Source: a virus
Length of the DNA stretch: 38,840 nucleotides
Virus record (IMG/VR): IMGVR_UViG_3300028025_003742
Location: 1-38,840 of that record
Direction: 5' to 3' (one strand)
Shown piece after piece: positions 1-38,840 of the stretch; position 1 is the stretch's first letter; each line of letters begins with the position of its first letter. A program made the position numbers and the translations under genes. Below the pieces are notes generated by a model. The model was given only the letters and a program-made list of their open reading frames with translations. It searched no databases and was not told the DNA's origin.

Positions 1-1235
1 ATTCTGGGGTTGGGGCAACGGGCAAGGAAACAGTTTCCCATATTGGAGGTTTTGGATTTTACTTAAATGGTACTGCTGGAGCTACAGGATACTTTTTAGA
101 AATATCAACATATGAAGAAAACTATGATCCTTCAGATCCAAAACAAAACAACATAAAACTTTATAAGGTATCTGGAACAAATAGAGAGCCACAATTACTT
201 GGATATGCTAATGCAAAAATTGGTCCAACTTCAGGAATAAAAGAAATGCCTACGATAAATGAAATTGGAAACACCTCTGATTCGTTTATTACCACATTGT
301 CAATGGATGTAATTATTTCAGGAAATTCAAATACAAGATACTTCAAGGTATGTTTTGAGGGTCAAGAATATTTTACAGCAACAGACAACAGCCCACTAAC
401 ACCAACTAATAATGTTGGAATGTTTGTAAGAGATGATTCAAATGCGGTATATGACTTTATCTATGCTTCTGCTGTTCCAGAGGGAGTATCTCAGTCAATT
501 TCTAGCCCAAGCTTTCTTCCTTCTCCAGACTATAATTTAGAAAGCATTACTCAAAGAAGATATTTTTCTGCATTTGCTTCAGAAATTTTAAATCAGGGAA
601 TTTCTTTATTTTATGAAGATTTTGGAAACGTTGTAAGAGAAGCTAAAAAAATGGAAGTAAGATTCTCGTCTCCTGCTTTCTCAGTACTGCTAATTGAATT
701 AAGTCGTGTAAATCCAAACTATATGGTTAAAGCATTTAAATCAACATCTTTTGGTGCTTCGTTTTGGATATATAACATGTCATCAACAAACATAATGATT
801 GGAAACTCATCAAGCTACCCAGTATTTATATCTGGAATTGTACTTACAGAACTTTCACAATCAAAAGTAGACATAGGAAGTTATCTAGAAAACAGAGATT
901 CTCAGGAAATTATTAATGATCAATTTGAAATAAATAAAAGACTTTATGGAGACCAGTCATTAAATATTTCAGGAAAGTATATTATTGGAAAAGACTATGC
1001 CGAAAGTCTTGCAACTTGGGTTGCTAAGAATTCTTCATCAGAAAAGATTGAGATTAGATCTTCGGTTTTTCCAAACCCACTATTTCAGTTAGGTGATAGA
1101 GTAAAAGTTTTCTATAAAGATAGGGGCTACTGTATAAATCAAATTGAGGATAGGTCATATTGCCTGGCAGCAATAAACTACTCTGTTGATGAAAATGGTA
1201 CCTCTATGGATGTAGAGCTAAGGGAGATGTTGTAA
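1..1235 (+). CDS. Minor tail / tail-tip protein, 5' end cut by window edge
   Basis: The reading frame is open from base 3 to the TAA at 1235, so this is the C-terminal part of a longer gene and not a gene starting at the internal ATG at 246. The first visible residues (GGFGFYLNGT, then GYFLEIS) resemble a jelly-roll or lectin-like (LamG/concanavalin) beta sandwich. The end (FQLGDRVKVFYKDRGYC, then ELREML) resembles the C-terminus of siphovirus tail-tip or minor tail proteins. It is followed immediately by other tail genes, which supports a virion role. A role in tail-tip assembly or host binding is inferred from position and style, not from a decisive motif. Confidence 0.6.
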   Translation, partial: SGVGATGKETVSHIGGFGFYLNGTAGATGYFLEISTYEENYDPSDPKQNNIKLYKVSGTNREPQLLGYANAKIGPTSGIKEMPTINEIGNTSDSFITTLSMDVIISGNSNTRYFKVCFEGQEYFTATDNSPLTPTNNVGMFVRDDSNAVYDFIYASAVPEGVSQSISSPSFLPSPDYNLESITQRRYFSAFASEILNQGISLFYEDFGNVVREAKKMEVRFSSPAFSVLLIELSRVNPNYMVKAFKSTSFGASFWIYNMSSTNIMIGNSSSYPVFISGIVLTELSQSKVDIGSYLENRDSQEIINDQFEINKRLYGDQSLNISGKYIIGKDYAESLATWVAKNSSSEKIEIRSSVFPNPLFQLGDRVKVFYKDRGYCINQIEDRSYCLAAINYSVDENGTSMDVELREML

Positions 1236-1236
1236 T

Positions 1237-1989
1237 ATGCCAGCACAAAAACAAGGTGGAAATAAAAAAAGAGATGATGAAACTCGCAGGGAAACAAAAA
1301 GAACACCACCAAGAATAACAGATCCTGAAACTGCAAGAGAAACAAGAAGAGTTACTCAGCCTAAGAAGCCAAAAAAGACTCAGTATTCAGGACCCTTTGT
1401 AGGATTTGATCCAAGTTCTACTATTACTCTTAAAAGTGGAAAAGGTGATGGCGGTAAAAAGAAAAAGAAAAAGAAAAAGGGTGGAGATGGAGCAGAACCT
1501 GCAAAGGCTCTTCCAGCAGTAGTAACTTCATCTGCGGTTGGCGGTCAAGTCAATCCAAACGTATTTGATGCATACATAGCAGAAATAAGAAGACTAACCT
1601 TAAGGCTTGTTAATAATGCTAAAAATCTTTTGTTTGCTTATGATTTTGAAAGCATTAACTCAGCATCTGACTATTCTTTAGATATAGATAATGCAGCAAA
1701 AACTTATAATACTGTTGTAACCAGAGCACTACCAAGCTCTCCAACATTTAGTTTAAGCAACCTTACTGCACAAGAACTTACAAATCAATTAATAAACGAC
1801 ATAGCTCAAAAGATATCAGACGCTGTTCCTGACTCTACAAGATATGATTATTTTGGATCTTTTGTAAATGGAGAGTGGGATCCTGGATCACCATCATTTT
1901 TGGCAAATCAAGCGAAGTATGATTTAAAGATAAACGTAGCCGTTAATCCAATAATTAGAAATGCTCAAATAAGTCTGTACGAAATCTAA
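1237..1989 (+). CDS. Putative virion protein with basic low-complexity N-terminus
   Basis: 250 residues, starting 2 bases after the preceding stop, with GGGAG about 11 bases upstream. The first ~90 residues are disordered and very basic (many K, R, T, P) and hold a run of eight lysines (residues 74-81) encoded by four perfect AAAAAG copies. From about residue 105 the protein looks folded (VFDAYIAEIRRLTLRLVNNA), with helical heptads and an ending rich in hydrophobic strands. No family is recognised. The position between two tail genes suggests a structural or assembly protein. The basic arm could bind nucleic acid or an acidic surface, which is inference. Confidence 0.55.
   Translation: MPAQKQGGNKKRDDETRRETKRTPPRITDPETARETRRVTQPKKPKKTQYSGPFVGFDPSSTITLKSGKGDGGKKKKKKKKGGDGAEPAKALPAVVTSSAVGGQVNPNVFDAYIAEIRRLTLRLVNNAKNLLFAYDFESINSASDYSLDIDNAAKTYNTVVTRALPSSPTFSLSNLTAQELTNQLINDIAQKISDAVPDSTRYDYFGSFVNGEWDPGSPSFLANQAKYDLKINVAVNPIIRNAQISLYEI
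1456..1479 (+). repeat. Four tandem copies of AAAAAG
   Basis: A perfect 6-base unit is repeated four times inside the gene at 1237-1989. Each unit encodes Lys-Lys, so gain or loss of whole units keeps the frame while changing the length of the lysine run. A/G-rich tandem repeats of this kind are prone to slippage. Confidence 0.85.
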
Positions 1990-1993
1990 CGGG

Positions 1994-2002
1994 TGGTATA
2001 AT
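1994..2002 (+). promoter_or_regulatory. Extended -10 promoter giving a leaderless transcript
   Basis: TGG-TATAAT (extended -10) ends at 2002, exactly six bases before the ATG at 2009. Transcription would start at about the A of the start codon. No Shine-Dalgarno sequence is seen before this ATG and the -35 region is weak. Confidence 0.5.
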
Positions 2003-2008
2003 TATCTT

Positions 2009-4093
2009 ATGTTTTATGGAAAATACAAAGTATATTTAGATGGTAAGTTAGTAGCAGAAAAAGAAAATTCAATCACTAGGGCTGGCAGGTCTATTATTTT
2101 AAAGTCCTTAATGGGGCTTATTCCAAACATTGGTGGATCTATTCAAATAGGTATTGACAATACTACAAATGGAACCATTGACCTAGACTCAACTTCAGCA
2201 ACAACCTCTGGCACAGCTACCACATACACAACACGCTACAACCATCAATATAGGGTTGGAGATGTTGTAAGTATGTCTGGAACTGGTGTTACAGCCTACA
2301 ATCTTTCAAACAGAACAATTCAAACTGTTCCTTCAGCTACAACATTTACAATATTATCTGGTGGAGTTGGAGCAATAACTCCTAGAACTAATGCAGTAAC
2401 AGCAGTTGCACCAGTTCCTACAAGCATTGCAATGACAAACTTTATTGGAAATGCAACAACTACTGTAACGGGAACATCTACAGCAGATCATGGATTAATT
2501 GCTGGAGACATTATTACAATTTCTGGAGCTGGCAATTCTGCAACTATTTCAACTACAAGCGGAACCACAACAGTTTACACTTATAATACTTCAGCTATAC
2601 ATGGTCTATCTGCAGGTAGTATCGTTAGCATTACTGGCAATAGTGTTTCTTCATATAATCGCACAAATGCTACAGTAGCAACTGTTCCAACTCCTACATC
2701 TTTTACAATAAATGTTTCGGGCACTGCTCCTGCTGTTGGTGCAGGTGGAACTGTATCTTCACAACAATTTAGACTTAATGGAACTTGGACTATTGCTTCT
2801 GCACCCACAACAACAACCTTTACTTTTATTGTTTCTTCTGCACCCACTTCTGCGACATTGACTACTGGAATTGGTACAACATCTACAGTTAGGTCTAACA
2901 CATATACTGCAACTGGGCATCCTTTTGCTGTTGGTAATAGCGTAACAATATCTGGATCAAGCGTAGCAGGTTATAATGGAGCATTTACTATTACTTCAGT
3001 GGCAACTGACACATTTACTGTTTTAAATAAAACAATAACAACACCTGTAACCTGGACCTCTGGTCTTGCAACATCAAGAAATAGTATAGTATTAACATCA
3101 CCAACAGTTGTTCCAGGGGCTGGAATGGCTATCACTGGAACCAATATTGCATCAGGCTCAACTATTAGTGCCGTAACTGGAACTGGTCCATATGTCCTTA
3201 CCCTGTCCTCATTGACTAGTGGAACGGTTTCTGGAGATGGTACAATGTCTTCATCTGGAACTGGTACTAATGGTCAGGTAGCACTAGTTACTTCAGCAGA
3301 TGGACTAATACCAAACGATAGGCTTGGATTTAGTGTTGGATCTTCACCAGTCACACTATCTTTCTTAGATAATCTAGGATCCTTTGATGCGATGGTTTTC
3401 AAAACATCAGTTAGTCCAACAGGTCAGCTTGCAGAAGCTTTTAAAATTTATGAACTTGGATTGTTCCCCTATAACTTAAATAACGTAGTTCAAAAGCAAA
3501 CAACATTATTTAATGGTTCTGCTGCGGATGGGTGGATAAATGGATCAACTCCTTTATCTCTTGGAAACAGTCTTACTACCTCAGCCTATATAGACTCAAG
3601 CGTTACAACCTATCCTTTTAGAGTTGGAGATACTGCACTATTTTTGTTTACGGATCAAGCAATAGTTTCAAATACTAGTTTGCTGACTATTGGGGACAAT
3701 GTTTATGGTCAAGAAGATTACCTATCTTTAGCTGTTTCAAAAGCATCAGGAACAACTCCAACTATTTTAGTTAGATTTTATACTAATGATCTTAATTACT
3801 ACACTTTTACCTACACAACATTATCAGCAGACACTTATAAAATTATTAGCAGAAGAAAGAGCCAGGCAATTGCAACTGGAAGTCCAAGTTGGAGTAATAT
3901 TCAAAAGGTGCAAATAAGCTCTACAAGCCCCTGTGCAATTGATGCAATAAGGTTTAATGATAACAATAATTTAGATACAACACAAGGAATGGTTTCAAGA
4001 ACCACCTTAGATCAGCCAATTTTAAAAACCTCAAATCAGGAACTTGATATTGAGTATTACTTAAGTCTGACATTTAACAAAACGGTGACATAA
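2009..4093 (+). CDS. Tail fibre / adhesin with HGL-type beta repeats
   Basis: 694 residues, rich in Thr, Ser, Gly and Ala, with few charges. The N-terminus (MFYGKYKVYLDGKLVAEKEN, residues 1-20) may be the attachment segment. Residues ~70-340 hold a repeated beta module of the form HGL-x2-GD-x-V-x-ISG ... YN ... T(I/V)x(S/T)V ... TFT(I/V), at about 78-115, 160-275 (itself interrupted, see findings) and 300-340. Residues ~356-411 hold a second module (GMAITGTNIASGSTI, then LTLSS-x-T-SGTVSG). The C-terminal ~280 residues are unique and probably form the tip or knob. Translation probably starts on a leaderless transcript. Host binding is inferred; the repeat structure is seen directly. Confidence 0.65.
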   Translation: MFYGKYKVYLDGKLVAEKENSITRAGRSIILKSLMGLIPNIGGSIQIGIDNTTNGTIDLDSTSATTSGTATTYTTRYNHQYRVGDVVSMSGTGVTAYNLSNRTIQTVPSATTFTILSGGVGAITPRTNAVTAVAPVPTSIAMTNFIGNATTTVTGTSTADHGLIAGDIITISGAGNSATISTTSGTTTVYTYNTSAIHGLSAGSIVSITGNSVSSYNRTNATVATVPTPTSFTINVSGTAPAVGAGGTVSSQQFRLNGTWTIASAPTTTTFTFIVSSAPTSATLTTGIGTTSTVRSNTYTATGHPFAVGNSVTISGSSVAGYNGAFTITSVATDTFTVLNKTITTPVTWTSGLATSRNSIVLTSPTVVPGAGMAITGTNIASGSTISAVTGTGPYVLTLSSLTSGTVSGDGTMSSSGTGTNGQVALVTSADGLIPNDRLGFSVGSSPVTLSFLDNLGSFDAMVFKTSVSPTGQLAEAFKIYELGLFPYNLNNVVQKQTTLFNGSAADGWINGSTPLSLGNSLTTSAYIDSSVTTYPFRVGDTALFLFTDQAIVSNTSLLTIGDNVYGQEDYLSLAVSKASGTTPTILVRFYTNDLNYYTFTYTTLSADTYKIISRRKSQAIATGSPSWSNIQKVQISSTSPCAIDAIRFNDNNNLDTTQGMVSRTTLDQPILKTSNQELDIEYYLSLTFNKTVT

Positions 4094-5172
4094 TGGCAGA
4101 GATCAGAATACCAAACTTAACTCCTGGAAAAAGATATAGAATGGTAATAACTACCAATTCTGCTATAAATGGATCTGCTGTTGCAGCAGGTAGCACAAGT
4201 GCTCCTTCAATAGAATTTGTTGTTCCAACATCTCCAGAGTTGCTATCTACATATACCCCAACATACACTGTTACTCCGTATCACTGGGAACATGTTACTT
4301 CAGTAGCAGCAACTCAAGCTCCAGATACTGTTGTTGCTAAAGGCTCCCAGCAAGCTGAGACCACTTATGATTATCCACTAGGTACTGCTGCAACTTCTGG
4401 TCTGCAAGGTTGGAATTATGTTAATAATAGCTGGAACTATATTTTTTATACTGACAAGGATTTAACTGGTCTAGCTGAAAACCTGCCACTTGATGTAACT
4501 ATTTCTAGTTTTGGAGCCAGCTATGATGGTATTTATACTATTAATAGTATTACAACTGGAACATATAAAATAAAAAGCATTACTACTGGAGCTGTTCAAA
4601 ACCTTACTAAAGCCCTTGGTGCAGTTTCAAAGGTCAGAGCAGGAGGAAAGGGAGCCAATGGCACATCAAATACTACAACAAGTAATAATGGTGGTATAAA
4701 ATATACTATTCCAAACAAACCTGCTGCAGATATTAGAACCCCTGGAGCAATAACTGGACCAAGTGAAATTAGATCACCAAGAACAGACCATAATGTTACA
4801 GTTACGCTTCCACAAGAACTAGAAAACTCTGGAATGTTAAAATGGGATATTCGTGGTGGAGTTTGTGATGTTCCAGTATTCTTTTATATTAAAAATGGAA
4901 TTTATTATGGAATGAATGACCAAGTACTATCTGCTACACCATTAAACATTATAACCATGCCAGCAAATATGGTTAAGTCAGCACAAAACTTAAGAGCCAA
5001 TATTGATGGAACCCAAAGGGATACTGCAAGAGATTATAGGTTTACTATTGCAAGATATAAACCAAATGGAAATATTTGGACTGGGTACTGGCTACAAAGA
5101 AGCCAGCTTTTCCCAACAGTTGCTCCAAATATGAATAACGTAATATTTTCAAAAACGGCGGTACTAGCATAA
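4093..5172 (+). CDS. Putative tail/fibre-associated structural protein
   Basis: 359 residues. The ATG overlaps the preceding stop by one base (TAATG), so it is translationally coupled to the fibre gene. The N-terminus (LTPGKRYRMVITTNSAINGS) looks like a fibronectin-III-type strand pattern. Around residues 135-175 there is a degenerate copy of the neighbouring repeat module (LDVTISSFGASYDGIYTINS). A Gly/Asn/Thr-rich linker follows (about 185-205), and the C-terminal half ends with a motif-poor beta domain (YRFTIARYKPNGNIWTGYW). No enzyme motif is visible. A virion or adsorption role is inferred from position and module sharing. Confidence 0.55.
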   Translation: MAEIRIPNLTPGKRYRMVITTNSAINGSAVAAGSTSAPSIEFVVPTSPELLSTYTPTYTVTPYHWEHVTSVAATQAPDTVVAKGSQQAETTYDYPLGTAATSGLQGWNYVNNSWNYIFYTDKDLTGLAENLPLDVTISSFGASYDGIYTINSITTGTYKIKSITTGAVQNLTKALGAVSKVRAGGKGANGTSNTTTSNNGGIKYTIPNKPAADIRTPGAITGPSEIRSPRTDHNVTVTLPQELENSGMLKWDIRGGVCDVPVFFYIKNGIYYGMNDQVLSATPLNIITMPANMVKSAQNLRANIDGTQRDTARDYRFTIARYKPNGNIWTGYWLQRSQLFPTVAPNMNNVIFSKTAVLA

Positions 5173-8100
5173 TGATTAATCAAACATATATTAATAATCA
5201 ACAAAACTTAAATTTACAGCCCCTACTTGGATACAATGTGCCTGATGGATTTAAACTATTAAATACCGATTTATCCTCGTGGACATTTGATGGATTTATT
5301 CCAAAAACAGTAAAAGACCTGCCTATTTGGAATAAGCAAACTGCAGCAATAGACATTTTGCCTGGATATTATGGGTTCCTAATTCTTGATGATAATACTG
5401 TATCTTTACGACCAATACTTAGCGTAACAACCGATCCAGATAATCCATTTATACAAAATATAATTCCTCCAGTACCAACAAACCTAGAAGATGGTGGTCA
5501 AATAATTTCATATTCTAGGGAAGGAAACATAGCCACTTATTTTGGAAACAATGGCTTATCCGCAGGAAATACAGTAAAGGTCTATGGTCTTCCAAACTCA
5601 GAATTTAATTTTAATTCTAAAGTAGTTCTAGATGCAACTGAAGAATACTTTACCGTACAGCTTGATACAAGCGGAACAGTTGAGCCTCAACCAGGAAACA
5701 GTGGAGTATTTTTTATAGTAACATCATTTATTTCAGATTTTATTATTAGATATTTAGATGAAAATAATTATGAGCAGGAGCTAAGACAGCCAGTTGTTAT
5801 TGGCTCTGAAGGATACCCATTAAATAGAATGGAAGTAATCTACGCTGACTGGGAAGATAAAGTTGTTGGTAGCAGTGGCTGGACAATAGATTCTTTTGGA
5901 AACTCAATATTTAACAATGTTGCCGTAAGAGGACTAATTGAAGCAACAGATGGAAATTTTTCTGGAAATCTAACTGTTAACGATGGATCAATGAAGATTG
6001 GTGCAAATGTTTTTTCAAAGAATCAATATCAAATTACAAAAATACAGGTAGCAAGCAATGAGCTAATTATTACAGTGCTAGAAACCCCAACCCTAAGCGT
6101 TGGTGATAGAATAAAAATTTATGGATCAAACAGTCTATCCATAACATCACCAACTGTACCAGTTGGAGAAGCGTCTGTATCTGGTGGTGGAATAGATATA
6201 AATGGAGAGTATTTAGTAATAAATAGAAATGTTACAAATAAAAAAATAACCGTAAGTTTTACTGCAGACAACCTAGCCGAAACAACTGTGTCTGGAAGCC
6301 TTGAGAAAGAAGATTACCATAGCGGTATTCATATTAACACAAACAATTACTGGTATGACAATGGGCTATTTAGTTTAGGCGATGCCCTTGCAAATGTTAC
6401 TTGGAATCCAACCACTGCAACATTAAATATAACTGGAGACGTAACTGCATCTAAAATTAGAGGCTCTGATGTGTACGGTGATTCTTTTCAAATTGGTGGA
6501 AATGAATTTGGTTGGGTAGGATCAGCTGGTGACATTTTTTCTGGAACAGCATCTTCAACATCATATATTAAGTCTGGATTTTATTCAAACCCAATAAGCT
6601 CCTTTGAACAAGAGCTAAATACTGATGGCACTGTAAAAAGAACTAATGCCAATATTTCAGGAAAAATCTCAGCGAGCACAAGAAGCCTGTATGCAGATGT
6701 ATCTAATTTAAGTTCAGCATTAAAGGTAGGCTATCAAATAAAGGTTGGATCAGAATACCTAATTGTTGATCAAATCCTAAGCTCTAGTCTTATTAAATTA
6801 AGGTCTGTACCAAAAACATTTTATCAAAATTATTCATTTACAACCTACTACACAAATACCACCCTTGTTTCACAATTTGAAATATTTACAGAGTTACCAC
6901 AACAACTAGATGACACATACCTATTAACTTTTGAAGGTCCTGCAGACTTAGATTATCATGCAAAAAATATACCAGTAGAACTATCTGCAAATGGAAAAAC
7001 CTACACAACACGATCCATTCCTCCAGTTCAAACTGCTGACGGAAAACCAAAAACATACACTAAAGATTCGCTATATGCATCTCTATCAAATGTGGATAGC
7101 TACAGAAAGCTATCTAACATTAAAAGAATTATTGCGTCCTTATCTGATATTCCTGGCTCCTATTACAATACAAAAATATTTGTTGATGATTCATCTATAT
7201 ACAGCACTGGCGATGTATTCTATATTGAAAACATACCATCCTATTATTCAGACCTTTCATCTTTAAATAGTAGCTATTTCCCAATTATTGAAATTGGAAC
7301 AGATCCTATATATGGAGACTTCTTGTTTGTTTTTGCAGATGGATACTTAAGTTTTACAGGAAATGAATTGAATCAGGAGTTTAAGTCTTTTGCTACATCC
7401 AGTATTGAGGTTTTAGACAAGGTAGTTACAGTAACAATCAACAAGGGTGTCAATGCCAATGATAACCCACACTACGATGTTGGTCAAAAAATTACACTAA
7501 TTGCAAATAATGCCAGAATCATTGACAATAAAATTAATATATACAACAACATTCCCCAAGACAAGAAATATACAAGCAACCCTACAATTACTAATATTGT
7601 TGAGGATTCTTCAAGTTATAAAATATCCTATGTTGAGGATTTAGAAGACACTATAAAAACCTCTATATCTGGAACGGTCTCTTCTTACCCAACCATAGAT
7701 ACAAAAAATTGGGATAATACATATAGCCTAACCATTGGAAGCTCAAATCCAGACAATGCCCCATTTCAAATTGATCAATTTGGTGAAAATGTAAAGATAA
7801 AAAATCTTGAGGTTACGGGTGACGTAACTGGATTTTATTATGATATAATTGAACTGGACGACTTCTCAGGGGCATTTGACGGTAAAAGCAATACCTTTTT
7901 GCCTAGATATAACCAAGAGAAAGTTGTTTTAGATAATCCGTTAAGGCTTGTAATATCTCTTAATGGTGTGGTTCAATCCGCATTTATTAAACATAAAGAG
8001 TATGTTTGGCAAACTGGTTTTCTAGGGTATAAAGGATATACACTTGATGATGATGGAAAAATTAAATTTTCAGAGTCACCACCACCAGGATCTACAATCA

Positions 8101-8183
8101 ATGCGAGAGTTCTTCCAGGACCAACTAAAAACAAGAAGAGCAGGATCTACCCTTTTAAATCGGTAGACATTGCACTAGGATAA
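5172..8183 (+). CDS. Large tail / baseplate-fibre structural protein
   Basis: 1003 residues, starting in a TAATG overlap with the previous gene. It has beta-rich architecture throughout. Degenerate HGL-type modules are seen near residues 110-165 (NNGLSAGNTVKVYGL) and 280-375 (LSVGDRIKIYG, INGEYLVINR). Stretches such as WTIDSFGNSIFNNVAVRG and KIGANVFSKN resemble trimerising tail-tip proteins. The last ~120 residues (DDFSGAFDGKSNTFLP, LVISLNGVVQ, IKFSESPPPGSTI) match a C-terminal module that recurs in structural proteins of aquatic myo- and siphophages. No peptidase or lyase signature is seen. Its likely role is a long central or side fibre. Confidence 0.6.
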   Translation: MINQTYINNQQNLNLQPLLGYNVPDGFKLLNTDLSSWTFDGFIPKTVKDLPIWNKQTAAIDILPGYYGFLILDDNTVSLRPILSVTTDPDNPFIQNIIPPVPTNLEDGGQIISYSREGNIATYFGNNGLSAGNTVKVYGLPNSEFNFNSKVVLDATEEYFTVQLDTSGTVEPQPGNSGVFFIVTSFISDFIIRYLDENNYEQELRQPVVIGSEGYPLNRMEVIYADWEDKVVGSSGWTIDSFGNSIFNNVAVRGLIEATDGNFSGNLTVNDGSMKIGANVFSKNQYQITKIQVASNELIITVLETPTLSVGDRIKIYGSNSLSITSPTVPVGEASVSGGGIDINGEYLVINRNVTNKKITVSFTADNLAETTVSGSLEKEDYHSGIHINTNNYWYDNGLFSLGDALANVTWNPTTATLNITGDVTASKIRGSDVYGDSFQIGGNEFGWVGSAGDIFSGTASSTSYIKSGFYSNPISSFEQELNTDGTVKRTNANISGKISASTRSLYADVSNLSSALKVGYQIKVGSEYLIVDQILSSSLIKLRSVPKTFYQNYSFTTYYTNTTLVSQFEIFTELPQQLDDTYLLTFEGPADLDYHAKNIPVELSANGKTYTTRSIPPVQTADGKPKTYTKDSLYASLSNVDSYRKLSNIKRIIASLSDIPGSYYNTKIFVDDSSIYSTGDVFYIENIPSYYSDLSSLNSSYFPIIEIGTDPIYGDFLFVFADGYLSFTGNELNQEFKSFATSSIEVLDKVVTVTINKGVNANDNPHYDVGQKITLIANNARIIDNKINIYNNIPQDKKYTSNPTITNIVEDSSSYKISYVEDLEDTIKTSISGTVSSYPTIDTKNWDNTYSLTIGSSNPDNAPFQIDQFGENVKIKNLEVTGDVTGFYYDIIELDDFSGAFDGKSNTFLPRYNQEKVVLDNPLRLVISLNGVVQSAFIKHKEYVWQTGFLGYKGYTLDDDGKIKFSESPPPGSTINARVLPGPTKNKKSRIYPFKSVDIALG

Positions 8184-8199
8184 AAGGAGAAATTATAAT

Positions 8200-11100
8200 A
8201 TGGCAAAAAAGGTACTGCTGGACACTTACTATACGTTCACTCCAGAAACAAACACTATAGTAATTCCAAGAGTAATTCAAAGAGAAAACTTGATGTTGAT
8301 TACAAATGTAACAACAAACCAAGTAATTTATAACTTCTCCGATCCAGATTTAAATGCCATTTCTTATGTAGTTAAGGGATCCTCGGTTGGCTCTACAACA
8401 ACAATTGTTTTAAATTATTTCTGTGGAGATATGCTTGCTACAGATAAGCTACAGGTCATTTATGACGAGTATGACGAAAAGATTACTCCCTCAGATAACT
8501 TAGTTGATGCTGTTGCAAAAATGAGAGTAGCAGCACCACAGTCCCTGATTGATACTGACTTTGAATATGGAACTCAAGGGAATAAGTGGGAAGCCCTAAC
8601 ACTTACACACAACTACGCATCGTTTTTTAGTAAGGGAACTGGTGGAAACTCTCTTGAGATTTTAGATATTGCTGCATTTGCACCAAGCACGAATGCAAGG
8701 GTAAAGTCAAATATTGGTGTCGTAACAGCATCTGCTCATGGTCTTGCAACAAATGACGTAGTAAGCGTACAGGAAACTACAAACAATAATGCTGAAGGAA
8801 CATTTGCAATTACAGTTCCATCTTCTCTTGTTTTTTCAGTAAATACTACAACTGACCTTTTAACTTCAGCAGCAGCACACGGTCTTTTTCAAGGACAACC
8901 AATCATCTTTAGTGGAATTGGTGGTGCAGCTGGTGCAGCAAATTCAGTAAGTTTTGCTGCAGATAAAATTTACTATGTTGATGTTCAATCAGCTACAACA
9001 ATTAAATTATACGATGCCCCACTTCTTGCCACAAGATACCTAGTTGATTTTACAACAGCTGGGTCTGGGCTTACTACAGATGTTGCAAAAATGTTTTCTT
9101 ACCTAGCAAAAGCAAGAGTTCCTTCAGGAAGCATTTTAGACGGAACACTGACAACCATTACTGGAGGTGGCGTATTTGACAACGCCCACATTCCTGGTGG
9201 AGTGGACGGATCTTATGACACCTTTAGTGTTACTGGAGATTCTGGAGGAACATCAAATTTTGTAATTTCTACTACAGAGCCACATGGACTTGTTCCAGGA
9301 ACACCAATTTTAATTAATGGTGTAACAACTATTGGAGGTGCAGCAGGAGATGGAGTTACAAATGATTTTGCAACAAACCTTAATGGATCTTGGCTGGTAG
9401 AAGTTGTTCCAACACCAACCCAGCTTAGCCTAAAAAGAACAATTAGTGCAGCAGCACCATTTGCAACTGGTACAGTAAATTCAAATGCACTTTTAGTATG
9501 TAAACCAGAGTCTTATATTCAACATACTAGTCATAATGGTGGAGTTCAGCTAAGCACAGTAAATAACGTAACTGGAATTCAGCAAATTCGTCAAACAAGA
9601 AAAACTTTTAGATATCAATCTGGTAAAGCTATCCAATTTTCAACAGGTGCAAAGTTTACCCCTAGCTACGATATTCAAAGTATTAAATCAGACGTTCAAA
9701 GTGGTACAGCAACAATTATTGTAACAACTGTTCAAGATCATGGATTACAGTACGGCTCTAGAGTTAAAGTTGAAGGTATTGAAGTAATTGGTGGAGATGT
9801 GAATCCTTATAATGGAGACTTCCTAGTTAAGGGTGTTATTAATCAAAATACATTTACATATTCTACAACAATTACTCCCTCGTTTGTTTATCCAACAAAT
9901 ATGAATCCATCTGGTGAAAATTCGGTAGTCACTGTTTCTTCTTGGGCAGGAGCATGTACAAGGGTTGGCTTATACAATGAAATGAATGGCATATTCTTTG
10001 AATATGATGGTGAAAAGCTTTGGGCTTGTAAAAGATCGTCTAATAAGCCATTGTATGGAACAATCGCTGCGGTAAATCAATCTAATTTAATAACTGGAAC
10101 TGATACCAGATTTACAAAGCAACTTATTGTTGGAGACAATATTGTCATTAAGGGTCAGGTATATAGAGTTTTATATATTGATTCAGATAGGCAGCTAAGA
10201 GTTTCTCCTGCTTATAGAGGTATAAACGTTTCTGCATCCAAATTTTATAAAGTTCAAACAACAAGAGTTTCTCAAGATGAGTTTAACTTAGATAGATTAG
10301 ATGGAACAGGTCCATCAGGATACATTTTAGACGCAACAAAAATGCAGATGGTATACATTGACTATACATGGTATGGCTCAGGATTTATTCGCTTTGGAAT
10401 GAGAATGATTAATGGAGACATTGCATATTGCCATAGAATGCCAAATAATAATATAAATACTCAGTCTTATATGCGTTCTGGAAACCTTCCTGCAAGATAT
10501 GAAGTAAATCATTATGCTCCCAGAACAAAGTTACTTGCTGGAACAGATAGCACAACGGCAGTACCTAATTCGCAAGACCTTCCAGGAAAAACCTTAGACT
10601 CTTCAGATCAAGTTTTGTATGTACAAGATATAACTGGATGGAGAACGGTTTCCCCATCTAAAAGTAATACTGAAACAATTGGATACCTTTTGGTTGAAAA
10701 AAATGGTCCAAGTCCTCAGAGTGAAATTATGGGTTATACCTCAGTTGGCTCTTATAACGCTACAGTTGGTGGATATCCAATTTCAGTTATAAGAAATCAA
10801 AAACAGCCACTAATTATTGGAAGCTATGATGGACCAGGTACAGTAACAACAAGTACAACGAGCACAACAGTAAGCGGATCATCAACATCGTTTACATCTT
10901 TAAATATTGGAGATTTAATTTATTTATCTAATGGTGTTAAGCTTGGGGAAGTTTCAAGCATTACTAGCGATACAGCAGTTGTATTAACTGCAGTGCCACC
11001 AGTAAATCCAATAGTTGGAAACGATAATCTTCCGCAAGGATATACTGCAGAACAATACAGAGTAGTTCAAGTTTCAAAACTTTCTACAACAGGTAATGTT

Positions 11101-12129
11101 CAAACATTCCTTCCAGATTCTTCTGTGCCAGGATCGCTTTATCAAGCATTGTCAGGAGTTAGTGTTAGCACTGCAACACAGTCAGTATTTACCGTTCCAG
11201 CAGGTACAACTTTAGATACTAGAGCAGTTGCTGGAACTAGGGTAGATGTTACAGACGCAAACACAACAACTCTTAATACTACAACGCCATACTATATAGC
11301 ATCACCAAACTTTGGGTCTGGAACATTTAAACTAAATACAGATTATACCGCTGCCCTTGCTGGAACTGGTCTTAACTTTGCATCAACTACAACAACAGCA
11401 AGTTTAACAATTGCAGCAACAGAGCAAGTTTCTGTCAGAGTTATTACGCAAAGCTGTGCCCCTTCTCTTAGTCACTGGGGATCTTCTGTAATTATGGACG
11501 GAGGATATGACAACGATAGAGGAGTTCTATTTAATGCTAGAATGAAAAGATCTTTAACTCTTGCATCAAATGCAACTAGACCGCTAGTAAGTATTAGAAT
11601 TTCTCCTTCTGTAGATAACGGAATTGGAAGAAACTTTGGAAAGAGAGAAATTGTCAATACAATGCAGTTGGTTTTAAATCAATTAGAGATTCTTGGAACT
11701 GGACCGTTTTTAATTGAAGGAATTTTTAATCCAACTACCCTTGCTGATGCAACAATGACAGGGGCACAGGCTTACCCATTATGCTGGGAAACATTTAAGG
11801 TAGGGTCTGGTTCCTTAGCCCAACTGTTATTCCATGATAATACTGGAACTGGAACTGGAACAATTTCTTCACCAACTGGAACATATTCTGGTGGAGATAC
11901 TATATTCTCATTCTATACAGATAACTCAGGTGGAAGCAATCTTGGAACAACAAGATATGACCTTAACTCCATTAAGGAGCTAGGAACATCAATTCTTAGC
12001 GGTAATGGTAGCACAAAGACTCCAGGATATCCTAATGGACCAGATATCCTAACTATTGTTGCAACAAATGTTGGATCTTCTAGTGCTATTGTTAGTGCAA
12101 GAATGTCATGGTCTGAAGCACAAGCATAG
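8200..12129 (+). CDS. Very large virion structural protein / tail fibre
   Basis: 1309 residues, the longest gene in the window, with an AGGAGA ribosome site 8 bases upstream. The N-terminal segment around residues 100-140 (RVAAPQSLIDTDFEYGTQ) matches a hallmark stretch I know from structural proteins of T4-like aquatic phages. At least four HGL-type modules follow between residues ~170 and 560 (ASAHGLATNDVVSV, AAHGLFQGQPIIF, EPHGLVPGTPILING, DHGLQYGSRVKVEG). The middle and C-terminal parts are unique (LWACKRSSNKPLYGT, WYGSGFIRFGMRM). No catalytic motif is seen. It is probably a fibre or baseplate wedge component; the exact place in the virion is unknown. Confidence 0.65.
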   Translation: MAKKVLLDTYYTFTPETNTIVIPRVIQRENLMLITNVTTNQVIYNFSDPDLNAISYVVKGSSVGSTTTIVLNYFCGDMLATDKLQVIYDEYDEKITPSDNLVDAVAKMRVAAPQSLIDTDFEYGTQGNKWEALTLTHNYASFFSKGTGGNSLEILDIAAFAPSTNARVKSNIGVVTASAHGLATNDVVSVQETTNNNAEGTFAITVPSSLVFSVNTTTDLLTSAAAHGLFQGQPIIFSGIGGAAGAANSVSFAADKIYYVDVQSATTIKLYDAPLLATRYLVDFTTAGSGLTTDVAKMFSYLAKARVPSGSILDGTLTTITGGGVFDNAHIPGGVDGSYDTFSVTGDSGGTSNFVISTTEPHGLVPGTPILINGVTTIGGAAGDGVTNDFATNLNGSWLVEVVPTPTQLSLKRTISAAAPFATGTVNSNALLVCKPESYIQHTSHNGGVQLSTVNNVTGIQQIRQTRKTFRYQSGKAIQFSTGAKFTPSYDIQSIKSDVQSGTATIIVTTVQDHGLQYGSRVKVEGIEVIGGDVNPYNGDFLVKGVINQNTFTYSTTITPSFVYPTNMNPSGENSVVTVSSWAGACTRVGLYNEMNGIFFEYDGEKLWACKRSSNKPLYGTIAAVNQSNLITGTDTRFTKQLIVGDNIVIKGQVYRVLYIDSDRQLRVSPAYRGINVSASKFYKVQTTRVSQDEFNLDRLDGTGPSGYILDATKMQMVYIDYTWYGSGFIRFGMRMINGDIAYCHRMPNNNINTQSYMRSGNLPARYEVNHYAPRTKLLAGTDSTTAVPNSQDLPGKTLDSSDQVLYVQDITGWRTVSPSKSNTETIGYLLVEKNGPSPQSEIMGYTSVGSYNATVGGYPISVIRNQKQPLIIGSYDGPGTVTTSTTSTTVSGSSTSFTSLNIGDLIYLSNGVKLGEVSSITSDTAVVLTAVPPVNPIVGNDNLPQGYTAEQYRVVQVSKLSTTGNVQTFLPDSSVPGSLYQALSGVSVSTATQSVFTVPAGTTLDTRAVAGTRVDVTDANTTTLNTTTPYYIASPNFGSGTFKLNTDYTAALAGTGLNFASTTTTASLTIAATEQVSVRVITQSCAPSLSHWGSSVIMDGGYDNDRGVLFNARMKRSLTLASNATRPLVSIRISPSVDNGIGRNFGKREIVNTMQLVLNQLEILGTGPFLIEGIFNPTTLADATMTGAQAYPLCWETFKVGSGSLAQLLFHDNTGTGTGTISSPTGTYSGGDTIFSFYTDNSGGSNLGTTRYDLNSIKELGTSILSGNGSTKTPGYPNGPDILTIVATNVGSSSAIVSARMSWSEAQA

Positions 12130-12138
12130 GAGTAAATT

Positions 12139-12498
12139 ATGGCTGTAGATAAAGTTCTACATAATTATAGAACACCGTTAAGAACCTCATACCTAACATC
12201 TGCTAGAGGAATTACAGTAGATTCTTTTGATAAGGTTGGGGTATTAATAAGTAATTCTGCAGGTGTTTTAAGTAACCTAAATTTTGAAAATCAATCAAAT
12301 TATTATTTAAGTAATGATGGAACTAATGTTGTTTGGAAAAAACCCACATGGCTAGAAACAGCAGCACCCTCCCCAACAACAAGACTAAGTGGAGCATCAA
12401 TTACGCTACCATCAGAATATAGAAGGATCACGATATCCCAGAATTCACCACAGTCATACGATGGTGCTGAAGGAGATATCTGGCTTACGTTCTTGTAA
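12139..12498 (+). CDS. Small tail-region protein
   Basis: 119 residues with a good AGGAG ribosome site 7 bases before the ATG. The pattern is VGVLISNSAGVLSNL, then YLSNDGTNVVWKKP, then a short C-terminal domain ending in GAEGDIWLTFL. The ending resembles the C-terminal strand motif (P...GxxGDIWxxY/F) common in short phage fibre or fibre-tip proteins. Its stop overlaps the start of the next gene (TAATG). Function is inferred from position only. Confidence 0.5.
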   Translation: MAVDKVLHNYRTPLRTSYLTSARGITVDSFDKVGVLISNSAGVLSNLNFENQSNYYLSNDGTNVVWKKPTWLETAAPSPTTRLSGASITLPSEYRRITISQNSPQSYDGAEGDIWLTFL

Positions 12499-14267
12499 TG
12501 GGTATCAAAGCAAGAGCCAAAAAATCAGATATTAGTTTTTGGCAAGACGCAACAGAATTTAAAGCAAAGGTTCAAAATGGCTGGAGACCAGTAATTTATG
12601 GTGCAGTAAAGGTTAACGGTAACTGGGAACCATTTTTTACAAATGGAGTTAAAAGATTTAGAGAAACCCATACAAACGATACAATAACTTTTACTTGGGA
12701 TCAAATATCTGGAGTGACAAATTATCAGTTTTGGGTATCTGAAAAAGAATATGGATCATCATCATTAACTTTTGTAAAGTATGCAGATATAACTCCAACA
12801 CTGTCTGCAGGAAAACACACCTACACATATACAACTGAAAGAGAAAAAGATTATTATTTTTACATAGTTCCATTAATTGGAACAACTCCAGGAAATAGGT
12901 CTGGATACATTTACAGAAGAAGTCCTGTTGGTCCTCCACCGCCAATTACAGACTTGCAGCTAATTTCAAATGATCCTAAAACTGGTTCGTTTAGAATGCA
13001 GTGGACAAATGATAGTAGATATAATCCTGCAGGGTATAGGTACTATGATGATGGTGGTTCACCCTACCAATATACTGTAACTGGAGTATCTGGTCAAAAT
13101 AAAGTTATTGCAAAAAATCAGCTAGGTGTTAATACCGTAACTGGTATATCCGTAGGGTGGGGTGTTTCTGGTACGGGAATTGCAACTGGTGCAACAATTG
13201 TAAGTATAAACCCAACAACAAGAGAGTTGACCTTATCTGCAAACAATACTGGAACAGTATCTGGATATATAATTTTTTATCCACCAATTGTATTTAAAAA
13301 CAACTTTAGTTCAAGCGATGCAACATACATAAAAAGCATTGCAAGTGCAGCAAACGTAGAGTACAAAGTAAAAATTCAAGCATTTAATCTACTTGGTGAA
13401 GGAAGTGGGCTATCAAATCAAATTGAATATCAGTATACTCCAATTTCATATAATAGTTTATTTAGAACATCTTTAACTGGAACAGTAACTGGCTGGAACA
13501 CTTTAAATTTAACTTGGACAGCAGATTCGGCAAATGTGGATCGCTACGATATTCTATATACCACTGGAACAGTTTATACACCACTTGTTTCAAATATTCC
13601 AGGAAGCTCTAATTCAAGATCAGTATCTCTTCCAAATGCAAGCACTACATATAAAATAAAACTAGTTGCTTATGGAAAAGCATTAAATGGAGTTGTTTGG
13701 AGACAAAGCCCAGTTGAATCTACAAGAATTGTAAACTTTACAACTGGAACTCCTGCATCAAGCTCTACAACAAGAACAAATGGAACTGACACTTTAAATT
13801 ATACTGGAACATCAAGAAGAAGAGTAACCATAACGGTAATTCAACAAAGATTATTTAGACCATCACTTGGATTTTACTGGGTTGATCTTAGTAGAAATAC
13901 AACTACTGCAATAGAAAGTGTATCTTATAGCGAGGGTGGACTTTACGACACTACTCAAAATAGAGATCCAGCCAATAGTAATGTATATTATCCTATTTCT
14001 GCAACCAGAAGATATTATTTCTTAATAGACTACGATAGTTATGTATCAAATTATAGCGAAAATTATAGCAATACATGGAATATTGATTCTGTTCTTCAAG
14101 ATCCAAGCTACGGTGGAAGAAGAGATACCACAATTGCATCGGGAAACAATGTGAGATCTACAGTTTCTGGTGGAACCAGAAGATCTAAAATTACAACATC
14201 ATATCACTACAACACCACAACTACAATAGTTGCAGTAAATGGAACCATTACATATACTGCAAATTAG
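12498..14267 (+). CDS. Fibronectin-III-type tail protein
   Basis: 589 residues, translationally coupled to the gene before. The N-terminal ~50 residues include WRPVIYGAVKVNGNWEPFF. Three Fn3-like beta sandwiches follow: residues ~55-140 (ITFTWDQISGVTNYQFWV), ~147-310 (FRMQWTNDS, then YKVKIQAFNLLGEG) and ~320-415 (LNLTWTADSANVDRYDILY). The second is enlarged by a ~70-residue insertion (about 191-262) related to a module in the fibre gene at 2009. The C-terminal ~170 residues are Thr/Ser/Tyr-rich. Fn3 domains in phage tails are usually surface-exposed adhesion or spacer domains. Confidence 0.65.
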   Translation: MGIKARAKKSDISFWQDATEFKAKVQNGWRPVIYGAVKVNGNWEPFFTNGVKRFRETHTNDTITFTWDQISGVTNYQFWVSEKEYGSSSLTFVKYADITPTLSAGKHTYTYTTEREKDYYFYIVPLIGTTPGNRSGYIYRRSPVGPPPPITDLQLISNDPKTGSFRMQWTNDSRYNPAGYRYYDDGGSPYQYTVTGVSGQNKVIAKNQLGVNTVTGISVGWGVSGTGIATGATIVSINPTTRELTLSANNTGTVSGYIIFYPPIVFKNNFSSSDATYIKSIASAANVEYKVKIQAFNLLGEGSGLSNQIEYQYTPISYNSLFRTSLTGTVTGWNTLNLTWTADSANVDRYDILYTTGTVYTPLVSNIPGSSNSRSVSLPNASTTYKIKLVAYGKALNGVVWRQSPVESTRIVNFTTGTPASSSTTRTNGTDTLNYTGTSRRRVTITVIQQRLFRPSLGFYWVDLSRNTTTAIESVSYSEGGLYDTTQNRDPANSNVYYPISATRRYYFLIDYDSYVSNYSENYSNTWNIDSVLQDPSYGGRRDTTIASGNNVRSTVSGGTRRSKITTSYHYNTTTTIVAVNGTITYTAN

Positions 14268-14270
14268 TAC

Positions 14271-14299
14271 TAGACAATAAATTCACATTGTGCTACAAT
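14271..14299 (+). promoter_or_regulatory. Sigma-70-like promoter before the coiled-coil gene
   Basis: TAGACA (14271-14276), a 17-base spacer and TACAAT (14294-14299) with an upstream TGC giving an extended -10. It lies in the gap after the tail block and would drive the two small genes at 14321 and 14481. Confidence 0.6.
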
Positions 14300-14320
14300 A
14301 TAGAAAACGAAAGGTAAAAA

Positions 14321-14491
14321 ATGTCAACCACACTAGAATTAGTAGTTCAAGAACTACAGAACCGTATTGGTCAAATTACAAGCCAGTATGAAACACAGTT
14401 AGCCGTTTTAAAGGCACAGGCAACTGAAGCTCTTCAGGCTAAGGATGTAGAAATTGCTTCTTTAAAGGAAACCAAGGAAGATGCCAAGTAG
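14321..14491 (+). CDS. 56-residue coiled-coil protein
   Basis: Starts with ATG preceded by AAAGG. The product (MSTTLELVVQELQNRIGQI and onward) is almost entirely helical with heptad spacing of Leu, Ile and Val and many Gln, Glu and Lys, which fits a short coiled coil. It overlaps the next gene by 11 bases. It has its own promoter. No family is recognised. It may be a small oligomerising structural or scaffolding protein. Confidence 0.6.
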   Translation: MSTTLELVVQELQNRIGQITSQYETQLAVLKAQATEALQAKDVEIASLKETKEDAK

Positions 14492-14924
14492 ATTAACGGA
14501 TGGGCTTCCCATCACCACTGAGTGGCTTAATAGCCTTGTAGATGCAATTCAAGATTTAACACCCTCTACAGAAGCAGCAGTAATTAGACCAGTAATTTAT
14601 ACTGGCAGTGTTCTTGGACCAAGTGCAAGTTTGCAAATTGAAGCTGGTCAGCATACTGGTGTAGCAACGGGTGGAACAGACGAATATGAGTCAACTATTA
14701 CATTCAACACTCCATTTAAAGATAATAATGTAGTAGTTGTTGTTACGCCAACATTTGTTAGTCAAGGCACAAGAAGAAATAGACCATTTAAAGCATCAGC
14801 TTCTGTAGGTTTAATTACAAACTCAAAGTTTGAATGCACCATATCTTTAGTAAGTGACACAATGGAGTTTAATGTTGGAAAACAAGTAACGTTTAACTAT
14901 CTTGCCATTGGTAAAAGAGCATAA
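14481..14924 (+). CDS. Small beta-rich tail protein, H-type-lectin-like
   Basis: 147 residues; AAGGA lies a few bases before the ATG, inside the preceding gene. A short helical start (LPITTEWLNSLVDAIQDL) resembles fibre-attachment segments. The rest is beta-rich: TITFNTPFKDNNVVVVVTP, then FECTISLVSD, then VTFNYLAIGKRA. The pattern of an F-x-x-P-F strand, a central strand pair and a terminal aromatic-x-A-I-G strand is like that of H-type lectin domains in phage tail proteins. This is a fold-level resemblance only. Receptor or glycan binding is inferred. Confidence 0.5.
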   Translation: MPSRLTDGLPITTEWLNSLVDAIQDLTPSTEAAVIRPVIYTGSVLGPSASLQIEAGQHTGVATGGTDEYESTITFNTPFKDNNVVVVVTPTFVSQGTRRNRPFKASASVGLITNSKFECTISLVSDTMEFNVGKQVTFNYLAIGKRA

Positions 14925-14931
14925 ATAACTA

Positions 14932-14960
14932 TTGTTAAAAATTATCTATTCTGATACAAT
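14932..14960 (+). promoter_or_regulatory. Promoter for the metallophosphoesterase gene
   Basis: TTGTTA (14932-14937), 17 bases, TACAAT (14955-14960). It sits in the 88-base gap between 14924 and 15013, the boundary between tail genes and non-structural genes. Confidence 0.5.
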
Positions 14961-15012
14961 TGAATTTAATATCTGTACTTAACATAGAATTACACAAATA
15001 GAAAGGTCAGAA

Positions 15013-15822
15013 ATGACTAACGATTTAAAATGGATGCTGTCTTCTGACCAGCAATTTCCCTATCAAGACGATAAGATGATTGAATTATGGTTTAAGGTCA
15101 TGCGTTGGTTTAAGCCAGATGTGGTTGACTATTTAGGCGATACAGACGATCAGGCTTGCTATAGCAAGTATACAGAGGGACGCTCAGCAGAGTTTTTAAA
15201 GATGCATAAGGATGATAACGGAAACGCAATCATGCCCCTTATGAAGCATGAGGCAAAACTAGCAAGAGATTTTTATACTAAGACTCGTAAAGTGGCAAAA
15301 AATGCACAGCTATTCTCAGCACTAGGTAATCACGATATCCGTGTATTTGAATACATTGACAAGAAGCTCCCAGAGTATGTTGAGGCAACAACGCCAGAGG
15401 CACTATGGAATCTTGATAGTCTTGGATATGAATACATCTATTACAATGAGCCTCCTGCACATCGTTTTGGTGACATTCACGTTCACCACGGAAATGCTAT
15501 CTCACAAAATGCAGGTGAATCAGTTCGTAAGGATGTGGATAACTTTGGCGTATCTCTTATTCGTGGTCACTCACATCGTGCAGGTGTTTACTTCAACACC
15601 TATGAACTTCGTAATGGCGGTCTAGGAGAAACACTTCGTGGCTATGAAATTGGTCATATGTGTGATGAAAAGTCTACTGGAATGATGTACACTAATAACC
15701 ATAATTGGCAAAAAGCATTTGCTATTGCCCACATTGAAAACGGAAATTATCCACACATTCAATTGGTTCATGTGTCACCAGACTATTCATGCATTGTAGA
15801 TGGAAAACTGTTTAAGGTATAA
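15013..15822 (+). CDS. Calcineurin-like metallophosphoesterase
   Basis: 269 residues, AAAGG ribosome site. The metal-binding motifs of the calcineurin-like phosphoesterase fold are in order: SDQQ (D12, with Q where the classical D-x-H has His, a change I associate with phage members), LGDTDD (D43), GNHD (N106-H107-D108), HHGN (H158-H159) and GHSH (H186, H188). The family cleaves phosphomono- or diesters with two metal ions. Phage members have been linked to nucleotide or DNA processing, but the substrate is unknown here. It is the first non-structural gene after the tail block and uses CGT for arginine more than the AGA-rich tail genes do. Confidence 0.85.
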   Translation: MTNDLKWMLSSDQQFPYQDDKMIELWFKVMRWFKPDVVDYLGDTDDQACYSKYTEGRSAEFLKMHKDDNGNAIMPLMKHEAKLARDFYTKTRKVAKNAQLFSALGNHDIRVFEYIDKKLPEYVEATTPEALWNLDSLGYEYIYYNEPPAHRFGDIHVHHGNAISQNAGESVRKDVDNFGVSLIRGHSHRAGVYFNTYELRNGGLGETLRGYEIGHMCDEKSTGMMYTNNHNWQKAFAIAHIENGNYPHIQLVHVSPDYSCIVDGKLFKV

Positions 15823-15823
15823 T
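15794..15823 (+). promoter_or_regulatory. Possible promoter at the end of the phosphoesterase gene
   Basis: TTGTAG (15794-15799), 18 bases, TATAAT (15818-15823), overlapping the stop codon of the phosphoesterase gene and 19 bases before the next ATG. The -35 is poor, so confidence is low. Confidence 0.35.
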
Positions 15824-15842
15824 CGTATGCTATCATTTAACA

Positions 15843-16034
15843 ATGAAATGCATAAGATGTGGCGGAAGGGTTCTAATTGATAGAGTCTTTACTAGCGAAA
15901 CCTATCTTGAGCTATTCTGCTTTCTATGTGGTAAAAGATGGGAGCTTAGCCACCCTCAAAATAAGGGAGGGTTTGCTTTATGGCTATGGAAAATAGAAAA
16001 GAAGTACTTGACCCAATCGTCAACAAAAAGCTAA
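15843..16034 (+). CDS. Small zinc-ribbon protein
   Basis: 63 residues. CIRC near the N-terminus and CFLC about 25 residues later form a four-cysteine zinc ribbon. The C-terminal part is basic and overlaps the next gene by 55 bases in another frame. No strong Shine-Dalgarno is seen. The role is unknown; small ribbons in phages often bind nucleic acid or host polymerase. Confidence 0.6.
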   Translation: MKCIRCGGRVLIDRVFTSETYLELFCFLCGKRWELSHPQNKGGFALWLWKIEKKYLTQSSTKS

Positions 16035-16522
16035 AACTGGATCGTACTGGAAACATATTTTTTCTTAATGGAGATCTTCATAGATTAGTTAGAAAAAGTG
16101 CAGCACAAAATATTTGTTATGCATTAAACTTTAAAACTAACACTATCAATAAATATACATACAAAGACTATAAGGCTTTTAAAAAGAAAGCCTACACAAT
16201 ATCTGAGGTAGCCCAGGTTCTTAGAAGGCATATAGATAGAATCAGACGTGCAATGTATAGCGGAGAGGTTAAAAAGCCGTTCCTGGTGGAGTATGGAAAT
16301 AGAACTGGTGTATACTACTTTTCGGAAGAAGACATTTACGAGTATAGAGAATACTTTGCCAATGTTCATCGTGGTAGACCCAGACATGACGGTATAGTCA
16401 TTCCAAAGAATGTCCCAACCATCGCTGAGGTAGATGCAATAATTGGAAGCAAGCCAGTCTTATACATAAGAACAAAAGAAGGAAATTTTGTCCCAGTATG
16501 GAGACAAGAAGAATTTGAATAA
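15980..16522 (+). CDS. MerR/excisionase-like HTH DNA-binding protein
   Basis: 180 residues. AGGGAGGG ends 8 bases before the ATG, which supports this start despite the 55-base overlap with the zinc ribbon gene. Residues ~71-118 form a winged-helix HTH of the MerR/helix-turn-helix-17 type (YTISEVAQVLRRHIDRIRR, then a wing ending in VYYFSEEDIYEYRE). This is followed by a basic RGRPRH patch (131-136) like an AT-hook. It sits just before the replication block and upstream of an 18-base palindrome, so it is a candidate regulator. Lysogeny functions are not implied. Confidence 0.7.
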   Translation: MAMENRKEVLDPIVNKKLKLDRTGNIFFLNGDLHRLVRKSAAQNICYALNFKTNTINKYTYKDYKAFKKKAYTISEVAQVLRRHIDRIRRAMYSGEVKKPFLVEYGNRTGVYYFSEEDIYEYREYFANVHRGRPRHDGIVIPKNVPTIAEVDAIIGSKPVLYIRTKEGNFVPVWRQEEFE

Positions 16523-16527
16523 ACGTG

Positions 16528-16556
16528 TTGACAATTTTACAATAATCTGCAATAAT
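16528..16556 (+). promoter_or_regulatory. Promoter of the replication block
   Basis: Perfect TTGACA (16528-16533), 17-base spacer, AATAAT (16551-16556). It begins 6 bases after the HTH gene and precedes the gene at 16587. The -10 is embedded in an 18-base palindrome. Confidence 0.6.
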
Positions 16557-16564
16557 TATTGCAG
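16547..16564 (+). promoter_or_regulatory. 18-base perfect palindrome over the -10 (operator candidate)
   Basis: CTGCAATAATTATTGCAG is a perfect palindrome centred at 16555.5. It covers the whole -10 and reaches the expected start point at about 16563. A dimeric repressor bound here would occlude RNA polymerase. The CAATAAT half is also present at 16540-16546 in direct orientation. Confidence 0.6.
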
Positions 16565-16586
16565 TGATCAATAGAAGAGAGTCGTA

Positions 16587-16808
16587 ATGGTAGAAAAGAA
16601 AGTAACCTTAGACCCAACAAAGGTAAAAGTAGAATTAAAGTGGGTAAGAAATTTAGGTAACTACGAGAGCATCCACATTGACATTGGTGTTGAAGACCAT
16701 GTTCGTGACATTGATGCTAACACAGACGTAGCCGTTGATCGTGTATATGATTTTGTTTTATCAAAACTAATTGAAAAGGTTAGTAAGATTGAGGACGATC
16801 TAGGGTGA
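16587..16808 (+). CDS. Conserved-looking small protein, function unknown
   Basis: 73 residues, AGAGAG ribosome site. It begins with a KKVTLDPTKVKVELKWVRN beta segment, followed by an acidic region and a C-terminal helix (VYDFVLSKLIEKVSKIEDD). It is the first gene of the replication transcript. Its stop overlaps the GTG of the next gene, so the two are probably coupled. No family is recognised. Confidence 0.6.
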   Translation: MVEKKVTLDPTKVKVELKWVRNLGNYESIHIDIGVEDHVRDIDANTDVAVDRVYDFVLSKLIEKVSKIEDDLG

Positions 16809-17140
16809 CAAAGGATAGTGCAACTGCAGCTTATGCATTGCTATCTTACTATGCAAAGCTTTACAAGGATCGGTATGGGGTATCTCCTACCGTAAACAAG
16901 TATAAAGAAAAATGGGCAGCATCCTCAATTCTTGACGATTACGATAAAGAAACTGCCCACAAGGTTCTTGAGTATTATTTTAAAATGCAAAAGGAAGGTC
17001 ATCCATTGGGATGGTTCTATAATAATTTTGATATACTACTAGATCGTATTAATGATTCAGAAAAAGACGAACAACTACGCAAAGAGCGTAGGGCACAGAC
17101 AGCAAGATTACGGCAGGAGTGGCTAAATGGGAATGCGTGA
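16805..17140 (+). CDS. Hypothetical protein upstream of the helicase, loader candidate
   Basis: 111 residues with a GTG start overlapping the upstream TGA (GTGA). The helical N-terminal domain (AYALLSYYAKLYKDRYGVSP, then KWAASSILDDYD) and a basic C-terminal helix (LRKERRAQTARLRQEW) are visible. It overlaps the helicase start by 14 bases. Position and helical make-up recall phage helicase-loader or helicase-accessory proteins, but no signature confirms this. Confidence 0.5.
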   Translation: MTKDSATAAYALLSYYAKLYKDRYGVSPTVNKYKEKWAASSILDDYDKETAHKVLEYYFKMQKEGHPLGWFYNNFDILLDRINDSEKDEQLRKERRAQTARLRQEWLNGNA

Positions 17141-18350
17141 AGAGGTAGAGGTTCTCTCTGCAGTATGTAAGAATAAAGATATTCACGTTATGTACGAAAA
17201 CAACGTGGACTCCATGCTTCGTAATTGTGCAGATGTTTGGGACTTTGTAAAAGAATATTATAATGAAACAAAGCAAATTCCAGATACCGATTTACTTGCA
17301 ACAAGATTTCGTGACTTTGAGCCAGTAGATTCTGGTCCAACAATTTATCACGTTAACCGTTTAAAAGAAACATTCTTAGATGAATCATTGCGTGGTGCTG
17401 TTAAAAAGGCAGCCCAGCTATTACAGGATAATCAATCTAGTAATGCACTCAAATCTCTTAATGCAGACATTTCTTCAATTTCTAGATTAACCGCTAGAGT
17501 AAGAGACATTGATGTAACAGATGTAGATGATGCTATGGCATATTTTGAAAAGCAACGTCAGGCTTCAAAACTTGGTGACATTGGAATTCGCTCTGGAATT
17601 GCAGCATTTGATGTTTGTCTACCAATGGGAATATCAAAAGGTCAGCTTGGGGTTCTTCTTGCCTATCCTGCTATTGGTAAGTCTTGGATGGCTATGTTCC
17701 TTGCTGTTAAGGCTTGGGAAAATGGTCGTGTACCAATGATCCTTTCTCTTGAAATGACAGAGCAAGAAGTTCGTAACCGCATCTATACAATTGCAGGTGA
17801 TGGAAAGTTTTCTCATCGTGCAATTAGTGCAGGAAGAATTGATGAAAAAGAGTTTAAAGACTGGGCAGATAAAAATGTTACAGGCAAGCAACCGTTTAAA
17901 ATTATTTCAAATGATGGCGGAAGCGAAGTAACCCCAAACGTTATTAGAGCAAAGATTGATCAGTACAAGCCAGACATTGTGTTCATTGACTACCTTCAAC
18001 TTATGCAAGATAACGCAGGTACAAGCAGCAATGAAACTGTTAAGATTAAAAACTTATCACGAGAACTAAAACTATTAGCAATCTCTGAGCAAGTTCCAAT
18101 CATTGCTATTGCTTCTGCCACTCCAGATGATGCAAGCGACTTGGAGAGTGTACCACAACTTGGGCAGGTTGCTTGGTCTAGACAAATTGCTTATGATGCT
18201 GACTGGGTTTTAGCAATGGGAAGAAAGCAAAATAGTGATGCTTTAGAGTGTGCTTTTAGAAAGAATCGTCATGGATTTCTTGGAGACTTCATAATGTTTG
18301 CTGACTTTGATAAGGGTAAATTTGAGGAGATATTAGACCCAATATCATAA
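17127..18350 (+). CDS. dnaB: Replicative DNA helicase, DnaB-type
   Basis: 407 residues. GGAG 7 bases upstream supports this ATG, although the in-frame ATG at 17133 is also possible. The N-terminal ~110 residues are helical (primase-interacting type). The RecA-like core has a variant Walker A (AYPAIGKS, 179-186), the LSLEM motif (about 207-211), Walker B (IVFIDYLQLM, D288) and a C-terminal basic segment (FRKNRHGF) corresponding to the inter-subunit arginine region. This is a 5'-3' hexameric helicase that unwinds at the fork. It lies directly before the primase, as in many phage replisomes. Walker A has A-I where the family usually has G-V/S-G, but keeps the essential GKS. Confidence 0.9.
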   Translation: MGMREEVEVLSAVCKNKDIHVMYENNVDSMLRNCADVWDFVKEYYNETKQIPDTDLLATRFRDFEPVDSGPTIYHVNRLKETFLDESLRGAVKKAAQLLQDNQSSNALKSLNADISSISRLTARVRDIDVTDVDDAMAYFEKQRQASKLGDIGIRSGIAAFDVCLPMGISKGQLGVLLAYPAIGKSWMAMFLAVKAWENGRVPMILSLEMTEQEVRNRIYTIAGDGKFSHRAISAGRIDEKEFKDWADKNVTGKQPFKIISNDGGSEVTPNVIRAKIDQYKPDIVFIDYLQLMQDNAGTSSNETVKIKNLSRELKLLAISEQVPIIAIASATPDDASDLESVPQLGQVAWSRQIAYDADWVLAMGRKQNSDALECAFRKNRHGFLGDFIMFADFDKGKFEEILDPIS

Positions 18351-18356
18351 TATAAT
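18351..18356 (+). promoter_or_regulatory. -10 box giving a leaderless transcript
   Basis: TATAAT starts one base after the helicase stop and ends exactly six bases before the ATG at 18363. The expected start point is the A of that ATG. The -35 is weak. Confidence 0.45.
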
Positions 18357-18362
18357 TGTACT

Positions 18363-18692
18363 ATGGAATTCATGGGACACAAAAGCATCAAAGGCTTCTC
18401 AATTGACGGTGAAATCAATGATGAAGCCGATTTTGGTAGACTCAGAATACAGTATGAGAATCTTATAGAAGATGATATGAGAACTAGAGGATATATCCCA
18501 CATTTAGATCTTGACCCAGTTTTTACTACAAGCTATAATGGTAGTTCGTTTGAATTTAAAATTACATGCTACGGCATATATGTTGGAAAGGCTAAGGCTA
18601 AGTGCTATACAGGAATAACGGGAACAAGGCTAGTGCCAATGATACCTATGATCCAGACCAAATTGGTGAGATCATCAATGTCTGCGGAATAG
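18363..18692 (+). CDS. Hypothetical protein before the primase
   Basis: 109 residues, with no Shine-Dalgarno and a TATAAT six bases upstream, so probably translated from a leaderless mRNA. It is a mixed alpha/beta sequence (GKSIKGFSIDGEINDEADF, then FEFKITCYGIYVGKAKAK). The last 30 codons lie inside the start of the primase gene in another frame, an overlap of 91 bases. No family is recognised. The C-terminal residues in the overlap (rich in Met, Pro, Thr) look less structured. Confidence 0.5.
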   Translation: MEFMGHKSIKGFSIDGEINDEADFGRLRIQYENLIEDDMRTRGYIPHLDLDPVFTTSYNGSSFEFKITCYGIYVGKAKAKCYTGITGTRLVPMIPMIQTKLVRSSMSAE

Positions 18693-19552
18693 AAGTAGGC
18701 TCTGAGCTAGACACACACTATCTAATATTTTGTCCCTTCCACTATAATAAAAATACACCTGCCTGTGAAGTAGACAAAGAAAAAGGATTGTTCCTTTGCT
18801 TTGCGTGTGGAGAGCGTGGAACACTATTAGACTTAGTAATGCGTACAACAAATAGAAATTACTTTGAAGCATCTAGAGTAATTTCAACTGCTGCAAAAAG
18901 CATTGACTTTGCATCCAGGATTGAAAAAGATATTCAGGTAAAAGAAGAGTTCCTGCAATTTGATAATGAACTAATTGACAGGCTTCATAATGACTTGTTA
19001 TTAAGTGATAAAGCCATCGCATATTTTAAGACTAGAAATATTGAATTAGATGCAATTAAAAAATTTAAGCTTGGATATTCTCCAAAACAAGACATGGTAA
19101 CTGTACCAATTTATTCTCATACAGATATATGTGTAGGATTTGTTGGTCGCTCCGTTGAAGGCAAATCATTTAAAAATTCAACTGGTCTTCCTAGAAATAA
19201 AGTTTTGTTTAATTTAAATAATGTAAAGTTTAGTGACATAGTTGTTGTTGAGTCATCCTTTGATGCTATCCGATTGTGGCAACTAAATATTCCAGCTATT
19301 GCTACATTGGGTGCTAACATTGGAAAGAATCAAATTAATCTAATAAATAAGTATGCAACAAGATTAATTTTAGCAATGGACCAGGATGAGGCTGGCGGTA
19401 GCCTAACTAGAAATTTAAATAAGTCTGTAACAGTACCAATACTTAATATGGACTTTCCAGACGGGGTTAAGGACATTGGAGACATGACGGATAAGCAAAT
19501 TGTTAAATCATTTAATAGCCTAAAGTCCCTTGACCTAGCATTGCTTATCTGA
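18602..19552 (+). CDS. dnaG: DNA primase, CHC2 zinc finger plus TOPRIM
   Basis: 316 residues from a GTG start; no closer ATG precedes the conserved region, so the start is uncertain within the overlap. The CHC2 zinc finger is clear (C44-P-F-H47, C66-F-A-C69). The TOPRIM domain has VVVESSFDA (E217) and LAMDQDEAGG (D260, D262), the metal-binding residues of primer synthesis. It is shorter than bacterial DnaG (about 600 residues) and lacks the C-terminal helicase-binding domain. It lays RNA primers at the fork together with the upstream helicase. Confidence 0.88.
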   Translation: MLYRNNGNKASANDTYDPDQIGEIINVCGIEVGSELDTHYLIFCPFHYNKNTPACEVDKEKGLFLCFACGERGTLLDLVMRTTNRNYFEASRVISTAAKSIDFASRIEKDIQVKEEFLQFDNELIDRLHNDLLLSDKAIAYFKTRNIELDAIKKFKLGYSPKQDMVTVPIYSHTDICVGFVGRSVEGKSFKNSTGLPRNKVLFNLNNVKFSDIVVVESSFDAIRLWQLNIPAIATLGANIGKNQINLINKYATRLILAMDQDEAGGSLTRNLNKSVTVPILNMDFPDGVKDIGDMTDKQIVKSFNSLKSLDLALLI

Positions 19553-19558
19553 TATAAT
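19530..19558 (+). promoter_or_regulatory. Strong promoter before the ssDNA-binding gene
   Basis: TTGACC (19530-19535), 17 bases, TATAAT (19553-19558) with TGA upstream giving an extended -10. It lies over the end of the primase gene and drives the gene at 19607. Confidence 0.7.
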
Positions 19559-19561
19559 AAA

Positions 19562-19584
19562 CGGATAGGTTCACCTACCGAACC
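19562..19584 (+). promoter_or_regulatory. Dyad / stem-loop at the start of the 5' leader
   Basis: CGGATAGGTTCACCTACCG (19562-19580) has arms TAGGT/ACCTA around TC, extended by CGG/CCG with one bulged A. GGTTC/GAACC (19568-19584) can form an alternative 5-bp stem. The dyad starts at the expected transcription start, so it could be an operator or a 5'-end mRNA stabiliser. Confidence 0.45.
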
Positions 19585-19606
19585 AACTATTAAGGAGAAA
19601 TATATT

Positions 19607-20263
19607 ATGGCAAGTATTACAGGATTGGCAAACATTAAAAGTTTGATTGATCGTCCAAAAGGATCAGATGGTCCAAAGGCTCGTTGGCTAAAGCTAGAAG
19701 ATGGTCAGAGCATCAAGATGCGTTTTCTTAATGAAGTAGATGCAGACTCAAAGAACTACGATGCTACTCGTGGTCTAGCAATTGTTGTAGCAGAACACAC
19801 AAACCCTAGAGACTATAAGCGTAAAGGCTTATGCTCAATGGACGAAGAAGGTCGCTGCTACGGTTGCGAAATGAATCGTAAAGATCCAAAGGCAGGATGG
19901 AAGGCTAAGCTTCGCTACTATACTAACGTATTGGTAGATGAAGGTTCCAATGATCCATACGTTGCCATTTGGTCACAAGGTGTAGGTCCAAAGTCACCTA
20001 CAACAACAACCATTGTTGAATATGCTGGAGATACTGGCTCTATTACAAACGTTGTATGGCGTTTGAAGAGAACTGGAACTGGAACACAGACCAGCTATTC
20101 CCTATTCCCACTAACTACAGATGAATCCAGTTTTGACTTTAGTGGTCTTGAGCTCTATAACCTAGAGCAAACTGCTGTACGTCTAGTAAAGTATGCAGAC
20201 CAGGAATCATTTTTCATGGGTCTAGATACAGACGTAACATCAAGCCCATCAGTTGATTGGTAA
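19607..20263 (+). CDS. ssDNA-binding protein, gp32-like with zinc site
   Basis: 218 residues, AAGGAG ribosome site. H64, C76, C84 and C87 (EHTNP, then LCSMDEEGRCYGC) reproduce the His-Cys-Cys-Cys zinc pattern of phage T4 gp32 (H64, C77, C87, C90) with nearly the same spacing. The surrounding beta strands (RWLKLEDGQSIKMRFL, then RYYTNVLVDE) fit an OB-fold core, and the tail is mildly acidic. It would coat single-stranded DNA at the fork and coordinate the replisome. Its place between primase and polymerase and its own strong promoter fit a protein needed in quantity. Assignment is by motif and context. Confidence 0.7.
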   Translation: MASITGLANIKSLIDRPKGSDGPKARWLKLEDGQSIKMRFLNEVDADSKNYDATRGLAIVVAEHTNPRDYKRKGLCSMDEEGRCYGCEMNRKDPKAGWKAKLRYYTNVLVDEGSNDPYVAIWSQGVGPKSPTTTTIVEYAGDTGSITNVVWRLKRTGTGTQTSYSLFPLTTDESSFDFSGLELYNLEQTAVRLVKYADQESFFMGLDTDVTSSPSVDW

Positions 20264-20270
20264 AAGTTAG

Positions 20271-20300
20271 TTGACAGACGTGAGGGTGATGGGCTATAAT
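20271..20300 (+). promoter_or_regulatory. Consensus promoter of the DNA polymerase gene
   Basis: Perfect TTGACA (20271-20276) and perfect TATAAT (20295-20300) with an 18-base spacer. The start point would be near 20307 and the ATG is at 20333, preceded by GGAG. Confidence 0.75.
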
Positions 20301-20316
20301 GGCTTATCACCCTCAC
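20280..20316 (+). promoter_or_regulatory. 11-bp inverted repeat flanking the -10 (operator candidate)
   Basis: GTGAGGGTGAT (20280-20290) and its exact reverse complement ATCACCCTCAC (20306-20316) are separated by 15 bases that contain the -10. The right arm covers the expected start point. This geometry suits a repressor that blocks the polymerase promoter. Confidence 0.65.
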
Positions 20317-20332
20317 TTACTAATGGAGCATA

Positions 20333-23300
20333 ATGTATCATAATCACCACTCACATTCTTACTATAGTTTACTTGATGGGTTTTCGTCACCAGAAGAACT
20401 TCTGAAACGTGCAGAAGAGGTTGGCATGACAGCACTATCAATTACAGATCACGGAACATTAAGTGGTCATAGAGACTTTCTTCTTGCAGCAAAAAATACA
20501 AACGTAAAGCCTATCTTAGGCTTAGAAGCATACTTTACTCCAGATCGTTTAGATAAGCGTTCAAAGAAAGAGCGTGGCGAAGAAGAACAGATTTATAATC
20601 ACTTAATTGTTTTAGCAAAGAATGAAAACGGACTACAAAACCTATCTAAGCTTTCTGAAATTGGGTGGAATGACGGCTTTTTTAATAAGCCCCGTATTGA
20701 TTTTGATGTGCTTGAAAAGCATTCGTCAGACTTAGTTATCCTATCTGGATGTATGAACAGTATTATTGCAAAAGCAATCCAAAATGGAAATATGGAAATG
20801 GCTAAGAGGCACACAGACTGGTTTAAGCAGGTCTTTGGAGATAACTTCTATATGGAACTGCAGCCACACAATCCAGTAGAACTAAATATGGCTATGCTTA
20901 ATTTAGCAGATGATATGGGCATTAAGAGTACAGTAACTTTAGACTGTCACTATGCTTCACCAGAGGATAGGATTGCAGAAGAAATCATGCTTATCCTTGG
21001 CACTCATCCCAACATTCGTAAAGAAGCAAAGTTTGAAGATAGCCGTAAGATTAAAGATATCATTGAACGCCTAGACTATTTATATGGTGATCGTTTTATG
21101 TCATTTAAAGACCTAGACATTCATCTAATGGGACACAAAGATGTTAAAGACCTAATGCTTGATCAAGGTATTGACAGGGATGACCTATATGAAAACTCCA
21201 TGGAGGTATCTGATAAGATTGGTTCATATGATTTCAAGGAGAATTTAGACCTTCTGCCAGTAGAACACAAGAACCCAGATAGAGAGCTTGAGAGGCTTGC
21301 TATGGAGGGTTTAATCAAGCGTGGGGTGGCAGAGGATAAGGTGTACCAGGATCGCTTAAGGGAAGAGCTTGAGATCATTAAGACCAAAAACTTCTCCTCA
21401 TACTTCCTTGTGGTTGCGGATATGATTGGTTGGTCCAAGAGCAACAACATCTTGGTTGGTCCAGGTCGTGGTTCTGCTGCAGGTTCGCTAGTATGCTATG
21501 CACTTGAAATTACAGAAGTTGATCCAATTAAATACGACCTTTTGTTTTTCCGTTTTATTAATCCAGAGCGTAATGACTTCCCAGATATTGATACTGACTA
21601 TGAAGACCGATTCCGTGGTCAAGTAAAAGAGTACCTTGCAGATCAATATACTCACGTTGCATCTATTGCTACATTCTTAAAGTTTAAGGATAAGGGTGTT
21701 GTCAGAGACGTTGCAAGAGCATTCCACATCCCACTTCCAGAAGTTAACAAAGCACTAAAGGGTGTTGAGACTTGGGAAGAATTTATGTCCAGTAAAATGT
21801 CTAAAGAGTTCCGTGATAAATATCCAGAGGTCGTAAAGTATGCTGAAAGATTGCGTGGACGTATTCGTGGAACAGGAATGCATGCTGCTGGTATAGTTGC
21901 ATCTAAAGATGAAATCTGGCGTTATGCACCAATGGAAACTCGCAAGGATACACAATCAGATGAGCGTGTGCAGGTAGTTGCAGTTGACATGGAACAGGCA
22001 GCTGACATTGGACTAATTAAGATTGATGCTCTTGGTCTTAAAACCCTTTCTGTAATTCATGACACATTAGATATGATTAAAGAACGTAAGAAGCAGGATG
22101 TTAGTTTAAGAAAGATTCCTTTAGATGATAAAGAAGTTTTTGCAGACTTAACGGCAGGATTTACTAAGGGCGTATTCCAGGCAGAAACTACACCATATAC
22201 AAATCTATTGATTAAAATGGGTGTGTATAACTTTGATGAACTTGCTGCATCTAACGCTCTTGTTCGTCCAGGTGCAATGAATACAATTGGTGCAGAGTAC
22301 ATTAAACGTAAGAAGGGCAAAGCTCCAGTTAATTATGTACATGATATTGTAAAAGACTTTACAAAAGATACTTATGGGTGTATCCTTTATCAGGAACAAG
22401 TTATGTTAGCCTGTGTTCACTTAGGTGGCATGTCAATGGCAGAAGCAGACAAGGTTCGTAAAATCATTGGTAAGAAAAAAGATGCTAGAGAATTTGACCA
22501 GTATAAAGAAAGGTTTGTTAAGGGTGCTTCACAACACATTACAGAAAAGCAAGCAAAAGATCTATGGCATGACTTTGAGGCACACGCAGGTTATTCCTTT
22601 AACAAATCTCATGCTGTGGCTTATTCTATGCTTAGCTATTGGACGGCTTGGCTAAAGCGTTACTATCCACATGAGTTTATGTATTCTCTTTTAAGAAATG
22701 AGAATGATAAGGATACAAGAACAGACTACCTAATTGAAGCCAAGCGTATTGGGATTTCAATCAGGCTTCCACATATTAATGAGTCCGATATTGACTTTAC
22801 CTTAGAGGGTAATGCCATTAGATTCGGTCTTGGAAACATTAAGTATATATCTGAAAAGAATGGTAAAAAGATTATTGATCGCAGACCGTTCAATTCTTAT
22901 AAGGACTTCCAAGACTTCCAGTCTGAAAAGGGATCGCTAGTTAGTAAAAGAATCGTAGAGTCTTTAAATAAAGTTGGTGCAGCAGCCTTCAGCGATAATC
23001 CTAGAACTGGAGAAGAAAAAGAAAACTACTATGAGTATCTTAATATTCCAGAGTTTACTAGTGACATTCCACGTTGGATTGAAGCGTATGCAAAGCCACT
23101 AGAAGATTACTCAGAAGAGGGATCGTTCTTAGTTCAAGCAATGGTTAAGTCTATTAAGCGTGGAGACGGCTGGAGCAGAATTGAGATTGTAGATAAGACT
23201 GGTAGTGTTGGCATCTTTGATAGATCAGATACAGTTATTGAGCCAGGAAAAATTTACATCTTCTTGGTATCAGATAATAGAATTGGTGCTTATGCAACAG

Positions 23301-23593
23301 CAGAAGACCTAAAGGATTTAACTAATCCATTTATTAAATATTTACAGGCTAAGACTTTAAATCTTGGAGAAGATGAACTATATACAATTAGTTTTACCCC
23401 AAGACTAACTAAGGCTGGTCAAAAGATGGCTAACGCTGTCTTGGCAGATAAAGACAAGGACTTGCACTCTTTGGTAATTTTTCCAAATATGTATGCAACG
23501 TCTCTAGTTAATATGAAGCCAGGTGCAGTATGTAAGCCAGTAATGCAAACAACAAGTTCAGGCAGCGTAACAGTAAAGGAGTTTATACGATAA
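20333..23593 (+). CDS. dnaE: DNA polymerase III alpha subunit, DnaE-type
   Basis: 1086 residues. The N-terminal PHP domain carries HSH (6-8), ITDHG (D39-H40), GLEAY, an ILSGC cysteine and DCHY, so its metal-binding residues look intact and proofreading by PHP is plausible, as in actinobacterial DnaE1. The C-family polymerase core has GPGRGSAAGS and the catalytic aspartates of PDIDTD (D420, D422) plus KIDALGL (D565). The thumb/fingers helix-hairpin-helix region and an OB-like segment near residues 935-965 (FLVQAMVKSI, then IEIVDKTG) follow. It is somewhat shorter than bacterial DnaE at the C-terminus. It copies the phage genome, replacing or supplementing the host enzyme. Confidence 0.95.
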   Translation: MYHNHHSHSYYSLLDGFSSPEELLKRAEEVGMTALSITDHGTLSGHRDFLLAAKNTNVKPILGLEAYFTPDRLDKRSKKERGEEEQIYNHLIVLAKNENGLQNLSKLSEIGWNDGFFNKPRIDFDVLEKHSSDLVILSGCMNSIIAKAIQNGNMEMAKRHTDWFKQVFGDNFYMELQPHNPVELNMAMLNLADDMGIKSTVTLDCHYASPEDRIAEEIMLILGTHPNIRKEAKFEDSRKIKDIIERLDYLYGDRFMSFKDLDIHLMGHKDVKDLMLDQGIDRDDLYENSMEVSDKIGSYDFKENLDLLPVEHKNPDRELERLAMEGLIKRGVAEDKVYQDRLREELEIIKTKNFSSYFLVVADMIGWSKSNNILVGPGRGSAAGSLVCYALEITEVDPIKYDLLFFRFINPERNDFPDIDTDYEDRFRGQVKEYLADQYTHVASIATFLKFKDKGVVRDVARAFHIPLPEVNKALKGVETWEEFMSSKMSKEFRDKYPEVVKYAERLRGRIRGTGMHAAGIVASKDEIWRYAPMETRKDTQSDERVQVVAVDMEQAADIGLIKIDALGLKTLSVIHDTLDMIKERKKQDVSLRKIPLDDKEVFADLTAGFTKGVFQAETTPYTNLLIKMGVYNFDELAASNALVRPGAMNTIGAEYIKRKKGKAPVNYVHDIVKDFTKDTYGCILYQEQVMLACVHLGGMSMAEADKVRKIIGKKKDAREFDQYKERFVKGASQHITEKQAKDLWHDFEAHAGYSFNKSHAVAYSMLSYWTAWLKRYYPHEFMYSLLRNENDKDTRTDYLIEAKRIGISIRLPHINESDIDFTLEGNAIRFGLGNIKYISEKNGKKIIDRRPFNSYKDFQDFQSEKGSLVSKRIVESLNKVGAAAFSDNPRTGEEKENYYEYLNIPEFTSDIPRWIEAYAKPLEDYSEEGSFLVQAMVKSIKRGDGWSRIEIVDKTGSVGIFDRSDTVIEPGKIYIFLVSDNRIGAYATAEDLKDLTNPFIKYLQAKTLNLGEDELYTISFTPRLTKAGQKMANAVLADKDKDLHSLVIFPNMYATSLVNMKPGAVCKPVMQTTSSGSVTVKEFIR

Positions 23594-23937
23594 TGAATTT
23601 AGATAATTTAGCAAGAAGCGTACATCATAATGCAACAGAAAAAGGTTTTTGGGATTACATGTATTCAAACGTAGAGCCAGTAGGAGATACTTTTATCTTC
23701 TTTGCAAAACAAATTGCAATGATCCACTCAGAAGCAACGGAGGTCTTGGAGGCACTTAGAAAGCAAAAGGGACAACAAGAAGTTGTAGAGGAACTAGCAG
23801 ATATCATTATCCGTGTAGTTGATTTGTACCAAGGATTAGTTATGGCTGGTGAAGCTAAAGACTCACTAGAAGATGTAGTAACAAGGAAAACAATCATTAA
23901 TAGCCAGCGTCCAAAAATGCATGGCGTATTGGGATGA
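23593..23937 (+). CDS. MazG-like nucleotide pyrophosphohydrolase
   Basis: 114 residues, with an ATG overlapping the polymerase stop (TAATG). The all-alpha NTP-PPase signature is present: HSEATEVLEAL (ExxE) and EELADIIIRVVDL (ExxD), the Mg2+-binding motifs, ending in the typical RPKMHG. The family hydrolyses (d)NTPs to monophosphates. Phage copies may trim the dNTP pool, remove non-canonical nucleotides or alter alarmone signalling. It sits between polymerase and recA, which fits nucleotide-pool control. Confidence 0.8.
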   Translation: MNLDNLARSVHHNATEKGFWDYMYSNVEPVGDTFIFFAKQIAMIHSEATEVLEALRKQKGQQEVVEELADIIIRVVDLYQGLVMAGEAKDSLEDVVTRKTIINSQRPKMHGVLG

Positions 23938-23943
23938 TATAAT
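23935..23943 (+). promoter_or_regulatory. Extended -10 promoter for recA
   Basis: TGA-TATAAT (23935-23943). The start point would be near 23950, downstream of the ATG at 23946 but upstream of the ATG at 23973, which has its own GGAGAAG ribosome site. This favours 23973 as the true RecA start. Confidence 0.5.
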
Positions 23944-23972
23944 AGATGCTTACAAAAGATAATGGAGAAGTA

Positions 23973-24974
23973 ATGACAACAATTGAAGATATCCTATCAA
24001 GGCTTGACCCTAAAACAAGAAAGCGTGTGCAGCAAGCAACCGAGGTTGAAATTGAAAGACAGCCAACACCAAGTTTAAGTCTTAACGTTGGTCTTAAGGG
24101 TGGTCTTGCTTATGGTCGTCAGGTTTTAATCTGGGGAAATAAGTCTGCAGGTAAGTCATCATTTTGCTTACAAATGATTGCAGAGGCACAAAAGGCTGGA
24201 AAGACTTGTGCGTGGATTGACTCAGAGCAATCTTATTCACCAGAGTGGGCTACAAAGCTTGGAGTTGATTCTGAAAAGCTTATTTACTCTCCTGCAAAAA
24301 CAATTAACGATATGGTTGATGTTGGCGTAGATTTAATGAATGCAGGGGTTGACTTAATTGTAGTAGACTCTATTTCAGCACTGCTACCTGCTATCTATTT
24401 TGAAAAAGATGGCAATGAACTAAAAGAACTACAAGACACTAAGCAGATTGGTGCAGAAGCAAAGGACATGACCCATGCCGTTAAGATGCTTAATTACGCA
24501 AATAAAAATACGTTGCTCGTACTTATATCACAACAACGTAATAGCTTTGGTGGGATGCATGCTACTCATATTCCTACTGGTGGTATGGCAGTTAAGTTCT
24601 TTTCTAGTACTATTGTAAAGTTGTGGTCATCAGAATCAGAGGCTAGTTCAATTAAGGATAAGATTACAGTTGGTGATCGTTTGATTGAGCAAAAGGTTGG
24701 TCGTCCAGTAAACTGGACAATTGACTATAACAAAACTGGACCACAGTTTATTGGTGGATCCTATGACTTCTACTTCCAGGGTGATCACGTTGGTGTAGAC
24801 ACAGTAGCAGACCTAGTTGACACTGCAGAATTAATGGGAATCATTGAGCGTGGTGGTGCATGGTATACAGTTCTTGAAGAACGTTTGCAGGGTCGTGCAA
24901 AGGTTGTAGAATACGTTAGAGACAACAAAGAAGTGTTTGATACTCTTGAAAGTCTGGTATATTCAAAACTATGA
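23973..24974 (+). CDS. recA: RecA recombinase
   Basis: 333 residues from the ATG at 23973 (GGAG 6-7 bases upstream). An in-frame ATG at 23946 lies only 2 bases after a -10 box and has no ribosome site. Walker A is GNKSAGKSS (55-63), Walker B DLIVVDSISALLP, and the conserved SQQRNSFGG and GGMAVKFFSS correspond to loops L1/L2. RecA forms filaments on ssDNA for strand exchange and repair. In a phage with its own DnaE polymerase it probably supports recombination-dependent replication. It is related to phage UvsX/RecA forms and lacks a long acidic C-terminal tail. Confidence 0.9.
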   Translation: MTTIEDILSRLDPKTRKRVQQATEVEIERQPTPSLSLNVGLKGGLAYGRQVLIWGNKSAGKSSFCLQMIAEAQKAGKTCAWIDSEQSYSPEWATKLGVDSEKLIYSPAKTINDMVDVGVDLMNAGVDLIVVDSISALLPAIYFEKDGNELKELQDTKQIGAEAKDMTHAVKMLNYANKNTLLVLISQQRNSFGGMHATHIPTGGMAVKFFSSTIVKLWSSESEASSIKDKITVGDRLIEQKVGRPVNWTIDYNKTGPQFIGGSYDFYFQGDHVGVDTVADLVDTAELMGIIERGGAWYTVLEERLQGRAKVVEYVRDNKEVFDTLESLVYSKL

Positions 24975-25150
24975 TAGATCCAAAAAACTTTGTTAAGACA
25001 GTAGAAATAGTAGATCCTGGAATTAGGGTGTCTGGAAACTTTGCTTGTCAGACATGTGATAAGTATGCAGATCATGCCAGGCTTGACGAAGATGAAATGA
25101 TATTAACTTATTTCTGTTCTGATAATCACCAGAATGAGGCAAAGCTTTGA
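24971..25150 (+). CDS. 59-residue zinc-binding protein
   Basis: The ATG overlaps the recA stop (ATGA). Residues FACQTCDKYADH and FCSDNHQNE give a CxxC plus C/H set able to bind one zinc ion. Its stop overlaps the TTG start of the next gene, so the block recA to nuclease is translated as a coupled series. No family is recognised. Confidence 0.6.
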   Translation: MIDPKNFVKTVEIVDPGIRVSGNFACQTCDKYADHARLDEDEMILTYFCSDNHQNEAKL

Positions 25151-25452
25151 GTGAGCGTGGGGAACTAAAACGTATTGGTGCTAAAGCACATAAAAACTCA
25201 GGTCGTGGTCAGTATCAAAAGGCTGACGGATCAACCGATGAGTTTGTGGTGGATGTAAAAGAGGCAGGTAAGAGCTTTACATTAAACCAAGAGGTATGGG
25301 CTAAGATAGTTACAGATACTCTTAAAACAGATAAGAATAAATATCCTGCACTATTACTAGCAATTGGTGAGACACAAAAAATAAGATTAGCAGTCATTGA
25401 ATGGGCTGCACTAGAAGATTTAATGGAGAGAGCAAATGGAATCAACCCTTGA
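25147..25452 (+). CDS. Small putative PD-(D/E)XK nuclease/resolvase-like protein
   Basis: 101 residues from a TTG start overlapping the upstream TGA. The pattern SGRGQYQKADGSTDEFVVD followed by VKEAGKSFTL resembles the D...(D/E)xK core of small Holliday-junction-resolvase-like nucleases, with VDVKEA as the E/D-x-K strand and WAKI plus IEWAALEDL as later helices. It lies between recA and a Cas4-like nuclease, a fitting place for a recombination nuclease. This is a motif reading from sequence alone and could be wrong. Confidence 0.5.
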   Translation: MSERGELKRIGAKAHKNSGRGQYQKADGSTDEFVVDVKEAGKSFTLNQEVWAKIVTDTLKTDKNKYPALLLAIGETQKIRLAVIEWAALEDLMERANGINP

Positions 25453-25771
25453 TTATATTAACCAAGTAACTGAATTTAATGATATTCATGAGTTTATGCA
25501 GGATGCAGACCTAGATGAGGCTATGGCTATTATTGTTAAAATAATGATGAAGCCAGATATTCCATCTGTTCAGGCAGTGGCTTTGATTGGAAAGCTACAG
25601 GCAATGAGTGCAAAGTTTGGGGTACTTGCTACATATTATACAACAATTGCTAAAGGACCATCTGGTAGTATTAATAATACAAAAAAGAATGTGTACTATA
25701 CAATGAAGGATTCGCTAGATAAGCTGGTAGATTCATTAAAATATCTTGCACGATATAACTTAGGAGCGTAA
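25436..25771 (+). CDS. Hypothetical helical protein in the recombination block
   Basis: 111 residues. It overlaps the previous gene by 17 bases and its stop overlaps the next ATG. Nearly all helical (IHEFMQDADLDEAMAIIVKI, then DSLDKLVDSLKYLARY), acidic at the N-terminus and neutral to basic later. No family is recognised. It could be a small accessory or adaptor for the neighbouring nuclease. Confidence 0.55.
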   Translation: MESTLDYINQVTEFNDIHEFMQDADLDEAMAIIVKIMMKPDIPSVQAVALIGKLQAMSAKFGVLATYYTTIAKGPSGSINNTKKNVYYTMKDSLDKLVDSLKYLARYNLGA

Positions 25772-26547
25772 TGGCAAAGAACTTAATAAAGACACTAACA
25801 ACAAAACCAAGAGATACAAAAGTTGATGCAAGAAAACTTCGTTTAGCAATTGGAAAAGCATACCTTGCAAATAAAAACAAAGTAGACTTTAGGACAAAGA
25901 AAACTTTTTCACCATCAACAGTTGGGTATGGTTATGGAAAGTGTGGTCGTTACTGGAACTTAGCTTTTAGTGGTGCAGAGTTTAAAGACACTTTTAATGC
26001 ACAAGGTATTGCAGCAATGTCTGCTGGTACAGACTCACATGAAAGAATTCAGGGTGCAATGAATCGTGCAGGTTTGGTAAAGGAACTAGAGCGTGAAATT
26101 AAATTTATAGATCCACCAATCCGTGGCTTTGCTGATTTAATTATTGAGATTGATGATCAAGAAATTGTTGGTGAAATTAAAACAATCAAAGCGGAGGCAT
26201 TTGATATTCGCAAGGATACCTCAACTGGTGCAGATAGCCATGTAGTTCAACTACTTATTTATATGAAGGCACTTGGCTTAGAAGAAGGATTCTTTATTTA
26301 TGAGAATAAAAATAATCATGAAATTGCAGTTATTCCATTAGCCATGTCTGAAGAAAATGACGAATATGTTTCTATGATTTTTGAGTGGATGCGTGAAGTA
26401 AGAAAGGCTTGGGAAGAAGGCAAGAACATCAAGCGACCATTTAAAGAGACCTCTTATGAATGCAAGTATTGCCCAATTAAAGATGACTGCTACTCAAGAC
26501 CTGATGGAAGAACTAAGATTGAACCACTGGAGATTAGAAGTATATGA
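25771..26547 (+). CDS. Cas4/RecB-like PD-(D/E)XK exonuclease with four cysteines
   Basis: 258 residues. H90 (SHERIQG), D122 (RGFADLI), E135-x-K137 (GEIKT) and Q160 follow the RecB-family nuclease order. C58 (YGKCGRYW) plus C231, C234 and C240 (ECKYCPIKDDC) form the one-plus-three cysteine arrangement that holds a [4Fe-4S] cluster in Cas4 and AddB nucleases. There are no CRISPR repeats or other cas genes nearby, so a role in DNA end resection with RecA is more likely than adaptation. Confidence 0.82.
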   Translation: MAKNLIKTLTTKPRDTKVDARKLRLAIGKAYLANKNKVDFRTKKTFSPSTVGYGYGKCGRYWNLAFSGAEFKDTFNAQGIAAMSAGTDSHERIQGAMNRAGLVKELEREIKFIDPPIRGFADLIIEIDDQEIVGEIKTIKAEAFDIRKDTSTGADSHVVQLLIYMKALGLEEGFFIYENKNNHEIAVIPLAMSEENDEYVSMIFEWMREVRKAWEEGKNIKRPFKETSYECKYCPIKDDCYSRPDGRTKIEPLEIRSI

Positions 26548-26846
26548 TAAAACCTTGTATAGAGTGCAAAAATGATTTTGAGTTTAAGACTCACAATCAA
26601 AAGTACTGCTCTCAACATTGTTGTCGTATTGCCACAAACAAACGCATCATGGAAAAGTACTATGCAAAAAAGGCTAGGCTTTCTGGAAAAGTAAGGCTTT
26701 GTGAATGTGGATCAAAGCTTAGCATGTATAGCCCAGATCCAATTTGTACCCTGTGCTACGAGGCAAAAAAGAAAGAAAAAACAGTAACTGCAATGGAGGT
26801 CATTAAAAGTGCAGCAATTAAAGCTTCAAAAACAAAAAGCAGATAG
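26544..26846 (+). CDS. Double zinc-ribbon basic protein
   Basis: 100 residues, ATGA overlap with the nuclease gene. Two cysteine clusters are seen: CIECKNDFEF with YCSQHC, then CECGS with ICTLC. The protein is strongly basic with a Lys-rich C-terminus, so nucleic-acid binding is likely. The 3' end overlaps the resolvase gene by 38 bases in another frame and carries that gene's ribosome site. HNH catalytic residues are not evident. Confidence 0.6.
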   Translation: MIKPCIECKNDFEFKTHNQKYCSQHCCRIATNKRIMEKYYAKKARLSGKVRLCECGSKLSMYSPDPICTLCYEAKKKEKTVTAMEVIKSAAIKASKTKSR

Positions 26847-27378
26847 GGTGCTAGGTATTGATGCATCAACAGCATCAGTAGCATTCTGCTTGTTTGAGGA
26901 TGGCGTTCCTATTAAAATGGGCAAGCTACCCATTGTTGGAGCCACTATATATGATAAAATTAAGGATGCCAATACAAAGGCTAAAGTAATTGCAAATGTC
27001 TGCAAGGCTGACTATGTAGCAGTTGAATCTGCTATTATGGTTCGTTCTGCAGATGCAGGACTTAAAATTGCTATGATTGTTGGTGCAATCTTATCTGTAA
27101 TTTTGAAACCAGAAACACAGGTAGTAACGGTAGCACCAATTTCTTGGCAGTCTTTTATTAGTAACAAAAACTTTACTAAGGCAGAGAAGTTGCAGGTAGA
27201 AAAAGATTTTCCTGGAAAGTCTGCTGCTTGGTATAAGAACAAGATTAGAGAGATTAGAAAGCAAAGAACGATGGATTTCTTTAATGATAAATTTAATACA
27301 TCAATATCAGACAATGATGTTGGTGATGCATGTGGAATATCCTACTATGCATATAAGAAGCTTACGGAGAGAATATGA
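26809..27378 (+). CDS. RuvC-like Holliday junction resolvase
   Basis: 189 residues from a GTG start. GGAGGT ends 8 bases upstream and supports this start over the later GTG at 26848. The RNase-H-fold motifs are VLGIDAST (D18), VAVESA (E73) and DNDVGDAC (D170, D173), the acidic tetrad of RuvC-type resolvases. It would cleave branched DNA before packaging, which fits the RecA and Cas4-like neighbours. Confidence 0.8.
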   Translation: MQQLKLQKQKADRVLGIDASTASVAFCLFEDGVPIKMGKLPIVGATIYDKIKDANTKAKVIANVCKADYVAVESAIMVRSADAGLKIAMIVGAILSVILKPETQVVTVAPISWQSFISNKNFTKAEKLQVEKDFPGKSAAWYKNKIREIRKQRTMDFFNDKFNTSISDNDVGDACGISYYAYKKLTERI

Positions 27379-27539
27379 GCAAATTATACCAGTCCCAGTC
27401 CTGGCTTACCAAAAGATATATAATTGATCGTAAGACAATTGAAGAGATTGCAAAAGAGTGTGAAACTAGCCACCAGACCGTGTATAGGTACTTAGTTAAG
27501 TTTGATTTAATTAGAAATCAAAGAAAGTGGTCTAAGTGA
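27375..27539 (+). CDS. 54-residue HTH protein
   Basis: ATGA overlap with the resolvase. The core TIEEIAKECETSHQTVYRYL is a classic helix-turn-helix like those of resolvase/transposase or phage Cro-like proteins, and the protein is basic at both ends. Its stop overlaps the GTG of the next gene. It is likely a small DNA-binding regulator; the target is unknown. Confidence 0.7.
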   Translation: MSKLYQSQSWLTKRYIIDRKTIEEIAKECETSHQTVYRYLVKFDLIRNQRKWSK

Positions 27540-27964
27540 GCGTAGTCTATACTGGAGGAACGTTTGATCTGTTTCATTCTGGTCATGTAAACCTATTAAA
27601 AAGGTGCAAAGAAATTGCTGGAGAAAACGGTAAGGTAGTTGCTTCTGTAAACAAATCAGACTTCATTGAAAAGTTTAAGGGCAAGCCTCCTGTTTGTAGC
27701 GATCAAGAAAGGGCTGCAGTTGTAGCATCCTGCCAATATGTAGATGAGGTAGTTTTTAATTTAGGTGGAGAAGACTCTAAAATATCTATTGAGTTAGCAA
27801 ACCCAGACTATATTGTTGTTGGGTCAGACTGGGCTACAAAAGACTACCATGCACAAATGCAGTTTACTCAGGAGTGGCTAGATGAGCGTGGCATAGGATT
27901 GGTATACGTCCCGTATAGCCGTGAGATCTCATCTACTGAAATTAAGAGGAGAATGTCTAAGTGA
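27536..27964 (+). CDS. Cytidylyltransferase-like nucleotidyltransferase
   Basis: 142 residues from a GTG start (GTGA overlap). TGGTFDLFHSGH contains the HxGH motif (14-17) and ISSTEIKRR is the C-terminal ISSTxI(K/R) motif, both signatures of the TagD/RfaE-type nucleotidyltransferase family. Members activate glycerol phosphate, ethanolamine phosphate or sugar phosphates as CDP/ADP derivatives. The following gene encodes glycosyltransferase and methyltransferase domains and overlaps it by 4 bases, so the pair probably belongs to one glycan-modification pathway. The substrate cannot be read from sequence. Confidence 0.85.
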   Translation: MSVVYTGGTFDLFHSGHVNLLKRCKEIAGENGKVVASVNKSDFIEKFKGKPPVCSDQERAAVVASCQYVDEVVFNLGGEDSKISIELANPDYIVVGSDWATKDYHAQMQFTQEWLDERGIGLVYVPYSREISSTEIKRRMSK

Positions 27965-30069
27965 TTAAAACATATGTAGTTGTTTGGAATAGCGTCATTG
28001 ACAACCTAGTGTCAATTGAAAATCAATTAAAGAATTATTCTATTATTAATTCAGATGCTCCAGAAAATCCTTCTTGGAACAATCTTGGAATGGTTTGGTA
28101 CTACAAACAATTACATTTTGCACTAACAGACTTCATTGAAAATACAAGCGATGATATCTTTTGTTGGTTGGCAGCAGATGTTAAGTCAACTACGTTTAAG
28201 GCAGTTTTTGATAGGGCTCAGGAAGTCCTTGAAAATGAAGATAATTTTTTATATGCTCCGCACCTAACACATGAAGCATGGTCAGAAAATGCTTGTTCTT
28301 TAAAATCATATGGAGATGGTCTAAACTATTCGTGTCAAACGGATGGTGCGTTCTACTTTATGAGAAGAGAGCTTGCAGAAATAATTAAATCCTACATGGA
28401 TTACTTATCTAAAAAAGAAGATCTTGAAACAATGAAGTCTGGGTGGGGTGTAGATTATGTTTGGTCTTCTATATCTATATACTTAAATAAATATATTATT
28501 AGAGATACAAAAAACATAGTGTTTCACCCACAGGGAAGCTCCTATGATCACGGTAAAGCCAGTAATGAGATGGGTATTATCAAGCACTGGTTCCTAGAAT
28601 ATTGCTCCACAAATGGAATAGATGCACAGCAAGTAGAATCTATTATGCACAAAATAAGTGGAAGAATGGCTGGAGATAGTTCTTGCATGAAGTTTGTTAA
28701 CTTTTACAAGCCACAAGGATCGGTAGACTACGCTATAGTTTCAATTGATGATAAAAGAAAAACCAACAAGGATCAAATTAAAGATATTTTAGGAGATGAC
28801 AGACTACTTGATATTGAGTCTTTAAATGCCAATAACCAAGAATCTCTTACAAAGTTTTTGTCATCAAATAATGATTTTACTTTTTCTTGGCATGGGTTTA
28901 AGCTTGGAGAGGTTGGATGCTTTGCAAGTCACTACAACATTTGGAAGTATCTTGTAAGTTCTGATTTAGAAAGCATTACGGTTTTTGAAGATGATGCTTG
29001 GATAGAAGATGACTTCATAGTAGATCTTAAAAGAGCAATGGATCTTTTGCCAAAAGATTATGATGTTTTTAGTGTGTATGTGGATACAAATCAGCACCCA
29101 AGGTTTATTGCTAAAGATCATCATATTAATGACACAATATCTAAAGCCTATCAGGACTGGTCTACATTGTGCTATGTTGTTTCTAAAAAGGGAGCACAAA
29201 GGATGCTTGATTTTGTAAAAGAAAATGGATTTGGGGAGCCAGCAGATTGGTTTATTTTTAGAAATGCTCAACGTGGAAATTTTGACGTTTATACTATGCA
29301 TCCAACTGCAAAGTGTCCAGTATCAATTAAAGATGATACAAACAAGTCTACAGTTCAAAATACAAATTTTTTAACACCAGAAGTTATTATGTTTAATGAT
29401 TTTCAAAAGTTTTTAAATAAAAATGAAGAAAGTAAATACTCTCAAAACAAACAAGATCTATTTGCTTTGTTCATCCATGGAGATAAGCCAGGATACTTTG
29501 TGGAGTTTGGTGCCTGTGACGGATTGTATTTAAGCAATACAGTTTTATTAGAAAAAGAATATGGATGGAATGGTATATTGTCAGAACCAGCCCCATCATA
29601 CTACAATGATTTAGTTAAGAATAGAAAATCTCATTTAGAAAATTTATGTGTTGCAAATGAGACTGGAAAAACCATGGACTTCCTTGAAGTAGATTACAAT
29701 AGCGACAAGGGGCTATCTGGATTAACAGATTTTGTTTTTCAAGATCACCACTCTGAGGTTAGGAAAAATAATAGCTCAACCTATTCTGTAGAAACTATAT
29801 CCTTAAAAGATATGCTAGATAAGTATGATGCCCCAGAACACATTGACTTCCTATCTATTGATACAGAAGGGTCAGAATATTTAATCTTAAAGTCCTATGA
29901 TTTTTCTAGGCACTTTAAAGCAATTGCTGTAGAGCACAACAACACCTTAAACAGAGAAAAGATTTATGACTTGCTATCTTCAAAGGGATATGATAGAGTA
30001 TTACTTGAGTTCTCTGCTTGGGATGACTGGTACATAAAAAGAGACTTAATTGAAAAGGATAAAGATTAG
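27961..30069 (+). CDS. Glycosyltransferase - GT25 - FkbM methyltransferase fusion
   Basis: 702 residues from a GTG start coupled to the cytidylyltransferase. Residues ~1-240 resemble a GT-A glycosyltransferase-like domain (CWLAADVKST, TDGAFYFMRRELAEII). Residues ~250-455 form a GT25 domain: GEVGCFASHYNIW (316-328) and VFEDDAW (E343-D344-D345). Residues ~490-690 form an FkbM-type SAM methyltransferase: YFVEFGACDGLYLSNT (512-527) and FLSIDTEGSEYLIL (630-643). The order suggests sugar addition followed by O-methyl capping. The acceptor could be a virion protein, a host surface glycan or DNA. The first domain is the least certain. Confidence 0.82.
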   Translation: MIKTYVVVWNSVIDNLVSIENQLKNYSIINSDAPENPSWNNLGMVWYYKQLHFALTDFIENTSDDIFCWLAADVKSTTFKAVFDRAQEVLENEDNFLYAPHLTHEAWSENACSLKSYGDGLNYSCQTDGAFYFMRRELAEIIKSYMDYLSKKEDLETMKSGWGVDYVWSSISIYLNKYIIRDTKNIVFHPQGSSYDHGKASNEMGIIKHWFLEYCSTNGIDAQQVESIMHKISGRMAGDSSCMKFVNFYKPQGSVDYAIVSIDDKRKTNKDQIKDILGDDRLLDIESLNANNQESLTKFLSSNNDFTFSWHGFKLGEVGCFASHYNIWKYLVSSDLESITVFEDDAWIEDDFIVDLKRAMDLLPKDYDVFSVYVDTNQHPRFIAKDHHINDTISKAYQDWSTLCYVVSKKGAQRMLDFVKENGFGEPADWFIFRNAQRGNFDVYTMHPTAKCPVSIKDDTNKSTVQNTNFLTPEVIMFNDFQKFLNKNEESKYSQNKQDLFALFIHGDKPGYFVEFGACDGLYLSNTVLLEKEYGWNGILSEPAPSYYNDLVKNRKSHLENLCVANETGKTMDFLEVDYNSDKGLSGLTDFVFQDHHSEVRKNNSSTYSVETISLKDMLDKYDAPEHIDFLSIDTEGSEYLILKSYDFSRHFKAIAVEHNNTLNREKIYDLLSSKGYDRVLLEFSAWDDWYIKRDLIEKDKD

Positions 30070-30315
30070 ATGCACGAATATAAAGATGAAAAATTCCACA
30101 TTGAGGTAGATCAGGTAAACCATCCATTTCACTATACGAGTGACCCATCTGGTGTAGAATGTATTGAGATTACACGTCACAGAAACTTTAATATTGGCAA
30201 TGCCTTTAAGTATCTTTGGAGAGCTGGAATCAAAGACGATAAGAAACAAATAGAGGATTTACAGAAAGCTATCTTCTATATTAATGACGAAATTAATAGA
30301 TTGGAAAGTAAATAA
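30070..30315 (+). CDS. DUF3310 protein
   Basis: 81 residues, starting immediately after the previous stop. VNHPFHYTSDPSGVECIEI, FNIGNAFKYLWRAGIKDD and IEDLQKAIFYI are the hallmark segments of DUF3310, a small family common in tailed phages, often near nucleotide-metabolism genes. Its biochemical role is not established. Confidence 0.85.
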   Translation: MHEYKDEKFHIEVDQVNHPFHYTSDPSGVECIEITRHRNFNIGNAFKYLWRAGIKDDKKQIEDLQKAIFYINDEINRLESK

Positions 30316-30488
30316 TGCCTACTTATGAATACACCTGTATTGAGTGTGATAAGACCATAGAAAAGCCAAATGTCAACGTTGATGATAGGGATCATCAGCA
30401 GTGTGAGGGTTGTGGAAACGTTCTAACTAGAAGTTGGACTATTGGCAATGTATCTGTTTGGGCACCCACAGCTGGCGGATATCGCTAA
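30315..30488 (+). CDS. FmdB-like zinc ribbon protein
   Basis: 57 residues, TAATG overlap with the DUF3310 gene. MPTYEYTCIECDKTIE and CEGCGNVLTR form the paired CxxC ribbon of FmdB/CxxC_CxxC_SSSS regulatory proteins, including the typical MPxYxYxC start. It ends SVWAPTAGGYR. It may bind nucleic acid or act as a regulatory adaptor. Confidence 0.8.
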   Translation: MPTYEYTCIECDKTIEKPNVNVDDRDHQQCEGCGNVLTRSWTIGNVSVWAPTAGGYR

Positions 30489-30496
30489 AAACTTAG

Positions 30497-30512
30497 ACTT
30501 TTAGGGTATAAT
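30497..30512 (+). promoter_or_regulatory. Promoter for the terminase genes
   Basis: TATAAT at 30507-30512 within ACTTTTAGGGTATAATG. The same 17-base string with one change occurs at 34032-34048 before the endolysin gene. No good -35 is seen. The gene at 30538 has an AAAGG ribosome site. Confidence 0.5.
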
Positions 30513-30537
30513 GTACCTATAAGAAAAGGAATTAATA

Positions 30538-31053
30538 ATGTCTGAGATTGAACTTGCTGACCGCATGGAAAGCATCAACAGGGTTGCAGAAGAGTTTTTA
30601 AAGGGTAACACTAACCCAAATGCTATTGCCAAGGTTACTGGCATGAAAAGAGCAGAGGTACAGGAGTACCTTGATGAGTGGAAAACCATCATACATAGCG
30701 ACAGACAGGTTCAAATTAGAGCCAGAGAAGCCCTAAGTGGTGCTGACCAACACTACTCAATGCTTATTAAAGAAGCTTGGGCAGTTGTAGAAGAAGCAGA
30801 TAGAAGTGCTCAGCTTTCACAAAAGACGGCAGCCCTAAAACTTATTGCAGACATTCAGGCTAAGCAGATGGACATGCTTCAAAAAGCAGGTATGCTAGAT
30901 AACAACGAGCTTGCAGAAAAGATTGTTGAAACAGAGGACAAGCAAAAGCTACTTGTTGAAATTATTAGAGATACGGTATCTGCCTGTGAAAAATGTAAGC
31001 CATTAGTTTTTGGAAAGTTAAGTAAAGTTACAGGTCAAGCAGAGGTTCTATAG
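30538..31053 (+). CDS. terS: Terminase small subunit (probable)
   Basis: 171 residues, directly upstream of and coupled to the large terminase. The N-terminal HTH (FLKGNTNPNAIAKVTGMKRA, residues ~20-40) is followed by a helical oligomerisation region (SAQLSQKTAALKLIADIQAK) and a short C-terminal tail with CEKCK. This architecture and gene order fit a small terminase that recognises the packaging site and feeds DNA to the motor. Small subunits diverge strongly, so assignment rests on context and layout. Confidence 0.65.
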   Translation: MSEIELADRMESINRVAEEFLKGNTNPNAIAKVTGMKRAEVQEYLDEWKTIIHSDRQVQIRAREALSGADQHYSMLIKEAWAVVEEADRSAQLSQKTAALKLIADIQAKQMDMLQKAGMLDNNELAEKIVETEDKQKLLVEIIRDTVSACEKCKPLVFGKLSKVTGQAEVL

Positions 31054-32849
31054 TGTTTGAAGATATTATAGATCTTCTTGGTGGCGATGAGTTTGAAGAG
31101 AAGCCAGTTACAATTGAAGAGTTTGTTGTTAGTGAGCAATACTTAGGGCTACCACCACTTTCACAGTATCAATACCAAGCCATTCGTGCAATGAGTCAAA
31201 TCTATAAAGAACAAACCTTGCTAAACCTTTATGGTCAAGAAGATGGATTAAAGCGTTGGAAGCAAACTTGTAACGAGGTTATCCTACAGCTTGGCAAAGG
31301 TTCTGGTAAGGACTACATGTCTACTATTGCTGTTGCATATATTGTTTATCTTTTATTGTGCCTTAAAGATCCTCAAAGATATTACGGTAAACCCCCAGGT
31401 GATGCAATAGATATTCTTAATATTGCTATTAACGCTGAACAGGCTAAGAATGTTTTCTTCAAGGGTTTCAAGATGCGTCTTGACAACTCTCCTTGGTTTC
31501 AGGGAAGGTATACAACAACAGCACAAGCAGTAACTTTTGACAAGGGAATTACCTGTCACTCAGGTCACTCTGAAAGAGAGTCTTGGGAAGGATACAACGT
31601 GCTCATGGTCATCCTTGATGAAATCTCTGGCTTTGCCACAGAATCAACATCTGGTCATGATCAAGCTAAAACTGGTTCAGCAATCTACGATATGTATCGT
31701 GCATCTGTTGACTCACGTTTCCCTGACTTTGGAAAGGTAGTTCTTCTGTCATTCCCTCGCTATAAGAATGACTACATTCAAACAAGATACAATGCTGTGG
31801 TTGTGGATAAGGTTGTTCATCAAAGAAGTCATACCTTTAAGATTGATGAAACAATTGAAGATTATGCTAGTGAAAATGAAAAGTATAACAATGAGTTTAC
31901 TGTTGACTGGGAAGAAGATGAAATTGTTGCATACAAATATCCAAAGGTGTTTGCTTTACGCAGACCAACATGGGAAATAAATCCAACAAGAAAGATTACG
32001 GACTTTAAAATCCAGTTCCTAACCAACCCTATTGATGCCCTCTCTCGCTTCGCCTGTATGCCTCCAGAGGCTGTAGATGCGTTCTTCAGATCAAGGGAGA
32101 AGATTGAGACATGCTTCTCTGGTCCAAATGGTGTAGAGTCATCTGGCAGGTTTGCAGACTGGTTTAAGCCAAAAGAAGATACAGAGTACTACATCCATGT
32201 TGACCTTGCACAAAAGCATGACCACTGTGCGGTATCATTAGCACACGTTGATAAGTGGGTAAAGATTGATACCTTTAACGACTATGATGTAATTAATCCA
32301 TTTGTTGTTGTAGATGCAATTCGTTGGTGGACACCAACAGCAGACAAGACGGTAGACTTTAAAGATGTAAAGAACTATATCTTAGAACTACGATCAAGAG
32401 GATTCAGAATTAAACTTGTCACATTTGATAGATGGAATTCTTTTGATATTATGAATGAGTTAAAGTCTGTTGGAATGAACTCTGAAACGCTCTCTGTTGC
32501 AAAGAAGCACTATGAAGATATGCAAATGCTGGTAGCTGAAGAAAGAATTTATGGACCACAAACTAACCTACTTATAGATGAGCTATTGCAATTAAGAATC
32601 ATTCGTGATAAAGTAGATCATCCAAGAAAGGGATCTAAAGATTTAGCAGATGCTGTTTGTGGGTCTATATACAATGCAATTGTAAATTCGTCAAGGGGTG
32701 CTAAGGAGATTGAAGTTCATAACTTTAGAGACTTTAAGCCTAACTCCCATAAAGATCTTTATGATGAGTTTTCAAAACCAATTACAAAAAGACCAGATGA
32801 GATGCCAAAAGATGTTGCAGACTTTTTAAGTGGAATGGGGTTTATTTAA
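31053..32849 (+). CDS. terL: Terminase large subunit
   Basis: 598 residues from a GTG start overlapping the upstream stop. ATPase motifs: Walker A LGKGSGKD (80-87) and Walker B LMVILDE (D189-E190). Nuclease domain: HVDLAQKHDH (D384), VTFDRW and KDLADAV near the C-terminus supply the RNase-H-like acidic residues. The enzyme powers DNA translocation into the prohead and cuts the concatemer. Length is within the usual 500-650 range and it appears intact. Portal and capsid genes do not follow directly; tRNAs and lysis genes do. Confidence 0.92.
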   Translation: MFEDIIDLLGGDEFEEKPVTIEEFVVSEQYLGLPPLSQYQYQAIRAMSQIYKEQTLLNLYGQEDGLKRWKQTCNEVILQLGKGSGKDYMSTIAVAYIVYLLLCLKDPQRYYGKPPGDAIDILNIAINAEQAKNVFFKGFKMRLDNSPWFQGRYTTTAQAVTFDKGITCHSGHSERESWEGYNVLMVILDEISGFATESTSGHDQAKTGSAIYDMYRASVDSRFPDFGKVVLLSFPRYKNDYIQTRYNAVVVDKVVHQRSHTFKIDETIEDYASENEKYNNEFTVDWEEDEIVAYKYPKVFALRRPTWEINPTRKITDFKIQFLTNPIDALSRFACMPPEAVDAFFRSREKIETCFSGPNGVESSGRFADWFKPKEDTEYYIHVDLAQKHDHCAVSLAHVDKWVKIDTFNDYDVINPFVVVDAIRWWTPTADKTVDFKDVKNYILELRSRGFRIKLVTFDRWNSFDIMNELKSVGMNSETLSVAKKHYEDMQMLVAEERIYGPQTNLLIDELLQLRIIRDKVDHPRKGSKDLADAVCGSIYNAIVNSSRGAKEIEVHNFRDFKPNSHKDLYDEFSKPITKRPDEMPKDVADFLSGMGFI

Positions 32850-33211
32850 TGGAAGAATTTGAAGAATTTTTTGACTATGGAGAAGAAGACCTATTCTTCT
32901 ACATGATTGAAAACGGATATCTAGTAATGGCAGGAACAAATAAAAACGATGAGCCATTGTATAGAATGACACAAAAAATGATAGAGGATTTCCCAGACCT
33001 GTTCCATGAGCATATGTCCTTTACTAATGAATTAATTTTTGAATTATGGACAAAAGGTTTTGTTGAGGTTAGCATGGACGATAGTGCAAAGTGGAGAATC
33101 ATTCCTAACGATAAAACTGTAAACTTTAAACAATATGAAGAAGAGCTAACTGATGAAGAGTGGTTGTTAATGGAAGAAATTAATGACATGATGGACTCAG
33201 AAGACTCTTGA
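32849..33211 (+). CDS. Acidic hypothetical protein
   Basis: 120 residues, TAATG overlap with the terminase stop. Very acidic at both ends (MEEFEEFFDYGEEDLFFYM and a Glu/Asp-rich C-terminus), with a central stretch (GTNKNDEPLYRMTQKMIED) that looks like a small winged-helix fold. The tRNA promoter overlaps its last codons. No family is recognised. Acidic DNA-mimic behaviour is possible but unsupported. Confidence 0.6.
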   Translation: MEEFEEFFDYGEEDLFFYMIENGYLVMAGTNKNDEPLYRMTQKMIEDFPDLFHEHMSFTNELIFELWTKGFVEVSMDDSAKWRIIPNDKTVNFKQYEEELTDEEWLLMEEINDMMDSEDS

Positions 33212-33236
33212 CATTTTTATTTTTATAGTGTATTAT
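33208..33236 (+). promoter_or_regulatory. Promoter of the tRNA cluster
   Basis: Perfect TTGACA (33208-33213), 17 bases, TATTAT (33231-33236). The expected start point is about 6 bases before the first tRNA. The -35 overlaps the stop of the preceding gene. Confidence 0.65.
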
Positions 33237-33248
33237 ATAACTTAATAA

Positions 33249-33330
33249 GGTAGAGTTGGGCAGGTTGGTGAGCCCCATTGACTGTAAATCAATCGCTTTA
33301 GCTGTGTAGGTTCAATTCCTATCTCTACCA
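33249..33330 (+). tRNA. tRNA-Tyr (GTA)
   Basis: Acceptor stem GGTAGAG/CTCTACC, anticodon stem-loop TTGAC-TGTAAAT-CAA region with GTA, a long variable arm typical of bacterial tRNA-Tyr, and T-loop GGTTCAATTCC. The discriminator is A and CCA is not encoded. Confidence 0.9.
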
Positions 33331-33335
33331 CGCAA

Positions 33336-33408
33336 TCCCCAATAGCTCAATCGGCAGAGCGTCAAACTGTTAATTTGAATGTTCCTAGTTCAAGTCTAGG
33401 TTGGGGAG
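33336..33408 (+). tRNA. tRNA-Asn (GTT)
   Basis: Acceptor TCCCCAA/TTGGGGA, D-arm with AGCTCAATCGGCAGAGC, anticodon GTT in loop CTGTTAA, T-loop AGTTCAAGTCT. It begins five bases after tRNA-Tyr; CCA is not encoded. Confidence 0.9.
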
Positions 33409-33410
33409 CA

Positions 33411-33540
33411 CAGCCCGATCCAGCTTAGGTGCAAACTAACCGAGGAGAGGTAGTCCAGAGATGATTCGGCTGGGTGATGCTTGGAGTGATTCCAGAATCC
33501 AGATAGTAAGACCTTAAGCAAGTCATATGCTATCTGTTTT
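33411..33540 (+). ncRNA. Candidate structured RNA between tRNA-Asn and tRNA-Gly
   Basis: No coding sequence fits here. CAGCCCGATC (33411-33420) can pair with GATTCGGCTG (33463-33472), a 10-bp stem with one mismatch and one wobble, enclosing a smaller TTAG/CTAA hairpin. The 3' end is CAGATAG/CTATCTG (33500-33506 and 33530-33536), a perfect 7-bp stem with an inner GAC/GTC extension, followed by TTTT directly before tRNA-Gly. It is not a recognisable tRNA: no T-loop box is seen. Stable RNAs of unknown function also lie in the T4 tRNA cluster. Confidence 0.5.
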
Positions 33541-33611
33541 GCGAATGTTGCATAATGGTAGTGCCTCAGTTTTCCAAACTGACGGTGAGAGTTCAATTCT
33601 CTCCATTCGCT
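33541..33611 (+). tRNA. tRNA-Gly (TCC)
   Basis: Acceptor GCGAATG/CATTCGC, anticodon stem TCAGT/ACTGA with loop TTTCCAA giving anticodon TCC (reads GGA), T-loop GAGTTCAATTCTC. Discriminator T; CCA is not encoded. Confidence 0.88.
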
Positions 33612-33621
33612 CTAAACATCA

Positions 33622-33650
33622 TTGACTAATCTAATACAAGAGAGTATAAT
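33622..33650 (+). promoter_or_regulatory. Promoter giving a leaderless transcript (DUF7455-like gene)
   Basis: TTGACT (33622-33627), 17 bases, TATAAT (33645-33650). The ATG at 33657 begins exactly six bases after the -10, so the start codon is the expected first codon of the mRNA. Confidence 0.65.
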
Positions 33651-33656
33651 AATAGT

Positions 33657-33878
33657 ATGACTGAAACTGTAGAGAAAGTAGAACGTCAATTAAAAGTTGC
33701 AGATAGATGTGACAGGTGTGGATCTCAAGCCTTTGTTTTAGTAAAAGGTATTGCAGGAGAACTAATGTTCTGTGGACACCACTATACAAAAAACCAAGAG
33801 GCACTAGAGAAGTATGCCTATGAAGTTGTTGATGAAAGAAACTATATAAATAGTCATTCTGCATCAAGCCCTATTTAA
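33657..33878 (+). CDS. DUF7455-like small zinc protein
   Basis: 73 residues, probably leaderless. ADRCDRCGSQAFVLVKG and ELMFCGHHYTKNQ follow the CDRCGxQAxV...ELxFCxHH pattern of a small zinc-binding family (DUF7455) that I know from actinobacteria and their phages. The function is unknown. It supports an actinobacterial host. It lies inside the tRNA cluster with its own promoter. Confidence 0.78.
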   Translation: MTETVEKVERQLKVADRCDRCGSQAFVLVKGIAGELMFCGHHYTKNQEALEKYAYEVVDERNYINSHSASSPI

Positions 33879-33884
33879 TAACTA

Positions 33885-33958
33885 GGGGTGGTAGCTCAGT
33901 TGGTCAGAGCCCTGAACTCATAATTCAGTATGCGTCAGTTCAAGTCTGACTCACCCCA
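33885..33958 (+). tRNA. tRNA with CAT anticodon (Met, or Ile if lysidine-modified)
   Basis: Acceptor GGGGTGG/TCACCCC (one G-T), anticodon stem CTGAA/TTCAG with loop CTCATAA, T-loop CAGTTCAAGTCTG. It lacks the initiator features (1:72 mismatch, three G-C pairs in the anticodon stem), so it is elongator Met or a tRNA-Ile2 needing TilS. CCA is not encoded. Confidence 0.88.
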
Positions 33959-33959
33959 C

Positions 33960-34032
33960 GCCCTCGTAGCTCAGTGGATAGAGCAATAGGTTTCTACCCT
34001 ACAGGTCGGGAGTTCAAATCTCTCCGAGGGTA
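33960..34032 (+). tRNA. tRNA-Arg (TCT)
   Basis: Acceptor GCCCTCG/CGAGGGT (terminal G-T pair), anticodon loop TTTCTAC giving TCT, which reads AGA, T-loop GAGTTCAAATCTC. It starts one base after the previous tRNA. AGA looks to be the main arginine codon of the tail genes. Confidence 0.85.
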
Positions 34033-34047
34033 CTTTTAGGATATAAT
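34032..34047 (+). promoter_or_regulatory. Promoter for the endolysin gene
   Basis: TATAAT at 34042-34047 inside ACTTTTAGGATATAATG, which matches the terminase promoter string at 30497 at 16 of 17 positions. It follows tRNA-Arg directly. Confidence 0.5.
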
Positions 34048-34054
34048 GGACATT

Positions 34055-34066
34055 GGGATGTATCCC
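34055..34066 (+). promoter_or_regulatory. GGGATGTATCCC dyad at the expected start point
   Basis: Arms GGGAT/ATCCC around GT, beginning 8 bases after the -10 box. It could be an operator or a 5'-end hairpin (GGGA/TCCC stem with TGTA loop). Confidence 0.4.
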
Positions 34067-34092
34067 TAATTTATTAGAAAAGAGTGATTTAA

Positions 34093-34482
34093 ATGGGTTC
34101 ACCAATCGTTGGTGGTAAGGTTACAACACCTTACAAAAAGCTTGGAAAGATGTGGTCTAAGGGCTATCACACAGGAGTAGACTATGCTTGCAAAGAAGGA
34201 ACAGACATTGTTGCTGTTGCAGATGGCAAGATTGAAAATGCATCCTGGGGTGCCAGCTATGGCACACAGCTAGTTCAAAAAGTTGAGGGTGGCTGGGTAA
34301 TCTATGCACACCTTTCAAAGGCTCTAGTTAAGGCTGGAGACAAAGTTAAGAAGGGACAGCATATTGGAGAGTCTGGTAATACAGGCAACTCTTCAGGTCC
34401 TCACCTTCACTTTGAAATGAGAGACAACATCAGATGGAGTGCTGGCAAGGATATTGATCCTGCTAAGATTCTTGCATCTTAA
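34093..34482 (+). CDS. M23-family peptidase, endolysin
   Basis: 129 residues with no signal peptide. The LytM/M23 zinc metallopeptidase motifs are GYHTGVD (H26, D30), YAHLS (H73) and GPHLHFE (H104, H106). The enzyme cuts peptide cross-links in peptidoglycan. The protein is little more than the catalytic domain, without an obvious wall-binding domain. The terminator just after it and the small membrane protein downstream suit a lysis module. A virion-associated role is possible but less likely given position. Confidence 0.85.
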   Translation: MGSPIVGGKVTTPYKKLGKMWSKGYHTGVDYACKEGTDIVAVADGKIENASWGASYGTQLVQKVEGGWVIYAHLSKALVKAGDKVKKGQHIGESGNTGNSSGPHLHFEMRDNIRWSAGKDIDPAKILAS

Positions 34483-34493
34483 TTAAATAGTTT

Positions 34494-34522
34494 GAAGCCC
34501 CTAACTTTTTGTTGGGGGTTTC
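34494..34522 (+). terminator. Intrinsic terminator-like hairpin after the endolysin
   Basis: GAAGCCCCTAAC (34494-34505) pairs over 12 positions (two G-T wobbles) with GTTGGGGGTTTC (34511-34522) across a TTTTT loop. The trailing U-tract is short, so termination may be partial. The new promoter at 34540 follows. Confidence 0.65.
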
Positions 34523-34539
34523 TGCTATTCCAAAATGTA

Positions 34540-34568
34540 TTGACAATACTCTACAAATACTATATAAT
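34540..34568 (+). promoter_or_regulatory. Perfect consensus promoter
   Basis: TTGACA (34540-34545), 17 bases, TATAAT (34563-34568): full consensus at both boxes and ideal spacing. It drives the small-gene block from 34598 and is likely one of the strongest host-like promoters in the window. Confidence 0.8.
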
Positions 34569-34597
34569 AAAAACATAAAATATACTAAAGGAAAACT

Positions 34598-34813
34598 ATG
34601 ACTAAAACAGAGCATAATAATGCTGGTGTAATTATTGCATCATTTCTTTTTCTCTCAGCCTTTTTATTTGTAGAGAACTGGATGTTAATGATATTTCTTG
34701 GAAGCTTGCATTCTGTATTTAATTTTATTCCTGCTCCAGGATTTTGGACTGTATTTTGGTTTAACCTAATACTTGGAATTGTTCTTAACACATTTAAAAG
34801 ACCTAAAAAATGA
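34598..34813 (+). CDS. Small two-helix membrane protein, holin candidate
   Basis: 71 residues, AAAGGA ribosome site. Two hydrophobic segments (about residues 9-37 and 44-63) with charged ends (MTKTEHNN at the start, FKRPKK at the end) fit a two-span inner membrane protein. It follows the endolysin but has its own promoter, so a holin role is plausible but not shown. Its stop overlaps the next ATG. Confidence 0.6.
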   Translation: MTKTEHNNAGVIIASFLFLSAFLFVENWMLMIFLGSLHSVFNFIPAPGFWTVFWFNLILGIVLNTFKRPKK

Positions 34814-34962
34814 GCAGAGGTTTTCAGTACGATTTCTTTGCACAAGAATGGTCACATAATTGCGGTGCTTGCAATACAGATTTATACGCACCAACTAGAA
34901 AACATCTAGAAGGAAACTTTTGGATACATACACACTCAAAAAGCTGTCTGGGAGGATGGTAA
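34810..34962 (+). CDS. 50-residue zinc-binding protein
   Basis: ATGA overlap with the membrane protein gene. The sequence HNCGACNTDLYAPTRKHLEG followed by WIHTHSKSC offers a CxxC plus His/Cys set like a single zinc finger. The stop overlaps the following start, and its last codons contain the GGGAGG ribosome site of that gene. No family is recognised. Confidence 0.6.
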   Translation: MSRGFQYDFFAQEWSHNCGACNTDLYAPTRKHLEGNFWIHTHSKSCLGGW

Positions 34963-35258
34963 TGAATAAAAAAGAACTATTAAACTACTTATCCTATGAG
35001 GATGAAGAGATCATGTTGATGGATGGATTTGAAGAGGCTTTTATTGGGCTTTCTAAAAGATGTGGTCAGCCAACTTTAGCAACATATTCATTTATTAAAA
35101 TGATGGAGATTCTTGTTGAGCGTGATGATATGACTTGGGAAGAAGCTGATGAATATATAATGTATAACTGTGAAGGTGCCTGGATGGGCGAACTAACGCC
35201 AATTATATTACATCAATACGAGGATCCATTTATAGAAAATTGGAATGCACATGGCTAA
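34962..35258 (+). CDS. Acidic hypothetical protein
   Basis: 98 residues. The ATG at 34962 is chosen because GGAGG lies 6 bases before it; an ATG at 34956 and a TTG at 34920 are in the same frame. Acidic and helical (NYLSYEDEEIMLMDGFEEAF, then TWEEADEYIMYNCEGAW). It contains an N-terminal stretch of a kind common in small phage proteins, but I cannot name a family. Confidence 0.55.
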   Translation: MNKKELLNYLSYEDEEIMLMDGFEEAFIGLSKRCGQPTLATYSFIKMMEILVERDDMTWEEADEYIMYNCEGAWMGELTPIILHQYEDPFIENWNAHG

Positions 35259-35442
35259 CACAAAGAAAAGTTATTTTATTAAGTCAACAGATGAACTAAC
35301 TGAGATTTATGTAAAAGGTTTAAGACACTACGTTAAAAATCGTTTAGGTGAAACTGAAATGCATATGGAAGACTTTGCGGTAGAAGCAGCAAACTTTGCA
35401 GAATGTTTTTATGCTACAATTCAAGCGTTACCAAAGGATTAA
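35251..35442 (+). CDS. Small hypothetical protein
   Basis: 63 residues, MANTKKSYFIKSTDELTEIY onward; an ATG two codons earlier (35245) is also possible. Mostly helical (DFAVEAANFAECFYATIQAL). It overlaps the preceding gene by 8 bases and is followed within one base by the next ATG. Function unknown. Confidence 0.5.
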   Translation: MANTKKSYFIKSTDELTEIYVKGLRHYVKNRLGETEMHMEDFAVEAANFAECFYATIQALPKD

Positions 35443-35443
35443 A

Positions 35444-35686
35444 ATGGAATTTAAACTAGAACATGAAGCAGACAAAGGACCACTTATTAGGTGGGCTGCA
35501 AATCAGGCTATGAATATGTCAAGCTGGCTTGCAAAGGTATCTGCTCCTTATGCAGATATGTATACAGCAGTATGGGATGATTATGAAGATGAAGATAATC
35601 TTTCTGTGCCACACAATCAAATGGGATTATTTGAAGACTTAGAAGTTTTACCACAATTTGAAAGACTAGCAGAGGACCTGATTTAA
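35444..35686 (+). CDS. Small hypothetical acidic protein
   Basis: 80 residues. The ATG at 35444 follows AAAGG and comes directly after the previous stop; an upstream in-frame ATG at 35396 lies within that gene and has no ribosome site. An amphipathic helical start ([20 protein letters not shown]) is followed by an acidic segment (DDYEDEDN). Its stop overlaps the methylglyoxal synthase start. Function unknown. Confidence 0.55.
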
Positions 35687-36081
35687 TGAAAACTAGGCAC
35701 ATAGCCTTAGTTGCCCACGATAATAAAAAGCAAGACCTTCTTGAATGGTGCAAGATTAATCATTCTACTCTTAGCAAGCATCATCTATATGCTACTGGTA
35801 ACACTGGCATCTTGTTGCAAAATGAACTCCACCTTCCAATTACAAAATTTCTTAGTGGACCGCTAGGTGGGGATCAACAAATAGGTGCTTCCATATCTGA
35901 GGGAATTATAGATGTGTTAATATTCTTTTGGGATCCACTAGAAGCTCAACCACATGACCCAGACGTTAAGGCTTTACTAAGACTAGCAACTCTTTGGAAC
36001 GCAGGGGTGGCGGTAAACAAATCAACAGCAGACATGATGATATCTTCACCACTATTTGAGAAAAGAAAGGGAGAAAAGTAA
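35686..36081 (+). CDS. mgsA: Methylglyoxal synthase
   Basis: 131 residues. The match to E. coli MgsA is extensive and ungapped in the core: [44 protein letters not shown] and [17 protein letters not shown]. Catalytic and phosphate-site residues are all present at a constant offset of 8 (H11, D12, D63, D83, H90, D93). The enzyme turns dihydroxyacetone phosphate into methylglyoxal and free phosphate. It ends ~13 residues earlier than the 152-residue E. coli protein, losing the C-terminal segment. TAATG junctions on both sides and AT-rich composition like the neighbours show it is a resident phage gene. Confidence 0.93.
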
Positions 36082-36254
36082 TGACAGATAATGAATATTA
36101 CTATAGAGACCAAATGAAAGAATTGCAAAACGTAAATTCTTTTGTTAGAGTAAACACTTTACATTCTGTTCTTAATAAGCTAGAATGGTTTAAAGAAAAT
36201 GGCAATAACCTAGAACATGCAATTGAGTATATAGAAATGGAGTTAAAAAAGTGA
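36081..36254 (+). CDS. 57-residue hypothetical protein
   Basis: TAATG overlap with mgsA. The product (TDNEYYYRDQMKELQNVNSF, then HSVLNKLEWFKENG) is helical and charged, with a C-terminal AIEYIEMELKK helix. Its stop overlaps the GTG of the next gene. No family recognised. Confidence 0.5.
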   Translation: MTDNEYYYRDQMKELQNVNSFVRVNTLHSVLNKLEWFKENGNNLEHAIEYIEMELKK

Positions 36255-36958
36255 ATGTAAAAAAGTTTACAATTTGGGCTTCAGGTTTAGATAGTAAAAT
36301 AACAGCAGATAGTATTGAAAGGTTTATTCCTAAGATTGAACCTGCAAGAATGAATGTTCCAGACTGGTATAAAAAAGTTTCAAGGTATTTAGATGGTGGC
36401 ACTAAGCCAAAAATTTATGATAAGGGTGGAACTAATGCTGGAATTAAAACATGTGTTCCTTTCCTAGATGCAATTACCTCTGGCTATGTAGTAAAACTTC
36501 ACACAGATTTAATTGTTGAAGATGGAAGAATATCTTGGTCACATCCAACACCACCACTATCTCCAAGAAACGAATTTATATCTGGTCAAATTCCAAACAT
36601 TCCAGGGTATACTAAGTTTTCAAGTGCTTGGGAATTATTTTATTGCATGAAGCTTCCAAAAGGATACAGTGCAATTTTTACTCAGCCATTTAATAGGTTT
36701 GATTTACCATTTATGGCTTCTACGGGAATAGTAGATTTAGATACTGGAATCGGACCAGGTGCTGTACCATTTGCTTTAAAGGAAGATTTTAGCGGAACAA
36801 TTCCAGCAGGAACACCTATTGTGCAAATCATTCCATTTAAAAGAGAAGATTGGAAAATGGACTATAGTGAAAAACCAATAGAAATGCTTTGGAATCCAAG
36901 AAGCTCTGTAATTGGATGGTATAAAAAAAATCTTTGGAAAAAAAAGAAGTATGATTAA
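36251..36958 (+). CDS. Conserved-looking phage protein, function unknown
   Basis: 235 residues from a GTG start (GTGA overlap). Characteristic segments are PARMNVPDWYKKVSRYL (near residues 31-47), YSAIFTQPFNRFDLPFMAST and GTIPAGTPIVQIIPFKRE. Such a combination recurs in hypothetical proteins of T4-like aquatic phages (DUF6065-like). The beta-rich middle and the GTPIVQIIPF turn resemble a jelly-roll or dUTPase-like strand pattern, but catalytic motifs of dUTPase are absent. It has a basic C-terminal KKNLWKKKK. The role is unknown. Confidence 0.6.
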   Translation: MNVKKFTIWASGLDSKITADSIERFIPKIEPARMNVPDWYKKVSRYLDGGTKPKIYDKGGTNAGIKTCVPFLDAITSGYVVKLHTDLIVEDGRISWSHPTPPLSPRNEFISGQIPNIPGYTKFSSAWELFYCMKLPKGYSAIFTQPFNRFDLPFMASTGIVDLDTGIGPGAVPFALKEDFSGTIPAGTPIVQIIPFKREDWKMDYSEKPIEMLWNPRSSVIGWYKKNLWKKKKYD

Positions 36959-37099
36959 ATGATGATACAAAAGATTTTAAGATATGCAGAACACTTAGGC
37001 TTAGATAAAGAAGAGCTGTTGCAAATGACAATGATAGATGCAATGTTATTAATTGAAAATACAAAAGATATGTGGAAGGAAGTGAAACAACTTGGGTAA
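36959..37099 (+). CDS. 46-residue helical hypothetical protein
   Basis: Starts with ATGATG directly overlapping the preceding TAA-A region. The product (MMIQKILRYAEHLGLDKEEL onward) is a likely helical pair. It overlaps the next small gene by 8 bases. Function unknown. Confidence 0.4.
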   Translation: MMIQKILRYAEHLGLDKEELLQMTMIDAMLLIENTKDMWKEVKQLG

Positions 37100-37214
37100 G
37101 CATCACGATAAAGTTCTTAAAGCATTAGAGATTAGAAAAAATAATGTTCCACAAAAAGGTGGATACAATATGCCTGGATCAATGAATAAAAAGAAAACAG
37201 GATATAGAAGATAA
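37092..37214 (+). CDS. 40-residue very basic peptide (TTG start)
   Basis: Begins at TTG with GGAAGG about 12 bases upstream. The product (MGKHHDKVLKALEIRKNN onward, ending KKKTGYRR) is strongly basic and contains a GGYNMPGSMNKKK segment. It is short and lacks a known family, so it is tentative. Confidence 0.35.
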   Translation: MGKHHDKVLKALEIRKNNVPQKGGYNMPGSMNKKKTGYRR

Positions 37215-37221
37215 AAATAGT

Positions 37222-37250
37222 TTGACAACCTCTCGGTAATGTGTTAGACT
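37222..37250 (+). promoter_or_regulatory. Promoter giving a leaderless transcript (secreted lysin-like gene)
   Basis: Perfect TTGACA (37222-37227), 17 bases, TAGACT (37245-37250). The ATG at 37257 begins exactly six bases after the -10, as at 2009, 18363 and 33657. Confidence 0.65.
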
Positions 37251-37256
37251 AGAATA

Positions 37257-37763
37257 ATGCGATTCAAAACCTTGGTTTTGATTCCTGCTATTGCGGTTCT
37301 TACAAGTTTACTTGTATCCCTACCAGTAGCCCAGAATCAAACCAGTGCTAATGAGGCACCGCAAAAAGTAAGACTAGTTGTTAGAACTACCGAGAAGGTA
37401 GACACAACAAGGCAAAATGCAGCATCAAGAGCTGCTGAAAGATTTGCCTTTGGAACTCCAAAATACAATCAAAGGTTTGCATATTACTATATGCAAGACA
37501 AGTATAAGTGGGGGGACAAACAACATTCCTGTTTAGTAAAGCTCTGGAACCGTGAAAGCGGTTGGCGTTCAAACGCACATAATAAGAGCTCTGGAGCACA
37601 TGGAATACCTCAGTCCCTGCCAGGCAAGAAGATGGCATCAATGGGGTCTGACTGGAAATCAAACCCAGAAACACAAATCAAGTGGGGTTTGAAATACATT
37701 AAAGGGAGATATAAAACACCATGTAATGCTTTAGGGCATTCAAATAAACATAACTGGTATTAG
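37257..37763 (+). CDS. Secreted transglycosylase-like peptidoglycan hydrolase
   Basis: 168 residues, probably leaderless. Residues 1-~32 form a Sec signal peptide (MRFKT, then a hydrophobic core LVLIPAIAVLTSLLVSL). After a Thr/Arg-rich linker, residues ~80-168 carry CLVKLWNRESGWR (E100, the likely acid), SSGAHGIPQSLPGKKM and NPETQIKWGLKYIKGRY, the pattern of actinobacterial lysozyme-like transglycosylases (SLT/Rpf-related). Two cysteines (C92, C156) could form a disulfide outside the cell. Export via the host Sec pathway would act on the wall from outside or in the cell envelope. The gene looks recruited from a host. Confidence 0.8.
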   Translation: MRFKTLVLIPAIAVLTSLLVSLPVAQNQTSANEAPQKVRLVVRTTEKVDTTRQNAASRAAERFAFGTPKYNQRFAYYYMQDKYKWGDKQHSCLVKLWNRESGWRSNAHNKSSGAHGIPQSLPGKKMASMGSDWKSNPETQIKWGLKYIKGRYKTPCNALGHSNKHNWY

Positions 37764-37804
37764 CCAGTATGTGTCCTGAGCAAAGACATTAAACTGCTCA
37801 CCAA

Positions 37805-37876
37805 GCTCCAATAGCTCAACGGTAGAGCGATGCTCTTGTAAAGCATAGGTTGTGATCTCGGAATTCACTTGGAGCT
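37805..37876 (+). tRNA. tRNA-Thr (TGT) with atypical T-loop
   Basis: Acceptor GCTCCAA/TTGGAGC, D-arm AGCTCAACGGTAGAGC, anticodon stem ATGCT/AGCAT with loop CTTGTAA, anticodon TGT (reads ACA). The T-arm is GTGAT-CTCGGAA-TTCAC: it lacks the usual TTCRA box (C at 54, G at 58) and has a mismatch next to the loop. Discriminator T; CCA is not encoded. Confidence 0.75.
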
Positions 37877-37902
37877 CTAATATAAAATAAAAGGATTGAA
37901 TT

Positions 37903-38106
37903 ATGAGACAGCCTAGAAAACCAAGGCAACCAAGAAAGCCAAGACAAAAGAAAGAAAAGTTTAGCTGGGATAAACAGATTGAAAGAGCAGAAAAAGAATT
38001 GTTGTATAATCGTATGATGATTGAATCTACATACAAGGGAACGGCATCTGGTAAAGGTTCAGAATATAAAGTAAAATATAAAAGAAACAATGGAGTGGTA
38101 TCGTAA
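37903..38106 (+). CDS. Basic protein with RQPRKP repeats
   Basis: 67 residues, AAAGGA ribosome site. The start MRQPRKPRQPRKPRQKKEKF contains tandem R-Q-P-R-K-P units, followed by a charged helix (DKQIERAEKELLYNRMM) and a basic tail. The protein is likely to bind nucleic acid or to be a disordered connector. Its stop overlaps the thioredoxin start. Confidence 0.5.
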   Translation: MRQPRKPRQPRKPRQKKEKFSWDKQIERAEKELLYNRMMIESTYKGTASGKGSEYKVKYKRNNGVVS

Positions 38107-38393
38107 TGAACATTGAAGAATTCAATGAGTTAGTAAAAGAAGGAACTACAATTGTAGATTTCTGGGCAGAATGGTGTGGACCTTGTAAAATGATTGGTCC
38201 AGTTTTGGAAGAAATTGCAGAAGAAAAAGGCGTAAAGCTTCTTAAAATTAATGTAGATGAAAACAAGGAATTATCAAGTGCATTTAACTTAACAAGCATA
38301 CCAGCCATCATGGTGTATACTGATGGTATAAAGACAAAATCAATTACTGGTGCTAAGCCAAAGCCAGCACTTGAAAAGATTTTATTTAGTTAG
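38106..38393 (+). CDS. trxA: Thioredoxin
   Basis: 95 residues, TAATG overlap. VDFWAEWCGPCKMIGPVL contains the redox-active CGPC (24-27), and the cis-proline loop (SIPAIMVY) and KINVDEN follow the thioredoxin order. Phage thioredoxins may feed electrons to ribonucleotide reductase or maintain redox state; no reductase gene is in the window. It is slightly shorter than the typical ~105 residues but complete in the fold core. Confidence 0.92.
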   Translation: MNIEEFNELVKEGTTIVDFWAEWCGPCKMIGPVLEEIAEEKGVKLLKINVDENKELSSAFNLTSIPAIMVYTDGIKTKSITGAKPKPALEKILFS

Positions 38394-38401
38394 GACTTAT
38401 C

Positions 38402-38665
38402 ATGCCAGCACCATATAATGTAAGAAGAAACTACAGAGGCTGTAGTGGATATTCTGTTGTTGGAGCAGATGGAAAAGGTCATGGTTGTATGAAGACACGC
38501 CGTATGGCTATTCGTCAACAACGTGCACTCTATGCAGCAACGCAGGACAAAAAAGCTTCTGAAGTTACAAACATTGAAAACCAAATTATTAAAGAATACG
38601 AAGAAGAAATGCGTAAAGAACTTGAAATTTGGAATGGATCAGTAATCAGCAAAAACACAAAGTAG
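38402..38665 (+). CDS. Small protein with GCSGYSVV / GC-motif module
   Basis: 87 residues, AGGA upstream. The N-terminal module GCSGYSVVGADGKGHGC followed by MKTRRMAIRQQRALYAA is like a short domain found at the start of actinophage portal or prohead proteins and as a free protein (Cx-GYAVV...GCH-x-T-x2-A-x2-Q-x2-ALYA pattern). The C-terminal helix is acidic. Function unknown; portal and capsid genes may follow outside the window. Confidence 0.6.
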   Translation: MPAPYNVRRNYRGCSGYSVVGADGKGHGCMKTRRMAIRQQRALYAATQDKKASEVTNIENQIIKEYEEEMRKELEIWNGSVISKNTK

Positions 38666-38671
38666 GTTTAG

Positions 38672-38840
38672 TTGCCAAGAAGAAGAAAGATCTCCGAACC
38701 ATTGCCCCCATACCGTGAATCATTAATTAAAACTGGTTGGTGTGGCGGAATAGAAGAAGAAAAAAATCATGCAGGATGCCCTAAAGAATTCCATAGCATG
38801 TTAACAAATACAAAATACACATGCTCATGTGAATGTCATT
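38672..38840 (+). CDS. Zinc-binding small protein, cut by window edge
   Basis: Open frame from a TTG at 38672 to the end of the window. MPRRRKISEPLPPYRES is a basic start, followed by GWCGG, HAGCP and CSCECH, a Cys/His-rich pattern often seen in short actinophage proteins ending in CxCxCH. The end is likely near but not in the window. A TTG start is supported only by position and a weak AGG. Confidence 0.45.
   Translation, partial: MPRRRKISEPLPPYRESLIKTGWCGGIEEEKNHAGCPKEFHSMLTNTKYTCSCECH

Follow-up and report, generated by a model that had tools for sequence, protein, structure and literature searches.

Mycobacteriophages glycosylate their capsid and tail-tube proteins with glycosyltransferases of their own (Freeman et al. 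2023, as cited in PMC12363180 and PMC11256854), and virion glycosylation is likewise suspected in Rhodococcus phages that encode glycosyltransferases and methyltransferases (PMC13313380). Analysis of 38,840 bases of the virus record IMGVR_UViG_3300028025_003742 (the whole stretch, referred to below as the window) revealed a cassette that is a real, conserved variant of such phage glycosylation gene sets, and of which no published description was found in the literature searched. We propose, with moderate confidence, that it is a module acting in the cytosol, by which the phage glycosylates and methylates its virion proteins.

Genetic organization of the locus

The window is probably an incomplete phage record, in which no major capsid gene was found and the tail genes lie at about 0.2-12 kb. 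A 589-aa tail-region protein (12498-14267) has no PHROG family at E ≤ 0.01; one stretch of it is 33% identical to a tail-region protein of the sister record G003. The large terminase subunit (31053-32849; PHROG 9 and others) is about 60% identical to the terminases of Streptomyces phages, and the host is therefore likely to be actinobacterial; the phage can be regarded as a freshwater-type relative of the Streptomyces phages.

The cassette, encoded on the plus strand like the flanking genes named below, fills a cargo slot whose left edge is a RuvC-like resolvase gene (26809-27378; PHROG 159, E 1.6e-16), found left of the slot in relatives too, and whose right boundary marker is the terminase gene. 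Directly 5' of the cassette is an ORF for a 54-aa helix-turn-helix (HTH) protein (27375-27539; weak HTH matches), followed by the nucleotidyltransferase (NTase) gene (27536-27964; 142 aa), the gene for a 702-aa fusion protein (27961-30069) and, as the right neighbour of the cargo, a DUF3310 gene (30070-30315; PF11753, 8.8e-11), which in G003 has a 90% identical counterpart at an unchanged position. The preliminary description had reported an NTase gene overlapping that of a 702-residue protein; both ORFs were recovered, each with a GTG start and with a mutual overlap of 4 bp. Since the HTH ORF also overlaps its neighbours on both sides by 4 bp, the RuvC-like, HTH, NTase and 702-aa ORFs form a chain that looks translationally coupled. 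HTH homologs are present in 117 fetched loci, many of them overlapping (36% identity in Streptomyces phage Phredrick, 69-80% in sister phages).

The cargo located directly 3' of the HTH gene and ahead of the terminase gene varies between phages: (i) FkbM, NTase and glycosyltransferase genes, (ii) an NTase gene with that of a 175-aa protein (glycosyltransferase-like in sequence by eye, no family match), or (iii) an NTase gene with other glycosyltransferases and SDR enzymes. In Phredrick the order is Cas4-RuvC-DprA-HTH-GT25-GT-NTase-terminase. The sister record G001, with terminase and RuvC proteins 78% and 69% identical to those of the window, has a GT4-like gene in the slot; its NTase and three-domain genes lie about 20 kb away, at 29.1-31.6 kb, about 1 kb 3' of the gene for a 696-aa protein that matches a virion structural protein. 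In G003, an NTase gene and a stand-alone N-terminal domain gene are likewise downstream of virion-type genes. The location between recombination and packaging genes, away from the tail genes, was described correctly, but the emphasis placed on it was misleading: since the slot holds other glycosyltransferases elsewhere and the sister's two genes lie beside virion-type genes, the position near recombination genes is uninformative on function, and since the module is mobile, its neighbours say little about its target. G001 also contains a gene for a GDP-mannose 4,6-dehydratase (L208:10559-11566; Pfam, 1.7e-142) and one for a signal-peptide-like protein (L208:15295-16629) that carries a lectin domain of the galactose/rhamnose-binding SUEL type.

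The two cassette proteins

The NTase matched the Pfam superfamily CTP_transf_like (PF01467; E 2.7e-18, 66.9 bits against a gathering threshold of 21) and PHROG 7878 (8.5e-31), and alignment of its family revealed the invariant motifs G-G-x-F-D-L-F-H-x-G-H and G-x-D-W-A. Its earlier designation as TagD/RfaE-like holds only at the superfamily level; the NCBIfam equivalog cut-offs were far from reached, both for TagD (TIGR01518; 64.8 bits, cut-off 165.4) and for the heptose-1-phosphate adenylyltransferase HldE/RfaE (TIGR02199; 65.9 bits, cut-off 181.5). Among solved structures, the family profile was nearest to ethanolamine-phosphate cytidylyltransferase (5.6e-29, as against only 1e-9 for chain 3glv, an "LPS core biosynthesis protein"). 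It also matched glycerol-3-phosphate cytidylyltransferase (4.5e-23, full length), entry 5x3d (6e-17), which we take to be the Fom1 cytidylyltransferase domain, and choline-phosphate cytidylyltransferases. Because the nearest proteins of known structure are cytidylyltransferases, CTP would be the likeliest nucleotide. Within the TagD signature, HxGH and GxDW are invariant and ISST is kept; W74 and R113, residues with roles in TagD, are replaced in the window by Gly and Tyr, respectively, and are absent from most family members. The NTase is expected to be the source of the activated donor. Seven good relatives were found in cellular genomes, in glycan-type clusters or phage-like contigs, and none of them names a substrate.

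An AlphaFold model of the 702-aa protein (mean pLDDT 88.4, pTM 0.73) gave COLGALT1 as its best Foldseek match (5e-17 over 587 columns; next different protein 2e-9), at 13% identity, an rmsd of 19 and with a domain orientation that does not superpose. The apparent joining of a GT-A, a GT25 and an FkbM domain was confirmed, the first by structure prediction and the others by Pfam scores above their cut-offs.

The N-terminal domain (residues 1-250; 27961-28710) belongs to no Pfam family and gave no PDB profile match at E values up to 10; no cellular relatives were confirmed in a pattern search of 84,980 genomes. Its AlphaFold model, built on an alignment of 31 relatives, has a mean pLDDT of 93.9, and the top Foldseek matches in the PDB (166 at E ≤ 0.001) are GT-A glycosyltransferases: B4GALNT1 (best, 5.7e-7), GnT I, COLGALT1 and GalNAc-T2. 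The domain is thus predicted to have a GT-A fold, and the non-glycosyltransferase fold considered in the preliminary description was not seen. The core of GT-A enzymes consists of a DxD motif, a catalytic base (Asp/Glu) on helix F and a C-terminal His (PMC7185993). Across 31 sequences, D73, S160-G161-W162, D165, H189-P190, S193 and Y195 are conserved; the DxD motif is incomplete (A-A-D at positions 71-73, with the first Asp missing and D73 alone invariant), while the catalytic-base-like D165, at a helix start of the predicted model, and the C-terminal H189 are invariant. Some GT-A families lacking DxD, namely GT14 and prokaryotic GT6, are nevertheless active and metal-independent (PMC7185993). 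Given these precedents, the N-terminal domain may be catalytic; with the first Asp of DxD missing, it could alternatively be a non-catalytic acceptor-binding domain. Its occurrence as a separate protein (L003-L005, L057, L076) and its separation from GT25 in L036, L061 and L062 identify it as a true domain.

The GT25 domain (residues about 251-470; 28711-29370) matched PF01755 over residues 303-429 (E 2.4e-16, 60.7 bits against a gathering threshold of 24) and COLGALT1 at about 1e-10, and the FkbM methyltransferase domain (residues about 492-702; 29434-30066) matched PF05050 over residues 516-677 (E 2.7e-17, 63.9 against 22.7 bits) and TIGR01444 of NCBIfam (44.2 bits, cut-off 37.7). Inspection of DxD-type and SAM sites had been advised: the acidic GT25 motif E343-D344-D345 is invariant in 30 sequences, and in FkbM the SAM-binding motif is conserved, E515-F-G-A-C-D-G521 being invariant and D634-T-E-G-S-E639 conserved.

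The 702-aa protein has an orthologue that is 65% identical over its full length (L001). It is under purifying selection, with dN well below dS in all three domains in comparison with the sister protein, dS being saturated. These two features, together with the presence of its parts in dozens of loci, argue that the cassette is not a chance arrangement. No membrane-like segment was found in the NTase or the 702-aa protein (best 19-residue hydropathy, 1.24), and this fits a cytosolic acceptor, whether a virion protein, a glycan precursor or DNA.

Gene linkage in relatives and candidate acceptors

A scan with the NTase identified 507 viral stretches; the 80 best loci were retained. The three-domain fusion was found in only one other IMG/VR record (L001). 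Far commoner is a separate FkbM gene 5' of the NTase gene with a two-domain GT-A+GT25 gene 3' of it, an arrangement present in 14 distinct loci. The fused form is rare, the cassette usually comprising three genes (FkbM, NTase, GT-A+GT25): the term "two-gene cassette" is true of the window, and the same domain order does recur in another phage, but elsewhere the parts are mostly separate genes. The kit occurs in dozens of uncultured phages, usually as separate genes, and its core (NTase and GT25) in cultured Streptomyces phages.

An adjacent NTase gene was found in 30 of the 32 distinct N-terminal-domain loci with enough flanking sequence (25 of the NTase family of the window, 5 of an unrelated, MobA-like one), and an FkbM domain in 20 of the 32, usually as a separate gene and fused in two; these counts lean on loci from the NTase and glycosyltransferase searches and do not represent a random sample. 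The two loci without either NTase (L162 and L174) have a methyltransferase-like gene upstream, that of L174 being recognized by eye. Pfam, where it detects the unrelated NTase, gives a MobA-like match (L113, same family, 3.7e-6). Members of this MobA-like NTP transferase family (216-221 aa; L129:6398-7045, L138:6427-7080, L113:4273-4935) adjoin GT-A+GT25 or FkbM genes. This is an apparent non-homologous replacement, and its occurrence in five loci suggests that the activation step is needed.

Two further kinds of gene adjoin members of the cassette. A gene beside that of the NTase (L018:782-1543; also L021 and L062) encodes a protein of 253 aa, which combines an APS-kinase-like domain with a weak cytidylyltransferase-like stretch and could supply the NTase with its phosphorylated substrate. 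IMP dehydrogenase/GMP reductase-like genes, recognized by eye, are located next to the cassette at L009:7841-8857, L025:6081-7100 and L129:7723-8760.

Starting from the domain identities, recognized by sequence or predicted fold, and from the motifs, selection and linkage observed, we infer a substrate, nucleotide, donor, acceptor, order of steps and methylation site as follows: (i) the NTase would activate a small phosphorylated alcohol or sugar with a nucleotide triphosphate, CTP being the likeliest; (ii) the N-terminal GT-A and GT25 domains, jointly or in turn, would attach one or two residues to an acceptor that is produced intracellularly, the likeliest being a capsid or tail protein of the virion; and (iii) the FkbM domain would O-methylate the residue added. 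The activate-attach-cap scheme put forward earlier agrees with the predicted structures and with the linkage seen repeatedly between the genes. Of the acceptors offered with it, virion proteins are those favoured by gene context.

The strongest pointer to a virion acceptor is the gene order in seven distinct contigs (L070, L073, L077, L078, L080, L081 and L186), which concerns other members of the NTase family: GT4, GT2 and NTase genes are flanked on one side by the major capsid gene (confirmed in L072, which duplicates L070; Pfam Phage_capsid, 4e-45) and on the other by head-tail connector and major tail genes. This order, and the foreignness of an FkbM cap and an NTase to DNA glucosylation sets, which to our knowledge contain neither, argue against the suggestion that the glycosyltransferase domains decorate modified bases of phage DNA. 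DNA-hypermodifying glycosyltransferases of phages have been described (Pyle et al. 2024, cited in PMC12619734), the locus of the window is situated among DNA genes, and a ThyX-like gene lies near the cassette in L174 (by eye); no gene of the thymidylate-synthase/hydroxymethylase family (PF00303) was found in the window and 27 related records, all of them fragments, and DNA as the acceptor is very improbable.

The best whole-model match, COLGALT1, is a protein-modifying enzyme with tandem glycosyltransferase domains, which would also be consistent with a virion protein as acceptor. The same match raised the idea of collagen-like (Gly-X-Y) tail repeats as the target of the 702-aa protein, by analogy with COLGALT1 or the collagen glycosyltransferases of mimivirus. 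A probable tail protein of G001 (1380 aa) contains 26 Gly-X-Y repeats (L209:1131; G001:21131-21295), but the window contains none, matches occur in 3 of 28 records of the N-terminal-domain list (one of them weak) as against 5 of 11 without the domain, and no gene for a lysyl hydroxylase was seen next to the cassette. Collagen repeats thus show no general association with the N-terminal domain or the cassette, and such an acceptor is disfavoured and extremely unlikely.

Some observations speak against a virion acceptor: the cassette of the window is not beside virion genes, and some relatives pair theirs with nucleotide-sugar enzymes or secreted proteins, which would suit surface glycans equally well. 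The enzymes might then alter a cytosolic precursor of a cell-wall or capsule glycan of the host, so that other phages adsorb less (superinfection exclusion). GT25 and FkbM are established families, with GT25 members known in LPS synthesis and FkbM members that methylate sugars; the records of relatives contain nucleotide-sugar genes (the GDP-mannose dehydratase elsewhere in G001, SDR genes in L032-L034 and a UDP-GlcNAc 2-epimerase-like gene in L184), and some cassettes adjoin genes for signal-peptide-like proteins. Nevertheless, the 38.8-kb window, whose small ORFs were partly scanned, showed no gene for a flippase, polymerase, membrane glycosyltransferase or integrase, and the cassettes of sister phages and several relatives sit with virion genes; a host glycan is a possible but rather unlikely acceptor.

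The signal-peptide-like proteins also suggest an acceptor that is neither virion nor host glycan, namely a protein that the phage encodes and that is secreted or displayed on the surface in the course of infection. Two such proteins are encoded after the NTase and N-terminal-domain genes of L003-L005, and the SUEL lectin-domain protein of G001 would be another candidate. The cassettes of the window and of the large RuvC-slot group have no gene of this kind next to them, and the proteins vary by locus; this explanation is very unlikely.

If virion proteins are indeed modified, the group added might be a methyl-capped one derived from a CDP-alcohol, not an ordinary sugar, with two unrelated NTase folds interchangeable for one step. 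We know of no description of this chemical kind on virions so far, and consider the idea improbable.

Comparison with described systems

The cassette represents a recurrent, mobile glycosylation set in freshwater-type relatives of Streptomyces phages. The presence of its NTase and GT25 core in cultured Streptomyces phages makes two questions testable: which molecule is activated by this very common phage NTase, and whether the particles of these phages are coated with methylated glycans.

In those phages (Stanwilliamsviridae, e.g. Phredrick gp77-79), a homologous NTase (50-54% identical) and GT25 are encoded 3' of the same HTH gene, between RuvC and the terminase, but GT25 is there encoded apart from the second glycosyltransferase, which is a different one, and no adjacent FkbM gene is present in the records read. 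The NTase itself shares HxGH, GxDW and ISST/ISTT-type motifs with CTP:phospho-alcohol cytidylyltransferases (ethanolamine-phosphate enzyme, TagD, Fom1 domain), and its profile aligns over the full length with TagD and Fom1; it differs from TagD in that W74 and R113 are mostly not kept in its family and the NCBIfam cut-off is missed.

COLGALT1 (GLT25D1) has the same order of an N-terminal glycosyltransferase followed by GT25, but lacks the FkbM domain carried by the 702-aa protein. COLGALT1 activity needs the N-terminal DxD (PMC3244457), the motif that is incomplete here. Large multi-domain FkbM/glycosyltransferase proteins of uncultured, environmental Caudovirales (BFVD, e.g. A0A6J5SUQ0) match the 702-aa model over several domains in the Foldseek table.

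As far as the citing papers describe it, the virion glycosylation of mycobacteriophages (Che8, Corndog, Myrna; Freeman et al. 2023) likewise relies on phage-encoded glycosyltransferases. The cassette of the window, whose glycosyltransferases would also be expected to target virion proteins, differs in encoding a dedicated NTase together with an FkbM methyltransferase and in combining GT-A and GT25 in one chain.
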